Source: Deltaproteobacteria bacterium (GTDB taxonomy: Bacteria > Desulfobacterota > Syntrophia > Syntrophales > UBA8958). From it: DNA of 55,278 nt. Of this stretch, positions 1-55,278 are shown in pieces (position 1 is the stretch's first letter; the number at the start of each line of letters is the position of its first letter). A program made the translations under genes and the position numbers. The notes below the pieces were generated by a model that was not told the origin of the DNA, did not search any database, and worked only from the letters and a program-made list of their open reading frames with translations. The stretch spans positions 1-55,278 of the forward strand of contig JAKPCH010000062.1 of NCBI GenBank assembly GCA_029553375.1. The letters are read 5' to 3'.

Positions 1-2
1 AC

Positions 3-50
3 AAGGACCCGGCGGCGGGAGTCCTTCCCGGGCCGGGCGGCGAGGGATGA
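3..50 (+). CDS. C-terminal tail of an upstream gene, cut by the window edge
   Basis: An open frame enters from the left edge and ends at a TGA at 48-50, giving a 15-residue Pro/Gly-rich tail. Its stop overlaps the first ATG of the next gene as ATGA, the usual sign of translational coupling in an operon. Nothing can be said about its function from so short a piece; the call rests on the overlap alone. Confidence 0.35.
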   Translation, partial: KDPAAGVLPGPGGEG

Positions 51-913
51 TGGCGGAGACGCTGATCGGTCTCAAGATCGACGTGGACACCTACCTGGGG
101 ATGAAGCGGGGGGTGCCGCGCCTCCTGGAGATCCTCGGGGAGGCCGGCCTGCGGGGGAGCTTCTTTTTGAGCATGGGGCCCGACGCCTCGGGCCTGGCCG
201 TCTTCCACTTGCTTAGGAACCCCCGTTTCCTGCGGAAGATGATCGGGACCAACGCCCCGGCCCTCTACGGCTGGCGGACGGCCCTCTACGGGACCCTCCT
301 CCCCTCGCCCCTCATCGCCGTGTCCTTCCCCGACCTGGTCCGGCGGATCATGGCGGAGGGCCACGAGGTGCAGCTCCACGCCTGGGACCATCGGCGCTGG
401 CAGGACAGTCTCCCGCGGCGCTCCCGGCAGTGGATCAGGGACTGGTTCGACCGGGGGATCGGCGCCTTCCGGCAGGTGACGGGGAGGGAGCCGACGGCCT
501 TCGGGGCCCCGGCCTGGCGCCTCGAGGCGGAGGTCATGGAGGTCCTCAAGGAGCTGGACTTCACCTACCTGAGCTGCACCCGGGCCGAGGGGCCCTTCAT
601 CCACGAGGGTCTGGGGATACCGGAGATCCCCTCCGATCTCCCCTGCCTGGAGGAGACGGGTCTTTCCGGGGCCGCCGAGGCCCTCGACGCCGCCCTCGCC
701 CGCGGGGGGTGTCACGTCCTGCCCGTCCACGCCGAGATGGAGGGGGGGGTGGGCGCCGGGGTCTTCGTCTCCCTCCTGGAGAGGTGGCGCCGGCGGGGCT
801 GCCGTTTCGCCACCCTCGACGAGATCCGGCGGGGCCTCGCGCTGGAGGGGCTCCCCGTCCGGTCCTACCGCACGGCCCTCCTGCCGGGGAGGGCCTTCCC
901 CTGCGCCGTCTGA
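47..913 (+). CDS. ArnD-like polysaccharide deacetylase (deformylase family)
   Basis: This 288-residue protein is a NodB-fold carbohydrate deacetylase closest in sequence feel to ArnD, which removes a formyl group from undecaprenyl-phosphate 4-deoxy-4-formamido-L-arabinose. Visible family marks are the N-terminal KIDVDT metal-ligand motif followed by GVPRLLEIL, an SMGPD motif, a conserved NAPALYGW stretch, HAWDH metal-binding histidines near residue 110, and a late PVHAEMEGG that matches the ArnD C-terminal His-Ala-Glu motif. Length is typical of the family (about 300). Two ATGs lie side by side (47 and 50); the first overlaps the previous stop. No other arn gene is next to it, so its lipid-linked substrate may differ from aminoarabinose. 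It is followed by a terminator that faces it from the other strand. Confidence 0.85.
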   Translation: MMAETLIGLKIDVDTYLGMKRGVPRLLEILGEAGLRGSFFLSMGPDASGLAVFHLLRNPRFLRKMIGTNAPALYGWRTALYGTLLPSPLIAVSFPDLVRRIMAEGHEVQLHAWDHRRWQDSLPRRSRQWIRDWFDRGIGAFRQVTGREPTAFGAPAWRLEAEVMEVLKELDFTYLSCTRAEGPFIHEGLGIPEIPSDLPCLEETGLSGAAEALDAALARGGCHVLPVHAEMEGGVGAGVFVSLLERWRRRGCRFATLDEIRRGLALEGLPVRSYRTALLPGRAFPCAV

Positions 914-944
914 AAAAAAAGCCCCCTCCCGCGGGGGAGGGGGC
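913..944 (-). terminator. Intrinsic terminator of the small exported protein gene
   Basis: A perfect 10-bp stem (921-930 with 935-944) closes a GCGG tetraloop. On the minus strand it is followed by eight T residues (A run at 913-920). It lies 25 bases beyond the stop of the leftward gene at 970-1245 and directly after the ArnD-like stop, so it may also help rightward transcripts, though without a T run on that side. Confidence 0.85.
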
Positions 945-969
945 CGGACTGGCCGTCGGTTGAGGGATT

Positions 970-1245
970 TCAGCCCACGAGGTTCTTCAGGGCGTCCACG
1001 ACGGGGTTGGTGAAGAGGGCCACCAGGACCGTGTAGAGGGCGAAGGCCCCCACGGCCTCGTTCGTGTACATCTTCTCGTACTTGTGCTTCAGGGAGATGA
1101 TGATCATCCCGCCCACGATGAGGCAACCGAGCTGGAAGTAGGGGAAGTTCCCCACACCCGCCGCCGCGTACTCGGCGAAACCGAAGGTCGCCGTCATCAA
1201 AACCACCGCTGCCGCCACCACCAGGGTCCCTATCGTCTTCTTCAT
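970..1245 (-). CDS. Small exported membrane protein of unknown function
   Basis: This is a 91-residue protein with a clear signal peptide (MKKTIGTLVVAAAVVL, likely cut after an Ala near residue 24) and two further hydrophobic stretches at about residues 37-51 and 67-81, separated by a charged segment rich in Lys and Tyr. A strong ribosome binding site (AAAGGAGG) sits about 9 bases before the ATG. I recognise no family. The gene stands alone, with its own terminator downstream and about 210 bases of non-coding DNA upstream, so it is probably transcribed singly and perhaps abundantly. It could be a small inner-membrane subunit or a holin-like protein, but nothing in the sequence decides this. 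Confidence 0.75.
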   Translation of the reverse strand: MKKTIGTLVVAAAVVLMTATFGFAEYAAAGVGNFPYFQLGCLIVGGMIIISLKHKYEKMYTNEAVGAFALYTVLVALFTNPVVDALKNLVG

Positions 1246-1302
1246 GATCCGTTTCCTCCTTTTATCTTAAAAATTCTTTTTCGCTCTCTTTGACCTCCTT
1301 AC

Positions 1303-1319
1303 ATGAGAAAAGCGTGCCA
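1303..1319 (-). promoter_or_regulatory. Possible sigma-54 type promoter for the small exported protein
   Basis: Reading leftward, TGGCACG is a perfect -24 element, followed four bases later by TCTCA in the place of TTGCA. The spacing is right, but the second base of the invariant GC at -12 is preceded by T instead of G. A start about 48 bases before the leader of the ATG would fit. I could not find a better sigma-70 match in this gap. Confidence 0.3.
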
Positions 1320-1459
1320 TCGCCGAGGGCCGGGTGACAAAATTTCAAGTTAGCGAAATCAAAAAGAAATTATGGGTGAGAGGCCGTCGTCCCCCCGGGT
1401 GACGGCGGGAGGGGGGACAGCCCTTGAAAGAAACGTTTAAGGGGACGAAAAAATTTGTT

Positions 1460-3637
1460 TCACGCCCCCGGCGTCCCCCGACGGCCGAGGAGGGCGGCGG
1501 CGGGGCAGAGGGCGCCCAGGGCGGCCCCCGCCAGGGGGAGGTAGAGACCCCAGAAGGGGATGAGGAGCACCCCGCCGAGGAGGGCGGCGAGGGACCCCCC
1601 GAGGAGGTCGGCACCGTAGAGGGCGGAGGCGGCGGCCCGGACGTCGCCCGCCCTCAGGTGGGCCGCGGCGGCGAAGAGGGCGCCGACGAACCAGCCCGCC
1701 GCCCCCAGGGCGAGGGCGACGGAGGGCAGGCCCGCGGGGAGGCCCCGAAGGACGGCGAGGCCCAAAAGAAGAAAAAAGAAGGGTTGGGCGACGACGAGGG
1801 CCCTGATGGCCCGGCCCGACGGGGGGCGAAGGGACAGGGACCAGGCGCCGAGGGCCAGGCCCCCCATGAAGCTCATCAGGAGGAGCCCCACGTCCTGGAA
1901 GAGGATCCCCGTCTTGATCTGGTAGTGCATGATGAGGACCCCCTCGGCGAGCATGCCGTTGAAGCCGGCGACGGCGGCGAGGACCGCCGGGAAGGAGCGC
2001 CTCGGACCGAAGGAGGCCGCGGCGAGGGCGGCCATCGCCAGGAGCCCCGCCGCGGGGCCGACGCGGTAGATCCATTTCTCCAGGTCCCTGGCGAAACCCG
2101 GGGCCGAAGCGGCGGGCACGAAACGGGAGAGCCAGAGCATGGCGGTGAAACGGTAGGAAACGGGCCGCGCGTCCCTGTTGGGGGGCGTGTCGCCGAAGGC
2201 GGCGAGGAGGTCCCTGGTCCGCCGGAAACGGTCGTTCTCGTAGAGATAGGCGAGGTAGGGGGGGGTGACGAGGCGGCCGGGGATCCCCCGTTGTCGCCAG
2301 CGCCCCGTGGGTTCCTCAGCCGTCGTCGGCAGGGGGGCGTCGGAGGCCGTGACGACGTTGGTGCCCCCGGGGAGAAAGACGACGGCGGGGAAGACGTCCC
2401 CGAGGGCCCGATGGACGGAGGCCATCTTCATGGCCACGACGCCCGTCCAGAGGTTCTCCGCCCCCTCGAGGCGCAGGGCCAGCACGCCCCCCGGGTTCAG
2501 GGCCCGGCGGCAGAGACGGAAGAACTCCTCCGTGTAGAAGCCGTTGGACCAGCCCGAGAGGGGTTCCGGCATGGCGACGACGATGAGGTCGTACTGCGGG
2601 CCCGAGGCGAGGTGACGCCGGGGGTCCGCGTAGAGGGTCCTCACCCGGGGGTCGGCGAGGGAGGCCCGGAGGGGGGCGGGCAGGTAAGGCGCCGCCGTCT
2701 CGAAGAGGAAGGGGTCGATCTCGACGTGGTCCACCGCCTCCGGCCCGTGGTGGAGGAGCTCCGTGACCATCCCCTGGACGCCCCCGCCCAGGAGGAGGAC
2801 GCGGCGGGGTGAGGGGTGCTGGAGGGCCGCGGGGTGGATGAAGGCCTCCGCCTCCGTCCCCTCCGACTCGTAGAGGAGGGCGTCGTCGAAGAAGAAGACG
2901 ACCTGGGACTCGGGGAGGGCGACGGTGACGCGCCCGTAAGGGGTGTCGCGGACGGCGGCGAGGTGGGGGTGGTTCCACCTCGTCGTGGCCCTGTCCAGGG
3001 GTCCGGTGAAGAACAGGACGGCGAGGGCGGCCAGGGCGACCGAGAGGGCCGCGAGGCGGCTTAAGCCCCCCCCGGACCCCCGGGGCCCTGTCCAGAGGGC
3101 CGCCGCGGCCGCCGTGAGGGCCGTAAGGAAGGAAAGGGAGAGGTTGGAGAGGCCCGCGGCGGGGGAGAGGGTCGCGGCGAGGGCGCCGATAAGACCGCCC
3201 AGGCCCTCGACGGCGTAGGCCCGCCCCAGGGGACCCCCGCCGGGGCCGTCCCGGCGGAACCCCGCCGCCGCCAGGGGGAAGAGGAGACCCGCCGCCACAG
3301 CGACGGGCAGGACCCCGGCGGCGGCCGTCAGGAACTGCTCCCCGAGGGAGGGGAAGGTCCCGGGGGTGATGCCGAGGATGTCGCGTCCCCCCCGGATCAG
3401 GACCGCCTCGAGGGGGGTCAGGACGGCGGCCGCCGTGAAGAGGCCGGGGATCGCCCCGGGCCGGGAGAAGATGGGCAGGCGGGACAGCCACGCCCCCGCG
3501 GCGCCGCCGCCGAGCCAGAGGGCGAAGGCGAAGAGATAGACGAGTTCCGTGCCGAAGGAGGCGACGGTCAGCTCCCTGAGGATGACGACCTGGGCCAGGA
3601 GACAGACGAGGCCCGTGGCGAAGAGGGCCGAGGTCAT
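1460..3637 (-). CDS. Polytopic membrane protein with a central spermidine-synthase-like domain
   Basis: This 725-residue protein has three parts: an N-terminal membrane region (about residues 1-215, six or seven helices), a soluble spermidine-synthase-like Rossmann domain (about 225-450), and a C-terminal membrane region (about 480-720). In the central domain VLLLGGGVQGM is the nucleotide/SAM loop, HVEIDP the acidic end of strand 2, and YDLIVVAMPEPL replaces the catalytic Asp-rich DVII.D loop of true aminopropyltransferases. Many bacteria carry such fused 'spermidine synthase/MFS-like' proteins of unknown substrate; the changed loop argues against classical polyamine synthesis. It is the last gene of a three-gene operon with an AmmeMemoRadiSam system, only 16 bases after the previous stop. 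Confidence 0.8.
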   Translation of the reverse strand: MTSALFATGLVCLLAQVVILRELTVASFGTELVYLFAFALWLGGGAAGAWLSRLPIFSRPGAIPGLFTAAAVLTPLEAVLIRGGRDILGITPGTFPSLGEQFLTAAAGVLPVAVAAGLLFPLAAAGFRRDGPGGGPLGRAYAVEGLGGLIGALAATLSPAAGLSNLSLSFLTALTAAAAALWTGPRGSGGGLSRLAALSVALAALAVLFFTGPLDRATTRWNHPHLAAVRDTPYGRVTVALPESQVVFFFDDALLYESEGTEAEAFIHPAALQHPSPRRVLLLGGGVQGMVTELLHHGPEAVDHVEIDPFLFETAAPYLPAPLRASLADPRVRTLYADPRRHLASGPQYDLIVVAMPEPLSGWSNGFYTEEFFRLCRRALNPGGVLALRLEGAENLWTGVVAMKMASVHRALGDVFPAVVFLPGGTNVVTASDAPLPTTAEEPTGRWRQRGIPGRLVTPPYLAYLYENDRFRRTRDLLAAFGDTPPNRDARPVSYRFTAMLWLSRFVPAASAPGFARDLEKWIYRVGPAAGLLAMAALAAASFGPRRSFPAVLAAVAGFNGMLAEGVLIMHYQIKTGILFQDVGLLLMSFMGGLALGAWSLSLRPPSGRAIRALVVAQPFFFLLLGLAVLRGLPAGLPSVALALGAAGWFVGALFAAAAHLRAGDVRAAASALYGADLLGGSLAALLGGVLLIPFWGLYLPLAGAALGALCPAAALLGRRGTPGA

Positions 3638-3653
3638 CCGCGGCGGCCGTCCC

Positions 3654-5201
3654 TCAGCGGCGCCCCCCCTCCCCCTCGCCGAACACCTCGGCCTGGAAGG
3701 TCTGAAAGCGGCAGCCCTCCTTCCAGCTTTTGGGCGGCAGGCCTGCCTTCATCGCCAGGTGGTCGAGCATCTCCTCCTTCGTCCAGTTCTGCTCCACCGC
3801 CACCTGGGGGAGGAAGACGGCGCTGCGCCCGCCCTTCGTCAGGAGGACCCCGTCCCGGCCCACGACGATCTCCTCCGGTCCCGAAACGGGTTTCATCGGT
3901 GTCAGGACGGACAGCTCGATCTCGATGTCCTTCAACTCCTCGGCCTTCACCGGGGGGAAACGGGGGTCGTTGAAGGCCGACTGGAGGGCCATGGAGCCCA
4001 CCAGGTCCGCCAGGGGGGTGTCGGGGGCCATGTGGCCGATGCAGCCCCTCAGCTGGCCGTGTTTCTTCAGGGTCACGAAGACGCCCCGCTTCTGCCGGGC
4101 CGCCTCCGAGAAGCCCCGGGCGGCCGGGACGGTCCTGAGGGTGAGGAACTGTTCGATCGTCTTGCGGGCGTGGCCCAACAGGGCCCTCCTGTCCTCCGGG
4201 GTGAGGTCCCCGCCGCCCCCCGGGCCCCGCTCCTCCCCCGTGGGCGGGGGCGCCGCCTCCCTCGTCATCACCACGGCCCCGTACCCCACCACCCGGCTCC
4301 GGTCGCCCACGGCGGCGTCGCCCGAGTTGGCGTAACTGACCACCCGGGCCCCCTTGGCCCCGAGGGCCCGGGCGGCGGCCTGGGCGGCCATGATGGGGGC
4401 CTCGCCGCAGGCGGCCGTGTGGAGGTCCCGGAGGGAGAGGGACTCGATCTCCCGGATCCGGCGGCTCAGGGTCCGGGGGTCGAGGGAACAGACGGCCTCG
4501 AGGGTCTGGCGGTCGGCGCGGACGGCGTCGGCGTAGGAGGGGTAGTGGGAGAGGTCGGAACTGGCGACGATCAGGGCCCGCTTCCCCTTGACGACCTTCG
4601 CCAGGGCCTCGCCGAAGCGGCGGCACAGCTCCACGTCCGGCCTCCCCACGACGAGGGGCAGGATCTTGGCCTGGGGGAAGAGGACCTGGACGAAGGGGAC
4701 CTGGACCTCGATGGAGTGCTCCCGGCCGTGGGCGGCGGAGTTGTGGAGACAGTCGGGTGATTCCCTCAGGAGCTCCCCCTCCGTGTCCTTGTCGATCCAG
4801 ACGACCCCGAGGGGCGTTTCGAAGGCGTCGCCCGGGTAGGCGGCCACGGCGTTGCCCACGGCCCCCGTGTGGTTCGTGCCCAGGATCACGACGAGGTCGT
4901 ACCGGCCGCCGGCGGCCTGGCGCCAGGCGTCGGCGGCGACCTGGCCGGAGTAGATGTAACCGGCATGGGGGGCGACGATGGCGATGACCTCGTCACCCCG
5001 GGGGGAGGGGGCGTCGGCCAGGAAGGCCTCGACGGCCTTTCTCAGGACGCCCGGGTTGTCGGGATAGAACTGGCCCGCCACGGCGGGGGGCCGGATGACG
5101 ACGTTCTTCGGCTTGTCGGCTCTGATGACCATGGCTACCCCCAGGAGGAGACAAAGGGAAAAGACGGAAAATAACAACCACTTTCTCACGGCTACGCCCA
5201 C
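3654..5201 (-). CDS. AmmeMemoRadiSam proteins B and A fused: MEMO1-family plus AMMECR1 domains, membrane-anchored
   Basis: This 515-residue protein joins two domains of the AmmeMemoRadiSam system. Residues about 35-310 form a MEMO family domain, related to LigB extradiol dioxygenases and iron/copper-binding MEMO1: APHAGYIYSG carries the first metal His, ILGTNHTG and EHSIEVQVPF follow, and SSDLSHY and SGDAAVG close it. After a Gly/Pro-rich linker, residues about 340-505 are an AMMECR1 domain with its LRGCIGH signature. The N-terminus (RKWLLFSVFSLCLLLGVAMVI) is a signal anchor, so the protein should face the periplasm. In many genomes the domains are separate genes; fusion is known. The start lies inside the last codons of the preceding radical-SAM gene (10-base overlap), implying coupled translation. 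Confidence 0.93.
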   Translation of the reverse strand: MGVAVRKWLLFSVFSLCLLLGVAMVIRADKPKNVVIRPPAVAGQFYPDNPGVLRKAVEAFLADAPSPRGDEVIAIVAPHAGYIYSGQVAADAWRQAAGGRYDLVVILGTNHTGAVGNAVAAYPGDAFETPLGVVWIDKDTEGELLRESPDCLHNSAAHGREHSIEVQVPFVQVLFPQAKILPLVVGRPDVELCRRFGEALAKVVKGKRALIVASSDLSHYPSYADAVRADRQTLEAVCSLDPRTLSRRIREIESLSLRDLHTAACGEAPIMAAQAAARALGAKGARVVSYANSGDAAVGDRSRVVGYGAVVMTREAAPPPTGEERGPGGGGDLTPEDRRALLGHARKTIEQFLTLRTVPAARGFSEAARQKRGVFVTLKKHGQLRGCIGHMAPDTPLADLVGSMALQSAFNDPRFPPVKAEELKDIEIELSVLTPMKPVSGPEEIVVGRDGVLLTKGGRSAVFLPQVAVEQNWTKEEMLDHLAMKAGLPPKSWKEGCRFQTFQAEVFGEGEGGRR

Positions 5202-6388
5202 ACCCCGGCGATCTTGCGGCGGCAGAAGCGGCAGCGGCCGTCGGTGACATTGTTTTCCAGAACGAAGAAACCCACGCGTGAGATTAGCACCTTTTTACAG
5301 GACGGACAATAGGTGTGGTTCCCCGGGTGGTTGGGGACGTTGCCGACATAGACGTATCTCAGGCCCCGCTCCATGGCCACGGCCCGGGCCCGCTCCAGGA
5401 CCCGCACGGGGGTGGGGGGGAGGTGGCGCATGCGGTAGTCGGGGTGGAAGCGGCTGAAGTGGAGGGGGACGTCGGGACCCACCTCGCCGTGGACCCAGTC
5501 CGCCAGGCCCCGGATCATGGCGTCCGAGTCGTTGAGGGTGGGGACGACGAGGTTGACGATCTCCAGGTGGACCCCCGAGCGGGCGACGGTCTTGATGGTC
5601 TTGAGGACCGGTTTCAGCTCCGCCTTGCAGACGTCACGGTAGAAGGTCTCGCTGTACCCCTTGAGGTCGATCTTGATGGCCGACAGGACGGAACACAGCT
5701 CCTTGAGGGGGGCGTCGTTGATGTAGCCGCAGCTGATCAGGACGCCCCTGATGCCGCGCCGCCGCGCCTCCCGGGCCGTGTCGACCATGTACTCGAAGAA
5801 GACCGTGGGCTCGTTGTAGGTGAAGGCGATGACGGGGTCGCCCTCGGCGGAGGCGGTCCTGACGAGGGTCTCGGGGGCGGTGTAGGCCACGGGGTGATCC
5901 TCGGGCCGCGCCTGGGAGATCTGCCAGTTCTGGCAGAAGGGGCAGCTCAGGGGGCAGCCGGCCGTGGCGAGGGAGAAGGCCGCCGCGCCGGGCAGGAAGT
6001 GGTAGAAGGGCTTCTTCTCGATGGGGTCCGTGTGGACGGCCACGGGCCGGCCGTAGACCAGGCTCACGAGCTCGCCGTCCACGTTCATCCGCGCCCGGCA
6101 CCGCCCCCGCTGGCCGGGGAGGAGGACGCAGCGGTGGGGACACAAGAGACAGCGGACCAGGCCGGCGGGGTGCTCATAGGCCCCCTTGAGCCCCTCGGAG
6201 GGGTCGTGGCAGAGACGGCAGTTTCCGCCCCCCGTCACGGCGGAGGCCCAGTGGCGGGCCCGGTGGTGACCGCCGCCCCCCGGGCCCAGGGATCCGAAGA
6301 CGCCCGGGGGCGACACGCCCCAGACCGCCAACGCCAGCGCCCCTTTGCCCAACAGGGCCAGGAGGTCCCTTCGGGAGATCCCCCCCAT
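5192..6388 (-). CDS. amrS: AmmeMemoRadiSam system radical-SAM enzyme with twin-arginine leader
   Basis: A 398-residue radical-SAM protein of the AmrS family, whose reaction is unknown. The 4Fe-4S motif is C145-x3-C149-x2-C152 (GCPLSCPFCQNW). Four to six further cysteines at 57, 60, 80, 83, 87 and 97 precede it, and a CPSC...CRFC zinc-ribbon-like tail ends the protein. I start it at 6388: GGTGAGGAC lies just upstream, and the first residues MGGISRRDLLALLG form a Tat-type signal (SRRDLL, then a hydrophobic core). An upstream in-frame ATG at 6526 would add 46 residues that look non-coding. A Tat leader on a SAM-dependent enzyme is odd, since SAM is cytoplasmic; it may act as an anchor. First gene of the operon. 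Confidence 0.92.
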   Translation of the reverse strand: MGGISRRDLLALLGKGALALAVWGVSPPGVFGSLGPGGGGHHRARHWASAVTGGGNCRLCHDPSEGLKGAYEHPAGLVRCLLCPHRCVLLPGQRGRCRARMNVDGELVSLVYGRPVAVHTDPIEKKPFYHFLPGAAAFSLATAGCPLSCPFCQNWQISQARPEDHPVAYTAPETLVRTASAEGDPVIAFTYNEPTVFFEYMVDTAREARRRGIRGVLISCGYINDAPLKELCSVLSAIKIDLKGYSETFYRDVCKAELKPVLKTIKTVARSGVHLEIVNLVVPTLNDSDAMIRGLADWVHGEVGPDVPLHFSRFHPDYRMRHLPPTPVRVLERARAVAMERGLRYVYVGNVPNHPGNHTYCPSCKKVLISRVGFFVLENNVTDGRCRFCRRKIAGVWA

Positions 6389-6488
6389 GTCCTCACCACC
6401 GGGATGATTCTTTTGCCGCGACCCCTCCGATGGTAAGGCAACCACCTGGGCAATGCAACGGGAATGTGATCGACCTCCCACGGGCATG

Positions 6489-6517
6489 TTGACCGGCGGC
6501 GGCAATTCTGCTAAACA
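6489..6517 (+). promoter_or_regulatory. Putative sigma-70 promoter of the PHP-glycosyltransferase operon
   Basis: TTGACC and TAAACA are separated by 17 bases; the -35 matches five of six and the -10 three of six consensus bases. Transcription would begin near 6524, about 35 bases before the GTG start at 6559, and diverges from the leftward AmmeMemoRadiSam operon. Confidence 0.4.
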
Positions 6518-6558
6518 ACCCGTCACTTTGCCTGCGGGCGGACAGCGAGGGGTATTCT

Positions 6559-7212
6559 GTGATCGACCTTCACACCCATTCCCTCTTCAGCGACGGGGAA
6601 CTCCTCCCGGCGGAGCTCGTCAGGAGGGCCGTCGTCATGGGTTACCGGGCCGTGGCCGTGACGGACCACGCCGACATGTCCAACCTGGACTTCATCGTCC
6701 CGAGGGTGGTGAAGGCCTGCCGCCTCCTTTCCGAGGCCTTTCCCATCACGGCCGTCGGCGGAGTCGAGCTGACCCACTGCCCCCCCGAGGCCATCGCCCC
6801 CCTGGCGGAGGAGGCCCGGGCCCTGGGGGCGCAGATCGTCGTCGTCCACGGCGAGACCGTCGTGGAGCCCGTGCCCCCCGGGACGAACAGGGCCGCCGTC
6901 CGGGCGGCCGTCGATATCCTGGCCCACCCCGGCCTCATCTCCGAAGAGGACGCGGCCATGGCGGCCGAGAGGGGCGTCTGTCTCGAACTCTCCGCCCGGC
7001 GCGGCCACAGTCTCACCAACGGCCACGTCTGTAGGACCGCCCGGCGCGTCGGCGCCACCCTCATCGTCAACACCGACGCCCACGCCCCGTCCGACCTCAT
7101 CACCCGGGAGACGGCCCTCACCGTGGCCCGCGGCGCGGGCCTCTCGCTCCAGGAGGCCCTGGAGGTCCTCGCCGGGGCCGAGGACCTCGTCCGGCGCCTC
7201 GTGGGCCGTTGA
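6559..7212 (+). CDS. PHP-domain phosphoesterase, histidinol-phosphatase/YcdX-like
   Basis: The 217-residue protein is a compact PHP domain, a trinuclear metal phosphoesterase fold. All motifs are visible in order: DLHTHSLFSDGEL (first two metal histidines), VTDHADM, a GVELT glutamate, VVHGETV, ILAHPGLI and NTDAH near the end. The GTG start at 6559 is preceded by GAGGGG at a good distance. It heads a rightward cluster of sugar or lipid-modifying genes; the likely substrate is a small phosphate ester, but true histidinol phosphatases are longer and no his gene is near. Confidence 0.85.
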   Translation: MIDLHTHSLFSDGELLPAELVRRAVVMGYRAVAVTDHADMSNLDFIVPRVVKACRLLSEAFPITAVGGVELTHCPPEAIAPLAEEARALGAQIVVVHGETVVEPVPPGTNRAAVRAAVDILAHPGLISEEDAAMAAERGVCLELSARRGHSLTNGHVCRTARRVGATLIVNTDAHAPSDLITRETALTVARGAGLSLQEALEVLAGAEDLVRRLVGR

Positions 7213-7236
7213 GGCGAGGGGCGGGGATAGACGGCC

Positions 7237-8514
7237 GTGGGTTTGCATCCCCGGATAGAAAAGGGCCGCGGGGGTGGTGACGGGCCCCTCAAGATCTGCC
7301 TCCTCACCTACCGGGGGAACCCGACCTGCGGCGGCCAGGGGGTCTACGTCAAGTACCTCAGCGGCGCCCTCAAGGACCTGGGTCACGAGGTGGACGTCAT
7401 CTCCGGGCCGCCCTACCCGGAGCTCAAGGAGGGGGTGAGGCTCCACCGCCTCCCCGGCCTCGATCTCTACAACCCCGACCACCTCTTCAAGGTCCGGGAC
7501 TACTCCGACCTCCTCTCCCCCCTCAATTCCCTCGAGTTTCTCTCCATGTGCACGGGGGGCTTCCCGGAACCCTTCACCTTCGGCTGGCGGGTCTTCGGTT
7601 ATTTCCGTCACCGCCACCCTTCCTACGACGTCGTCCATGACAACCAGTGCCTCGCCTACGGCCTCCTCGGCCTCCCCCGCCTCGGCTTCCCCGTCGTGGC
7701 GACGATCCATCACCCCATCACGGTGGACCGGGAAGTGGAGATGAGCGCCGCCCGGAATATCTTAAAAAAGTTCAAGGTGCGGCGCTGGTATTCCTTCATC
7801 GCCATGCAGAGGCGCGTCGTCCGGCGCCTGCGGCGGATCATCACCGTCTCCGAGTGTTCGCGCCGGGACATCAGCCGGGAGTTCACCGTCCCCGAGGACC
7901 GTTTCCGCGTGGTCCCCAACGGGATCAACACCGATTGGTTCCACCCCCTGCCCGGGATCGCGCGTAAACCCCATCACGTGATCACCACCAACAGCGCCGA
8001 CACGCCCCTCAAGGGGCTCCGTTACCTCCTCGAGGCCGTGGACGCCCTGCGCAGGAAGAGGCCCATCCATCTCACCGTCATCGGCGAGCCCAAGAAGGGG
8101 GGCGAGGTGGCGCGTCTCATCGCCCGCCTCCGCCTGGGAGACTGCGTCTCCTTCACGGGCCGCATCCCCGCCGAGGCCTTCGCCCGCCACTACGCCGAGG
8201 CGACCCTGGCCGTCGTCCCCTCCCTCTACGAGGGTTTCGGCATGCCCGCGGGGGAGGCCATGGCCTGCGGTGTCCCCGTTATCGCCACCACCGGCGGGGC
8301 CCTCCCCGAGGTGGTGGGGGAGGCGGGCCTCCTCGTCCCCCCCGGGGACAGCCCCGCCCTGGCGGAGGCCATCGCGGCCCTCCTCGACGACGAGGGGAAG
8401 AGGAGAGCCCTGTCCCGGGCGGGCATGGAGAGGGTGAGGCGCTCCCTCACGTGGCGCCACGCCGCCGAGAGGACGGTGGCCGTTTACCGGGAGGCCATGG
8501 GTGATCACCGTTGA
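7237..8514 (+). CDS. GT4-family glycosyltransferase
   Basis: A 425-residue GT-B fold glycosyltransferase. The N-terminal domain begins KICLLTYRGNPTCGGQGVY (acceptor-side glycine-rich loop). The C-terminal domain shows the GT4 donor-site pattern, with VPSLYEGFGMPAGEAMACGVPVI giving the E-x7-E motif near residues 330-345. It should transfer an NDP-sugar to a lipid or glycan on the cytoplasmic face. The start is uncertain: the GTG at 7237 is the furthest plausible start, and homology to the family begins only about 17 residues later. Its 3' end overlaps the next methyltransferase gene by 14 bases. Confidence 0.9.
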   Translation: MGLHPRIEKGRGGGDGPLKICLLTYRGNPTCGGQGVYVKYLSGALKDLGHEVDVISGPPYPELKEGVRLHRLPGLDLYNPDHLFKVRDYSDLLSPLNSLEFLSMCTGGFPEPFTFGWRVFGYFRHRHPSYDVVHDNQCLAYGLLGLPRLGFPVVATIHHPITVDREVEMSAARNILKKFKVRRWYSFIAMQRRVVRRLRRIITVSECSRRDISREFTVPEDRFRVVPNGINTDWFHPLPGIARKPHHVITTNSADTPLKGLRYLLEAVDALRRKRPIHLTVIGEPKKGGEVARLIARLRLGDCVSFTGRIPAEAFARHYAEATLAVVPSLYEGFGMPAGEAMACGVPVIATTGGALPEVVGEAGLLVPPGDSPALAEAIAALLDDEGKRRALSRAGMERVRRSLTWRHAAERTVAVYREAMGDHR

Positions 8515-9208
8515 TTTCGCCAGACTGAACCTGAGGGGGGGGATGAGGGTCCTCGACGCGGGCTGCGGCACGGGGAGGCACCTCGCCGAGGCCTTCCGCC
8601 GGGAGGGGGTGGCGGTGGTGGGCCTGGACCGCAACGGTGAGGATCTCGCCAAGGCGGGAAACCTCATGAGGCTCCTGGAACGGGAGAGGGAAGGGGGGCC
8701 GTGGCTCGTCTGCCGGGGCGACGTGACGAGCCTCCCCTTCCGGGACGGCGCCTTCGACGTGGTGGTCTGCTCGGAGGTCCTCGAGCACGTCCGTGACGCC
8801 GACGCCGCCGTCCGGGAGCTCGTCCGGGTCCTCAAGCCGGGCGGATCCCTGGCCGTCAGCGTCCCGCGGTTTTTCCCCGAGCTGGTCTGCTGGTCCCTCT
8901 CCCGGGCCTACCACGAGGAGGAGGGGGGGCACGTGAGGATCTTCACCCGCCGGGAGCTCCTGGGGCTCCTCGAGGGGGCGGGGACCCGCTGCCGGCACGT
9001 CTCCTACCGCCACGCCCTCCACAGCCCCTACTGGTGGCTCAGGTGCCTCGTGGGCCACAAGAACGACGTCGCCCTCCCCGTGAGGCTCTACCGGCGCTTC
9101 CTCGAGTGGGACATCGTCCGGGGCCCCGCCTGGGTGAGGATGATCGACGCCTTGCTCAACCCCCTGATCGGGAAGAGCATCGTCTTGTACCTCGAAAAGG
9201 GATCGTGA
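8501..9208 (+). CDS. Class I SAM-dependent methyltransferase (Methyltransf_11 type)
   Basis: A 235-residue Rossmann-fold methyltransferase. Motif I is VLDAGCGTGRHL at about residues 17-28, the acidic strand-2 end is GLDRN, and FDVVVCSEVLEHV followed by LKPGGSLAVSVP are motifs of the UbiE/Methyltransf_11 group. The C-terminal third (HSPYWWLRCL and later hydrophobic residues) could touch a membrane lipid. A GTG start overlaps the glycosyltransferase gene by 14 bases, indicating one transcript and coupled translation. Substrate unknown; it probably modifies the product made by its neighbours. Confidence 0.85.
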   Translation: MITVDFARLNLRGGMRVLDAGCGTGRHLAEAFRREGVAVVGLDRNGEDLAKAGNLMRLLEREREGGPWLVCRGDVTSLPFRDGAFDVVVCSEVLEHVRDADAAVRELVRVLKPGGSLAVSVPRFFPELVCWSLSRAYHEEEGGHVRIFTRRELLGLLEGAGTRCRHVSYRHALHSPYWWLRCLVGHKNDVALPVRLYRRFLEWDIVRGPAWVRMIDALLNPLIGKSIVLYLEKGS

Positions 9209-9212
9209 AGCC

Positions 9213-10235
9213 ATGGCCCTAAGACCCGAAGCCCTTCTCACCGCGCCGAAACCCGACGTCCGGGGCCTGGCGGATTTCATCGCGGGGATCCAGAGGCCCG
9301 ACGGGGAGATCCCCTGGTCCGAGGGGGGCAAGACGGACCCCTGGGACCACGTGGAGAGCGCCATGGGGCTCAGCGTCGCCGGTTTCGTCGCGGAGGCCCG
9401 CCGGGCCTTCCGGTGGCTCGCGGGCCGACAGCTCCCCGACGGGAGCTGGTACTCCGCCTACGCCGGGGGCGAGGTCCTGGACCGGACGCGGGAGACCCAT
9501 TTCGCCGCCTACTTGGCCGTCGGGGTCTATCATCACTACCTGATCACCCGGGACGCCGCCTTCGTGAGGGAGATGTGGGAGCCCCTGCGGAAGGGGATCG
9601 ACTTCGCCCTCTCCCTCCAGACCCCCGCGGGGGAGATCTACTGGGCCCTGGACGCCGCGGGGCGTCCCGACCCCAAGGCCCTCCTGACGGGCTGTTCCTC
9701 CATCTACCTCAGCCTCCGGTGCGCCCTGGAACTCGCGTCCCTCGTCGGGGCGGCGAGACCGGACTGGATCTGCGCCCTCGCCAAGCTGGGCGGGGCCATC
9801 GGCGGCCGCCCCGATCTCTTCGACCGGACGAAGGCCCGCTTCTCCATGGACTGGTACTACCCCGTCCTCTGCGGGGCCGTGACGGGGGCCGCCGCCCGGG
9901 GCCGGATCGAGCGGGGCTGGGACATCTTCGTCATCCCCCGCTGGGGCGTCCGTTGCGTCAGCGACCGCCCCTGGGTCACCATGGCCGAGACCTCGGAGCT
10001 CGTCATCGCCCTGGCAGCCCTGGGGGACTGCGAGGAGGCCCTCGAGGTCTTCTGCTGGCTTGCCGACAAGCGCTACGAGGACGGCCCCTACTGGATGGGC
10101 GTCACGGTCCCCGACGGCGTCGTCTGGCCCGAGGAAAAGACGTCCTGGACGGCGGCGGCGGTCCTTCTGGCCTACGACGCCGTCTCCGACCTGACGCCCG
10201 CCGCCCGCCTCTTCCGGCATCGCCGCCGGGCCTGA
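9213..10235 (+). CDS. Alpha/alpha-toroid protein, squalene-cyclase/prenyltransferase-like fold
   Basis: This 340-residue protein looks like an (alpha/alpha)6 toroid of the kind annotated as 'prenyltransferase-like' or glycosidase-like. QW-type repeats are visible: IQRPDGEIPWSEGG at about residue 28, RQLPDGSWYSAYAGG at about 73 and LQTPAGEIYWALDA at about 132. A region around DWYYPVLCGAVTG and the late PEEKTSWTAAAVLLAYDA are also typical. It lacks the DxDD motif of squalene-hopene cyclases, so a cyclase is unlikely. Fold-based names do not fix function; glycan trimming or binding is as likely as lipid chemistry. It begins 4 bases after the methyltransferase stop. Confidence 0.65.
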   Translation: MALRPEALLTAPKPDVRGLADFIAGIQRPDGEIPWSEGGKTDPWDHVESAMGLSVAGFVAEARRAFRWLAGRQLPDGSWYSAYAGGEVLDRTRETHFAAYLAVGVYHHYLITRDAAFVREMWEPLRKGIDFALSLQTPAGEIYWALDAAGRPDPKALLTGCSSIYLSLRCALELASLVGAARPDWICALAKLGGAIGGRPDLFDRTKARFSMDWYYPVLCGAVTGAAARGRIERGWDIFVIPRWGVRCVSDRPWVTMAETSELVIALAALGDCEEALEVFCWLADKRYEDGPYWMGVTVPDGVVWPEEKTSWTAAAVLLAYDAVSDLTPAARLFRHRRRA

Positions 10236-10247
10236 AGGGGGGATCGG

Positions 10248-10970
10248 ATGCGCCGTGATCACAGGCCCTACGTCGTCAAGAGGGCCTACAACGCCTTCCA
10301 GGCCTGGTACGCCCGGCGGTTCCTCGCCCCCCAGTTCGAGCGCCTGGGGGCGGGGTGCACCTTCATGAAGCCCTGGCACGTGGAGGTCTTCGGGGGGCCC
10401 GTCTCCCTGGGTGACTACGCCACCGTCATCGCCGCCCCCGACAAGAAGGTCCGTCTCACCGTCTGGTCCACCTTCGAGGGGGGCGGTTTCATCGAGATAG
10501 GCCCCTACGCCCTCCTCTGCCCGGGGTGCCGCATCAGCGCCGCCACGGGGGTCAGGGCGGGGGAGGGGTGCATGTTCGCCTCCGGCGTCCTGGTGACGGA
10601 CGCCGACTGGCACGGCATATACGACCGCGGCCTCTCCGTGGGGGAGACGCGCCCCGTCGTCATCGGCGACAACGTCTGGATCGGCGACGGCGCCATAGTC
10701 GCCAAGGGCGTGACCATCGGCGACAACAGCATCGTCGGGGCCGGGGCCGTCGTCGTGCGGGACATCCCCGCCGACGTCATCGCCGCCGGGAACCCCGCCG
10801 TCGTCGTGCGGTCCCTCGACAAGGACCGGGAGATGAAGACCCGCAGGGATTTCTTCGCCCAGCCGGAGGTCTTGGCGGCCCGCTTCGACGCCATCGACCG
10901 GGCCCTCCTGGGGGGCAACACCTGGTGGGGCTGGTTCCGGTCCCTCCTCTTCCCGCGGCGGGGGGACTGA
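10248..10970 (+). CDS. Left-handed beta-helix acyltransferase
   Basis: A 240-residue hexapeptide-repeat acyltransferase. Isoleucine/valine-led hexapeptides run from about residue 80 (IEIGPYALLCPGC) through IGDNVWIGDGAIVAKGVTIG and SIVGAGAVV to the family end motif IPADVIAAGNPAVVV near 185. A DADWHGIYD segment supplies the likely catalytic histidine. Such enzymes acetylate or acylate sugars using acyl-CoA. The extended C-terminus with Trp-rich ending (NTWWGWF) is unusual and may face the membrane. RBS GGGGGGATCGG lies close to the ATG; 12 bases separate it from the upstream gene. Confidence 0.85.
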   Translation: MRRDHRPYVVKRAYNAFQAWYARRFLAPQFERLGAGCTFMKPWHVEVFGGPVSLGDYATVIAAPDKKVRLTVWSTFEGGGFIEIGPYALLCPGCRISAATGVRAGEGCMFASGVLVTDADWHGIYDRGLSVGETRPVVIGDNVWIGDGAIVAKGVTIGDNSIVGAGAVVVRDIPADVIAAGNPAVVVRSLDKDREMKTRRDFFAQPEVLAARFDAIDRALLGGNTWWGWFRSLLFPRRGD

Positions 10971-10972
10971 CG

Positions 10973-12559
10973 ATGCGCGTGGCCGTCATCGCCCCCCCCT
11001 ATCCCCTCTCCGAGGCCCCGGCGCCCCCCCTGGGCGTCACCTACGTGGCGGCGGCCTTCGCGGCGGCGGGGGCGGAGGTGAGGATCTTCGACTTCATCGT
11101 CTCCCGTTATCACAGGGAAAAACTGGCGGCCCTCCTCGAGGACTTCCGGCCCGACGTCGTCGGCGCCACCTCCGTGACCCTCAACTACCCCCGGGCGGCG
11201 GCGATCCTCGACGAGGTCAAGGAGCTGTCACCCCGGACCCTGACCGTCATGGGGGGTCCCCACGCCTCCTTCGACGCCCCGGCGGTCCTGAGTGACCACA
11301 GGGGGATCGACGTGGTCGTCATGGGGGAGGGGGAGGAGACGGTGCGGGAACTCATGGCCTCCTCCTTCGATCCCCGTTTCTTCCCCCGGATCGACGGGAT
11401 CGCCTACCGGCAGGACGGGGGTGTGATCGTCAACCCCCCCCGGGGTTTCATCGCCGACATCGACTCCATCCCCACCCCCGCCCGTCACCTCCTGCCCCTT
11501 TCCCGTTACCGCGCCTTGGGTTTCCCCATCAGCGTCATCACGGGGCGGGGGTGCCCGTACCGCTGCATCTTCTGCCAGGGGCGGCGCATGGTGGGGGGGA
11601 GGATGAGGAAAAGGAAGGTCTCTTCGGTGATGGAGGAGATCGAGGAGATCCTCTCCTACGGCATCGACCGGATCAACGTGGCGGACGACCTCTTCGTCTC
11701 GGACCGTGAACGGGTGCGGGAGGTTTGCGACGAGATCCGCCGCCGGGGCCTGAGATTCGCATGGAGCGCCTTCGCCAGGGTGAACACCGTGGATCTCGAG
11801 ACCCTGGAGCGGATGAGGGAGGCAGGGTGCGACAGCATCAGCTTCGGCGTCGAGTCGGCCAACCGGGGGATCCTCAGGACGATCCGCAAGGGGATCACGC
11901 CGGAGGAGGTGGTGAGGGCCGTGGAAATGGCCCGGGCGGCGGGCCTTTTGGTCCACTGTTCCTTCATCGTCGGCCTCCCGGGGGAGACGAGGGAGACCCT
12001 CGCCGAGACGGCGTCCTTCGCCGCCTCCCTCGGCTGTTACTACGGTTACCACCACCTGGCCCCCTTCCCCGGGACCACGGTCCGGGAGGAGGCCGCAACC
12101 TACGACCTCGAGATCCTCACGGACGACTGGACCCTCTACGACGCCAACCGGGCCGTCGTCCGGACCTCGGCCCTCTCCCCGGAGGACCTCGACGCCTTCG
12201 TGGCCGCCTTCGAGGGGGAGATCGAGAAGGAGTGGAACAAGCTCCTCGACGGCTACCGGGCGGGGACGAACTCCCCCGGGGACGATCTACGGGTGGAAGG
12301 TCATTTCCGGACCCAGTTGACCTACAGGCTCCTGGCGGACGATCTCCTCGAGGAGCACGGCACGGTGCCGAGGGGCCGGGACGGGGGCCGGGAGGCCCTG
12401 TTCCGGGCCGTGGCGGCCCTGACGGGACACGACCCGGGCCTCGTGGCGAGGACCCTGGGCGATTTCATCGCCCGGGGGTACATCAGGGGCCGTGAGGAGG
12501 GCGACGCCGTGAGGTGGTACTGGACCCACAACAACCGCCTCGACTCCTTCCCCCTTTAG
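10973..12559 (+). CDS. B12-binding-domain radical-SAM protein
   Basis: A 528-residue protein with an N-terminal cobalamin-binding-type Rossmann domain (about 1-135; VMGGPHASFD and VVVMGEGEET are typical although the classic DxHxxG is missing) and a radical-SAM TIM barrel with C194-x3-C198-x2-C201 (GRGCPYRCIFC). The last 120 residues form a separate domain with a winged-helix look. Relatives include P-methylases, hopanoid methylases and tail-methylating enzymes; substrate cannot be predicted here. The start at 10973 follows the previous stop by 2 bases; the open frame extends upstream to 10526, but that part overlaps the acyltransferase and is a shadow. Last gene of the cluster. Confidence 0.88.
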   Translation: MRVAVIAPPYPLSEAPAPPLGVTYVAAAFAAAGAEVRIFDFIVSRYHREKLAALLEDFRPDVVGATSVTLNYPRAAAILDEVKELSPRTLTVMGGPHASFDAPAVLSDHRGIDVVVMGEGEETVRELMASSFDPRFFPRIDGIAYRQDGGVIVNPPRGFIADIDSIPTPARHLLPLSRYRALGFPISVITGRGCPYRCIFCQGRRMVGGRMRKRKVSSVMEEIEEILSYGIDRINVADDLFVSDRERVREVCDEIRRRGLRFAWSAFARVNTVDLETLERMREAGCDSISFGVESANRGILRTIRKGITPEEVVRAVEMARAAGLLVHCSFIVGLPGETRETLAETASFAASLGCYYGYHHLAPFPGTTVREEAATYDLEILTDDWTLYDANRAVVRTSALSPEDLDAFVAAFEGEIEKEWNKLLDGYRAGTNSPGDDLRVEGHFRTQLTYRLLADDLLEEHGTVPRGRDGGREALFRAVAALTGHDPGLVARTLGDFIARGYIRGREEGDAVRWYWTHNNRLDSFPL

Positions 12560-12570
12560 GGTGTTTCCTC

Positions 12571-13242
12571 TCAGCCGGCGTAACGCTCCCGCCAGGCGAG
12601 GGCCCGGGGCGTGACCTCACCCGCCGCCGTCCTCTGGAGGATCCCGAGGCTCTTCACCATGGGCAGCTCCACAAAGAGACCCGAGGCGAGGGCCATCTCG
12701 TAGACGGCCCAGGGGGCTTGTCCCCCCGCGGCGGGGTCGGGGAAGACGTCATGGATCGCCAGAAAGCCGCCGGGGAGGAGATGGGGCGACCAGGAGGCGT
12801 AATCGGCGAAGACGGACGGGAAGGCGTGGCTGCCGTCGATGAAGACGAGGCCCAGGAGGGTCCGCCAGTGGCGGGCGGCCAGGGCCGAGGAGGCCACGAC
12901 GGCCACGACGGTTTCCTCCAGGGAGAACCTCGCCAGGGTCCGGCGGAAGAAGGGCAGGGTGTCCACGCGGCCGTCGGCGGCGTCGACGAGGTCCGGGTCG
13001 CAGTAGGCCTGGCCCGGCTGCTGCTCCTCCGAGCCCCGATGGTGGTCCACGGAGAAGAGGACCTGGCCGCGCCGGCGGCAGGCCAGGCCGATGTAGGCCG
13101 TCGACTTCCCGCAGTAGCCGCCGATCTCCAGGCACGGGCCCAGTTCCGCCGCCGCCAGGGCCAGGTCGTGGAGGCGCCTCCCTTCCTCCTCGTCGAGGAA
13201 CCCCTTGACGGCCTGTATCTCTTTGAACAGGTTCTCTTCCAT
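12571..13242 (-). CDS. Class I SAM-dependent methyltransferase (Methyltransf_24 type)
   Basis: A 223-residue methyltransferase-fold protein. The SAM loop reads CLEIGGYCGKST at about residues 37-48, followed by FSVDHHRGS, then LVFIDGSHAF and GGFLAIHDVF, the metal-ligand-like Asp/His pairs seen in the cephalosporin hydroxylase/Methyltransf_24 group. It converges on the radical-SAM gene (11-base gap) and is followed upstream, 20 bases away, by the Nudix gene on the same strand, so the two form an operon. Substrate unknown; similar proteins act on O-antigen sugars or secondary metabolites. Confidence 0.8.
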   Translation of the reverse strand: MEENLFKEIQAVKGFLDEEEGRRLHDLALAAAELGPCLEIGGYCGKSTAYIGLACRRRGQVLFSVDHHRGSEEQQPGQAYCDPDLVDAADGRVDTLPFFRRTLARFSLEETVVAVVASSALAARHWRTLLGLVFIDGSHAFPSVFADYASWSPHLLPGGFLAIHDVFPDPAAGGQAPWAVYEMALASGLFVELPMVKSLGILQRTAAGEVTPRALAWRERYAG

Positions 13243-13262
13243 GGCCTCGGTGGCGGGCCCCC

Positions 13263-14078
13263 CTAGTAGAGGGGGTAGAAGATGCTGCCGTCGGGCATGA
13301 TCTCCACCTCCCGTCCTTCCCTCCGGGCCAGTTTCGTCAGGATGGGGGGGATTTTTTTGGCGCGGGCGTAGCGCACGGCCTCCTCGATGGTCCCGAGGGC
13401 GGCCATTTCCCTCAGGGTCATGATGGTGGGCAGGACCATGGGAAATTCCCCCTCCCCGTAGCGGGCGAGGGCCTCGGACGGTGTGATCCAGACGTGGCCC
13501 GTCAGTTCGTTGACGTCCACGTCCACTTCCCCGCCCCGGGGGACCTCGGCGAGGAAGAACCGGACGTCGTAGCGGTAGGGCAGGCCCTCGGGGGTGATCC
13601 AGTGGGCCACGTAGTGGAGTCGGTCCGTGGCGAGGAACAGGTCTTCCCCCGCCAGGAGGGAAAAGAAGGAGAGGCGGTTTTCCAGGAGGAGACGGCGGGC
13701 CTCGGGGAGGGAGAGGCCCGAGGGCAGGCGTCCTCCCGAAAGGAGCTCCCCCGCGGTGTCGCAGGCCAAGAGGATCCCCGTCTCCTCGAAGGTCTCCCTG
13801 ATACCGGCCACGAAGGAGGCCAGGGCCGTCTCAGCGGGGGCGTCGGCGAGGATCCGCCGGGCCCCGTCCCCCGTGAGGCCGCGGCACCTCTCCTCCCAGG
13901 CCGGGTCCCGGTCGTCGTCGTCGAGGATACCGCCGGGGAAGACGTAGCACTCGGGGACGAAGACGCTGCGGGGGTGCCGCCTCACCATGAGGACCTCGAA
14001 ACCGCCGTCGGCTTGCCGGAGGGGCAGGACCGTCGCCGCCTCTTTGGGTACCGTCACCTTCATCTCCTGATTCCGCAT
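13263..14078 (-). CDS. Nudix hydrolase, NUDT7/NUDT19-like (possible CoA diphosphatase)
   Basis: A 271-residue Nudix protein. The Nudix box is split as in NUDT19-type enzymes: PGGILDDDDR near residue 45 is followed after about 45 residues by GIRETFEETGILL, which supplies the catalytic REx2EExG. Enzymes of this subgroup cleave CoA and acyl-CoA to 3',5'-ADP and phosphopantetheine; with so many CoA genes to the right this fits, but it is inference. The start is unsettled: ATGs at 14078 and 14063 both sit almost on top of purine-rich stretches. An open frame reaches 14642 but the extra residues are low-complexity and cross the promoter. Confidence 0.85.
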   Translation of the reverse strand: MRNQEMKVTVPKEAATVLPLRQADGGFEVLMVRRHPRSVFVPECYVFPGGILDDDDRDPAWEERCRGLTGDGARRILADAPAETALASFVAGIRETFEETGILLACDTAGELLSGGRLPSGLSLPEARRLLLENRLSFFSLLAGEDLFLATDRLHYVAHWITPEGLPYRYDVRFFLAEVPRGGEVDVDVNELTGHVWITPSEALARYGEGEFPMVLPTIMTLREMAALGTIEEAVRYARAKKIPPILTKLARREGREVEIMPDGSIFYPLY

Positions 14079-14146
14079 ACTCCTTAGAATAAATGCCGCC
14101 CCCGAGGCAACCCCTTCCTTAAAAAATCGAAGGACATGGTACTTAA

Positions 14147-14174
14147 TTCGTAACATGATGAAATCTCTTGTCAA
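14147..14174 (-). promoter_or_regulatory. Putative sigma-70 promoter of the Nudix gene
   Basis: Reading leftward, TTGACA (14174-14169) and TACGAA (14152-14147) are 16 bases apart. The -35 is perfect, the -10 matches three of six. Transcription would start near 14140, about 60 bases before the ATG at 14078. Confidence 0.45.
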
Positions 14175-14323
14175 AATATTGCAGAGAAAGGGTTGTCGTG
14201 TCCCCCCTGTGGCCGACGAACGAGAAGGGAATCGTTTCCCCGGCCCCGCCGTTGGGTTTTGCCCGTGTGCTGCGGTCTGCCCTCGTCGTTTCGGCGGTCC
14301 CCGCCCGGACCGGCGGTGTCGGC

Positions 14324-14389
14324 AAACGCTAATTTTTGAGGTCTGACCCCATGGGGATTGAAAAACGCTAATTTTCAAGACCTGACCCC
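14324..14389. repeat. Two 27-bp direct repeats ending in TGACCCC
   Basis: Copy 1 at 14324-14350 and copy 2 at 14363-14389 agree at 23 of 27 positions and are 12 bases apart. Both begin AAACGCTAATTTT and end CTGACCCC; the four differences lie in the middle. They sit in the 388-base gap between the Nudix gene and the CoA-transferase gene (14079-14466), which otherwise holds only the Nudix promoter. From memory, short elements ending in this kind of GGGGTCAGxxxT/TGACCCC sequence are common near REP-associated transposases in related bacteria; no transposase is present here. Confidence 0.65.
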
Positions 14390-14466
14390 CAGGTGTGACG
14401 TTGCCCCGGACGGGCGGGAGTGGTAAGGGACGACGGGTAAGCGAGAGATCATCAAGGAGGGTACCG

Positions 14467-15981
14467 ATGACCACGCCCATCCAGCAGAAGATCCGCGACA
14501 AGCGGAGGACGGCCAAGCAGATCCTCGACATGGTGAGGCCCGGCGACTGGATCCAGCCGGGCTCCGTCGGGGGCGACGCGACGGAGTGCATGACGGAGCT
14601 CGCCAGGCGTCTGGGCCCCGGCCCCGGCGAACTCAAGGACATCGAGATCTGGAACTACGCCAATTTCTTCCCCCACCCCGAGTTCCAGCAGGTGGACCCC
14701 CACCAGGAGTACCACGTGATCCACGAGCACTTCTTCTTCCCCTGGACCCGCGCCTCCCGGGACGAAAACAAGGTCACCAGCTGGGCCAACTGGGGCTGGG
14801 CCATGGGGATGTGGTTCGCCCACTACCGCTTCGTCGACGCCGTGAAGGAAAGACGCGGCCTCGATTGGTGGTGGAACGCCGCCTCGCCCTTCGACGACCG
14901 CGGTTACGTCAATTGGTCCTACGGGACCAACAACTGCAACATCCTCTCCCAGTGCGCCAAGAGGATCGTCGTCGAGGTCCGTTACGACTACCCCTGGGCG
15001 GAGGGGGGCCGCTTCCACACCTTCCACATCGACGACATCGACTACTGGGTCGAGGTGGACTGCGAGAAGTACCATTGGCCCCAGCTCAACGAGAGGGCCA
15101 TCAGGCCCAGGGACGAGGAAAGGGCCATCGCCGGTCACATCCTGAAGATCGCCCGGGACGGCGACGTGATACAGCTCGGCATCGGATCCCTGCCCTCGGC
15201 GGTGGCCGCGGCCCTGGCCGAGGCGGGCCTCAAGGACCTGGGCATCCACACGGAGATGATGAACTACGGTCTCATCAAACTCATCGAGTCCGGGTCCGTG
15301 ACGGGGCGTTACAAGACCATCGACCGGAACAAGAGCGTCTGGACCTTCGCCTTCCCCGTGGACGTGAAGTGGTATTACGAGACCATCCACAGGAACCAGG
15401 CCCTGGCCGTCTACGACATCGGCTACACGAACAATGTCCATGTCCTGACGCGGATCGACAACATGCTGGCCATCGACAACGCCGTGGCGGTGGACCTCCT
15501 GGGCCAGGTCTGCTGCGGTTTCTACGAGAAACGGCCCATCTCGAGCACGGGCGGCTTCTTGAACTTCATCGCCTTCTCCAGCCAGAGCCGGGGCGGCCGC
15601 AGCGTCGTGTCCATGACCTCCCGGAGCAAGCACGGTACCTCCCGCATCGTTCCCTTCCTGCCTGCGGGTTCCTCCGTGGACGTGCCCGCCCAGCTCATCA
15701 ACTATGTCTGCACGGAATACGGCATCGTCAACCTCCGCGGCCTCAACGGTTACGAGCGGGCCGAGGCCCTCATCTCCATCGCCCACCCCGACGACCGCGA
15801 GGCCCTGAGAAGGGCGGCCAAGGAGGCAGGCGTCCTGCCGCCGCGGTCCAGGATCGACTTCCTCCCCCGGGAGGAGGGCAATCGGCGCTATCCCTCCTAC
15901 GATGACCGCCGCCGCTACAAGCTGCCCCACAACAGCGAGAACTGGGGCTTCGACTGGGATCCCTACCAGGGGGGGAAGTAG
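14467..15981 (+). CDS. Acetyl-CoA hydrolase/transferase-family CoA-transferase
   Basis: A 504-residue class I CoA-transferase of the acetyl-CoA hydrolase / 4-hydroxybutyrate CoA-transferase family, moving CoA between an acyl-CoA and acetate or a similar acid. Domain 1 covers about residues 1-200. QLGIGSLPSAVA at about 238 is the CoA-binding loop, and GIHTEMMNYG at about 262 carries the glutamate expected to form the glutamyl-CoA intermediate. GGFLNF and later CTEYGIVNLRG are C-terminal family marks. It has more Trp/His/Tyr residues in domain 1 (for example FFFPWTR, WANWGWAMGMWF) than usual, pointing to a bulky or aromatic substrate. AAGGAGG lies 6 bases before the ATG; the frame is open upstream to 14395 without support. 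Confidence 0.9.
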   Translation: MTTPIQQKIRDKRRTAKQILDMVRPGDWIQPGSVGGDATECMTELARRLGPGPGELKDIEIWNYANFFPHPEFQQVDPHQEYHVIHEHFFFPWTRASRDENKVTSWANWGWAMGMWFAHYRFVDAVKERRGLDWWWNAASPFDDRGYVNWSYGTNNCNILSQCAKRIVVEVRYDYPWAEGGRFHTFHIDDIDYWVEVDCEKYHWPQLNERAIRPRDEERAIAGHILKIARDGDVIQLGIGSLPSAVAAALAEAGLKDLGIHTEMMNYGLIKLIESGSVTGRYKTIDRNKSVWTFAFPVDVKWYYETIHRNQALAVYDIGYTNNVHVLTRIDNMLAIDNAVAVDLLGQVCCGFYEKRPISSTGGFLNFIAFSSQSRGGRSVVSMTSRSKHGTSRIVPFLPAGSSVDVPAQLINYVCTEYGIVNLRGLNGYERAEALISIAHPDDREALRRAAKEAGVLPPRSRIDFLPREEGNRRYPSYDDRRRYKLPHNSENWGFDWDPYQGGK

Positions 15982-16043
15982 GCGCCGGGTCGATGCCGGA
16001 AGGAGGGAGGGCCCGCAAGAAGGCCCTCAGAGCACATTTTCCG

Positions 16044-16072
16044 TTGACAGGGCCGGAAAAGACCGCTATAGG
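16044..16072 (+). promoter_or_regulatory. Strong sigma-70 promoter of the 56-residue membrane protein
   Basis: TTGACA (16044-16049), a 17-base spacer and TATAGG (16067-16072): perfect -35 and four of six at -10. Transcription should start near 16079, about 29 bases before the ATG at 16108. Confidence 0.7.
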
Positions 16073-16107
16073 GCCAACAGGGGGGTCTTCAAATCAGGTA
16101 AATCTCC

Positions 16108-16278
16108 ATGGCCAAGAAGGACAAGAAGAAAGAGAGGGAACAGAGGCTTATCCAGGAGCGGATCGCCGATCTGTCCCGGCAGAAGGCGGCCAACCGGGGG
16201 AACCTGCTCCTCGTGGTGACCCTGATTTGGCTCATCGGTCTGGTCTTGATCGTGGCCAAGTACGGTCGCATCTGGTGA
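16108..16278 (+). CDS. 56-residue single-span membrane protein
   Basis: A short gene encodes 56 residues: a very basic, charged N-terminus (MAKKDKKKEREQRLIQER, likely helical or coiled coil, to about residue 31) and one transmembrane helix (LLLVVTLIWLIGLVLIVA, about 33-50) ending in KYGRIW. The charge pattern predicts the N-terminus inside. A sigma-70 promoter starts just upstream and a modest AGGTAA lies before the ATG. It stands between a CoA-transferase and an acetate permease. I know no family for it. Its coding look (G/C in third positions, clear topology) and promoter make it a credible gene. It could help the permease, but that is inference. Confidence 0.7.
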   Translation: MAKKDKKKEREQRLIQERIADLSRQKAANRGNLLLVVTLIWLIGLVLIVAKYGRIW

Positions 16279-16287
16279 GATTTTTTC

Positions 16288-16317
16288 TTGACAAGGTCTT
16301 TGCCCTTTTGTTACGAA
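16288..16317 (+). promoter_or_regulatory. Possible promoter upstream of the acetate permease
   Basis: A perfect TTGACA at 16288-16293 is followed 18 bases later by TACGAA (three of six). The transcript would carry a leader of about 210 bases before the permease ATG. The rest of this gap (16318-16536) shows no gene; it is richer in A/T than its surroundings. Confidence 0.4.
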
Positions 16318-16536
16318 CAGGCCTACTTAGGGGGGTAGAATCCTTTTTTCCCAACATCATTAATAGTTGTCAGACAAGCGTACGGTAGTAGCGTAGGCGG
16401 TCTAATTCCACAGAGAAAGGGGGGATCAATAGGGAAGTAAGGAAAGGCCAAAAGCGAGCTTAAAGAAGTCTCTTTGGTCGAATCGTAACATTTTATCCAA
16501 GCCATAAGAAAAAACAAAAATAAGGAGGATTTCTCT

Positions 16537-17259
16537 ATGGCGCATGAGCACAGTTTTGCGACTCCCGGGCCCGCGGGTCTGGCTGCCCTGGCCGTTGCCT
16601 GCTTCGGATTCGGTGCGGTGTTTCTTGGTAAGGTCGACGTATCGGGTCTGCCCCTGCTGGCCGCTTGGCTCGTCGGCGGCGGTATCGTCCAGTACACGAC
16701 GGCCGTCATCGAGTTGAAGGACCACAACATCACGGGCGGTAACGTCTTCTTATTCTTCAGCGCCTTCTTCATGTTCGCAGCCGCTCTCAGCGTCTTCGCG
16801 AAATGGTACATGATCAACTTCATGTTCGTCCCCAAGGCCAGCAAGGAGGCCATGGATGCCGCCATGGCCGCGGCGGGTGTGGCGGACGTCAAGATGCTCA
16901 CCCCCGAACAGCTCGCCGCCGCCAAGGCGGGGATCGGCAAGGCCGTCGGTGCCATGATGGCCAAGGCCGTCCACGTCGAGGGCTGGAACTGGATGGCCGG
17001 GGCCGCCTTCCTCACCGCGGTGACCCCCGCCTATGCCAAGAGCGGTCTGTTCCTCCTGGTCGTGGCCATCGACATCGCCCTGTGGATGATCGTCGGCGTG
17101 GACTCGGGCTGGTACGGCGATCCCAAGACCTTCAAACCCATCATCGGCTACCTGTTGATCTTCTCCGGCTGGTACGGCATCTACATGTCCGGGGCCGTGG
17201 TCTGCAATACCGTCTACGGCAAGAAGGTCTACTGGACGCCTCCGCCCCTGGTCAAGTAG
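16537..17259 (+). CDS. GPR1/FUN34/YaaH-family acetate/succinate permease
   Basis: A 240-residue inner-membrane transporter of the acetate uptake (SatP/YaaH) family with six membrane helices. Family marks are the N-terminal TPGPAGLAALA (variant of NPAPLGL), GKVDVSGLPLLAAWLVGGGIVQ with the helix-1/2 pore residues, and the C-terminal GYLLIFSGWYGIYMS. It is about 45 residues longer than E. coli SatP: the extra part is an Ala/Lys-rich stretch at about residues 98-148 between helices 3 and 4. A strong RBS (AAGGAGGA) precedes the ATG. Probable role: uptake or release of acetate linked to the CoA-transferases on both sides. A terminator follows. Confidence 0.9.
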   Translation: MAHEHSFATPGPAGLAALAVACFGFGAVFLGKVDVSGLPLLAAWLVGGGIVQYTTAVIELKDHNITGGNVFLFFSAFFMFAAALSVFAKWYMINFMFVPKASKEAMDAAMAAAGVADVKMLTPEQLAAAKAGIGKAVGAMMAKAVHVEGWNWMAGAAFLTAVTPAYAKSGLFLLVVAIDIALWMIVGVDSGWYGDPKTFKPIIGYLLIFSGWYGIYMSGAVVCNTVYGKKVYWTPPPLVK

Positions 17260-17284
17260 TCCTTCGTTGTCATCGATGTGAAAC

Positions 17285-17319
17285 GGGGGCAGGTGTCGCG
17301 TGATGCCTGCCCCTTTTTT
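17285..17319 (+). terminator. Intrinsic terminator after the acetate permease
   Basis: An 8-bp stem (17286-17293 GGGGCAGG with 17306-17313 CCTGCCCC), a 12-base loop and six T residues. It lies 26 bases after the permease stop. Confidence 0.85.
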
Positions 17320-17406
17320 CAAGGGCTACGATCCCGAGAGATCCGCCCGCCTTGACTGTTTTCGATCGTAAGCCCTTTGACCTTTCCTAAGTAAGGAGGG
17401 AGATCC

Positions 17407-18735
17407 ATGTCCGCCGTATTCGCCGATTACGTCAAGAATAAGTATTCTCGCCCCGGGCCTTTGAAGGGGATCCGGGTCCTCGAGGTTTGCACCCTTCTTT
17501 TCGGGCCGGCGGGGCCGTCTTTTCTCGCCTCCCTGGGGGCGGAGGTCATCAAGATCGAGCTGCCCCCCATGGGAGACGTCACCCGGTCCCTCAACCCCTT
17601 CGGCTGGTTCTACAAGGAACAGGGACCGATGTTCATGCACATCAACACTTCGAAGTACTACATGGCCTTGGATTTACACATCGATCTCGGCCAGCAGATC
17701 TTCAAGGAGCTCTGCGCCAAGGCCGACGTCGTCGAGTTCAACCTCCGCCCCGCCGTGACCAACCGCTGGAATATCGGATACGAAGACATCATGAAGGTCA
17801 ACCCCGGCATCATCTATGTCGAGAAGAACGGCTTCGGCCAGTGGGGCCTCTACGCCGAGCAGGACCGGCCCTCCAACGACGGGGCCTCCCAGGCCCTCTC
17901 GGGCTACGCCTGGATGTCCAGTTTCCCCGGCCGCCCGCCCTTGAAACAGAGCATCTGGATCTGTGACGTTTACGGGGCCATGATGGCCGAGGTGGCCGTC
18001 CTGGCGGCCCTCCACCACCGCAAGAAGACGGGGAAGGGCCAGTACATCGAGATGTCCCAGACGGAAAACATCATGCGGGCCATGGGCTGGGTGTGGCCCT
18101 ACCAGCAGATGACGGGCAAGGGCGTGGAGCCCGCAGGCAACCGCGACCAGTGCATCTGCCCCGCCGACACCTTCCTCTGCAAGGACGACCTCTTCGTCGC
18201 CCTGGCGGCGCCGGCCCCGGACGAGTTCCTCGGCCTCTGCCGGGCCATGGGGCGGCCGGAGCTCGCCGAGGATCCCCGCTTCAAGGAACACACGACCCGC
18301 CTCGAGGTGGAAAACGCCCTGGCGATCCTGAAGATCATCGCCGACTGGGCCCGGACGAAGACGGCCGCCGAGATCGAGGAGCTGGGGAAGCAGTACGGTT
18401 TCGCCGCCACTCGTCTCCACAGCTCGAAGGACATGTACGAGGATCCCCACCGGCGGGCCCGGGGTTTCGTCAAGGAGATCGACGACCCCCTCTACGGCCG
18501 TTACCCCGATCACGAGCTCCCCATCATGATGTCCAAGACCCCGCCGAAGCACCGCTGGACGGTGCGTCCCGTCGGTTTCGACAACGATTTCATCATGACC
18601 ACCATCCTGGGCCGCAACCAGGCCCAGATCGACGAGCTCTACATGCACGGCGTCCTCGGCCGGTGGAAGGACGCCCAAGGACGCCGTCCGCCGTCCGATT
18701 GGGACGGCAAGTCGGGAGCCATCTTGAGGAGGTGA
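17407..18735 (+). CDS. Class III (CaiB/BaiF) CoA-transferase, catalytic subunit
   Basis: A 442-residue family III CoA-transferase, related to formyl-CoA transferase, CaiB, and the benzylsuccinate CoA-transferase subunits. The N-terminal Rossmann part has LKGIRVLEVCTLLFGPAGPS and LGAEVIKIE; SIWICDVYGAMMAE carries Asp187, exactly 12 residues before LAALHHRKKTGKGQ, where the catalytic Asp (Asp169 of formyl-CoA transferase) is expected. The enzyme forms an aspartyl-CoA thioester during CoA exchange between carboxylic acids. RBS GGAGGGAGATCC precedes the ATG. The next gene, 6 bases on, is a second family III protein without this Asp; the two probably form a hetero-oligomer. Length is slightly above the usual 380-430. 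Confidence 0.9.
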   Translation: MSAVFADYVKNKYSRPGPLKGIRVLEVCTLLFGPAGPSFLASLGAEVIKIELPPMGDVTRSLNPFGWFYKEQGPMFMHINTSKYYMALDLHIDLGQQIFKELCAKADVVEFNLRPAVTNRWNIGYEDIMKVNPGIIYVEKNGFGQWGLYAEQDRPSNDGASQALSGYAWMSSFPGRPPLKQSIWICDVYGAMMAEVAVLAALHHRKKTGKGQYIEMSQTENIMRAMGWVWPYQQMTGKGVEPAGNRDQCICPADTFLCKDDLFVALAAPAPDEFLGLCRAMGRPELAEDPRFKEHTTRLEVENALAILKIIADWARTKTAAEIEELGKQYGFAATRLHSSKDMYEDPHRRARGFVKEIDDPLYGRYPDHELPIMMSKTPPKHRWTVRPVGFDNDFIMTTILGRNQAQIDELYMHGVLGRWKDAQGRRPPSDWDGKSGAILRR

Positions 18736-18741
18736 GGAATT

Positions 18742-20091
18742 ATGGCAGAGCACAAGAGACCGAAATGGGCAGCATGGGCCGATCACATCCGGTCCCTTGA
18801 CGATCCGGCGAAGAACTTCGAGAAACCCGAGGCCCTCGACGACCTCGTCGTGTTGGACCTGAGCTCGAGGAGCATGGCGGGCTGTTTCTGTTCTTCCCTC
18901 CTGGCGGAGCTGGGGGCGGAGACGATCCGCATCGAACCCCCGGGTGGTGATCTCGTGCGGACCTACTCGCCCGGCGGGGTGATGCACCGGGGCACCGGAC
19001 TGGCCTATCTCCAGGAGGGACGGAACAAGTACCACATCACCCTGAACCTGGAGAAGGAGGAGGGCCGGGAGATCCTGAAGTGTCTCGCCGGCGCCGCCGA
19101 CGTCCTCATCGAGACGTACCCCACGGGCGTCATGGAGGAGTGGGGGATCGGCTACGAAGAGCTCTCGAAGCTCAATCCCAGGTTGATCTACACCTCCATC
19201 TCCGCCTTCGGACGTTTCGGACCCGAGAGCGGCCGCCGCCAGTACGACTACGACAACGTCAGCCAGGCCCGCTCGGGCATCCAGTACGGGACGGGGGAGA
19301 TCCTCCCCGAGGGTAAGACCTACGACGAGATGCCCTACGCCGTCCCCACCAAGGCGGGTCCCTGGATCGCCTGGGCCGTATCCGGGACCTTCGGGGCCAT
19401 GGGGATCCTGGCGGCCCTGCATTACCGCTGCCAGACGGGGGAGGGGCAGGCCATCGACATCGCCTCCCCCGAGGCCTACGAGCGCCTCCACGACTACGCC
19501 CTCCACTGGTACGCCGACCAGGGTGTCCTGAACGAGCGCTTCGGCAACCTCGACACGGCCCTCTGGCTCTACGGCTTTTTCCCCACGAAGGACGGCGGCG
19601 TCTTCCTGGGCGGTCTGCGCCTCGAGATGTGGAAGGCCTTCGTTGATATCATCGGCAAGTACGAGGAGTGGGGGGCGGAGGAGTGGACCTCCCTGGCCCC
19701 CTTCATGAAGAAGGACTGGCAGCTCAAGTACCAGGCCATGATCAACCCCGAGACGATGAAGTACACCAGCGAGGAACTGACGGCCAAGTCGGTGGAGTAC
19801 GCCAAGACGGGACGCCTGGCCCCCATCACGACCGTCGTCGCCCCCATCGTCTCGCCGGCGGATGCCATGAAGGACGAGGTCTGGAGGGACCGGGGCATCT
19901 TCACGCCCGTCCAGGACCCCGTCTACGGTTCCATAGTCTGCGCCCAGGCCCAGTGGAAGGCCACGGAGACGCCGCCGCGGACCAAGTGGGTCTGCCGTCC
20001 CGTGGGGTACGACAACGGCTTCATCTACCTGAAGTATCTGGGATTCGGCCCGGGGCGCCTCAAGGAACTGTCGGACCAGGGTGTCATTTAA
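18742..20091 (+). CDS. Class III (CaiB/BaiF) CoA-transferase-like subunit lacking the catalytic Asp
   Basis: A 449-residue family III protein. The fold marks are present: LDDLVVLDLSSRSMAG, LGAETIRIEPPGGDLVR, YDNVSQARSG, and LAALHYRCQTGEGQ. At the position 12 residues before LAALHYR, where family members have the nucleophilic Asp, it has Trp211 (PWIAWAVSG). It is therefore unlikely to work alone. Its gene begins 6 bases after the catalytic-type subunit, as in two-subunit enzymes such as BbsEF (benzylsuccinate CoA-transferase), so a structural or substrate-binding partner role is the best guess. It is downstream-coupled to an acyl-CoA ligase. Confidence 0.88.
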   Translation: MAEHKRPKWAAWADHIRSLDDPAKNFEKPEALDDLVVLDLSSRSMAGCFCSSLLAELGAETIRIEPPGGDLVRTYSPGGVMHRGTGLAYLQEGRNKYHITLNLEKEEGREILKCLAGAADVLIETYPTGVMEEWGIGYEELSKLNPRLIYTSISAFGRFGPESGRRQYDYDNVSQARSGIQYGTGEILPEGKTYDEMPYAVPTKAGPWIAWAVSGTFGAMGILAALHYRCQTGEGQAIDIASPEAYERLHDYALHWYADQGVLNERFGNLDTALWLYGFFPTKDGGVFLGGLRLEMWKAFVDIIGKYEEWGAEEWTSLAPFMKKDWQLKYQAMINPETMKYTSEELTAKSVEYAKTGRLAPITTVVAPIVSPADAMKDEVWRDRGIFTPVQDPVYGSIVCAQAQWKATETPPRTKWVCRPVGYDNGFIYLKYLGFGPGRLKELSDQGVI

Positions 20092-20101
20092 CACCGATGG
20101 A

Positions 20102-20130
20102 GGTGGGAGGGCCTTGCGGGCCCTTCCACC
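20102..20130 (+). other. Intercistronic RNA hairpin without T tract
   Basis: A 12-bp stem (20102-20113 with 20119-20130, one G-U pair) and a 5-base loop lie between the second CoA-transferase subunit and the ligase. No T run follows, so it is more likely an mRNA-stability or processing element than a terminator. Confidence 0.6.
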
Positions 20131-20165
20131 CTCCGCGATGATTTCTTCAAGGAGGTGTGAATCTT

Positions 20166-21803
20166 ATGTGGAAGCCTCTGACAGAGGAGGAAAAGGCCAG
20201 GTACAGTGTCATCAACGAGGAGAACCTGAAGTTCCTCATGGACCGCTACAACCGGGTGAACCGGTGGGTCATCGCGGACATGATCCGGCGCAGCGCCTAC
20301 CATTACCCGGACAAGCCGGCCCTGATTTACGGGGACAAGACCCTTACCTATGCCGAGCTGGAGCGGGAGTGCAACCGGACGGCCAACGCCCTGAGGGACC
20401 TGGGGGTGAAGAAGTACGACCGGGTGGCCATCCTGGCCCACAACACGATCCACCACGTCCTGACGTGGTTCGGGTGCTGCAAGATCGGGGCGATCTATCT
20501 CGCCATCAACTATCTCCTGCGGGGGAAGGACATCTCGTACTGCATCAACCACTCTGAGAGCAAGGTCTTCATCATCGAGGACGCCCTCTACGATCTCGTG
20601 AAGGATGTCATGGACGACATGCCCACGGTTAAGCACTACATCTGGTCCGACCAGGTGGCGGGTAAGCCCCCCGTAAGCGACGTCTTCAAGAACTTCGACA
20701 CGTGGTACGGCGCCTACCCCGACACGGAGCCCGAGGCGATCCTCCATATCGAGGACCCGTGCCAGATGACCTACACGAGCGGCACGGAATCCCTCCCCAA
20801 GGGGGTCATCATCAGCAACCAGGCCCTGATGGCCGAGTACATGGGGACCATCGTGGACGGTCAGTACGATGAGGACGACATCAACGTCAACGCCCTGCCC
20901 ATCTATCACTGCGCCCAGCGGGATGTCTTCATGAACCCCGTCTTCTGGGTGGGGGGCGTGAACATCCTCATGATGCCCGACATCGGCCAGATCCTCAAGA
21001 ATATCGCCTCCTACAAGGCGACGATGTTTTTCGCCCCGCCGACGGTGTGGATCGGTATGCTGCGCCACCCCGAGTTCGACAAGCATGATCTCTCGAGTCT
21101 CAAGAAGTGCTACTACGGTGCCTCCATCATGCCCGTGGAGATCTTGAAGGAGATGATGGAGCGACTCCCCGGGGTGAGGATCTACAACTACTACGGCCAG
21201 ACAGAGCTGGCGCCGTACCACACCATCCTGAAGGCCAAGGACGCCCTGAGGAAGCTCGGTTCGGCGGGCATGGGTGGTTTGAACATGGAGACCCGCCTGG
21301 AGGACGACGACGGCAACCCCATCGAGAAGGCCGGGGTGCCGGGCGAGATCTGCGGCAAGGGTCCCCACGCCCTGATCATGTATTTCAAGGAGCCGGAGAA
21401 GACGGAAGAGGCCATGAAGGGCGGCTGGTTCCACTCGGGCGACATCGGCGTCATGGACGAGGACCGCTACATCACCGTCGTGGACCGGAAGAAGGACATG
21501 ATCAAGACGGGCGGCGAGAACGTGGCGACCCGGGAGGTGGAGGAGGCGATCTACCTCGACAAGCGGGTCCAGGAGGTGGCGGTGATCGGCCTGCCCGATC
21601 CGAAGTGGGTCGAGTTGGTGACGGCGGTGGTGGTCCTGAAGCCGGGCGAGACCATGACGGAGGAGGAGCTCATCGCCCACTGCCGCAAGGAGCTGGCCCC
21701 ATTCAAGTGCCCGAAGAAGGTCATCTTCGTCGACGCCCTTCCCAAGACGCCCACGGGCAAGATCCTCAAACGGGAGATGAGGGTCATGTACAAAGACAAG
21801 TAA
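20166..21803 (+). CDS. Acyl-CoA synthetase (AMP-forming, ANL superfamily)
   Basis: A 545-residue acid-CoA ligase. The ATP loop is YTSGTESLPKGV (usual TTG replaced by TES) near residue 203; the adenylate-forming motif YYGQTELAP is near 340; GWFHSGDIG and DRKKDMIKTGGENV follow, and the C-terminal PKTPTGKILKR holds the catalytic lysine of the adenylation step. It activates a carboxylic acid as acyl-AMP then acyl-CoA. Substrate not decided: the overall look is of medium-chain/fatty acyl or aromatic-acid ligases. The ATG at 20166 is preceded by AAGGAGGT at 9 bases; a GTG at 20157 lies too close to the same site. It ends the CoA-transferase operon. Confidence 0.9.
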   Translation: MWKPLTEEEKARYSVINEENLKFLMDRYNRVNRWVIADMIRRSAYHYPDKPALIYGDKTLTYAELERECNRTANALRDLGVKKYDRVAILAHNTIHHVLTWFGCCKIGAIYLAINYLLRGKDISYCINHSESKVFIIEDALYDLVKDVMDDMPTVKHYIWSDQVAGKPPVSDVFKNFDTWYGAYPDTEPEAILHIEDPCQMTYTSGTESLPKGVIISNQALMAEYMGTIVDGQYDEDDINVNALPIYHCAQRDVFMNPVFWVGGVNILMMPDIGQILKNIASYKATMFFAPPTVWIGMLRHPEFDKHDLSSLKKCYYGASIMPVEILKEMMERLPGVRIYNYYGQTELAPYHTILKAKDALRKLGSAGMGGLNMETRLEDDDGNPIEKAGVPGEICGKGPHALIMYFKEPEKTEEAMKGGWFHSGDIGVMDEDRYITVVDRKKDMIKTGGENVATREVEEAIYLDKRVQEVAVIGLPDPKWVELVTAVVVLKPGETMTEEELIAHCRKELAPFKCPKKVIFVDALPKTPTGKILKREMRVMYKDK

Positions 21804-21817
21804 GGGCTTTTAAATCC

Positions 21818-21850
21818 GGGCCGACCCACCTTGGGTGGGCGGCCCCTTTT
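21818..21850 (+). terminator. Intrinsic terminator after the acyl-CoA synthetase
   Basis: A long GC-rich stem (21818-21830 with 21834-21845, one bulge, short loop) is followed by CTTTTCCTTT. The next gene begins only 15-20 bases later, so some read-through is possible. Confidence 0.75.
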
Positions 21851-21864
21851 CCTTTCCCTCCCCG

Positions 21865-23316
21865 ATGAACGTTCTCCTCGTCAACCCTTTCTTCGACGGC
21901 CGGGCGGAGGTTCCTCCCCTCTCCCTGGCGGCCGTCGCCGCCGGTGTTATCGAAGACGGTTTTACCGTGGAGATCCTCGATCTCGACACCCGCGCGGAGG
22001 ATGAGGGCCGCCGGGTATTGACGGAGGCCCTTGAAAGGTTGTCGCCCCGTGTCGTCGGCGTTACCTCCCTGTCCCACAATTTCGCCGGGGCCCTGCAGGT
22101 GTGTCGTGCCGCCAAGGAGCTCTCACCGTCGGCCGTGACGGTCCTGGGGGGCGTCCACGCCACGGTGTGCCACGAGACGCTCCTTTCGTCCCACCCGGAA
22201 CTGGACATGATCTGCCGGGGAGAGGGCGAGGAGGCCTTCCGTGACATCTGCCGTGCCGTTTACGTGGGGGTTTCCCCCGAGGACGTCACGGGGGTCAGTT
22301 ACCGTTCGGGAAGGGGTGTCGTCCATAACCCCCCCCGGACGCCCGCGGCCCTCGATGACAACCCCCTGCCCGCCTTTCATCTCCTCCAGGGGGGCGGTTA
22401 TCGCACCTGGAGTCTCTCTTCGAGCCGTGGTTGTCCCCACCGTTGCTCCTTTTGCTCCTTGCGGGGTCTCTACGGGGGGAGGGTGCGCTGGGAACCCCTG
22501 GGGAAGATCATGGAGGAGTTGGACCTGCTGCGTCGTCTGGGGGCGAGGAGGGTCATGTTCACGGACGACAACCTCACGGCCAAACCGGACCGGGTGAGGG
22601 ACCTGTGCCGCCGCATCGCCGCCTCCGGCCTGGGCGGGGCCATGGAGTTTTACGCCCAGGGGCGCATCGACGACTTCCGCCGTTTCCCCCTCATGGCCTC
22701 ATGGTTGAGCGAAGCAGGTTTCAAGGCCGTTTACGTGGGCGCCGAGTCCGGTTCCCCGGCGGTGTTGGCCAGGTACGGCAAGGACCTCACCCCCGCCGAC
22801 ATCGTCCGGGGCGTCGAGGTCTGCGTGGAGCAGAACCTCATGCCCGTCGTGAGCTTCATCCTCTTCGGCCCGTGGGACACCGTCGAGACCGTCCGGGAGA
22901 CCCTCCGTCTCGCCCTGGCCCTGTTCGAGAGGGGGGCGGAGATCGCCTACACCGAGTCCCTCGTCCCCTTCCCGGGGACGCCCGTCAAAGAAGAACTCGC
23001 GGCGGAGGGGAAATGGCTGGAAACGCAGGGGGTCTATCACTTCAAGAGTTGCACGGGCCTCGACACGGACCGTCTCTATGACCTCCTCGACCTGGCGCGA
23101 TCCATGAGCCGCGCCGTCTATGACGCCGACCCCCTCTACCCGTGGCGCCGGGTCTACCACGAGTTCCGCCTTCTCCTCTCCCTCCTGGAGGGCGAGGTCC
23201 CGGAACCGTACCTGAGATGGCGCCGGGAAGAGGCCGACCTTTCCCAAGGGGCCTCCCAGACGAGACGATCCATCGACGAGGCCCTCGCCGCCCTCGTGCC
23301 GGATACCCGCCTTTAG
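21865..23316 (+). CDS. B12-binding-domain radical-SAM protein
   Basis: A 483-residue protein of the B12-binding radical-SAM group. Residues about 1-140 are a Rossmann cobalamin-type domain (VTVLGGVHATVCHE, MICRGEGEEAF); C190-x3-C194-x2-C197 (SRGCPHRCSFC) is the cluster motif; FTDDNL and VGAESGSP are conserved barrel strands. The C-terminal 100 residues have no mark I recognise. The start at 21865 is chosen because homology begins at its MNVLLVNPFFDG; the frame is open to 21835 but that would sit in the terminator. It ends tail to tail with the crotonase gene, the two stops sharing bases. Substrate unknown. Confidence 0.85.
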   Translation: MNVLLVNPFFDGRAEVPPLSLAAVAAGVIEDGFTVEILDLDTRAEDEGRRVLTEALERLSPRVVGVTSLSHNFAGALQVCRAAKELSPSAVTVLGGVHATVCHETLLSSHPELDMICRGEGEEAFRDICRAVYVGVSPEDVTGVSYRSGRGVVHNPPRTPAALDDNPLPAFHLLQGGGYRTWSLSSSRGCPHRCSFCSLRGLYGGRVRWEPLGKIMEELDLLRRLGARRVMFTDDNLTAKPDRVRDLCRRIAASGLGGAMEFYAQGRIDDFRRFPLMASWLSEAGFKAVYVGAESGSPAVLARYGKDLTPADIVRGVEVCVEQNLMPVVSFILFGPWDTVETVRETLRLALALFERGAEIAYTESLVPFPGTPVKEELAAEGKWLETQGVYHFKSCTGLDTDRLYDLLDLARSMSRAVYDADPLYPWRRVYHEFRLLLSLLEGEVPEPYLRWRREEADLSQGASQTRRSIDEALAALVPDTRL

Positions 23317-24041
23317 GCCTTCTTGAAACTCCCGGCCAGGGCGTTCATGATGAACTCCTGAAAGGCGGCGTCGTGCTCCCGGCAGAAGGATTCCTCGAAG
23401 CCCCAGGCGTCGTTTTCGACAAAGAACCTCTTCACCGTGGCCAGGACGTGGGCGGGGGCCTTGAGGATGCCCCGCCCGATCTCGGACGCCCTCTCGAGGA
23501 GGACCTCCGGTTTCGTGACCTCGCTGACGAGGCCGATGCGGAATGCCTCTTGGGCGTCGATGGTGCGGCCCGTCAGGCAGAGGTCCCGCGCCGGGCCGGT
23601 GCCGACGATCCACTTCAGGGGCGTGTAGAGGGTGGGGGTGAAGCGGATCTCGGGATGGCCGAAGGCGGCCTTCTCGGAGCAGATACGCATGTCGCAGAGC
23701 TTGGCCAGATCGAAGCCCCCCGCCAGGGCCGGGCCGTTGACGGCGGCCAGGGTGGGCTTCGGGAAACGCCAGAGCTCCCGGTGGTAGAGGGAGGAGGTGC
23801 GGAAGATTTCCGGCAGGAGTTCCGGGACCTTGAACTCACCCAGGTCGAAACCCGCCGTGAAGGAGGGGCCGGCGCCGGTGATGATGACCATCCCCACGGC
23901 GGGGTCCTTTCGCCAGGCAACGAGGGTTGATATGATCTCTTGACGCATCTTGATGGAGATGGCGTTGTGCCTCTCCGGCCGGTTGAGGGTGAGGACGGCG
24001 AGGCCGTCCCTTACCTCCGTGAGGATCGTCTCTCCCGACAT
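23313..24041 (-). CDS. Crotonase-fold protein lacking the first catalytic Glu
   Basis: A 242-residue enoyl-CoA hydratase/isomerase-family protein. The oxyanion-hole regions FTAGFDLGEF and NGPALAGGFDL are present. Where hydratases have two acids, this has Asp111 (usually Glu) and Glu131 in FGHPEIRF, and the usual GGTQRL is replaced by YTPLKWIVG. Such changes are seen in isomerases, hydrolases and decarboxylases of the superfamily, so simple hydratase activity is doubtful. GGAGG sits 6 bases before the ATG. It lies downstream of an acyl-CoA dehydrogenase but behind a terminator. Close in pattern to the crotonase at 46643-47422. Confidence 0.85.
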   Translation of the reverse strand: MSGETILTEVRDGLAVLTLNRPERHNAISIKMRQEIISTLVAWRKDPAVGMVIITGAGPSFTAGFDLGEFKVPELLPEIFRTSSLYHRELWRFPKPTLAAVNGPALAGGFDLAKLCDMRICSEKAAFGHPEIRFTPTLYTPLKWIVGTGPARDLCLTGRTIDAQEAFRIGLVSEVTKPEVLLERASEIGRGILKAPAHVLATVKRFFVENDAWGFEESFCREHDAAFQEFIMNALAGSFKKA

Positions 24042-24056
24042 GACAGGCCTCCATGG

Positions 24057-24085
24057 GAAAAGCCCCCCGGTTTCGCCGGGGGGCT
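24057..24085 (-). terminator. Intrinsic terminator after the leftward acyl-CoA dehydrogenase
   Basis: A perfect 10-bp stem (24061-24070 with 24076-24085) with loop TTTCG is followed on the minus strand by TTTT. It separates the dehydrogenase from the crotonase gene, which starts 16 bases later, so read-through or an overlapping promoter is needed for the latter. Confidence 0.8.
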
Positions 24086-24102
24086 CGAGACAGGTCTTTC
24101 CC

Positions 24103-25260
24103 TTACTTGAAGCTGCTCAGGATGTCCCTGGCGATGATGACACGCTGGATCTGGTTCGTCCCCTCGTAGATGGAGGTGATCCGCACGTCCCGGTAGTACC
24201 GCTCCACGGGGAACTCCTGAGTGTAACCGTAACCGCCCAGGATCTGGATGGCGTTGTGGCAGGCCCTCTCCGCCGCCTCCGTGGCGTAGTACTTGGCCAT
24301 GGAGGCCTGACGGGCGAAGAAGCGCCCCTTCTCCTTCTGGAAGGCGGCGTTCATGAGGAGGAGCCTTGCCGCCTCGAGTTCCGTGAAGGACTCGGCGATC
24401 ATCCACTGGATGGCCTGGAAATTGGAAATGGACTGATCGAACTGGCGCCGCTCGATGGCGTACTTCGTGGCGTACTCGATGGCGGCCTGGCCGACGCCGA
24501 GGGCGAGGGAGCCGATGCCGATGCGGCCGCCCGCCAGCTCACCCACGGCCGTCCGGAATCCGTCGTTGAGTTTGCCCATCATGTTTTCCTTCGGGATCCG
24601 GCAATCCTCGAAGATCAGCTCGTTCGTGGCCGAGGCGTGCTGTCCCATCTTGTGCTCCGCCCTGCCGACGGTGAAGCCCTTGGTGCCGTTCTCCACCAGG
24701 AAGGTGGTGATGCCCTTCCCCTTGGGGGCGGACTTGTCCGTCACGGCCCAGACGACGAAGACCCCCGCGTATTCGGCGCTGGTGATGAAGATCTTGCTGC
24801 CGTTGAGGACCCACTCGTTGCCGTCGAGGACGGCGGAGCATTTCATCCCCGCGGGATCGGAACCCGCCGTCGTCTCCGTCAGGCCGAAGCCCCCCGCGTA
24901 GTACTCGCCGGAGCAGATCTTGGGGATGTACTTCTTCTTCTGCTCCTCCGTGCCGATGGCCTGGATGACCTCGGCCACCATGTTGTTGACGGACATGGTG
25001 ACGGCGGTGGAGGCGCAGGCCCGGGCGATCTCCGTGATCGCCAGGCTGAAGGCCACGACCCCCGCTTCCGATCCCCCGTACTCGGCCTTGACGTTGATCC
25101 CCATCAGTCCCAGTTCCCCGAGCTTGCGGAGGTTCTTGAGGAACGTCTCCCGGTCGCCTTCCTGGTCCAGCTTGGCCGCCACGGGCTCCAGCTCCGATTT
25201 GGCGAAGTTGCGGGCCGTGTCTTGAATCATCCTTTGGTCTTCCGTCAAATCTAAGTTCAT
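24103..25260 (-). CDS. Acyl-CoA dehydrogenase (short-chain type)
   Basis: A 385-residue FAD-dependent acyl-CoA dehydrogenase, oxidising an acyl-CoA to the 2-enoyl-CoA. Marks: N-terminal helices (LTEDQRMIQDTARNFA), GFGLTETTAGSDPAG at the FAD site, FITSAEYAGVFVV, RRQFDQSISNFQAIQ, and Glu366 in YEGTNQIQR as the catalytic base. Length and motifs match butyryl-/short-chain enzymes or electron-transfer-flavoprotein-coupled relatives. No etfAB is near. AAGGGGAAGAG precedes the ATG. Upstream on the same strand, past a hairpin terminator, is the CoA-transferase pair. Confidence 0.93.
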   Translation of the reverse strand: MNLDLTEDQRMIQDTARNFAKSELEPVAAKLDQEGDRETFLKNLRKLGELGLMGINVKAEYGGSEAGVVAFSLAITEIARACASTAVTMSVNNMVAEVIQAIGTEEQKKKYIPKICSGEYYAGGFGLTETTAGSDPAGMKCSAVLDGNEWVLNGSKIFITSAEYAGVFVVWAVTDKSAPKGKGITTFLVENGTKGFTVGRAEHKMGQHASATNELIFEDCRIPKENMMGKLNDGFRTAVGELAGGRIGIGSLALGVGQAAIEYATKYAIERRQFDQSISNFQAIQWMIAESFTELEAARLLLMNAAFQKEKGRFFARQASMAKYYATEAAERACHNAIQILGGYGYTQEFPVERYYRDVRITSIYEGTNQIQRVIIARDILSSFK

Positions 25261-25344
25261 TGCTTCTCTTCCCCTTCCTGATTTTGATTATGAAACCACC
25301 TGCCGTCTTTACAGATGGGTGATTGCCGTCTTTGTCTGGTCATC

Positions 25345-25377
25345 AAAGAAAGAGGGGAAGCAAGCTTCCCCTCTTTT
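25345..25377 (-). terminator. Bidirectional intrinsic terminator after the CoA-transferase pair
   Basis: A perfect 12-bp stem (25349-25360 with 25365-25376) with loop CAAG; A/T-rich arms give a T tract in both directions. It lies 14 bases after the stop of the B-subunit gene. Confidence 0.8.
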
Positions 25378-25390
25378 CGGTCCCTGTTCT

Positions 25391-26293
25391 TTAAGCCTTG
25401 TCGATGATGGCCTGTATCTCGGGCGTGTAGGGCGTCTTCGCCGGGAGGAAGATCAGCTCGGGATCCACGAACTCCCTGAGGACGAAGAGCTCCCGGTAGG
25501 TGGGCCTGGGGGTCTCCCCCTTCACCCGCGAGACGTTGAGATCGAAGCCGCAGTTCTCCTTGATCTGTTCCACCGTGACGCCGGGATGGCAGGTCTCCAG
25601 GTAGATGATGCCGTTCTCGTCGAAGCGGTAGACGCCCATGTTGGTCACTACGGCCACGGGACCGCAGTCGGCGAAGGGCGTCCCCTTCCAGACCTCCTTC
25701 TTGGGCTTCCACTCGTTGGTCTTGAAGTCCCAGCACCACCAGCCGGGGGTGGTCGTGTAGTCGTTCCTCTCCAGGAAGCGCCTCTTCTCCTGGAGGATGA
25801 TGAAGGCCGTGCGTTTGGCCATGGTGCCGATGTCGGAGTTGCCCCCCGAGCCGGTGAAGCGGTGGGCGGGGGCGTAGTAGTCGCCGATGGAGGTCACGTT
25901 GACGCCGCCGTACTTGTCGATGGCCGCGCCTCCCAGGAAGCCCAGGGTGACGTAGCCCTGCTGGAGGTAGTAACCGAAGGTATCGACGAGACCGCCGAGG
26001 GTGGAGCTCATGTTGGCGGCGCGCTGGTCGCACACCGACATGGGGACGTGCATCGTCTTGCCGTCGCAGATCCCGGACTCGTAGATGAGCACCGCGTTCG
26101 GCGCGTTGGTGAAGTTGGCCGTCATGATGCCCACCATGGGCAGACCCGTACCCGCGAAGACGATGTCGTCGTTGCGGACCTCATGGGCCACGGCGATGGC
26201 CATGAGTTCGGGAAGGATGAACTCCCCCACGTTGGCCGGTACATCGGGGATCTGGTCTATCAAAGCCATCAATTCTTCCATAGATTTAGCCAT
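25391..26293 (-). CDS. Class I CoA-transferase B subunit (glutaconate CoA-transferase B-like)
   Basis: A 300-residue beta subunit of a two-gene class I CoA-transferase. FAGTGLPMVG and VLIYESGICDG carry Glu72, which aligns with the glutamate of glutaconate CoA-transferase B that binds CoA covalently; GGLVDTFG, GFLGGAAIDKYGNVN-like text (here GGVNV) and FTGSGGNSDIG follow. IpdB-type ring hydrolases of steroid breakdown share this fold, but the retained catalytic Glu favours CoA transfer. Compared with GctB it has extra C-terminal residues. RBS AAGGGGGG lies before the ATG, 19 bases after the A-subunit stop. Substrate unknown. Confidence 0.88.
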   Translation of the reverse strand: MAKSMEELMALIDQIPDVPANVGEFILPELMAIAVAHEVRNDDIVFAGTGLPMVGIMTANFTNAPNAVLIYESGICDGKTMHVPMSVCDQRAANMSSTLGGLVDTFGYYLQQGYVTLGFLGGAAIDKYGGVNVTSIGDYYAPAHRFTGSGGNSDIGTMAKRTAFIILQEKRRFLERNDYTTTPGWWCWDFKTNEWKPKKEVWKGTPFADCGPVAVVTNMGVYRFDENGIIYLETCHPGVTVEQIKENCGFDLNVSRVKGETPRPTYRELFVLREFVDPELIFLPAKTPYTPEIQAIIDKA

Positions 26294-26312
26294 ATCTGTT
26301 TCCCCCCTTTCG

Positions 26313-27371
26313 TTAGTAACCGCTTCTTGCGACGGACAGAGGCATCTTCATCCTGGGCGCCGGTTTCTTACCCCTCATCATCCGAGTGCTGTAGCCGGTC
26401 ACACTGTCGGCCCTAAGATCGAGGAGCCTCTTGGCACCGAGTTTCACTACGAAATCTTCCCAGTTCGCGGGACCGTAAACCCACTCGTCGAGCCATTTCT
26501 TCAGGTCTTCCGGGTTCCGCGAGGCCTTGTCCATCTCCCGCATGAAGGGTGCGTCGTAATCGTAGTAGAAGGGTACCGAGCTCGGGAAGGCGCCCCAGGG
26601 GCATTCCACGATTGCATCCACCACGAAGAAGGGGATCTGGTTGCTCTCGGGTTGTTTTCTCATCTCCGCCTCGGGGACGATCTCCTCGGCGATGATGACG
26701 ACCTTCTCACAGGCGAAGGAGATCTCTTTGTCGATGGTCCCCACGCCCCGCCAGCGGGCCGTTCCCTTGTCCCCCGCCTGGGCGACGTGAATGATGGCGA
26801 GTTCGGGCGTGGCGGCGGGGAGGAGGATTACATCCCCATCCGTCCACCAGAAGGGTTCCTGCATCTGGATGAACTTCTTCTTGGGGATCAGGGGGTTTTT
26901 ACCGTCCCTGAGACCGGCCCGACCCAGGGCGTCGTATTTCTCGTTATAGAGATCCGATCCCAGGGGGGCATAATAGGGGATGAAAGGCGCGCCGATGGCC
27001 CCGGCGAGGAAGCGCATGGCCATGGAACCGTGGGAGTAATCTTCCAGGATCACCTTGCCCTGTTTGTAGAGACGCTCGAGGTTGATGTCGATCTTGCCGG
27101 CCATCTCCCCCCAGCCCATCCAGTCCGTCTCGTAGATCTTCATGGCCCCCACGGCATTGAGGAGCCAGGTGCAGACGCCGCCGTGACGGTCGATAACATG
27201 GATGTCCTTGATCCCCTGCCTCACCGTCTCCCAGGCGAAGGCGAAGGGGTTGCGGTTGAAACCCGTAAACCCGCTGAAAGCACATACCACGCCGTCGTGC
27301 ATGAATTTCTTGACCGCCTCCTCGAGGGTCAAGATTTCGGCTTTTTTCGATTTCCCGCGAATTCTCGGCAT
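26313..27371 (-). CDS. Class I CoA-transferase A subunit (glutaconate CoA-transferase A-like)
   Basis: A 352-residue alpha subunit partner of the following gene. Family marks: ILTLEEAVKKFMHDG at about residue 14, FSGFTGFNRNPFAFAW, an acidic RHGGVCTWLL where many have the nucleotide-loop, and GAPFIPYYAPLGSDL. The fold resembles glutaconate CoA-transferase A and IpdA. RBS AAAGGAGGT precedes the ATG. It is the first gene of a transcript that begins near 27568, leaving a leader of nearly 200 bases. Confidence 0.88.
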   Translation of the reverse strand: MPRIRGKSKKAEILTLEEAVKKFMHDGVVCAFSGFTGFNRNPFAFAWETVRQGIKDIHVIDRHGGVCTWLLNAVGAMKIYETDWMGWGEMAGKIDINLERLYKQGKVILEDYSHGSMAMRFLAGAIGAPFIPYYAPLGSDLYNEKYDALGRAGLRDGKNPLIPKKKFIQMQEPFWWTDGDVILLPAATPELAIIHVAQAGDKGTARWRGVGTIDKEISFACEKVVIIAEEIVPEAEMRKQPESNQIPFFVVDAIVECPWGAFPSSVPFYYDYDAPFMREMDKASRNPEDLKKWLDEWVYGPANWEDFVVKLGAKRLLDLRADSVTGYSTRMMRGKKPAPRMKMPLSVARSGY

Positions 27372-27437
27372 AACTACCTCCTTTTGTTTTTAATGAACCC
27401 CTTTTGACGAGACAAAAATATGCCCTTGGTGTGCGTG

Positions 27438-27447
27438 TCACCTCCTT
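27438..27447 (-). promoter_or_regulatory. Orphan perfect Shine-Dalgarno sequence in the leader of the CoA-transferase operon
   Basis: AAGGAGGTGA, fully complementary to the 16S rRNA 3' end, lies about 67 bases before the A-subunit ATG and is not followed by a usable start codon at the right distance. It might be a ribosome standby site or part of a leader switch. Confidence 0.4.
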
Positions 27448-27574
27448 TCCTTCCGGGATTCGTGGTGATGATCGTGTTCCGCTGTTTATTGGGACACAGC
27501 TTCATCAGACCTTCATAAACGGGTCTATGATCGTATGTGGTGAAATAAGGACGAAAGCATCTGCTGCCCACTAG

Positions 27575-27603
27575 TCTGTAGAGAAAGCTCTTTGATTTGT
27601 CAA
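27575..27603 (-). promoter_or_regulatory. Putative sigma-70 promoter of the CoA-transferase pair
   Basis: Reading leftward, TTGACA (27603-27598), 17 bases and TACAGA (27580-27575). The -35 is perfect and the -10 matches three of six. Predicted start near 27568. The 265-base gap to the YcaO-partner gene (27372-27636) holds no gene I would accept. Confidence 0.55.
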
Positions 27604-27636
27604 GAAGAAATAAGGTCGTGAAAGGGAGCGGGCCGG

Positions 27637-28023
27637 TCAGGTCTCACCCTCGACCCCCGGGGGTATGAAGATCCTCTTCCTCCTGCCCGCGGAGACCTCC
27701 GTGGCGAGCTTCCTCAGGAGATCGGCAGGGATGGAGTCCCTGAGGTCTTCCACCTTCATCTCTATGACCTCGCAGTAGGCGTGGGTGAAGCCTTCGTAGA
27801 GGGCCGTCAGGTAATTCAGGCCGCCGTCGGGCGTCCCGAGCTTGATATCCTCCTCGATGACGGCGCAGATGAAGGGATCCTCGGCGAGCTTGAGGGAGGA
27901 GCCCTCGAGGCGTTTCAGGTATTCATGGGGAAGGATACCTTCCTCCCCGCGCAGACACGACAGCTGGTGGAATACGAGGTAGCAGTACTCGGCCCGTTCC
28001 CGTATCTCTTCCTTCGAGAGCAT
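27637..28023 (-). CDS. Small partner protein of the YcaO gene, unknown function
   Basis: A 128-residue soluble protein starting MLSKEEIRERAEYCY. It looks all-helical in the first 100 residues (repeated charged/hydrophobic pattern, GLNYLTALYEGFTHAYCEVIEMKVEDL), with a basic tail (AGRRKRIFIPPG). It is not TfuA. Its ATG lies 1 base after the YcaO stop, so the two are translationally coupled and very probably work together. The frame is open upstream to 28137 inside the YcaO gene; that part is a shadow. I recognise no family; a precursor, adaptor or substrate-recruiting role are all open. Confidence 0.8.
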   Translation of the reverse strand: MLSKEEIRERAEYCYLVFHQLSCLRGEEGILPHEYLKRLEGSSLKLAEDPFICAVIEEDIKLGTPDGGLNYLTALYEGFTHAYCEVIEMKVEDLRDSIPADLLRKLATEVSAGRRKRIFIPPGVEGET

Positions 28024-28024
28024 G

Positions 28025-29218
28025 CTAATCCCTGGTTCGCGGTTGGAAGAGCCTCTCCCCGATGCGGGTGCCGTCGAATCCGTATGCCTCCAGGCCCGGG
28101 ACGATGACCCGGGCCGTGGGGACGCCCAGATCCTCAACGGTGAGATCGACGACGATCACCCGCGTGAGGCCCGCCTCTCTCAGGCGGTCCGTCACCGCCT
28201 CGATATCCGCCAGGATGTCCATGGTGTAGTGGGAAGGGAGGTCGCCGAGGGTGATAGGTTTCTGGTCTTCCTCGTCCTTATAGATCTCCGGCTCCAGATA
28301 GGTGATCGGCCTTTCCCTGAGGCGGGAAGGACCGAAACGCCTCAAAAGAAGGGCTCTGGTCGTCGCCGCCTCCATCATGGCCCGACCGGCGGCCACCATG
28401 GGGTCCAGGTGGGCGCCGAATCCGTCCATGGGCATCATGTCCGGCTGTTCCAGATCGATTATCCGGGCGGCGACCACGGGGATGCCGAGATCCGAGGTGT
28501 AATCGGCAAGGGTCACCTCGACCCGGGCCTGGTGGAGGCGCCGGTGGATCTCGTGGAGGAAATCCCTGTCCGACGCCGAGGGTATGATCTCCGGGGGGGT
28601 CAGGCGCGCGAACTTGACGATGCTCCAGGCATCCCTTTCCACGACCTCGAGGAGACCGTGATAGACGGCCTCCTCGAGGGTGTTTCCCGAGGCGATCCCG
28701 TTGGTGTGGGTGGCCATCACGACGATCCCGTCCTCATGGAAGGGGTGGTAAACGGCGCAGGCGGGGACGAGGATCTCTTCGCCGTTGACGATGTCATAAC
28801 CCCGCACCCAGTTGATCTGGACCTCGGGGTCGTATTCGCTGAACCGGGGGAGAATCAGGTCCCGCGGGTCCAGGAGGGTGTGCCTTCCCCTGAGCTCCCG
28901 CCAGGAGCCCCTGACGAGGCGGTCTGAATAGTCACTTTTGAATTCGGAACAGTGACGCTCCACCGCCTCCATGGTCAGGGAGACCTGGGCCTGGACGGGG
29001 GAGATTCCCTTCCCCGTGTGGTAGGTCTCTGAGCCGTCGGGGCGGAGGCGGCGGCAGGAGAAGACGGGGAGGCCGATCCTGTCCCATACTGATATCTCAT
29101 GAAAATCTTCCATCCCCAGTCTGTGCCTCATGCCCGCCACGAAGGCGAGGGTGTCCTCCGGCATCCGGCAGCGGTGGGTGTCGTGGATATAGACCTTGGG
29201 ACAGGCTTTCAGCTCCAT
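28025..29218 (-). CDS. YcaO-family ATP-dependent enzyme (non-azoline type)
   Basis: A 397-residue YcaO protein. YcaO enzymes activate amide carbonyls with ATP, making azolines, amidines or thioamides. Seen here: GKGISPVQAQVSLTMEAVERHCSE at about residues 69-92 (the Sx3ExxE ATP/Mg motif), GNTLEEAVYHGLLEVVERDAW at about 190-210 and a QARVEV/ALLLRRFG core. The C-terminus ends LFQPRTRD and lacks the PxPxP tail of cyclodehydratases in azole peptides, which points to the thioamide or other branch. There is no precursor peptide with a leader in sight and no TfuA. The start at 29218 has GAGGAGG 8 bases upstream; the frame runs open to 29362 but crosses the promoter. Confidence 0.9.
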   Translation of the reverse strand: MELKACPKVYIHDTHRCRMPEDTLAFVAGMRHRLGMEDFHEISVWDRIGLPVFSCRRLRPDGSETYHTGKGISPVQAQVSLTMEAVERHCSEFKSDYSDRLVRGSWRELRGRHTLLDPRDLILPRFSEYDPEVQINWVRGYDIVNGEEILVPACAVYHPFHEDGIVVMATHTNGIASGNTLEEAVYHGLLEVVERDAWSIVKFARLTPPEIIPSASDRDFLHEIHRRLHQARVEVTLADYTSDLGIPVVAARIIDLEQPDMMPMDGFGAHLDPMVAAGRAMMEAATTRALLLRRFGPSRLRERPITYLEPEIYKDEEDQKPITLGDLPSHYTMDILADIEAVTDRLREAGLTRVIVVDLTVEDLGVPTARVIVPGLEAYGFDGTRIGERLFQPRTRD

Positions 29219-29246
29219 TAAAATACCCTCCTCGGCGTGCTTGACG

Positions 29247-29260
29247 CCTATAGCACAGAA
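29247..29260 (-). promoter_or_regulatory. Extended -10 promoter of the YcaO operon
   Basis: Reading leftward, TGC-TATAGG (TATAGG at 29252-29247) forms an extended -10 element; no good -35 lies upstream. Start near 29240 would leave a 22-base leader containing the GAGGAGG site. Confidence 0.4.
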
Positions 29261-29282
29261 TCGACGAAAATCCCCTCCCTTT

Positions 29283-29296
29283 TTTGAAATTTCAAA
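29283..29296. promoter_or_regulatory. Perfect 14-bp palindrome, candidate operator between divergent promoters
   Basis: TTTGAAATTTCAAA is a perfect palindrome lying directly against the -35 box of the rightward thiolase promoter (29297) and about 30 bases upstream of the leftward YcaO -10. Its place suits a dimeric repressor or activator controlling both operons. No regulator gene lies in the neighbourhood. Confidence 0.55.
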
Positions 29297-29325
29297 TTGA
29301 CAACGGCCTCCTAAAGGGTTATAGC
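29297..29325 (+). promoter_or_regulatory. Sigma-70 promoter of the beta-oxidation operon
   Basis: TTGACA (29297-29302), 17 bases, TATAGC (29320-29325): perfect -35, four of six at -10. Start near 29332, giving a leader of about 300 bases before the first thiolase gene. The gap 29219-29632 otherwise holds no acceptable gene. Confidence 0.65.
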
Positions 29326-29406
29326 TCTGTGGGTCAATGGCAGAAACACTCTCCATTCCCAAGATCTCGGAATCAGTGAAAGCTTGTTCATAGCCTGTCG
29401 ATATGG

Positions 29407-29438
29407 GGCAAAGGTCCGTGGGACAAAGGGTCTTTGCC
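29407..29438 (+). other. Nested hairpin in the beta-oxidation operon leader
   Basis: GGCAAAG (29407-29413) pairs with CTTTGCC (29432-29438), and GTCC (29414-29417) with GGAC (29421-29424) continues the same helix across a 7-base bulge. It lies about 75 bases into the predicted leader. Confidence 0.45.
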
Positions 29439-29632
29439 GTAATCTCAAGGAAGGGCGGGGGTTCGGTAGATCGTGAGGACAGAAGCGACGTTTTTTCCCT
29501 TTGGTCCCCTTTACCCTTCCGTCAACCACGACCGTTTCGTCGAAAAAATAATCACCCATCTCAAAGCGGCCGGGAACCTCGCCGTGACCATGAGTCACGG
29601 CCGGGGAACGGCGGAACAATAAGGAGGAGATC

Positions 29633-30994
29633 ATGGACAAGGTACCGCAGAAACTGGAGAAGAACAGGAAGGACTATTACGCGGGGGCCAAGGTGGCCGG
29701 TTTCGGCGAGCGAAAGCCTGATTTCACGGGCATGGGCCGGGCTTTCAAGAACACCTACAGGAATCTTCGTCCCGTCGTGTGCGTGGAGGCTTGCCGGACG
29801 CCCTACGGGGTCTTCGGCGGCTCCCTCAAGGAGTACGACGCCCCCCAGCTCGGGGCCCTGGCCATCAAGGAATGCCTCCGTCGGACGGGGGGCAAGGTCA
29901 AGGGGGAAGATGTGGACTACGTGATCATGGGCCAGGTCGTCCCCGCGGGCTGCGGCCAGGTCCCGAGCCGCCAGGCGACCCTCCTGGCGGGACTGCCCGA
30001 GTCGGTGCCCTCCATCACGGTGAACAAGGTCTGCTCCTCGGGTATCAAGACCATCGACCTGGCCGTGCAGATGATTCAGACGGGCAGGGCGGAGATCGTC
30101 ATCGCCGGCGGCCAGGAGAGTATGAGCAACTGCCCCTACGCCCTCCCGGACATGCGGTGGGGTTACCGCATGGGCCTGCCCCAGGGCCGCGTCGTGGACC
30201 TCATGGTCTATGACGGTCTGTGGGACGCCTTCTACAACCGCCACATGGCGATCCACGGTTCCGAGACGGCCGATGAGTTCGGCTTCACCAAAGAGGATCA
30301 GGACGAGTGGGCCTACCTGTCCCAGATGCGGGCCGTGGAGGCGATGAAGGCCGGGCGTCTCGACGACGAGATCTTCCCCGTCGTCGTTCACAAGGGCAAA
30401 GAGGAGGTGATCTTCGACCGGGACGAGGGACCGCGGCCCAATACGACCATGGAGGGCCTGGCGAAGCTGCCTCCCGTCTTCAACCACAAGAGCACCGTGA
30501 CGGGCAAGCCCGGGAGCGTCACGGCGGGCAACGCCCCCGGCGTCAACGACGGCGGCGACGTCTGCCTCATGATGAGCGCCGAGAAGGCCGCCGAGCTGGG
30601 TCTGAAGCCCCTCTTCACGGTCCTGGATTACGCCGAGGTCTCCCAGCCCACGAAGGACATCGCCACCGTCCCGGGCCTCTCCATCAAGAAGATCCTGGAG
30701 CAGAACGACCTCACCATCGACCAGGTGGACCTCATCGAGATCAACGAGGCCTTCGCGGCGGTGGTCCTCGTCAGCGCCCGGGCCATTTTGGGCCTCTCCA
30801 AGGAGGACATGCTCAAGAAGGTGAACGTCAACGGCAGCGCCATCGCCTATGGGCACCCCATCGGCGCCACGGGCGCCCGGATCCTCATGACCCTCGCCTA
30901 CGAACTGCGCCGCCGCGGCGGCGGTATCGGGGTCTGCGGTATCTGCTCGGGCCACGCCCAGGGTGATGCCATGCTGATCAAGGTAGAGCCGTAA
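29633..30994 (+). CDS. Thiolase (acetyl-CoA C-acyltransferase family) with N-terminal extension
   Basis: A 453-residue thiolase, cleaving 3-ketoacyl-CoA with CoA to release acetyl-CoA, or the reverse. The nucleophile is Cys134 in NKVCSSGIK. NEAFAAV and GHPIGATGAR give the active-site His. The C-terminal cysteine motif reads CGICSGHAQGDA where most thiolases have CIGGGQG. About 48 residues precede the usual start of the fold (PVVCVEACRTPYG), a basic Tyr/Lys-rich extension not found in ordinary thiolases. RBS AAGGAGGAG lies before the ATG. First gene of a five-gene beta-oxidation operon behind a long leader. Confidence 0.93.
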   Translation: MDKVPQKLEKNRKDYYAGAKVAGFGERKPDFTGMGRAFKNTYRNLRPVVCVEACRTPYGVFGGSLKEYDAPQLGALAIKECLRRTGGKVKGEDVDYVIMGQVVPAGCGQVPSRQATLLAGLPESVPSITVNKVCSSGIKTIDLAVQMIQTGRAEIVIAGGQESMSNCPYALPDMRWGYRMGLPQGRVVDLMVYDGLWDAFYNRHMAIHGSETADEFGFTKEDQDEWAYLSQMRAVEAMKAGRLDDEIFPVVVHKGKEEVIFDRDEGPRPNTTMEGLAKLPPVFNHKSTVTGKPGSVTAGNAPGVNDGGDVCLMMSAEKAAELGLKPLFTVLDYAEVSQPTKDIATVPGLSIKKILEQNDLTIDQVDLIEINEAFAAVVLVSARAILGLSKEDMLKKVNVNGSAIAYGHPIGATGARILMTLAYELRRRGGGIGVCGICSGHAQGDAMLIKVEP

Positions 30995-31042
30995 GGCTAA
31001 ATAAACGACCAGTTTCAATATCGGTGAAAGGAGAAGCAAGGT

Positions 31043-32332
31043 ATGAGAGAAGCGGTAATCGTGAGCGGCGCCCGGACGGCCGTCGGTGAGTTCGGCGGTT
31101 CCCTGAAGGGCGTATCGGTAGTGGAGATGGGGCGCGTCGTCATCAAGGAGGCCCTCAAGAGGGCCGGTCTCAGGCCGGCGATCAGTGACTTCGTCAAGTC
31201 CTGCCGTCCCACGGCCTTCGGCGAGTTCGACATGACGGAGCTTCAGAAGAAGCACTATGACTACGATTCCTCCCTGACGCCCGTCTACGTCGACGAGGTC
31301 ATCATGGGCAACGTCCTGACGTCCGGTGTGGGTCAGAACCCACCCCGCCAGGCGGCGCTCTTCGCCGGTCTGCCCGAGGAGACCAACGTCTTCACCGTCC
31401 AGAAGGTCTGCGCCTCGGGGATGAAGGCCATCACCCTCGCCGCCCAGGCCATTCTGGCCGGAGAGGCGGACATCATCGTGGCGGGCGGTATGGAGAACAT
31501 GAGTAACGTACCGTATGCCTTGGCCGACGCCCGCTGGGGTTTCCGGATGAACATGCCCTTCGGGAAGATCACGGACCTCATGGTCCACGACGGCCTCTGG
31601 GAGATCTTCAATTCCTACCACATGGGCTTCACGGCGGAGAACATCGCCGAGAAGTACGGCATCTCGAGGGAGGAACAGGACAAGCTGGGATACGAGAGCC
31701 ACCGCCGCGCCCGGGCGGCCATCGCCTCCGGCGCCGTAGCGGACGAAATCGTCCCCATCGTCATCCCCCAGAAGAAGGGTGACCCCAAGGTCTTCAACGT
31801 CGATGAAAGACCCATGGACACCACCCTGGAAAAGATGGCCAAGCTGGCCCCCGTCTTCAAGAAGGGCGGCACCGTCACGGCGGGCAACGCCTCTGGGATC
31901 AACGACGGGGCGGCGGCCGTCGTCGTCATGAGCGCCGAGAAGGCCAAGGAATTGGGTCTCCAGCCCCTGGTGAAGATCAAGGCCTGGGCCTCCGGCGGCG
32001 TCGACCCGGCTTACATGGGCCTCGGCCCCATCCCGGCGGTCAGGAAGATCTACAAGAAATTAGGGCTCTCGACGAAGGACATCGATCTCTTCGAGCTCAA
32101 CGAGGCCTTCGCCGTCCAGGCCCTGGCGTGCATCAAGGAGCTGGAGATCGATCTCGACAAGTGCAACCTCAACGGCAGCGGTATCTCCATCGGGCACCCC
32201 ATCGGCTGCACGGGGGCGAGGATCACCTACACCCTGGCCATGCAGATGAAGAAGAAGGGCCTGAATCTGGGCATCGCTTCTTTGTGCATCGGCGGCGGTC
32301 AGGGGATGGCCATCCTGCTCGAGAAGGTATAA
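31043..32332 (+). CDS. Thiolase (acetyl-CoA acetyltransferase family) with an internal insertion
   Basis: A 429-residue thiolase with Cys123 (QKVCASGMK) as nucleophile, NEAFAVQ, GHPIGCTGAR and CIGGGQGMA, all as in canonical acetyl-CoA acetyltransferases. Compared with typical 392-residue members it has about 38 extra residues (about 44-82) just before VDEVIMGNV, containing two Cys/Tyr-rich pieces. The cause is unknown; insertion at this loop could alter oligomer contacts or add a lid. Located 48 bases after the first thiolase with a good RBS (GGAGAAG). Two thiolases in one operon suggest substrates of different chain length or branching. Confidence 0.93.
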   Translation: MREAVIVSGARTAVGEFGGSLKGVSVVEMGRVVIKEALKRAGLRPAISDFVKSCRPTAFGEFDMTELQKKHYDYDSSLTPVYVDEVIMGNVLTSGVGQNPPRQAALFAGLPEETNVFTVQKVCASGMKAITLAAQAILAGEADIIVAGGMENMSNVPYALADARWGFRMNMPFGKITDLMVHDGLWEIFNSYHMGFTAENIAEKYGISREEQDKLGYESHRRARAAIASGAVADEIVPIVIPQKKGDPKVFNVDERPMDTTLEKMAKLAPVFKKGGTVTAGNASGINDGAAAVVVMSAEKAKELGLQPLVKIKAWASGGVDPAYMGLGPIPAVRKIYKKLGLSTKDIDLFELNEAFAVQALACIKELEIDLDKCNLNGSGISIGHPIGCTGARITYTLAMQMKKKGLNLGIASLCIGGGQGMAILLEKV

Positions 32333-32346
32333 GCAAGGCAGTCAAG

Positions 32347-32371
32347 GGCGGCGGCCCGCGTGGCCGCCGCC
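32347..32371 (+). other. Intercistronic GC-rich hairpin
   Basis: A perfect 10-bp stem of G/C (32347-32356 with 32362-32371) and a 5-base loop, without a T tract, between the second thiolase and the dehydrogenase gene. Likely affects mRNA stability or read-through, not termination. Confidence 0.65.
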
Positions 32372-32398
32372 ATCTAAATCCAACACAAGGAGGGTCTT

Positions 32399-33256
32399 AT
32401 GGCAGTTAAAACGTTTGGCGTCGTCGGCGCCGGCCAGATGGGCAACGGCATCGCCCAGGTCGCGGCCTATCCCGGCGGACTCAATGTCATCATGAACGAC
32501 ATCGCCGACCAGTTCGTGGACAGGGGTTACGATACCATCTCCAAGAACCTGGACCGGCTGGTGGCCAAGGAGAAGATCACGGCCGACCAGAAGGCGGAGA
32601 TCCTGGGGCGGATCAAGAAGAGCACCAACATCGAGGACATGAAAGACGCCGACTTCGTCGTCGAGGCCGCCATCGAACGCGAGGACCTCAAGCTGAACAT
32701 TTTCAAAAAGCTCGACGAGATCTGCCGTCCCGACGTCGTCCTGGCCACCAACACCTCGTCGATCCCCATCACCCGCATCGCCGGCGCCACGAAGCGGCCC
32801 GAGAAGATCATCGGGATGCACTTCATGAACCCCGTCCCCGTCATGCGCCTCGTCGAGATCATCCGCGGTCTGGCCACCTCCCAGGAGACCTATGACCTCA
32901 CCGAGAGCCTCTCCAAGCAGTTCGGCAAGGTCCCCGTGGAGTGCAACGACTTCCCCGGCTTCATCTCGAACCGCATCCTCATGCCCATGATCAACGAGGC
33001 CTTCTACGCCCTCATGGAAGGCGTCGGGACCCCCAAGGCCATAGACGACATTATGGTCCTGGGGATGAACCATCCCATGGGCCCCCTGGCCCTGGCGGAC
33101 CTCATCGGCCTCGACACCTGCTGGGCCATTATGAACGTCCTGCACCAGGGCTTCGGTGATTCCAAGTACCGCCCCTGTCCCCTGTTGAAGAAATACGTCG
33201 ACGCCGGCTGGCTGGGCCGGAAGGTCGGCAAGGGCGTCTACGACTACGGCAAGTGA
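32399..33256 (+). CDS. hbd: 3-hydroxyacyl-CoA (3-hydroxybutyryl-CoA) dehydrogenase
   Basis: A 285-residue NAD(P)-dependent 3-hydroxyacyl-CoA dehydrogenase of the stand-alone Hbd type. [14 protein letters not shown] is the dinucleotide loop; [33 protein letters not shown] (catalytic His) and [10 protein letters not shown] are strict family motifs; the C-terminal domain ends [13 protein letters not shown]. Length fits (about 282). It follows the two thiolases and precedes an enoyl-CoA hydratase, giving the order used in butyrate/crotonate metabolism. RBS AAGGAGG is good. Confidence 0.95.
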
Positions 33257-33294
33257 GGTCAAGTCAATCTCTTTAAGGAAGGGGGAGTGGATAG

Positions 33295-34077
33295 ATGGAA
33301 TTCAAGAATCTTTTGTACGAGCTGGACGGCGGGGTGGTCACCATCACCATCAACCGGCCCAAGGCCCTCAACGCCTTGAACTCGGAGGTCATGGGGGAGA
33401 TCAATGCCGCCGTAACGGCCTGCGGGAAGGATGACGCCGTCAAGGCCGTCATCATCACCGGCGCGGGGGAGAAATCCTTCGTGGCCGGCGCCGACATCTC
33501 CCAGATGGTGGACATGAAGCCCCAGCAGGCCATGGCCTTCATGGAGTTCGGGATCGAGACCTTCCGGCTCATCGAGACCCTGCCGAAACCGGTCATCGCC
33601 GCGGTGAACGGCTTCGCCCTCGGCGGCGGCACGGAGCTGGCCATGTCCTGCGATTTTCGGTTCGCCTCCGAGAACGCCCGTTTCGGCCAGCCGGAGATCC
33701 TCATCGGCCTCATCCCCGGTTGGGGGGGGACGCAGCGCCTGGCACGCCTCGTCGGCATGGGGAGGGCCAAGGAGCTAATCATGGCGGGCGACCAGATCAA
33801 CGCCCAGCGGGCCTACGAGATCGGTCTGGTCAACAAGGTGTTCCCGTTGGATCAGCTCCTGCCGGAGACGAAGAAATTCGCCGCCAAGCTGGCGACCCTG
33901 CCCGGTTTTGCCCTGAAGATGGCCAAACACGCCATCAACTTCGGTTATGACCTGGCCCTGGACAACGCCATGAGACTGGAGACACAGTGCTGCGCCCAGT
34001 GCTTCAGCACGGACGATCAGAAGGAGGGTATGCGGGCCTTCCTGGAGAAGAGGAAGCCGCAGTTCAAGGGATGTTAG
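33295..34077 (+). CDS. Enoyl-CoA hydratase (crotonase)
   Basis: A 260-residue canonical crotonase hydrating 2-enoyl-CoA. Both acid residues are present: Glu114 in GGGTELAMSCD and Glu134 in FGQPEILIG, with GWGGTQRL behind. FVAGADISQM forms the oxyanion hole. It is the only one of the three crotonases in the window with the full hydratase signature. 38 bases after the dehydrogenase gene; its RBS AAGGGGGAG lies 6 bases before the ATG. Operon partner of hydroxyacyl-CoA dehydrogenase. Confidence 0.95.
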   Translation: MEFKNLLYELDGGVVTITINRPKALNALNSEVMGEINAAVTACGKDDAVKAVIITGAGEKSFVAGADISQMVDMKPQQAMAFMEFGIETFRLIETLPKPVIAAVNGFALGGGTELAMSCDFRFASENARFGQPEILIGLIPGWGGTQRLARLVGMGRAKELIMAGDQINAQRAYEIGLVNKVFPLDQLLPETKKFAAKLATLPGFALKMAKHAINFGYDLALDNAMRLETQCCAQCFSTDDQKEGMRAFLEKRKPQFKGC

Positions 34078-34111
34078 ACCTGTAAGAAAAAATTTTAAGG
34101 GGGGTATTACT

Positions 34112-35260
34112 ATGAATTTTGCTTTGACCGAAGAGCAACAGATGGTGAAGGACCAGGTAACCAGGTTTGCCGAGACGGAGATCAAACCCATCGCGGCGGA
34201 GCTGGACCGCACACACCGGCATCCCGAGGAGATCTGCCGCAAGCTGGGGCAGATGGGGATCATGGGCGTCGCCATCCCCACGGAATACGGCGGCGCCGGC
34301 ATGGACACGGTGACTTACGTCCACTGCATGATCGCCATTTCCAAGGCCTGCGCCAGCACGGGGGTCATCGTTTCCGTCAACAACTCCCTTTACGGCTTCC
34401 CCCTTAACACCTACGGGACCCACGAGCAGAAGCTGAAGTATCTCGTCCCCGTCGCCAGCGGCCAGGTGGAGGGGTGCTACGCCCTCACGGAGGCCAACGC
34501 CGGTTCCGACGCCGCGTCTTTGGCCTGCCGGGCCGTCCTCAAGGGGGATAAGTACATCGTCAACGGCGTCAAGCGTTTCATTACCAACGGCAACGTGGCC
34601 CGCTACTGCGTCCTCGCCGCCACGGAGGATCCCGCCAAGGGTTACAAGGGGGTCCTTAACCTGGTCGTCGACCTGAAGAATACCCCCGGCTTCTCCATCG
34701 GGAAGATCGAGGAGAAACTGGGGATCTTGGCCTCCGGGACGGCGGAGCTCGTCTTCGAGGACGCCGAGGTCCCGGCGGAGAACCTCCTGGGCAAGCCCGG
34801 CCAGGGGTTCCGCCAGATGCTCTCCGGTCTCGATGCGGGGCGTATCGGCATCGGTTCCCAGGCCTGCGGCATCGGAAAGGCCGCCCTCGAGGACGCCCTG
34901 AATTACGCCAAGGAGAGGGTCCAGTTCGGCAAACCCATCTCCACCTTCCAGGCGATCCAGTTCAAGTTGGCTGACATGGCCACGGAACTCGACGCCGCCG
35001 AGCTCCTCCTCCTCAGGGCCGCCTGGATGGAGGACAACCACATGGACTACGAGAAGGAATCGGCCATGGCCAAGATGTACGCCTCCGACGTCGCCATGAA
35101 GGCGGCCATCGAGTGCGTCCAGATCTTCGGCGGTTACGGATACTGCAAGGAGTACCCGGCGGAGCGGCACATGAGGGATGCCAAGATCTGCCAGATCTAC
35201 GAGGGCACCAACGAGATCCAGAGGGTCGTCATCGCCAGGAAGCTCCTGAGCCTGCGTTAA
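34112..35260 (+). CDS. Acyl-CoA dehydrogenase (butyryl-CoA dehydrogenase type)
   Basis: A 382-residue FAD acyl-CoA dehydrogenase. ALTEANAGSDAAS, FITNGNVARYCVL, RVQFGKPISTFQAIQ and Glu364 in YEGTNEIQR are the FAD-binding and catalytic parts. Length and motifs are of short-chain (butyryl-CoA) type. It closes the rightward beta-oxidation operon, 34 bases after the crotonase, RBS AAGGGGGG. Electrons normally pass to an electron-transfer flavoprotein, which is not encoded here. A terminator follows at 35279. Confidence 0.94.
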   Translation: MNFALTEEQQMVKDQVTRFAETEIKPIAAELDRTHRHPEEICRKLGQMGIMGVAIPTEYGGAGMDTVTYVHCMIAISKACASTGVIVSVNNSLYGFPLNTYGTHEQKLKYLVPVASGQVEGCYALTEANAGSDAASLACRAVLKGDKYIVNGVKRFITNGNVARYCVLAATEDPAKGYKGVLNLVVDLKNTPGFSIGKIEEKLGILASGTAELVFEDAEVPAENLLGKPGQGFRQMLSGLDAGRIGIGSQACGIGKAALEDALNYAKERVQFGKPISTFQAIQFKLADMATELDAAELLLLRAAWMEDNHMDYEKESAMAKMYASDVAMKAAIECVQIFGGYGYCKEYPAERHMRDAKICQIYEGTNEIQRVVIARKLLSLR

Positions 35261-35278
35261 GATTTTGACGAAACCAGC

Positions 35279-35316
35279 GGGTGGGCGGGGCAAGATACCC
35301 GCTCACCCTTCTTTTT
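35279..35316 (+). terminator. Intrinsic terminator after the beta-oxidation operon
   Basis: An 11-bp stem (35279-35289 with 35298-35308, one G-U pair) is followed by TTCTTTTTG. It ends 12 bases before the next ATG at 35328, so the mutase gene may depend on read-through or lies with its own start signal in the overlap. Confidence 0.75.
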
Positions 35317-35327
35317 GAGGAGGGACC

Positions 35328-36536
35328 ATGGACCCCGAGCTGATCGACAAACTGGTGATCCCCGGCAACACCAAGATCGTGTTTCTCATCATGGACGGTC
35401 TGGGGGGGCTGCCGCGGGAAGAGGGGGGACTGACGGAACTGGAATCGGCCCGGCGGCCCAACATGAACGCCCTGGCCAGGGTCTCCCTCTGCGGGCTCTT
35501 GGATCCCGTGGCCCCCGGTGTTACACCGGGCAGCGGTCCCGCCCATTTCGCCCTCTTCGGGTATGACCCCGTCAAGAACAACATCGGCCGGGGGATCCTC
35601 GAAGGGGCCGGGATAGATTACCCCATGACGGATCGGGACCTCCTCATCCGGGTGAACTTCGCCACGGCCGACGGAGAAGGGCGGGTCGTGGACCGCCGTG
35701 CCGGCCGCATCGACACGGAGACCAACCGGAGGGTCTGTGCCAAACTCCAGGAGGCCGTACGCCTCGGACCGGGGATCGAGGTCTTCTTCGAGCCCGTGAA
35801 GGAACACCGGGCCCTCCTCGTCTTGAGGGGCGACGGCCTCGAGGACCGGATCCAGGAAACGGACCCCCAGAAGACGGGGGTCCCCCCTCTCCCCCCCGCC
35901 CCTTTGAGCCCCGCCGCCGAGGCGACCTCCCGGATCCTTGAGGAGGTCGTCGGCCGGGCCCACGCCGCCCTGGCCGACGAACCCAAGGCCAACACCCTCC
36001 TCTTGCGGGGTTACGCCCGTTACCGCCGCTACCCCTCCCTGAGGGAGCGTTTCCTCCTCAACCCCCTCGCCGTGGCCGTCTATCCCATGTACCGGGGCAT
36101 CGCCCGTCTCTTGGGGATGACCGTCGCCGGCGGCGCCGACACGATCGAGAAGGAATTCGCCCTGGTCAGGGAAAACTACGGGACCTACGACTTCTTCTTC
36201 CTCCATGTGAAGCCTACGGACTCCAGGGGAGAAGACGGCGATTTCGAGGGCAAGGTCAAGGTCATCGAGGAGGTGGACGCCCTGTTGCCCCAGCTCGTCG
36301 ATCTGGAACCCGACGTCCTGGTCGTCACGGGGGACCATTCCACCCCCGCCGTCCTCGCCTCCCACAGCTGGCACCCCGTCCCCGTCATCCTCCACGCCCG
36401 GACCTGCCGTCCCGACAGGGTCGAGGTCTTCTCCGAGCGGTCCTGCGCGGCCGGGGGCCTCGGCCGGATGCCCATGGTCCGCCTCATGGGACTGGCCTTG
36501 GCCCACGCGGGCCGCCTCGAGAAGTTCGGCGCCTGA
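35328..36536 (+). CDS. apgM: 2,3-Bisphosphoglycerate-independent phosphoglycerate mutase, archaeal type
   Basis: A 402-residue metal-dependent phosphoglycerate mutase of the aPGAM family, interconverting 3- and 2-phosphoglycerate in glycolysis/gluconeogenesis. IVFLIMDGLGGLP holds the first metal Asp; NMNALARVS; PGSGPAHFALFGYDP carries the phosphorylated Ser; DFFFLHVKPTDSRGEDGD and VVTGDHSTPAVLASHSWHPVP supply further metal-binding Asp and His residues. Length matches the family (about 400-410). RBS GAGGAGG precedes the ATG. It stands alone between the beta-oxidation operon and nrdD. Confidence 0.93.
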   Translation: MDPELIDKLVIPGNTKIVFLIMDGLGGLPREEGGLTELESARRPNMNALARVSLCGLLDPVAPGVTPGSGPAHFALFGYDPVKNNIGRGILEGAGIDYPMTDRDLLIRVNFATADGEGRVVDRRAGRIDTETNRRVCAKLQEAVRLGPGIEVFFEPVKEHRALLVLRGDGLEDRIQETDPQKTGVPPLPPAPLSPAAEATSRILEEVVGRAHAALADEPKANTLLLRGYARYRRYPSLRERFLLNPLAVAVYPMYRGIARLLGMTVAGGADTIEKEFALVRENYGTYDFFFLHVKPTDSRGEDGDFEGKVKVIEEVDALLPQLVDLEPDVLVVTGDHSTPAVLASHSWHPVPVILHARTCRPDRVEVFSERSCAAGGLGRMPMVRLMGLALAHAGRLEKFGA

Positions 36537-36559
36537 AGCCCCCACATTTTTCTTGATTA

Positions 36560-36606
36560 CAACAATATGTTGTGGTATCTGGAATGCTGACCACAACATA
36601 TGGGAG
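36560..36606 (+). promoter_or_regulatory. Tandem NrdR boxes upstream of nrdD
   Basis: Two sites resembling the NrdR consensus acaCwAtATaTwGtgt: box 1 at 36560-36575 (12 of 16 matches) and box 2 at 36591-36606 (10 of 16). They are 31 bases apart, three helix turns, as is typical of NrdR operators. They lie 55-100 bases before the nrdD ATG. NrdR represses ribonucleotide reductase genes when dATP is high. Confidence 0.75.
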
Positions 36607-36660
36607 TTATTTTCCTTTAATTCCAGCGTTTTCTCTTTTTTGAAGGGGGGGGTCCGGGCC

Positions 36661-38751
36661 ATGCACAGCAAGATTCGCAAGCGGGATGGTCGTCTCGTAA
36701 AGTTCAACGCCGAGAAGATCACCAACGCCATCGCCAAGGCGGGGACGGCTACGGGGGAGTTCGACGAAAAGGTGGCCAGGAAACTGACCATCCGCGTCCT
36801 GAACCTGGCGGAGAGGCTCTTCGACAATCGGATCATGTCCGTCGAGGAGGTCCAGGATATCGTCGAGGAGGTACTCCTCGCCTCGCCTTACCGCCGCACG
36901 GCCAAGGCCTATATCATCTACCGGGACCAGCACGCCCGCCTGCGGGAGATCGCCAATCGCATGGAGGTCGATCTCGTCGATCAGTACCTCAAGAAGATCG
37001 ATTGGAAGATCAACGAGAACAGCAACATGGATTACTCCCTCCAGGGGCTGAACAATTACATCTCCTCCGAGGTCAGCAAGGTCTACTGGCTCAACGAGGT
37101 CTATTCGCCGGAGATCCGCAAGGCCCACACGGACGGGGATTTCCACATCCACGACCTCAGTCTCCTCTCCGTCTACTGCGTCGGCTGGGATCTCTACGAC
37201 CTGTTGCTCGAGGGCTTCCGGGGGGTTTCCGGCAAGGTGGAGAGCCGCCCGGCCAAGCACCTCCGCAGCGCCCTCGGTCAGGTGGTCAACTTCTTCTACA
37301 CCCTCCAGGGTGAGGCGGCGGGCGCCCAGGCCTTCTCCAACTTCGACACCCTCCTTGCCCCCTTCATCCGCTATGACGCCCTGAACTACAAGGAAATCAA
37401 GCAGGCCCTTCAGGAGTTCATCTTCAACATCAACGTCCCCACCCGGGTCGGTTTCCAGACCCCCTTCACGAACGTCACCCTCGACGTGACCGTCCCGCGC
37501 TACTATGCCGATCAGAACGTCATCATCGGCGGTCAGCCCCAGAGGGAGACCTACGGGGAGTTCCAGGAGGAGATGGATCTGTTCAACAAGGCCTTCCTGG
37601 AGGTCATGGCGGAGGGGGACGCCAAGGGGAGGGTCTTTACGTTCCCCATCCCCACCTACAACATCACCAGGGAGTTCTGCTGGGAGGACCCCAAGCTGAA
37701 CGGCCTGTGGGAGATGACGGCCAAGTACGGCGTCCCCTATTTCTCCAACTTCATCAACTCCGACATGAACCCCGAGGACGCCCGCAGCATGTGCTGCCGC
37801 CTCCGCATCGACAACCGGGAACTGGAGAAGAGGGGCGGGGGGCTTTTCGGCTCCAATCCCCTGACGGGATCCATCGGCGTCATCACCCTCAACATGCCGC
37901 GCCTGGGCTATCTCTCCCGGACGGAGCGGGAGTTCTTCGAACGACTCGACAGACTGATGGACATCGCCAAGGAGAGTCTGGAGACGAAGAGGAAGGTCCT
38001 GGAGAAGTTCACGGAGGGGAACCTCTACCCCTACACGAAGTACTATCTAAGGAGCGTCAAGGAAAGATTCGGGGAGTACTGGAAGAACCATTTCTCCACC
38101 ATCGGCCTCGTCGGCATGAACGAGGCCTGCCTGAACCTCCTGGGATCGAACATCGCCTCGCCGGCGGGGCAGGAATTCACCAAGCGGGTCTTGGATTTCA
38201 TGCGGGAGAAGCTCCTGCGCTACCAGAAGGAGACGAAGAACAACTACAACCTCGAATCGACCCCCGCGGAGGGGACGTCCTACCGCCTGGCCAAACTGGA
38301 CAAGCAGAAGTACCCGGAGATCATCTGTGCCAACGAGGAGGCCGTGCGCCAGCGGGCTGCCGAGCCCTTCTACACCAACTCCACCCAGCTGCCCGTCAAC
38401 TTCACCGACGACATCTTCGAGGCCCTGGACCTCCAGGACGGCATCCAGGTGAAATACACGGGCGGGACGGTGTTTCACACCTTCGCGGGGGAGAGGATCG
38501 ACGACCCCGCCTCAGTGAGGCAGCTGATCCGGCGGATCTGCACGAAGTACCACCTGCCCTATCTCACCTTCACCCCCACCTTCAGCGTCTGTCCCAGTCA
38601 CGGCTACCTGAAGGGGGAACGGGAGCTCTGCCCCGAGTGTCACGAGCCCTGTGAGATCTATTCCCGGGTGGTCGGTTACCTGCGGCCGGTCAAACAGTGG
38701 AACAAGGGTAAACAGGCGGAATTCGCCCAGAGAAAGGTCTTCAGTTTCTGA
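36661..38751 (+). CDS. nrdD: Anaerobic ribonucleoside-triphosphate reductase (class III)
   Basis: A 696-residue glycyl-radical ribonucleotide reductase making dNTPs without oxygen. Residues about 1-95 form the ATP-cone allosteric domain (IRKRDGRLVKFNAEKI). The barrel includes DGDFHIHDLS, RSMCCRLRIDNRELE with the active-site Cys pair, and NFINSDMNPED. Near the end, CPSH...CPECHEPCEIY binds zinc, and RVVGYLRP carries the glycyl radical at Gly672. The ending RVVGYLRPVKQWNKGKQAEF resembles the Thermotoga/archaeal subgroup. I start at the ATG 36661, preceded by a G-rich RBS; the frame is open to 36553 but crosses NrdR boxes. nrdG follows 2 bases later. Confidence 0.95.
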   Translation: MHSKIRKRDGRLVKFNAEKITNAIAKAGTATGEFDEKVARKLTIRVLNLAERLFDNRIMSVEEVQDIVEEVLLASPYRRTAKAYIIYRDQHARLREIANRMEVDLVDQYLKKIDWKINENSNMDYSLQGLNNYISSEVSKVYWLNEVYSPEIRKAHTDGDFHIHDLSLLSVYCVGWDLYDLLLEGFRGVSGKVESRPAKHLRSALGQVVNFFYTLQGEAAGAQAFSNFDTLLAPFIRYDALNYKEIKQALQEFIFNINVPTRVGFQTPFTNVTLDVTVPRYYADQNVIIGGQPQRETYGEFQEEMDLFNKAFLEVMAEGDAKGRVFTFPIPTYNITREFCWEDPKLNGLWEMTAKYGVPYFSNFINSDMNPEDARSMCCRLRIDNRELEKRGGGLFGSNPLTGSIGVITLNMPRLGYLSRTEREFFERLDRLMDIAKESLETKRKVLEKFTEGNLYPYTKYYLRSVKERFGEYWKNHFSTIGLVGMNEACLNLLGSNIASPAGQEFTKRVLDFMREKLLRYQKETKNNYNLESTPAEGTSYRLAKLDKQKYPEIICANEEAVRQRAAEPFYTNSTQLPVNFTDDIFEALDLQDGIQVKYTGGTVFHTFAGERIDDPASVRQLIRRICTKYHLPYLTFTPTFSVCPSHGYLKGERELCPECHEPCEIYSRVVGYLRPVKQWNKGKQAEFAQRKVFSF

Positions 38752-38753
38752 CG

Positions 38754-39443
38754 ATGCGTATCGGCGCCCACCAGAAGGTATCCCTCATCGATTACCCGCC
38801 GTACATCAGCGCCGTGGTCTTCACCCAGGGCTGCAACTTCCGCTGTCCCTACTGCCACAACCCGGAGCTGGTCCTGCCGGAATCTTACGAGGAGACCCTG
38901 GAGGTGGATTCGATCTTGTCCTTCCTGGACAGGAGGAGAGGCAAGCTGGACGCCGTGGTGGTGACGGGTGGTGAGCCGACGATTCAGAAGGGTCTTTTGG
39001 CCTTCCTCAAGAGGGTGCGCGCCAAGGGCTTCCTCGTCAAGATTGATACCAACGGCTCACGGCCCGAAGTCCTGGATGAGCTCCTGGCGGCGCGGCTCGT
39101 CGATTTCGTGGCCATGGACGTCAAGGCCCCCCTCGAGCGTTACACGGAGGCGGCCGGCGTGGAGGTGGATCCGAAGGTGATCCGTGCCAGTGTGGAGATC
39201 CTGAAGGCCTCGGGTGTGGATCACGAGTTCCGCACCACCGTCGTCGAGGGGCTACTGACGGAGGAAGACCTCGATGGTGTGGCCGGCGAGTTGGCCGGCG
39301 CGAAACGTTACGTCTTGCAGAGGTTCGTACCTTCCAAGCATGTCGATCCCGCCTATGGCCGCAAGGCCCCGACGAATCTCGCCACTCTGGAGAGGGTCAA
39401 AGGACGCCTGGAGGGCAGGGTGGGCGCCGTGATCGTCCGTTAG
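38754..39443 (+). CDS. nrdG: Anaerobic ribonucleotide reductase activating protein
   Basis: A 229-residue radical-SAM activase, generating the glycyl radical of NrdD. C27-x3-C31-x2-C34 (GCNFRCPYCHNPELV) binds the 4Fe-4S cluster; VVTGGEPTIQKGL and KIDTNGSRPEVL follow; this longer form resembles the archaeal/Thermotoga NrdG and matches its NrdD subgroup. ATG is 2 bases after the nrdD stop, so they are co-translated. Confidence 0.95.
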   Translation: MRIGAHQKVSLIDYPPYISAVVFTQGCNFRCPYCHNPELVLPESYEETLEVDSILSFLDRRRGKLDAVVVTGGEPTIQKGLLAFLKRVRAKGFLVKIDTNGSRPEVLDELLAARLVDFVAMDVKAPLERYTEAAGVEVDPKVIRASVEILKASGVDHEFRTTVVEGLLTEEDLDGVAGELAGAKRYVLQRFVPSKHVDPAYGRKAPTNLATLERVKGRLEGRVGAVIVR

Positions 39444-39459
39444 TGGAAAGAGAGGCGCC

Positions 39460-41040
39460 ATGCCCCGACGGCCCGATCCCGACGATCTCCTGGGCAAGAT
39501 CGGGAGGCTTTCCCAGATCGGTGTCGCCCTCACCGCCGAAAGAAACATCGACCGTCTCCTGGAGATGATCATCGAGGGTGCCTGCGACCTGACTAGGGCC
39601 GACGGCGGGACCCTCTACATCCTTTCCGAGGATGCCGACGCCCTCCGCTTCGCCATCGTCCGGAACGAGACCCTCAAGATCAAGATGGGCGGCACGGGGA
39701 CGCCCATCACCTGGCCGGCCGTGGCCCTCCATCTTCCCGACGGCCGGGAGAACCGCACCCAGGTCTCGGCCTACGCGGCCCTTACCGGCCAGGTCGTCAA
39801 TATCCCCGATGTCTATAACGCCGAGGGCTTCGATTTTTCCGGTACAAGGGAATTCGACGGCCGGACGGGTTATCGCTCCCGATCCATGCTCGTCGTGCCC
39901 ATGAGAGACCACGAGGGGGAGCTCATAGGCGTCCTCCAGCTTCTCAACGCCCGGGATGAGGCGACGGGTGAGGTGACGCCCTTTTCGGCGGAGGCCCGGA
40001 TGATGGCCGAATCACTGTCCTCACAGGCCGCCGTCGCCCTCTCCCAGAACAGGTTGATCAGGGATCTCGAGGAACTCCTCGAGTCCTTCATCACCTCCAT
40101 CGCCGCGGCGATCGACGAGAAGTCGCCTTACACGGGCGGCCACATCCGTCGTGTGGCGGAGCTCTCCCTCGCCATCGCCGGGAAGATAAACGAGTGCACC
40201 TCCGGCCCCTTCGCCGCCGTTCGCTTCACCGACGACGAGCTCAAGGAGCTCCGCTTCGCCGCCTGGCTCCATGACGTGGGCAAGATCACCACCCCGGAAT
40301 ACATCGTGGACAAGGCGACGAAGCTCGAGGCCCTCTTCGACCGCCTCGAGGTGATCAAGTTGCGTGCCCGGTTCGCGGCGGGTGATAGGGGGGCACAGGA
40401 GGGGTGGGTATCGCCTCGCGATCCCGAAAGCGGCGAGGAACCTTTGCCCGCCGACGCCTCGAGAAAAGGGCTGGAGGAAGACCTCGCCTTTCTGGAAGAA
40501 ATCAACCGGGGCGACCGTCTCCTCACCGACGTTGACCTGGCCAGGATCAGGGAGATCGCCGCACGGCGCTGCTGCATCGGGGGCGAGGAGGTGCCCTTAC
40601 TCACCGCCGAGGAGGTGGAAAACCTCTCGATCCGCCAGGGGACCCTCACGGGCAGGGAGCGGGAGATCATCAACAATCACGTCCGAATGACCATCAAGAT
40701 CCTCAGCAGCCTGCCCTTTCCGAGGAAACTCAAGAGGGTACCCCTCTTCGCGGGGGCCCATCATGAGAAGCTTGACGGGACCGGTTACCCCCAGGGACTC
40801 AAGGGCGACCTTCTGCCCCTCCAGGCCCGGATCCTCGCCTTCGCCGACGTCTTCGAGGCCCTGACGGCCAAGGACCGGCCTTACAAAAAGGGCAAGACCG
40901 TAAAAGAGGCCCTTAGGATCATGGAATTCATGGTCAAAGACGGTCATATCGACGGCGATATCTACGACCTCTTCGTGAGGGAGGGGATATACCGCGACTA
41001 CGGGGAGAGGGAACTCTCGCCCCACCAGCGGGATCTGTAG
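39460..41040 (+). CDS. GAF and HD-GYP domain protein (predicted cyclic-di-GMP phosphodiesterase)
   Basis: A 526-residue cytoplasmic signalling protein. Residues about 20-200 form a GAF sensor (ADGGTLYILSED, ALTGQVVNIPDVY, MLVVPMRDHEGELIGVLQLLNA). The HD-GYP domain follows from about 215: HIRRVAEL, LHDVGKITTPEYIVDKATKL, then HHEKLDGTGYPQGLKGD with the GYP, and AFADVFEALTAKDRPYKKG. It should hydrolyse cyclic-di-GMP. A segment of about 110 residues separates the HD and GYP halves, longer than usual and rich in charged residues. It begins 16 bases after nrdG. Confidence 0.92.
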   Translation: MPRRPDPDDLLGKIGRLSQIGVALTAERNIDRLLEMIIEGACDLTRADGGTLYILSEDADALRFAIVRNETLKIKMGGTGTPITWPAVALHLPDGRENRTQVSAYAALTGQVVNIPDVYNAEGFDFSGTREFDGRTGYRSRSMLVVPMRDHEGELIGVLQLLNARDEATGEVTPFSAEARMMAESLSSQAAVALSQNRLIRDLEELLESFITSIAAAIDEKSPYTGGHIRRVAELSLAIAGKINECTSGPFAAVRFTDDELKELRFAAWLHDVGKITTPEYIVDKATKLEALFDRLEVIKLRARFAAGDRGAQEGWVSPRDPESGEEPLPADASRKGLEEDLAFLEEINRGDRLLTDVDLARIREIAARRCCIGGEEVPLLTAEEVENLSIRQGTLTGREREIINNHVRMTIKILSSLPFPRKLKRVPLFAGAHHEKLDGTGYPQGLKGDLLPLQARILAFADVFEALTAKDRPYKKGKTVKEALRIMEFMVKDGHIDGDIYDLFVREGIYRDYGERELSPHQRDL

Positions 41041-41056
41041 AGGCCCCTCCCTTCCC

Positions 41057-42484
41057 CTAACGGGGGCCGGACGGCTCCCGGCCCCTTTGCCCCATGTCCC
41101 CGCGACCGGAAAGGGCCGCGATCTCCCCCTTCACCTCCTCGGCGCGGCCGTCTCCCGGCGGCAGGCTTTGGAGGGCCGCCTTGAAATGAAAAAGGGCGCT
41201 CTCCGTCCGTTTCTTCCTCTTGAAGTAGATCCCGAAGTTGTAGTGGGACTCGAACTTGTGGCCCGCCCGGCCGTGAATCTTCGCCAGGGTGTAGAAGTAA
41301 TCGTCGTCGTCGATCCGTTTGCCCTTCAGGAGATCCAACACGGAGACGGCCTTGTCAAAATCGCCCTTGGCCTCGTAGGCCTGGCCCAGCAGGAGGAGGG
41401 CCTCAGGGTCGCCTGGTTCGTGGCGCAGGCTTTCGTTCAGACAGAGGAGGGCTTCGTCCGTATGGCCCCCCTTGAGGTAGGTCCTGCCCAGGTCCCTGAG
41501 GATGTCCGCGTCCTGGGGCGCCAGGGACAGGGCCCGCCGGAACGTCGCGATGGCAAGATCTAAATTGCCCGCTTTCTCCTCCGTGACGGCGAGGCCGTAG
41601 AGGTCGTCCACGTCAAGAGGGTTTTTGTTCAGGCCATTCTGGAAACGGCGCCGGTTCGCCTCGAGATCGCCCGAGGTGATGAGGAGGCGGGTCTGAATCC
41701 TTTTGAAGTTCCCCAGGATGCTTTCCTTGCCCCGAGAAGAGTAGGCGGTCTGGATCAGGCCGTCGAGATAACGGACCCGTTCATCCGTCCCGGGGTGGGT
41801 GAGGAAGTAGGAAGGGACCGTGTTCGAGTAGAACTCGTATTTCCTCATGCTCTTCAGGAAATCCAGCATCGAGGGGGGGTCGTAACCCGCCCCCGCCAGG
41901 TACATCATGCCCAGGCGGTCCGCCTCTTCTTCCTGTTCCCGGCTGTAACGCAGGTAGAGGGAGGCGGCCGTGGCGTATGAGAAACCCATCATGGCGGCCG
42001 AGAGATCTCCCCCCCCACCGAGAAAGGCACCCGCCAGCATCCCCGCCAGGGCGGCCATGTTGAGCTTCTGCGACCTCTCGATGGTCTGGGCGATATGCCT
42101 GGCGTTGACGTGGGCGATCTCGTGGGCCAGGACGCCCGCCAGCTCGCTCTCCTTTTCGCAGAGGTTGATCAGGCCCCTGTTGACGTAGACGTAACCCCCG
42201 GGCGTGGCGAAGGCGTTGACGGCGTCGCTGCGGATGACGGAGAAGCGAAAATCGAACAGGCGCCTGTCGGAGGCCGAAAGGACGCGGTTGCCGACGGCGT
42301 TTACGTAGGCCGAGATTTTTTCGTCATGGAGGATGGCGTTGCTCTTGTCGAGTTTGTCGTAAAACTCCCGCCCGAGTTTCTTTTCGTCCTCGACGGTGAA
42401 GGAGGCCTCGGCCGGGAATCTCGACAACCCAGCGAGGACCGCCGCGAATATTAAAATCATCAGCTTCTTCTTGAAGGCACTCAT
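41057..42484 (-). CDS. M48-family metallopeptidase with C-terminal TPR repeats (BepA/YfgC-like)
   Basis: A 475-residue periplasmic protease. MSAFKKKLMILIFAAVLAGL is a signal peptide with cleavage near AEA (27). The zinc motif is H121-E-I-A-H125, preceded by PGGYVYVNRG and followed by an SREQEEEADRLG glutamate ligand. Two hydrophobic stretches (about 137-165) plug the active site as in BepA. From about residue 270 four to five TPR repeats follow (LDLAIATFRRALSLAPQDADIL, and so on). BepA-type proteins control outer-membrane protein assembly. The predicted promoter puts the transcript start almost at the ATG. Confidence 0.9.
   Translation of the reverse strand: MSAFKKKLMILIFAAVLAGLSRFPAEASFTVEDEKKLGREFYDKLDKSNAILHDEKISAYVNAVGNRVLSASDRRLFDFRFSVIRSDAVNAFATPGGYVYVNRGLINLCEKESELAGVLAHEIAHVNARHIAQTIERSQKLNMAALAGMLAGAFLGGGGDLSAAMMGFSYATAASLYLRYSREQEEEADRLGMMYLAGAGYDPPSMLDFLKSMRKYEFYSNTVPSYFLTHPGTDERVRYLDGLIQTAYSSRGKESILGNFKRIQTRLLITSGDLEANRRRFQNGLNKNPLDVDDLYGLAVTEEKAGNLDLAIATFRRALSLAPQDADILRDLGRTYLKGGHTDEALLCLNESLRHEPGDPEALLLLGQAYEAKGDFDKAVSVLDLLKGKRIDDDDYFYTLAKIHGRAGHKFESHYNFGIYFKRKKRTESALFHFKAALQSLPPGDGRAEEVKGEIAALSGRGDMGQRGREPSGPR
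41063..41088 (+). terminator. Possible terminator between convergent genes
   Basis: GGGGCCGG (41063-41070) and CCGGCCCC (41078-41085) form an 8-bp stem followed by only three T residues. It overlaps the last codons of the leftward peptidase gene, where it may stop transcripts from the HD-GYP gene. Confidence 0.4.
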
Positions 42485-42492
42485 ACCTCGGC

Positions 42493-42521
42493 CCTATAAC
42501 CCTTTTCCAGTGTTTGATCAA
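42493..42521 (-). promoter_or_regulatory. Putative sigma-70 promoter of the M48 peptidase gene
   Basis: Reading leftward, TTGATC (42521-42516), 17 bases, TATAGG (42498-42493). The -10 ends 8 bases before the ATG at 42484, so the transcript would be leaderless or nearly so. Confidence 0.5.
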
Positions 42522-42532
42522 GCCGTGATAAT
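42504..42532 (+). promoter_or_regulatory. Possible promoter of DUF2889-cmk-rpsA, overlapping the leftward one
   Basis: TTTCCA (42504-42509), 17 bases, GATAAT (42527-42532): four and five of six consensus bases. Start near 42539, about 50 bases before the ATG at 42592. It overlaps the opposite promoter. Confidence 0.35.
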
Positions 42533-42591
42533 TTTCGGGGATTTGTAATTCACCCCCCGTTGTGTTAAGGGGGGCGGGAAAGGGGGAGAAC

Positions 42592-43149
42592 ATGGCCAAG
42601 GGAGAACTTCTGCACGGCCGGACCATCGACATCCGGGTTTACGAACTTCAGGAGGGGCTCATCGAGGTGGAGGGAACCCTCCGGGATGAACGTTTCAAAC
42701 CCTACGTGATGTATTCGACGGGGGTGGTGAGTGACGGGGGCGTTGTCCATGACCTGGTCATTTCCCTCGTCATCGAGGTGCCGGCCATGCGCATCGTCGA
42801 TCTGGAAGTGAAGATGCCCGTCGCCCCCATGGAGGAGTGCCGCGAGGTGGGACAGGCCCTCAGGGGGCTCGTGGGCGCGGAGATCAAGCCCGGTTTCACG
42901 TCAGTGATCAAGAAGAGGTTCGGGGGGACGAGGGGCTGTCTCCATCTCAACAATCTGCTCCTCGCCATGAGTTCCGCGGCGATCCAGGGGATGTGGACCT
43001 ATTTCAGCGCCAGGAGGATGAAAGACGAGGGGGTCAAGATACCCAGGGGAAACATAGAGATGGTCGTCAACAGTTGCCGCATGTGGCGGGAAGACGGACC
43101 GCTGGTGGAGAGGATCCGCCGACGCCTCGACGAGGAGGAAAAGGGATGA
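42592..43149 (+). CDS. DUF2889 family protein
   Basis: A 185-residue protein of a family without known function. The match is by pattern: an N-terminal GRTIDIRVYELQEGLIEVEGTL beta-rich part, HDLVISLVIE, then EIKPGFTSVIKKRFGGTRGCLHLNNLLLAMSSAAIQ, the strongest DUF2889 signature. Cys139-like residues and a single late SCRMW Cys stand out, but no catalytic motif does. The ATG at 42592 has GGGGGAG upstream; an earlier frame start at 42562 lacks one. Its stop overlaps the cmk start (ATGA), so it is co-translated with cytidylate kinase. Confidence 0.85.
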   Translation: MAKGELLHGRTIDIRVYELQEGLIEVEGTLRDERFKPYVMYSTGVVSDGGVVHDLVISLVIEVPAMRIVDLEVKMPVAPMEECREVGQALRGLVGAEIKPGFTSVIKKRFGGTRGCLHLNNLLLAMSSAAIQGMWTYFSARRMKDEGVKIPRGNIEMVVNSCRMWREDGPLVERIRRRLDEEEKG

Positions 43150-43865
43150 GACCGCGCCCCCTCATTACCATCGATGGCCCCGCCGGCGTTGGTAAGAGCA
43201 CCGTGAGCCGCGAGCTCGCCAGGAGGCTTTCATATCTTTACCTCGATACGGGGGCCCTTTATCGGGCCGTGGCTTGGGCCATCTTGAAGGCCCGTGTCAA
43301 TCCCGCGGAAACGGCGGCATTGGAGAGGTTCCTGAGAGGGATCTCCATCTCCCTGGGGAAGGGCGAAGCCGGTCTGGGTGTCTTCGTGGACGGCTATGAG
43401 GTCTCTTGGGAACTGAGGACGGAGGAGGTCGGGATGACGGCGTCGGTGATCTCAGCCTACCCCACGGTTAGGGAGGCCCTCCTCGACATCCAGAGGGATT
43501 TCGCGAAAGAAGGGGGGGTCGTGGCCGAGGGCCGCGACATGGGGACGGTCGTCTTTCCCGACGCCGAGATCAAGTTCTTTCTCGACGCCGATCTGGACGA
43601 GCGGATCCGCCGGCGCTATGAAGAGCTGCGGCAGAGGGGGGAAGAGGCTGATTACGAGGCCCTGAGGGAGGCGATGGTCAAAAGGGACCGCCAGGACCGG
43701 GAGAGACCGATTGCCCCCCTGAGACCCCCGGCCGATGCCGTCGTCGTCGACGCGACAGTCCTCGACGCCGCCGGGGTCGTATCTTTGATGATGGGGGTCG
43801 TGGAGGCCTACCTTGTTTCTAAGGGGAAAAAAGATGCGAATCTGGCGGTGATCGGCGCCGAATAG
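43146..43865 (+). CDS. cmk: Cytidylate kinase
   Basis: A 239-residue (d)CMP kinase phosphorylating CMP/dCMP with ATP. GPAGVGKST is the P-loop at residue 11; YLDTGALYRAV, EGRDMGTVVFPDAEIKFFLDA and R-rich lid KRDRQDRERP are diagnostic. It starts inside the DUF2889 stop and is followed by rpsA, the gene order common in bacteria. The open frame reaches back to 42837, but only the part from 43146 is coding. Confidence 0.95.
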   Translation: MRPRPLITIDGPAGVGKSTVSRELARRLSYLYLDTGALYRAVAWAILKARVNPAETAALERFLRGISISLGKGEAGLGVFVDGYEVSWELRTEEVGMTASVISAYPTVREALLDIQRDFAKEGGVVAEGRDMGTVVFPDAEIKFFLDADLDERIRRRYEELRQRGEEADYEALREAMVKRDRQDRERPIAPLRPPADAVVVDATVLDAAGVVSLMMGVVEAYLVSKGKKDANLAVIGAE

Positions 43866-43867
43866 GC

Positions 43868-43896
43868 TTGATATTTTGTATGGTCTGTGATAGCAA
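43868..43896 (+). promoter_or_regulatory. Putative promoter of rpsA
   Basis: TTGATA (43868-43873), 17 bases, TAGCAA (43891-43896); five and three consensus bases. Start near 43903 places the rpsA start at the ATG 43943, not at the upstream TTG. Confidence 0.4.
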
Positions 43897-43942
43897 AGCA
43901 AGATTGCATGACCAATTGAAAAAAGCAGGGGGTAAGGGGTTA

Positions 43943-45721
43943 ATGGTTAACGGTAATTCCGACGTGTCAACTCAACAGGACCAGGAGAAGAAGGAGTTCA
44001 GGGATGGGCTGAATCGGAGTGTCGAAGAGGAGAAAGCGCCGGCGGCCAAGGAAGACGAGATGGGGTTCAAGGAGCTCTACGAACAGTCCCTTCAGGATGT
44101 TCAGCTCGGGACCATCGTCACGGGCAAGGTCGTCCAGGTGACGCCCGACGTCGTCATGGTGGACGTGGGGTGGAAGACGGAAGGTTACATACCCGCCCGG
44201 GAACTGAGGGATGAAGAGGGCAATCTCACCGTCGCCGAAGGCGACGAGGTGGAGGTCCTTGTCGACAGGCGGGACAGCGACGGCAACCTGGTCCTTTCCA
44301 GGGAGAAGGCGGCCAAGATCAAGGTATGGGACGAGATAAAGGCCGTCTGCGAGCAGAACGCCGTCATAAAAGGGACCGTCACGGCCCGCGTCAAGGGGGG
44401 GCTGTCGGTGGACATCGGCATACCCGCCTTTTTGCCGGGTTCGCAGGTTGATATCAGGCCTGTTCGCGACCTGGACCGCTACATAGGCCAGACCCTTACC
44501 TTCAATATTCTCAAATACGACCGCAAGAGGAACAACGTCGTCCTCTCCCGCCGGGAGATCCTGGAGCGGGAGCGGGAGATCGCCAAGAGACAGACCCTGG
44601 AGAATCTTGCCGAAGGCAAGGTGGTGGAAGGGGTGGTGAAGAACATCACCGACTACGGCGTCTTCGTCGATCTCGGCGGTATCGATGGTCTCCTTCACGT
44701 CACGGACATCTCCTGGGGCCGTGTAGGCCGTCCCGCCGATCTCTTCAATCGGGGTGACAAGATCCAGGTCAAGGTCCTTTCCTTCGATCCCGAAAAAGAA
44801 CGGGTGGCCTTGGGCATCAAGCAGTTGACCCCTAACCCCTGGGACAATATCGGCCAGAAGTACCCCGTGGGCGCCATCGTGAACGGCAAGGTCGTCAACC
44901 TGACGGACTACGGTGTCTTCGTGGAACTGGAGCCGGGCGTGGAGGGTCTCGTCCATGTCTCGGAGATGTTCTGGACGCGGGAGATCCGTCATCCCTCCAA
45001 GGTCCTCAAGGTGGGCCAGGAGGTCAAGGTGATGGTCCTCGAGGTCAACACGGAGGCGAAGCGCATCTCCCTCGGTCTGAAGCAGACCATGCCCAACCCG
45101 TGGGAGACCATCAAGGAAAAGTACCCCGAGGGCACCATCGTCAAGGGGGTGGTGAGGAACATCACCAATTTCGGCGTCTTCGTCGGTATCGAGGACGGGA
45201 TCGACGGCCTCATCCACCTCTCCGACATCTCTTGGAAACAGAAGGTCAAACATCCCTCGGAAATGTTCAAAAAAGGCCAGGAGATCGAGGCCATGGTCCT
45301 CAACGTCGATGTGGCCAACGAGAAGTTTTCCCTCGGTCTCAAGCAGATCGAGAAGAACCCCTGGGAGGAACTGGCCCAGAAGTATCCCCAGGGGACGGTG
45401 GTCACGGGGAAGGTCACCAACGTCACGGAGTTCGGGATCTTCGTGGAGATCGAGGAGGGGATAGAGGGGCTGGTCCATATCTCCGAGTTGAGCCAGAGGA
45501 GGGTGAAATCGGCCTCCGAGCTCTTCTCCGTGGGCGATGTCGTCTCGGCCATGGTGAAGAACATCGATCTGAAGAACCGCAAGATCCGCCTCAGCATCCG
45601 GGACTACGAAATCGCGGCGGAGGGGCCCACGGTCAAGCGGTACCTCAACAACCGTGAAAACGTCTCCTCCAATCTCGGCAAGGTCCTGGCGGACATCAAG
45701 ATCGGCGACAAGGAGACTTGA
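43943..45721 (+). CDS. rpsA: 30S ribosomal protein S1
   Basis: A 592-residue S1 protein that binds mRNA on the 30S subunit. Six S1 OB-fold repeats are visible at about residues 50-118, 135-200, 222-290, 307-377, 394-464 and 481-551, the last four with the repeated ITDYGVFVDLGGIDGLLHVTDISW pattern. Domains 1 and 2 are diverged, as in E. coli S1. The N-terminal tail is a charged 50-residue segment. ATG at 43943 has AAGGGG before it. Confidence 0.95.
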   Translation: MVNGNSDVSTQQDQEKKEFRDGLNRSVEEEKAPAAKEDEMGFKELYEQSLQDVQLGTIVTGKVVQVTPDVVMVDVGWKTEGYIPARELRDEEGNLTVAEGDEVEVLVDRRDSDGNLVLSREKAAKIKVWDEIKAVCEQNAVIKGTVTARVKGGLSVDIGIPAFLPGSQVDIRPVRDLDRYIGQTLTFNILKYDRKRNNVVLSRREILEREREIAKRQTLENLAEGKVVEGVVKNITDYGVFVDLGGIDGLLHVTDISWGRVGRPADLFNRGDKIQVKVLSFDPEKERVALGIKQLTPNPWDNIGQKYPVGAIVNGKVVNLTDYGVFVELEPGVEGLVHVSEMFWTREIRHPSKVLKVGQEVKVMVLEVNTEAKRISLGLKQTMPNPWETIKEKYPEGTIVKGVVRNITNFGVFVGIEDGIDGLIHLSDISWKQKVKHPSEMFKKGQEIEAMVLNVDVANEKFSLGLKQIEKNPWEELAQKYPQGTVVTGKVTNVTEFGIFVEIEEGIEGLVHISELSQRRVKSASELFSVGDVVSAMVKNIDLKNRKIRLSIRDYEIAAEGPTVKRYLNNRENVSSNLGKVLADIKIGDKET

Positions 45722-45734
45722 GCCCTAAACCGCC

Positions 45735-46637
45735 ATGCGGAGACACCCCGTTATACTGGGTCTTTTGATCCTGGTGGTTTTGGGGTTCGGTCTTTACCTC
45801 CTGTTTTACGCCTTCGGCGGCACGGGTAAGGGGCGTGTCTTTTCCCAGCCCAACAAGGTGGGCGTGGTGACGGTGGAGGGGATCGTCACCGACGCGTCCG
45901 ACGTCGTCCGTCAGATCGAGGAGATGGGAGAGGACGGGGCCGTCAAGGCGGTGGTCGTCCGCATCAACTCGCCCGGCGGCGGTGTCGCCCCGGCGGAGGA
46001 GATATTCGGCGCCCTCAAGGAGCTCAGGAAGAAAAAGAAGGTGGTCGCCTCCATGGGTTCCATCGCCGCCTCCGGGGCCTACCTGATCGCCTGCGCCTCC
46101 GATAGGATCGTGGCCAACCCCGGCAGCGTCACGGGCAGCCTCTCGGCGATTATGCACTTCGCCAACGCCGAGGCCCTCCTCAAGAAGATCGGCCTCCAGG
46201 CCACGGTAGTCAAGAGCGGCCGTTTCAAGGACATCGGGACGCCCGTCCGGGAGATGACGCCCGAGGAGAGGGAGCTCCTCCAAGGGGTCGTGGACGATAT
46301 ATACGATCATCTCCTCGACATCGTCTCCGCGGAGCGGAAGATCAAGAAGGAAGAGCTCCGCAAGATCGCCGACGGCCGGATCTTCACGGGAAGGCAGGCC
46401 AAGTCTTTGGGCCTCGTCGACGAGTTGGGGGATCAGGGCGCGGCGGTGCGCTTGGCGGGGAAATTGGGGGGGATTGAAGGGAAACCGGAGGTGGTCTACC
46501 CGCGGGGCAAGAAGAGAAGGCTCCGGGAGATCCTTATGCAGACCGCCCTCAGCGCCCTGTGGGAGCAGTGGCGGGGGCAGGAAGGCGCTTTCAGCGGCCC
46601 CTTCTACCTGTATCTGCCCCCTTCCGGCGGGGGATAA
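45735..46637 (+). CDS. sppA: Signal peptide peptidase SppA (single-domain type)
   Basis: A 300-residue inner-membrane serine protease that digests cleaved signal peptides. One N-terminal transmembrane helix (about 5-25), then the ClpP/crotonase-fold domain. The Ser/Lys dyad is Ser113 (SIAASGAYLIA) and Lys165 (SGRFKDIGTP), 52 residues apart as in the Bacillus enzyme. RINSPGGGV is the substrate-strand motif. It begins 13 bases after rpsA without a clear RBS. Confidence 0.94.
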   Translation: MRRHPVILGLLILVVLGFGLYLLFYAFGGTGKGRVFSQPNKVGVVTVEGIVTDASDVVRQIEEMGEDGAVKAVVVRINSPGGGVAPAEEIFGALKELRKKKKVVASMGSIAASGAYLIACASDRIVANPGSVTGSLSAIMHFANAEALLKKIGLQATVVKSGRFKDIGTPVREMTPEERELLQGVVDDIYDHLLDIVSAERKIKKEELRKIADGRIFTGRQAKSLGLVDELGDQGAAVRLAGKLGGIEGKPEVVYPRGKKRRLREILMQTALSALWEQWRGQEGAFSGPFYLYLPPSGGG

Positions 46638-46642
46638 GGGGT

Positions 46643-47422
46643 ATGTATCAGACCGTCATCGTCGAGAAACAGGGAGGCTACGCCGTCGTCACCCTGAATC
46701 GTCCCCGGGAGATGAACGCCTTAAGCCGGGAGATGCGAAGGGAGCTGGACGTGGTCTTCGCCGCCCTGGAAGGCGACGGGGAGGTCCGGGCGGTGATCGT
46801 CACGGGGGGGGATTACGTCTTTTCCGCCGGCATGGACCTCAAGGAGATGTCAACCCTCTCCGACGAGGAGATCGGGCCCTTCTTCACCTCCATCCTGAAG
46901 TACCTCGCCCGGATTTACACCTACGAGAAACCCGTCATCGCCGCCGTCGGCGGTATCGCCTTGGGGGGCGGCTTTAATCTCGCCACGGTCTGCGACATCA
47001 TCATCGCCTCCGAGAGCGCCATCTTCGGCCACCCGGAATTGAAATTCGGCCTCAACCCCCTCTTCAGCCCCCTGGAGCGCCGTGTGGGTCTCACCAAGGC
47101 CAAGGAGATCATCATGATCGGGGAACCCATCGGCGCCATCGAGGCCCTCAGGATCGGGCTGGTGAACAAGGTGGCCCCGCCGGAGCGCTTCATGGAGGAG
47201 GCCCGGGCCATGGCGGAACGTCTGGCCGCCGCCTCCCCCACCGTCATCACCGCCGTCAAGAAGGTGGCCGCCATGACGGCGCACCTTGACGATAAATCGG
47301 CCCTCGACCTCGAGTTCGACGTCATGGTCAGGCTCTATTCGAGCATGGAGAGGAAGGTGCGGATGAGCGAGTTCATGACGAGGGAGTTTCTGGAGAGGAT
47401 CCGCAAGCGGAGCCGTCTCTGA
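46643..47422 (+). CDS. Crotonase-fold protein lacking the first catalytic Glu
   Basis: A 259-residue enoyl-CoA hydratase/isomerase-family protein. FSAGMDLKEM and GGIALGGGFNLATVCD form the oxyanion hole. Asn112 occupies the place of the first catalytic Glu, Glu132 in FGHPELKFG keeps the second, and NPLFSPLERRVG replaces GGTQRL. It is close in pattern to the crotonase at 23313-24041. The ATG at 46643 (AAGGGGT upstream) is preferred over an open frame reaching back into sppA. Confidence 0.88.
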   Translation: MYQTVIVEKQGGYAVVTLNRPREMNALSREMRRELDVVFAALEGDGEVRAVIVTGGDYVFSAGMDLKEMSTLSDEEIGPFFTSILKYLARIYTYEKPVIAAVGGIALGGGFNLATVCDIIIASESAIFGHPELKFGLNPLFSPLERRVGLTKAKEIIMIGEPIGAIEALRIGLVNKVAPPERFMEEARAMAERLAAASPTVITAVKKVAAMTAHLDDKSALDLEFDVMVRLYSSMERKVRMSEFMTREFLERIRKRSRL

Positions 47423-47431
47423 CCCGAGCCC

Positions 47432-47713
47432 CTACGTGTTCCAGTCGCCGTCGGAAGACGCGAAATCCCTCAGTTGATCCCTTCTCTTCTTGTGCTGGAG
47501 TTTTTTTAGGGCCTTGGCCTCGATCTGGCGGATCCGCTCCCTCGTGACCCCCATCATCTCCCCCACCTCCTCCAAGGTGAAGGGGCCGAAGTTGCAGGCG
47601 ACCCACGTGCAATTGTAATACTGCTCGTTCTTCAAACGCCACTCGCACTGGGTGTCGTTGCAGATCTCCGTGATGAGGTGCCCCTTTTTCTTGCAGCGGT
47701 AGAAGTTCGTCAA
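47432..47713 (-). CDS. Small Cys-rich protein with a sigma-70 region 4 helix-turn-helix
   Basis: A 93-residue protein. The C-terminal half ([28 protein letters not shown]) is a sigma-70 region 4.2, the helix-turn-helix that reads the -35 element. The N-terminal half has five Cys (7, 18, 23, 35, 40) and a His in a short stretch, a likely zinc or iron-sulfur module. It lacks region 2, so it cannot be a whole sigma factor; it could modulate RNA polymerase or bind DNA. The TTG start at 47713 has AAGGAG 9 bases upstream; an ATG at 47746 would add 11 residues but lies upstream of the predicted transcript start. Confidence 0.8.
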
Positions 47714-47746
47714 GGCTTCACTCTCCTTAGATGAAATCGCCAGCAT

Positions 47747-47775
47747 AACCTAATCATCACCCTTTTCTTTGTCAA
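47747..47775 (-). promoter_or_regulatory. Putative sigma-70 promoter of the region-4 protein
   Basis: Reading leftward, TTGACA (47775-47770), 17 bases, TAGGTT (47752-47747). The -35 is perfect, the -10 three of six. The -10 touches the ATG at 47746, so that ATG would not be in the transcript. Confidence 0.5.
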
Positions 47776-47782
47776 CGCCCCC

Positions 47783-48901
47783 TCAACGGTGCCGACCCGA
47801 GTAGTCCATGATGGACACGATGACGGTGATAAGGAAGGCCTGGATGACCAGGAGCGCCCCGTCCACGGAACGGGCGTTGCGGAGGGCGATGGCGCTGATC
47901 CCCAGGGTGAAGCTGAGGAGGTAGATGAACAGGACGGCCTTGCGCTTGTCCCCCAAGAGGTTGTACATCCGGTGATGGAGGTGGTCCTTCCCGGCGTACT
48001 CGAGCCACTGGCGGAAGGTCTTGACCTTTCCTGTGACGATCCGTTCCACGGTGATATAGGTCATGTCGAAGATGAGGACCCAGAAGATCAGGAGGGGGGC
48101 CGCGAAGGAGACGATGGGGTTGTTGTCGGACCAGTCGCCCACGACGGCGATGGCGGAGAGGGTGAAGCCCAGGAAGGAGCTGCCGGCGTCGCCGAGAAAG
48201 ATCGAAGCCGGCCGCGTCGGCCGGAAATTGTAGGGCAGGAAACCGAGGCAACTGCCCATGACGGCCAGGGAGATCCACCCGAGGAGGTACTGGTTCGTCT
48301 GAAAGGCCACGACGGCGAGGAAGAACGCGATGATGGCCCCGACCCCCGCCGCCAGACCGTCCATGCCGTCGATGAAGTTCATGGCGTTGGTGAGGCCGAT
48401 GATCCACAGGTAGGTCAGGGCGATGTTGACGACCTGCCCGGCGGTGGTATGGACGGGAAAGAGGTGCAGGACGATGTCCTGGTAGATCAGGAAGGAGACG
48501 GCCAGGATCTGGGCCGCCAGCTTCACCCGGGCCTGGAGGCCCCGCCAGTCGTCGACGATGCTGAAGAAGGCGACAAGGGTCCCCGTCGCGATGATGACGA
48601 CGGTCTCCCGGTCGAGGATCATGTTGCCCAGGAGGGAGAGAACGAAGGCGGCCGTCAGGGCGACACCACCCAGGAGGGGGGTGGGGTTTTCGTGGACCTT
48701 GCGCTGTGCCGGCTGGTCCAGGATCTTGAGCCTCAGGGCGGCCAGGCGGGCGAGGGGGGTCAGAAAGGCCGAGAGGGACAGGGAGAGGAGAAAGATATAC
48801 AGCCAGCGGCCGATGCGGTTGAAGAAGACGTACCGGACGTCGGGAAGGAACAGCATGATCAGGGTCAGGACGGCGGCGGTCCAGATGATCTTCAGAGCCA
48901 T
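47783..48901 (-). CDS. WecA/MraY-family undecaprenyl-phosphate sugar-1-phosphate transferase
   Basis: A 372-residue polytopic enzyme with about 11 membrane helices, transferring a HexNAc-1-phosphate from UDP to undecaprenyl phosphate, the first step of O-antigen or other glycan synthesis. Cytoplasmic loop motifs: SIVDDWRGL (Asp-Asp metal site), NAMNFIDGMDGLA, FLGDAGSSFLG and GKDHLHHRM. It lies at the 3' end of the leftward polysaccharide locus, 3 bases after the PIG-L gene. Which sugar it uses cannot be read. Confidence 0.92.
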   Translation of the reverse strand: MALKIIWTAAVLTLIMLFLPDVRYVFFNRIGRWLYIFLLSLSLSAFLTPLARLAALRLKILDQPAQRKVHENPTPLLGGVALTAAFVLSLLGNMILDRETVVIIATGTLVAFFSIVDDWRGLQARVKLAAQILAVSFLIYQDIVLHLFPVHTTAGQVVNIALTYLWIIGLTNAMNFIDGMDGLAAGVGAIIAFFLAVVAFQTNQYLLGWISLAVMGSCLGFLPYNFRPTRPASIFLGDAGSSFLGFTLSAIAVVGDWSDNNPIVSFAAPLLIFWVLIFDMTYITVERIVTGKVKTFRQWLEYAGKDHLHHRMYNLLGDKRKAVLFIYLLSFTLGISAIALRNARSVDGALLVIQAFLITVIVSIMDYSGRHR

Positions 48902-48904
48902 GGC

Positions 48905-49537
48905 CTATCTTCTCTTTTTGCCCACGTTGATGAAGAGGCGCAGGGGCATGAAGGCCTCGGCATGCCTCACCCGGCCCTGGATCCCCCGGAAGACGGCGTT
49001 GGAGAGGGCGATGTCGGTGATGGCGAGACCCTCGATGTTCGTCTTCGTCACCTGGGACTCATGGGCCCTAAGGAGGGCCATCTTTCCCTCCAGGGTCTCC
49101 CCGATGTCCACGAAGACCGTGGGGGCGAAGTTCTGCGTCGTCGGTCCCTCGTAGAATAGGACGTTGCGGACGTAGCGGGTGGCGCTCACGGCGGCCCGGG
49201 AGAGGGCGCGGTGGTCCTGGTGGGTGTCGCCCTGATGGTGGACGAAGATCAGCTCCGGTTTCACCTCCTTGATGACCTTCTCGATGTCGTGGATCATCTC
49301 GTTGAGGTAGGGCTTCAGCTCCGTGTCCCGGTAGCCCCCCCAGAAGACCTTGACGGGTTTGAGGATCTCCGCCGCCGCCTCCTGTTCCCGTTTGCGTCTC
49401 ATCTCGTCCCCCCCCTTTTGACCGGAGGTCATGACGAGGACAAAGATCTTGTGGCCGTATTGCCGGTACTTCAGGAGGGTCCCCCCGCACCCGAACTCCA
49501 GGTCGTCGGGATGGGCCCCGATGGCGAGGATCTTCAT
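48905..49537 (-). CDS. PIG-L/LmbE-family deacetylase
   Basis: A 210-residue zinc deacetylase of the PIG-L family, removing N-acetyl groups from sugars such as GlcNAc conjugates. GAHPDDLEFGCGG is the metal/active-site motif at residues 7-19 and HHQGDTHQDHRAL near 98 brings the second metal His. It overlaps WbqC by 4 bases and sits just upstream of the WecA-like gene, suggesting action on lipid-linked or nucleotide-linked amino sugar. RBS GGGGTGAG. Confidence 0.92.
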   Translation of the reverse strand: MKILAIGAHPDDLEFGCGGTLLKYRQYGHKIFVLVMTSGQKGGDEMRRKREQEAAAEILKPVKVFWGGYRDTELKPYLNEMIHDIEKVIKEVKPELIFVHHQGDTHQDHRALSRAAVSATRYVRNVLFYEGPTTQNFAPTVFVDIGETLEGKMALLRAHESQVTKTNIEGLAITDIALSNAVFRGIQGRVRHAEAFMPLRLFINVGKKRR

Positions 49538-50217
49538 GTCTCACCCCTCAGGATGGAGAGGCTGTCGGGCCCCTCGTTGTAAATCAGGTCGATGACGGAC
49601 AGGTACGGCTCGAATTCCCCGAAGAGCTGCCTGTAACTGGGATGCCGGTAATCCTGGAAGACGACCCTCACGTTCGCTGCGGCGTACTTCTCCAGGTCCA
49701 TGTAGTCGTGACCGCCCTTACCGGCGAGGTATGTGTCGGCGCCGAAGTGCTTGGTAATGGCGATGAGTCGCTCGTCGGGATCCTCGGGGAAGGGGGGCAG
49801 TTCCGAGGCGACAAACAGGGGGGTATCGATCCCGAGGATCCCCGCCAGGCCCTTGACGACGGCGATGTTCAGCTCGCTGATCGTCCCCCAGGGGCGGGAG
49901 AAGACCTCGGCGAAGAAGGGTTCCAAGACGCCCCAGTAGGGTGCCTTACGGTAGTTGGATAGGAGGGCCTGGCGCTGTTTGTGCTGCCACCGCTCCCGGT
50001 TGTTGATCTCCACCTCGCGGATGAGCTGGGGGTAGCGGTAGAGGACGGGAACGGTGAGCCACTGGGGTCCGGAGGCCGTCTTGATGCGGTTGCGGTTCTG
50101 CCACTCGTTTTTCTTGAACTGGACCGTGTCGAGGAGGACGAAGACGTCCGCCCGGGCGATCTTGTCGAAGTAGCCCAGCCATGGCAGGTACTGGGGTTGA
50201 TGGACCGCTACGATCAT
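49534..50217 (-). CDS. WbqC-family protein
   Basis: A 227-residue WbqC-like protein, common in polysaccharide loci and thought to act in acyl/aminoacyl transfer to sugars, not proved in most cases. MIVAVHQPQYLPWLGYFDKIARADVFVLLD and FKKNEWQNRNRIK are its strict signatures, followed by YLAGKGGHDYMD and YLSVIDLIYNEG. It overlaps the PIG-L start by 4 bases (coupled) and follows the membrane PHP gene by 6 bases. Confidence 0.93.
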   Translation of the reverse strand: MIVAVHQPQYLPWLGYFDKIARADVFVLLDTVQFKKNEWQNRNRIKTASGPQWLTVPVLYRYPQLIREVEINNRERWQHKQRQALLSNYRKAPYWGVLEPFFAEVFSRPWGTISELNIAVVKGLAGILGIDTPLFVASELPPFPEDPDERLIAITKHFGADTYLAGKGGHDYMDLEKYAAANVRVVFQDYRHPSYRQLFGEFEPYLSVIDLIYNEGPDSLSILRGET

Positions 50218-50223
50218 CTTTTT

Positions 50224-51678
50224 TTACCTCTGTCTCGTCACGAAGATGGGGTTGGAAACGATCGTCCCGACGCCCTTCATGTCCATCCGGTAAAAGACCC
50301 TCTCCCCCGGCTTGAGGGAGGTGTCCTCGTAACTGAGGTCCACCGGCGGCGGGCCCTCGTGGGTGAAGACGACCTCCCCCTGGCGGATCAGACGCACCTT
50401 CAGGTTGCCCGTCGGTGTCTTGCCCTCCCCGTCTGGGGGGAGGGAGAGGCGGACCCTGACGACGGGGTTGTCCTTCAGGATCAACTCCTCGCCGGACCAC
50501 ACCTTTTTCCGGCCGTCGGGGGTGGAGACGGAAAACTCCTCGAGGACGGGGATCACGGGGTAAGGTCCCTGGACGGCGTACATCCTCCCCGTCTGCATCG
50601 CCTTGAGAACGGCGGCCTTGGTCTTTTCCGTTACGAGGAAGACCGTCTGGTAGTTGCCGAGGATCTCTCCGGACTCGCCCTCACGGTGGTAATCGGCCGT
50701 GGCGATCCCCCATGGAGGCCAGGTGCGGTACCCTTTGAGATATTCCTTCAGGGTCGCATCCCAGACGCCGCCCGGGTCCGTGACGGTGATGTTGTCGCCG
50801 TAGAGGGCGGCGAAGCCCGTGTAGCCCTTCGTCTCGAGGAGGGCCTCCGGGTAGGGCCTGGTGCTGACCATGATGGGTCCGAGGCGCCGGACGCCCGACT
50901 GGGTCTCCGGGTAGTTCCAGAAGGTCATGCCCCCCCTTTGATTCACGTAATCGATCAGGTCCTGGTAGGGGGCGTAGCCCTGATCGCCGTGGAAGGGGTC
51001 GTAGGCGCTTGTCCGGAAGGGGTGGTTGTCGACGAGGAAGAGGAGGGCGATGACGGCCAGTATCGCCCCGGCCGGACGCGTCCGGCCCTTCATGAAGGTC
51101 ATGGCCAAGGCGCACAGGAGGGCCAGGAGAAAGAGGACACTTGACGGGACGAGGCGGGGGTTCGGGGGGCCCAAGCGGTGGGGGAGGGGTAGATGTTGGT
51201 AATCCTCTGCCTTCTCCAGTCCGACGGTGAGGAGGCGCCGCTCGTGGTTGTGGGCCGTCAGGGTCCCGCCCAGGGGGTTACCCGACCAATAGTAAAAGGG
51301 GGACGATTCCGTCCCGGGGATGACGATCGTCTCCGGGTGCCTCTCCGCGGCCTCCTTGACGGCCTTGAGGTATTGCCTGGGACCGTTCTTGAGGATGGAG
51401 TTCAGTTCTTCCTTCTTCCTGAGGATGTTGGGGAAAGGGGGCAGGCCGTAGGAGAGGATGACGCTGTCGTGGTCGTTGACGACGACGACGGAGATGCCCC
51501 GGGCCGCGGCCTTCTTCACCAGTTCCTCGATGCTGTAGCTCCCGTCGCTGAAGTGGGAGCGGATATCGATGACGCCCTTGAGCTGGATGGGTTCCCCGGG
51601 GGCGGTGGACGCCGCCGGTGTCCCTAAGACACATACCAGGAGGATGATCAGGGAAAAACAAAGGAGTCTCTTCATCAT
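50224..51678 (-). CDS. Membrane-bound PHP-domain protein with a beta-rich C-terminal domain
   Basis: A 484-residue exported protein. After a signal peptide (MMKRLLCFSLIILLVCVLG) comes a PHP-like part (VIDIRSHFSDGSYSIEELV, VVVNDHDSV, PGTESS) to about residue 160. Two membrane helices follow at about 177-197 and 203-219 (SVLFLLALLCALAM; AGAILAVIALLFLV), then the second PHP half (TFWNYPETQSG, IATADYH) and a beta-rich C-terminus (about 400-484). PHP histidine motifs are partly degenerate (RSH for HTH). Being outside the cytoplasm is unusual for PHP proteins. Function unknown; the place in the glycan locus suggests phosphoesterase work on an envelope polymer. Confidence 0.8.
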   Translation of the reverse strand: MMKRLLCFSLIILLVCVLGTPAASTAPGEPIQLKGVIDIRSHFSDGSYSIEELVKKAAARGISVVVVNDHDSVILSYGLPPFPNILRKKEELNSILKNGPRQYLKAVKEAAERHPETIVIPGTESSPFYYWSGNPLGGTLTAHNHERRLLTVGLEKAEDYQHLPLPHRLGPPNPRLVPSSVLFLLALLCALAMTFMKGRTRPAGAILAVIALLFLVDNHPFRTSAYDPFHGDQGYAPYQDLIDYVNQRGGMTFWNYPETQSGVRRLGPIMVSTRPYPEALLETKGYTGFAALYGDNITVTDPGGVWDATLKEYLKGYRTWPPWGIATADYHREGESGEILGNYQTVFLVTEKTKAAVLKAMQTGRMYAVQGPYPVIPVLEEFSVSTPDGRKKVWSGEELILKDNPVVRVRLSLPPDGEGKTPTGNLKVRLIRQGEVVFTHEGPPPVDLSYEDTSLKPGERVFYRMDMKGVGTIVSNPIFVTRQR

Positions 51679-51732
51679 TTATCGGCCTGACCGCCAGTAC
51701 CATCTAACAGACACGACAGGATCGATGCAAGG

Positions 51733-52941
51733 TTATTTGCCCGGCAGGGTCGAAAGGAGCTCTTCATAGACCTTGCCGAGCCTTTCGACCATGGTGCGGT
51801 CGCCGAGATTAACGGCCCTTTTCAGCCCTTCCTTCCCCATGGCGACTCTCCTCTTGCCGTCTCTCAAGAGGCTCAGCAAGGCCTCGGCGAGGGCCGCAGG
51901 GTCCCCCGGCGGAACGAGGAGACCGTTGACGTTGTCCTCCACCAGGTCCACGATGCCGCCGATCCGGCTTGCCACGACGGGTTTGCCCATGGCCATGGCC
52001 TCGACAACGGCCTTGCCCATCCCCTCGTTAAGGGAGGGAAAGACAAAGATATCGAAGAGGGCCAAAAGGGGGGCGACGTCGCGCCGCCACCCCGTGAAGA
52101 CGACCCGGTCGGCCAGGCCGAGACCCTTGGCCCGGTTTTCCAGGTCCTCCCGGAGCTCGCCGTCGCCGATGAAGACGAGGTAGAGATCGTCGCACTCGGC
52201 CCTGATGCGGGCCGCCGCCTCGAGGAGGGTGTCATGGCCCTTGATCCCCGTGAGCCGCCCCACCGTGCCGATGATAACACCGTGAGGGGGGATGCCGAGA
52301 CCGGCACGGACCGTTGCCAGGGTTTCATCATCGGGAGGGCTCAGGCGGGAGAGGTCCACGCCGCTGTGGATGACCGTGAAGCGCCCCGCCGGGGCGATGC
52401 GGAACCGCAGGTGGTCCCGCCGCTCTTGTTCCGTCAGGGTGATGATCCGATGGGTGACGAGGGCCGAGAGACGCTCGAAGAGGATGAACAGACGGGTCTC
52501 GGCCGGCCCGAAGTATCCCCAGAAGACGTGGCCGTGGGGGGTGTGGACGATGACGGGGACACGGCAGAGCCAGGCGGCCCAGCGGCCCAGGATCCCGGCC
52601 TTCGAGGTGTGGGTGTGGACGATGACGGGTCGCAGGCGGCGAAAGAGGCCAAGGAGGGAAACAAAGGCCCGCAGATCCGAGAGGGGCCGGATCTCCCGGA
52701 CCAGATGGGGCAGGGTGATCACCTCCGCCCCGAGGGCGGCGAGGGCGGCGAGGTTTTCCTCTACGGCCCGCTCCTCGGCGGGCGATATGGGGTACCGCCC
52801 CGGGGAACCGCACGCCAGGAACCCCTCGTAGCGCCTGCCGTCGAGGCCCCGGAGGGTGAGGAAGGTGTTCTCCGCCGACCCCCCCTTGTCGAAGCGGGTG
52901 ATGACATGGACGACCCTCACCCTATCCATAGGTGTTCTCAT
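51733..52941 (-). CDS. GT4-family glycosyltransferase
   Basis: A 402-residue GT-B glycosyltransferase. VVHVITRFDKGGSAENT begins the N-domain; IHSGVDLSRL, IGTVGRLTGIKGHDTLLEAA, and PSLNEGMGKAVVEAMAMGKPVV (E-x7-E) mark the C-domain. It resembles exopolysaccharide or GDP-/UDP-sugar-dependent transferases such as PelF- or WbnK-like members. Its start overlaps the asparagine synthetase 3' end by 20 bases; an alternative ATG at 52929 would reduce this to 8 bases. The stop precedes the membrane PHP gene by 54 bases. Confidence 0.92.
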   Translation of the reverse strand: MRTPMDRVRVVHVITRFDKGGSAENTFLTLRGLDGRRYEGFLACGSPGRYPISPAEERAVEENLAALAALGAEVITLPHLVREIRPLSDLRAFVSLLGLFRRLRPVIVHTHTSKAGILGRWAAWLCRVPVIVHTPHGHVFWGYFGPAETRLFILFERLSALVTHRIITLTEQERRDHLRFRIAPAGRFTVIHSGVDLSRLSPPDDETLATVRAGLGIPPHGVIIGTVGRLTGIKGHDTLLEAAARIRAECDDLYLVFIGDGELREDLENRAKGLGLADRVVFTGWRRDVAPLLALFDIFVFPSLNEGMGKAVVEAMAMGKPVVASRIGGIVDLVEDNVNGLLVPPGDPAALAEALLSLLRDGKRRVAMGKEGLKRAVNLGDRTMVERLGKVYEELLSTLPGK

Positions 52942-54832
52942 GCCAGGCCTGGAGGGCGATGAGATTCCAGATCCGCCAGGAGACGTCGCGGCGACCCCCC
53001 CGGAGGTCCGCGACGAGTCCCGCCACCGCGTCGGGGCGGAGGAGACCCGTCCGTTCGATCCTCTCCCGGGACAGGTAGGTCTCGATGAGCCAGTGCAGGT
53101 CCGTCTTGAGCCAGCGGCTGATGGGCATCTCGAAACCCCACTTGGGGCGGCTATGGAGGGACGCCGGGAGGAGATCCTTGAAGGCCTCGATGAAGATGTA
53201 CTTACCCCTTCCCCGATGGAGCTTCCACTCCCCGGGGATGCGGAAGGCCGCCTCGCAGACCCGTCGGTCCAGGATGGGGACCCGGACCTCGAGGGGGTGG
53301 CGCATGCTCGTCATGTCCACCTTCCAGAGCATGTCCCCCGGCAGGGACACCGTCAGGTCGGCATAGAGCATGCGGTTGAGGTCGTCTCCGGGGAAACGGG
53401 CGAGGGCGGCGGCGAAGAGGGCCGGGGCGGGCGAGGTCCCGGCCCTGAGTTCCGGGCTGAGGAGGGAGTCGCGTTCCTCCCGTGAAAAGAGCTCGTTCCA
53501 GGCATAGAAGCGCTCCGCCAGGGTGTCCTTCGTCCCCCGGAGGAATTTCTTCAGACGGCGGACCTGTTCGGTGAAGCGGTCGTCCCGGGACTCGGGGAGG
53601 AAGCCGATGAGGGGCTCGATGAGGCCGCGGCGGATGAGCCGGGGCAGGAGGCGCCAGCGGCGCTGCCAGGCCTCGCCTCGGTACAGGCGGTATCCGGCGA
53701 AGAGCTCGTCGCCCCCGTCGCCGGAGAGGGCCACCTTCACGTCCCGGGCCGTCTCCCGGGCGACGAGGTAGGTGGGGACGGCGGAGGAGTCGCCGAAAGG
53801 CTCGTCCAGGAGACCGAGGACCTCCGGGACGGCGGCGATGACGTCCCGGGCGGTCAGGACGATCTCGTGGTGGTCCGTGCGGTGGAGACGGGCCACCTCG
53901 CGGGCGTAGACCCGCTCGTCGTACATGGCCATGTCGGCGTAGCCGACGGTGTAGGTCTTGACGGGCCGGCCGCCCTCCGCGGCCATGAGGCCCACGACGA
54001 CGCTCGAGTCTATCCCGCCGCTCAAGAAGGCCCCGAGGGGGACGTCGGCTATGAGGTGGCGCCGGACGGCCCCCGCGAGGGTCTCCCGGAGGTGCCTCTT
54101 GGCCGTCTCGAAGTCCCGGGGAGGTACGGTATCCTCCGGCGAAGCCGTCGCGACGTCCCAATAGGGCACGATGTCCACCCCGTCCCGGTCAAAGGACAGG
54201 TAGTGGCCGGGCGGCAGCTTCCTGACCCCCCGCAGGATCGTCCAGGGGGCGGGGATGTAGTTGAGGCTGAGGTAGAGATCGACCGCCTCGGGGTCGATCT
54301 CTTTGGGGACGTCGGGGTCGGCGAGGAGGGCCTTGATCTCCGAGGCGAAGACGAGGCGCCGGCCGTCGGCGAAGTAGACGAGGGGCTTGATCCCCACGGG
54401 GTCCCGGGCCAGGAGGAGGCGCCGGTCCCCCTCCGACCAGAGGGCCAGGGCGAACATCCCCTCCAGGCGGGTCAGGGCGGACGGCCCCTCTTCCTCGAAG
54501 AGGTGGAGGATCACCTCGCCGTCCGTCCGGGAGGAGAAGCGGTGGCCCTTCGCCTCGAGCTCCCGCCGGAGAAGGGCGAAATTGTAGATCTCCCCGTTGT
54601 AGACGAGCCACAGCGAGCGGTCCTCGTTGGCCATGGGCTGACGCCCCGCCGCCGACAGGTCGATGATGCTCAGGCGGCGGTGGCCTAGGCCGCAGGCGGC
54701 GTCTCCCCCACGCCAGGTGTAAAGGCCGCCGTCGTCCCGACCCCGGTGGACGAGACGCCCCGCCATGGCCCCAATGAGCCCCCTTTCCACCGCGCCGCCG
54801 GTGAAATCGACCTTGCCGCAGATGCCGCACAT
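52922..54832 (-). CDS. asnB: Asparagine synthase (glutamine-hydrolysing) family
   Basis: A 636-residue two-domain amidotransferase. MCGICGKVDF gives the nucleophile Cys2; the N-terminal glutaminase runs to about 215 (RLSIIDLSAAGRQPM, LVYNGEIYNF, SRTDGEVILH). The synthetase domain has the PP-loop LSGGIDSSVVVGLMA near 265 and ALSGDGGDELFAGYRLY near 370. Long family members in polysaccharide loci often transfer ammonia to sugar acids rather than aspartate; context favours that here, but asparagine synthesis cannot be excluded. It follows the partial glycosyltransferase by 4 bases. Confidence 0.93.
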   Translation of the reverse strand: MCGICGKVDFTGGAVERGLIGAMAGRLVHRGRDDGGLYTWRGGDAACGLGHRRLSIIDLSAAGRQPMANEDRSLWLVYNGEIYNFALLRRELEAKGHRFSSRTDGEVILHLFEEEGPSALTRLEGMFALALWSEGDRRLLLARDPVGIKPLVYFADGRRLVFASEIKALLADPDVPKEIDPEAVDLYLSLNYIPAPWTILRGVRKLPPGHYLSFDRDGVDIVPYWDVATASPEDTVPPRDFETAKRHLRETLAGAVRRHLIADVPLGAFLSGGIDSSVVVGLMAAEGGRPVKTYTVGYADMAMYDERVYAREVARLHRTDHHEIVLTARDVIAAVPEVLGLLDEPFGDSSAVPTYLVARETARDVKVALSGDGGDELFAGYRLYRGEAWQRRWRLLPRLIRRGLIEPLIGFLPESRDDRFTEQVRRLKKFLRGTKDTLAERFYAWNELFSREERDSLLSPELRAGTSPAPALFAAALARFPGDDLNRMLYADLTVSLPGDMLWKVDMTSMRHPLEVRVPILDRRVCEAAFRIPGEWKLHRGRGKYIFIEAFKDLLPASLHSRPKWGFEMPISRWLKTDLHWLIETYLSRERIERTGLLRPDAVAGLVADLRGGRRDVSWRIWNLIALQAWHENTYG

Positions 54833-54836
54833 GCCT

Positions 54837-55278
54837 TTACACCGCCTCGTCCCTTTTCCCCGACAATCCCACCCTCAGTTCCGCGAGGATCCTTTCTGTG
54901 GCGGCGACGTTTCGCTCCCAGCCGTAGTTTCTCTCCGTGAAGGCCCGACATACCCGGGAAAGCTCCTCCCTTCGTCCGGGTTCCTTGACAAGAAGAACGG
55001 CCTCTTGGATGATCAGCTCCGCCATGGCACTGGTCGTCGTGTCTCTAAAGAGACGGCCGGGGGCGTTACCCTGGAGGATCTCCCTCGTCCCGCCGACGGG
55101 CGTGCCCAGTACTGGGGTGCCCGAGGCCAGGGCCTCGAGGGTCACCAGGCCGAAGCCCTCCAGCTCCACCGTGGGCAGGACGAACAGGTCCGCCGCACGG
55201 TAGTAGTCGGGGAGGTCCTCTTCCGGGATGAAACCGGCAAAGCGGATGTGCGGCGTCAACCCCAAGTCGTCCCGGAGG
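54837..55278 (-). CDS. C-terminal part of a GT4-family glycosyltransferase, cut by the window edge
   Basis: About 147 residues of a GT-B C-terminal domain: [25 protein letters not shown], then [27 protein letters not shown], which has the E-x7-E donor-site motif. The apparent start codon at 55265 is internal; the frame continues to the right edge. It is the most upstream visible gene of the leftward locus and ends 4 bases before asnB. Confidence 0.88.

Follow-up and report, generated by a model that had tools for sequence, protein, structure and literature searches.

Since the cytoplasm is where SAM and low-potential reductants are produced, radical-SAM chemistry is generally taken as intracellular. 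To our knowledge, it is not known to occur outside the cell membrane. The locus described here, in which a radical-SAM enzyme of the AmmeMemoRadiSam family carries an export leader, raises the question of where this system works and how it would be supplied there. We know of no reaction assigned to the family, though it is near-universal. AMMECR1 and MEMO1 also occur in humans.

The window, i.e., the whole stretch of 55,278 nucleotides that was analysed, contains the genes AmrS, MEMO-AMMECR1 and SpeE-like in one operon (Table 1). The sequence check returned the three minus-strand genes at the coordinates first noted. The AmrS and MEMO-AMMECR1 genes share 10 bases, in agreement with the preliminary description. 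The second overlap given there, 16 bases between MEMO and SpeE, was rejected: the SpeE ATG stands at 3637 and the last base of the MEMO stop codon at 3654, which leaves a 16-base gap (3638-3653). In the upstream sequence, an earlier in-frame start of the SpeE-like gene was absent. The Rfam scan of the whole window gave no match. The 2.4-Mb host genome encodes one MEMO gene, two PF01564 genes and, elsewhere, a second AmrS without leader, which had been missed before.

Table 1. Positions of the operon genes and of their domains and motifs in the window.
Feature	Position	Strand	Basis or detail
AmrS, AmmeMemoRadiSam radical-SAM enzyme with export leader	5192..6388	-	398 aa; TIGR04337, PF04055, AF2
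Tat-type leader of AmrS, residues 1-32	6293..6388	-	sequence; leaders in 26/26 of the window's AmrS clade
SRRDLL motif of AmrS leader, residues 5-10	6359-6376	-	sequence
c-heme-like insertion of AmrS, C57-R-L-C-H61 ... H73	6170..6220	-	CXXCH 6206-6220, His codon 6170-6172
radical-SAM CX3CX2C motif of AmrS, C145, C149, C152	5933..5956	-	invariant, 40-sequence alignment
MEMO-AMMECR1 fusion with N-terminal hydrophobic anchor	3654..5201	-	515 aa, GTG start; TIGR04336, TIGR04335
N-terminal hydrophobic segment of MEMO-AMMECR1, residues 8-26	5124..5180	-	mean Kyte-Doolittle 2.57 over 19 residues
MEMO domain, residues 37-311	4269..5093	-	TIGR04336 / PF01875
AMMECR1 domain, residues 340-507	3681..4184	-	TIGR04335 / PF01871; solved relatives 1zq7, 1vaj
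polytopic spermidine-synthase-like / MFS-like protein	1460..3637	-	725 aa; PF01564 64.3 bits, AF2
first seven transmembrane helices, residues 2-219	2981..3634	-	AF2 helices; hydropathy over 25 homologues
SpeE-like domain, residues 226-506, predicted extracytoplasmic	2120..2962	-	odd helix number before it; positive-inside counts
altered catalytic loop VVAMPEPLSGWSNGFYT, residues 353-369	2531..2581	-	Asp at the catalytic-Asp position in 4/25
last seven transmembrane helices, residues 513-718	1484..2101	-	AF2 helices

AmrS scored 372.9 bits against TIGR04337 (cut-off 220), with the match starting at residue 75, past the leader, and 60 bits against PF04055. MEMO scored 264.8 bits against TIGR04336 (cut-off 26) and AMMECR1 181.8 bits against TIGR04335 (cut-off 99), both in a single protein. 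All three defining proteins of AmmeMemoRadiSam are present above curated cut-offs in one operon together with the SpeE-like gene, as first described. The operon differs from the general system by the predicted exported or anchored forms, the fusion of MEMO with AMMECR1, the added membrane protein, i.e., MFS-SpeE, and the c-heme-like motif in AmrS of the window's clade. Burroughs et al. (2019) reportedly treated genome contexts of the Memo clade and may already describe part of the present context.

The CX3CX2C motif of AmrS was intact, and the aligned sequences in which it is invariant are mostly leader-bearing. The AF2 model (pLDDT 90.7) had pyruvate formate-lyase activating enzyme (3cb8, 3c8f) as its top PDB match in sequence and fold. 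The radical-SAM core is common to both, but the TM-score was only 0.5 over AmrS, and the activating enzyme, of about 245 aa, has no leader and none of the extra N- and C-terminal Cys clusters of AmrS. It is a cytoplasmic enzyme. In the fusion protein, a single hydrophobic segment (residues 8-26) was found where a signal anchor had been claimed. The H/H/C metal-ligand positions of MEMO1 aligned to His/His/Cys of the window's MEMO.

The N-terminus of AmrS, MGGISRRDLLALLGKGALALAVWG, is a twin-arginine leader, and GGTGAGG lies immediately 5' of the ATG. A start-site artefact was ruled out: the whole clade has conserved leaders, and no further Met occurs before residue 101. With the twin-arginine motif, the hydrophobic stretch and a TatC gene in the host genome (255 bits), AmrS is a candidate Tat substrate. 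The survey of AmrS covered 158 loci, with an unrooted tree of 156 rows; the leader rule takes in RRDFL/RREFL leaders, and the final Sec list was verified by eye. Leaders were found in 97 of the 158 AmrS, from many phyla. Seventy-four were of RR type, and the others were KR, RK or Sec-like; most of the 97 are Tat-type and 18 Sec-like. Every member of the window's AmrS clade has a leader, in line with the Tat-type leader first read there.

The third protein had an AF2 model of pLDDT 89.2 and pTM 0.90, in which the SpeE domain is inserted between the two sets of seven helices of an MFS-like fold. Because seven helices precede it and charges follow the positive-inside rule (K/R counts 19.9 inside vs 3.2 outside, in 25/25 sequences), the domain is predicted outside. 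The modelled membrane part aligned over its whole length with the MFS transporters SV2A (9okg; Z 28.0, 338 residues, rmsd 3.5) and MHAS2168 (8pnl; Z 20.6), which points to a two-halved carrier fold. Identity to both was 14 to 17%, and only the window's protein has a SpeE-like domain between the two middle helices. The soluble domain shares the fold of polyamine aminopropyltransferase (1uir, 3anx), with Z 29.7 to 3anx over 276 residues (rmsd 2.4), whereas SpeE is not set between membrane helices.

A genuine spermidine synthase was ruled out by scores below the equivalog cut-offs (TIGR00417, 74.9 vs 249.55 bits; PRK00811, 93.7 vs 260) and by lost catalytic acids. For the whole protein, PF01564 was the only Pfam match at E 0.001, and no MFS profile was among the matches. 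The nucleoside-binding acids are kept (E306-equivalent in 22/25 and D338-equivalent in 25/25 homologues), but the catalytic Asp, D355-equivalent, is Ala355 in the window, and the dcSAM-amine Asp is Val287 (Asp in 0/25 relatives). An N-R-[FY]-[YF]-T motif is conserved instead among the 25 homologues. The altered loop of the preliminary description was therefore borne out. Judged by these residues, the domain probably binds an adenosyl compound and has lost aminopropyl transfer. The MFS fold, with this pattern of kept and lost residues, also fits the earlier suggestion that the protein supplies or exports a substrate. Placed beside AmrS, it may hold or export a needed cofactor.

On balance we favour, with moderate confidence, a variant of AmmeMemoRadiSam that works outside the cytoplasm and in which SAM is handled by the MFS-SpeE partner. 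AmrS would be exported, here via Tat, folded and cluster-loaded, and MEMO-AMMECR1 would be held by its anchor so that the catalytic domains lie outside. MFS-SpeE would be a 14-helix MFS-type carrier with the spermidine-synthase-like domain on the outer face; its MFS part may export SAM or a close relative, and the outer domain may receive and present it. AmrS would then make the 5'-deoxyadenosyl radical. Because AmrS is closest in fold to pyruvate formate-lyase activase, its proposed target is MEMO-AMMECR1 or a substrate that this protein holds.

It is also quite plausible, a little short of an even chance, that the system is extracytoplasmic and MFS-SpeE does not move SAM. It could export or modify a substrate, e.g., a polyamine, nucleoside or lipid, or only scaffold the complex. 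MFS carriers move many compounds, and the fold match MHAS2168 is a homologue of Rv1410, a lipid transporter. The conserved NRFYT motif, which sets the protein apart from true spermidine synthases, could bind another ligand. Against this, a fold that binds adenosyl groups, has its nucleoside residues conserved and stands beside a SAM-consuming enzyme fits SAM best, though not decisively.

An insertion of the form CXXCH-x11-H (residues 57-73), missed at first reading, was found in AmrS. CXXCH occurs in 21 leader-bearing relatives, the window's AmrS included, and in all 21 a His precedes the start of the core by 4 residues. Because CXXCH was the criterion for choosing the 21, only the second His and the alternative of losing the insertion entirely count as independent. 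Five members of the window's clade are without the motif, and it is therefore not essential. The CXXCH, the axial-ligand candidate, the export leader and a cytochrome c assembly gene in the host genome (PF01578) make AmrS a putative c-type cytochrome. A zinc or iron-sulfur knuckle is a rather unlikely reading of the same insertion. It would suit the position just ahead of the core Cys cluster, the absence from five clade members and the weak structure model (AF2 confidence is low around residues 21-70). However, the fifth-position His and the second His are kept at fixed spacing to the core in 21/21 while the loop between them varies. Such conservation is typical of bis-His c-type heme sites, and the leader and assembly genes also argue for heme.

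The source of electrons may differ among the relatives. In the window's clade, AmrS would be reduced from outside the cytoplasm, perhaps via its own c-type heme, and Sec-exported relatives perhaps via DsbD-type relays. A DsbD-like gene was adjacent or fused in 14 of 18 Sec-type AmrS vs 0 of 79 Tat-type. One DsbD-AmrS fusion and two DsbD+FMN_bind+Fer4_5 neighbours were found. Tree-based independent pairs for Sec leader and DsbD numbered 3, too few for significance, with about 2 the same way and 0 opposite. Thiol-reductant carriers of the DsbD/CcdA type (PF13386) are absent from the window's locus. The most specific version, an outside radical-SAM enzyme that takes its electron via its own covalent c-type heme and its SAM from a dedicated MFS exporter with a repurposed SpeE domain as receiver, is speculative and unlikely to be right in every part.

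The location itself is more firmly placed. Of the 97 leader-bearing AmrS, 77 carry more positive charge before the hydrophobic stretch than after it. The leader label changed 4 times on the tree vs 47 in shuffles, i.e., a deep split from leaderless paralogs, which form mostly a separate deep clade and are usually at other loci. Several partly independent lines, namely conserved leaders with their charge orientation, the predicted outside position of SpeE, a c-heme-like motif in AmrS and DsbD-type partners beside Sec-type AmrS, strongly support a system that works at or outside the inner membrane, as the preliminary description had proposed. The leaders and anchors might instead tether AmrS and MEMO-AMMECR1 to the inner membrane face, where both would be cytoplasmic proteins that act on a lipid or membrane-associated substrate, with the usual supply of cytoplasmic SAM and reductant. 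This is quite improbable. Radical-SAM enzymes do generally need cytoplasmic SAM and strong reductants, and leaderless AmrS are common (59/156 rows), but the twin-arginine consensus and N-positive asymmetry predict N-in/C-out. For all 25 sequences, the prediction places the SpeE domain outside, the c-heme-like motif is present, and DsbD-type partners stand only beside Sec-type AmrS.

The searchable literature gave neither a SAM pool in the periplasm nor a radical-SAM enzyme that is exported, and the chemistry has no precedent there. If true, a deep, many-phylum branch of AmmeMemoRadiSam that works outside the membrane implies an unknown SAM export and an unknown outward electron supply. The heme, the DsbD relay and MFS-SpeE would be direct handles toward the reaction of the family, and a long-standing question on it becomes testable.

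The three-gene arrangement is far above chance, and the set recurs in many phyla. Membrane SpeE lay within 6 kb of 50 of 97 leader-bearing AmrS vs 4 of 61 leaderless (p about 1e-9). At loci with at least 5 kb on both sides, the counts were 32/49 and 3/43, and about a third of such leader-bearing AmrS lack a SpeE gene in that 6-kb range. MEMO was on the same strand as leader-bearing AmrS in 56/56 (49 within 60 nt), and 54 of these 56 MEMO have the N-terminal hydrophobic extension. In the order to which the window belongs, none of 20 leaderless paralogs was near SpeE or MEMO. In the reverse direction, AmrS was nearby in 24 of 40 fused SpeE loci, with a leader in 19, and 16 loci had no AmrS nearby. 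That SpeE is an ordinary polyamine gene next door by chance is hardly credible: gene order drifts and SpeE is on the opposite strand in 17/50, but 24/40 contradicts a rough 1% expected (for a 15-kb stretch, with roughly two AmrS in 3 Mb), the pairing recurs across phyla, and the catalytic acids are lost. Both points on which the preliminary description depended, leaders throughout the clade and co-occurrence above chance, were thus observed. MEMO is present in nearly every genome (379 of 395), so whether it co-occurs with SpeE at genome level is uninformative. As exceptions, leaderless AmrS was found at five SpeE loci (L230, L231, L232, L240, L241), and three leaderless AmrS (L185, L187, L193) adjoin an anchored MEMO.

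The three genes of the system lie on the minus strand and form a single operon, in which profile scores bear out the earlier identification of AmrS, a MEMO-AMMECR1 fusion and a membrane SpeE-like protein (MFS-SpeE). The coordinates agree with the 10-base overlap of AmrS and MEMO in the preliminary description, but the 16-base overlap described between MEMO and SpeE is in fact a 16-base gap. AmrS starts with MGGISRRDLLALLGKGALALAVWG, preceded by a ribosome-binding-like GGTGAGG, and MEMO-AMMECR1 has one hydrophobic segment, at its N-terminus. A TatC gene, only one MEMO gene, only two PF01564 genes, and a second, leaderless AmrS (L002, on a different contig) were found in the genome. Two more AmrS-like radical-SAM genes were weak matches. 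Downstream of the operon lies a small hydrophobic protein with a signal-like N-terminus.

Features of the window, its genome (G000) and the sampled loci (L)
Feature	Position	Strand	Remarks
AmrS	6388-5192	-	TIGR04337 372.9 bits
MEMO-AMMECR1 fusion	5201-3654	-	TIGR04336 264.8 bits, TIGR04335 181.8 bits
Membrane SpeE-like protein	3637-1460	-	725 aa; PF01564 64.3 bits
Hydrophobic protein	970-1245	-	91 aa; sole match weak Bax1-I
B12-binding radical-SAM protein	10526-12559	+	
B12-binding radical-SAM protein	21835-23316	+	
YcaO protein	28025-29362	-	
AmrS-like radical-SAM gene	G000:C83:15963-16841		69 bits
AmrS-like radical-SAM gene	G000:C55:136639-136935		35 bits
DsbD_2 (CcdA-like) fused in frame to AmrS radical-SAM domain	L086:7452-9317		Lentisphaeria genome
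DsbD_2 + FMN_bind + Fer4_5 (4Fe-4S) protein	L082:5585-7249		next to Sec-leader AmrS
DsbD_2 + FMN_bind + Fer4_5 (4Fe-4S) protein	L044:6784-8709		next to Sec-leader AmrS
DUF362 protein	L046:7665-8726		also L052, L066, L068, L079, L080, L085, L091, L210, L212
DUF6599 protein	L052:7211-7837		also L062, L064, L080, L091

We infer with high confidence that this AmmeMemoRadiSam system is located outside the membrane. Of 395 genomes in the window's phylum, 379 had AmrS-like matches, 364 above the cut-off. The sample drew on GTDB species representatives (80 named loci), on the window's order (20 exported-type loci and 20 leaderless paralogs) and on the wider phylum (40 stretches, 3 of them too short to use). 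A leader was present in 97 of 158 scored AmrS loci (RR 74, KR 7, RK 2, scored as Sec 14), a fraction that is not a census because the named loci were selected by similarity to the window's AmrS. Sorted by eye, the leaders were 79 Tat-type and 18 Sec-like. The N side was more positive in 77 of the 97, as expected if AmrS is outside.

On an unrooted tree of 156 AmrS cores, built with the leader excluded, the leader label needs 4 changes, compared with 47 for shuffled labels. Every one of the 26 rows in the window's clade has a leader. The exported part includes Thermodesulfobacteriota, Acidobacteriota, Aminicenantota, Latescibacterota, Omnitrophota, Planctomycetota, Bacteroidota, Verrucomicrobiota, Armatimonadota and others. 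The Syntrophales record L035 sits on this tree with genomes of the window's own order, so the organism most likely belongs to Syntrophales.

Gene linkage was compared by Fisher tests that ignore relatedness. A membrane SpeE gene was within 6 kb of 50/97 leader-bearing AmrS vs 4/61 leaderless (32/49 vs 3/43 at loci flanked on each side by 5 kb or more), and MEMO was within 6 kb of 56/97 vs 7/61. These 56 MEMO genes were all on the same strand as AmrS, 49 of them within 60 nt; 54 were AMMECR1 fusions and 54 had a hydrophobic N-terminal extension. Neither MEMO nor SpeE was near any of the 20 leaderless paralogs of the window's order. A converse survey, centred on SpeE, placed AmrS nearby at 24/40 loci (19 with leader), above a roughly estimated chance expectation of about 1%. 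As exceptions, SpeE adjoins leaderless AmrS at L230, L231, L232, L240 and L241, and anchored MEMO does so at L185, L187 and L193. At L230, L231, L232 and L241, from one family of the phylum, the leaderless AmrS (MKEAYLYEK...) is a few kb from a fused SpeE/MFS gene; this arrangement may be an intermediate, or SpeE may be used differently there.

Another recurrent neighbour of Tat-leader AmrS is a DUF362 protein, present at 10 loci and in most cases bearing a Tat-like leader; none was beside the leaderless AmrS sampled. In Aminicenantes and Acidobacteria, exported AmrS also repeatedly has a DUF6599 protein nearby, whose N-terminus is signal-like.

In the window's AmrS clade, an insertion between leader and core contains CXXCH, and in 21/21 sequences a His lies exactly 4 residues ahead of where the core starts. 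The 21 proteins are from Syntrophales, Latescibacterota, Aminicenantota and Acidobacteriota, and the loop between CXXCH and His varies; 5 clade members lack the insertion. The motif and fixed His are probably a c-type heme site, to judge from the sequence pattern, and the structure model is weak at the insertion. Cytochrome c assembly genes are present in the window's genome. Since attachment of c-type heme is known only from outside the cytoplasm, the pattern is a clue to AmrS location.

A second clue to location is a DsbD/CcdA-type membrane domain, next to or fused with 14/18 Sec-like AmrS vs 0/79 Tat-type, an underpowered association of few independent events (3 pairs on the tree). Enzymes leave by Tat already folded and holding their clusters, whereas Sec exports unfolded chains. 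The association makes sense because many Sec-exported cysteines would need reduction outside. The proteins that combine DsbD_2, FMN_bind and Fer4_5 domains are possibly electron conduits across the membrane.

The AlphaFold2 model of MFS-SpeE (pLDDT 89.2, pTM 0.90) shows seven helices, the SpeE domain (about 226-506) and seven more helices. The helical part matches the MFS carriers SV2A (Z 28.0) and MHAS2168 (Z 20.6), and the soluble domain the aminopropyltransferase fold (Z 29.7). The SpeE domain is predicted outside the membrane because seven helices precede it and the loop charge is positive-inside (mean K+R 19.9 predicted inside vs 3.2 outside, same sense in 25/25 homologues). With residue roles that we take from spermidine synthase, alignment showed the nucleoside-binding residues kept (E306-equivalent 22/25, D338-equivalent 25/25), the acid holding the aminopropyl amine missing from 25/25 (Glu in one of them), and the catalytic Asp retained in only 4/25. 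A spermidine synthase is ruled out by these losses; since the nucleoside residues are kept, the protein may still bind SAM or MTA.

The nearest solved structure to AmrS, by sequence and fold, is pyruvate formate-lyase activase, whose CX3CX2C is also kept in AmrS. MEMO-AMMECR1 keeps the His/His/Cys positions of human MEMO1, where they are iron or copper ligands. In the proposed working, MFS-SpeE would move SAM out and present it; AmrS, outside the membrane, would cleave SAM and act on MEMO-AMMECR1 or a substrate bound to it. SAM handling by MFS-SpeE is a tentative part of this scheme.

In the literature searched, the family name occurs in five papers, never in a title or abstract, and no exported radical-SAM enzyme was found described; Burroughs et al. 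(2019), reportedly on Memo contexts and outside that literature, may cover part.

Elsewhere in the window, the two B12-binding radical-SAM proteins lie amid glycosyltransferase and CoA-metabolism genes, and the YcaO protein is close to genes for fatty-acid oxidation (thiolase, acyl-CoA dehydrogenase, CoA transferases).
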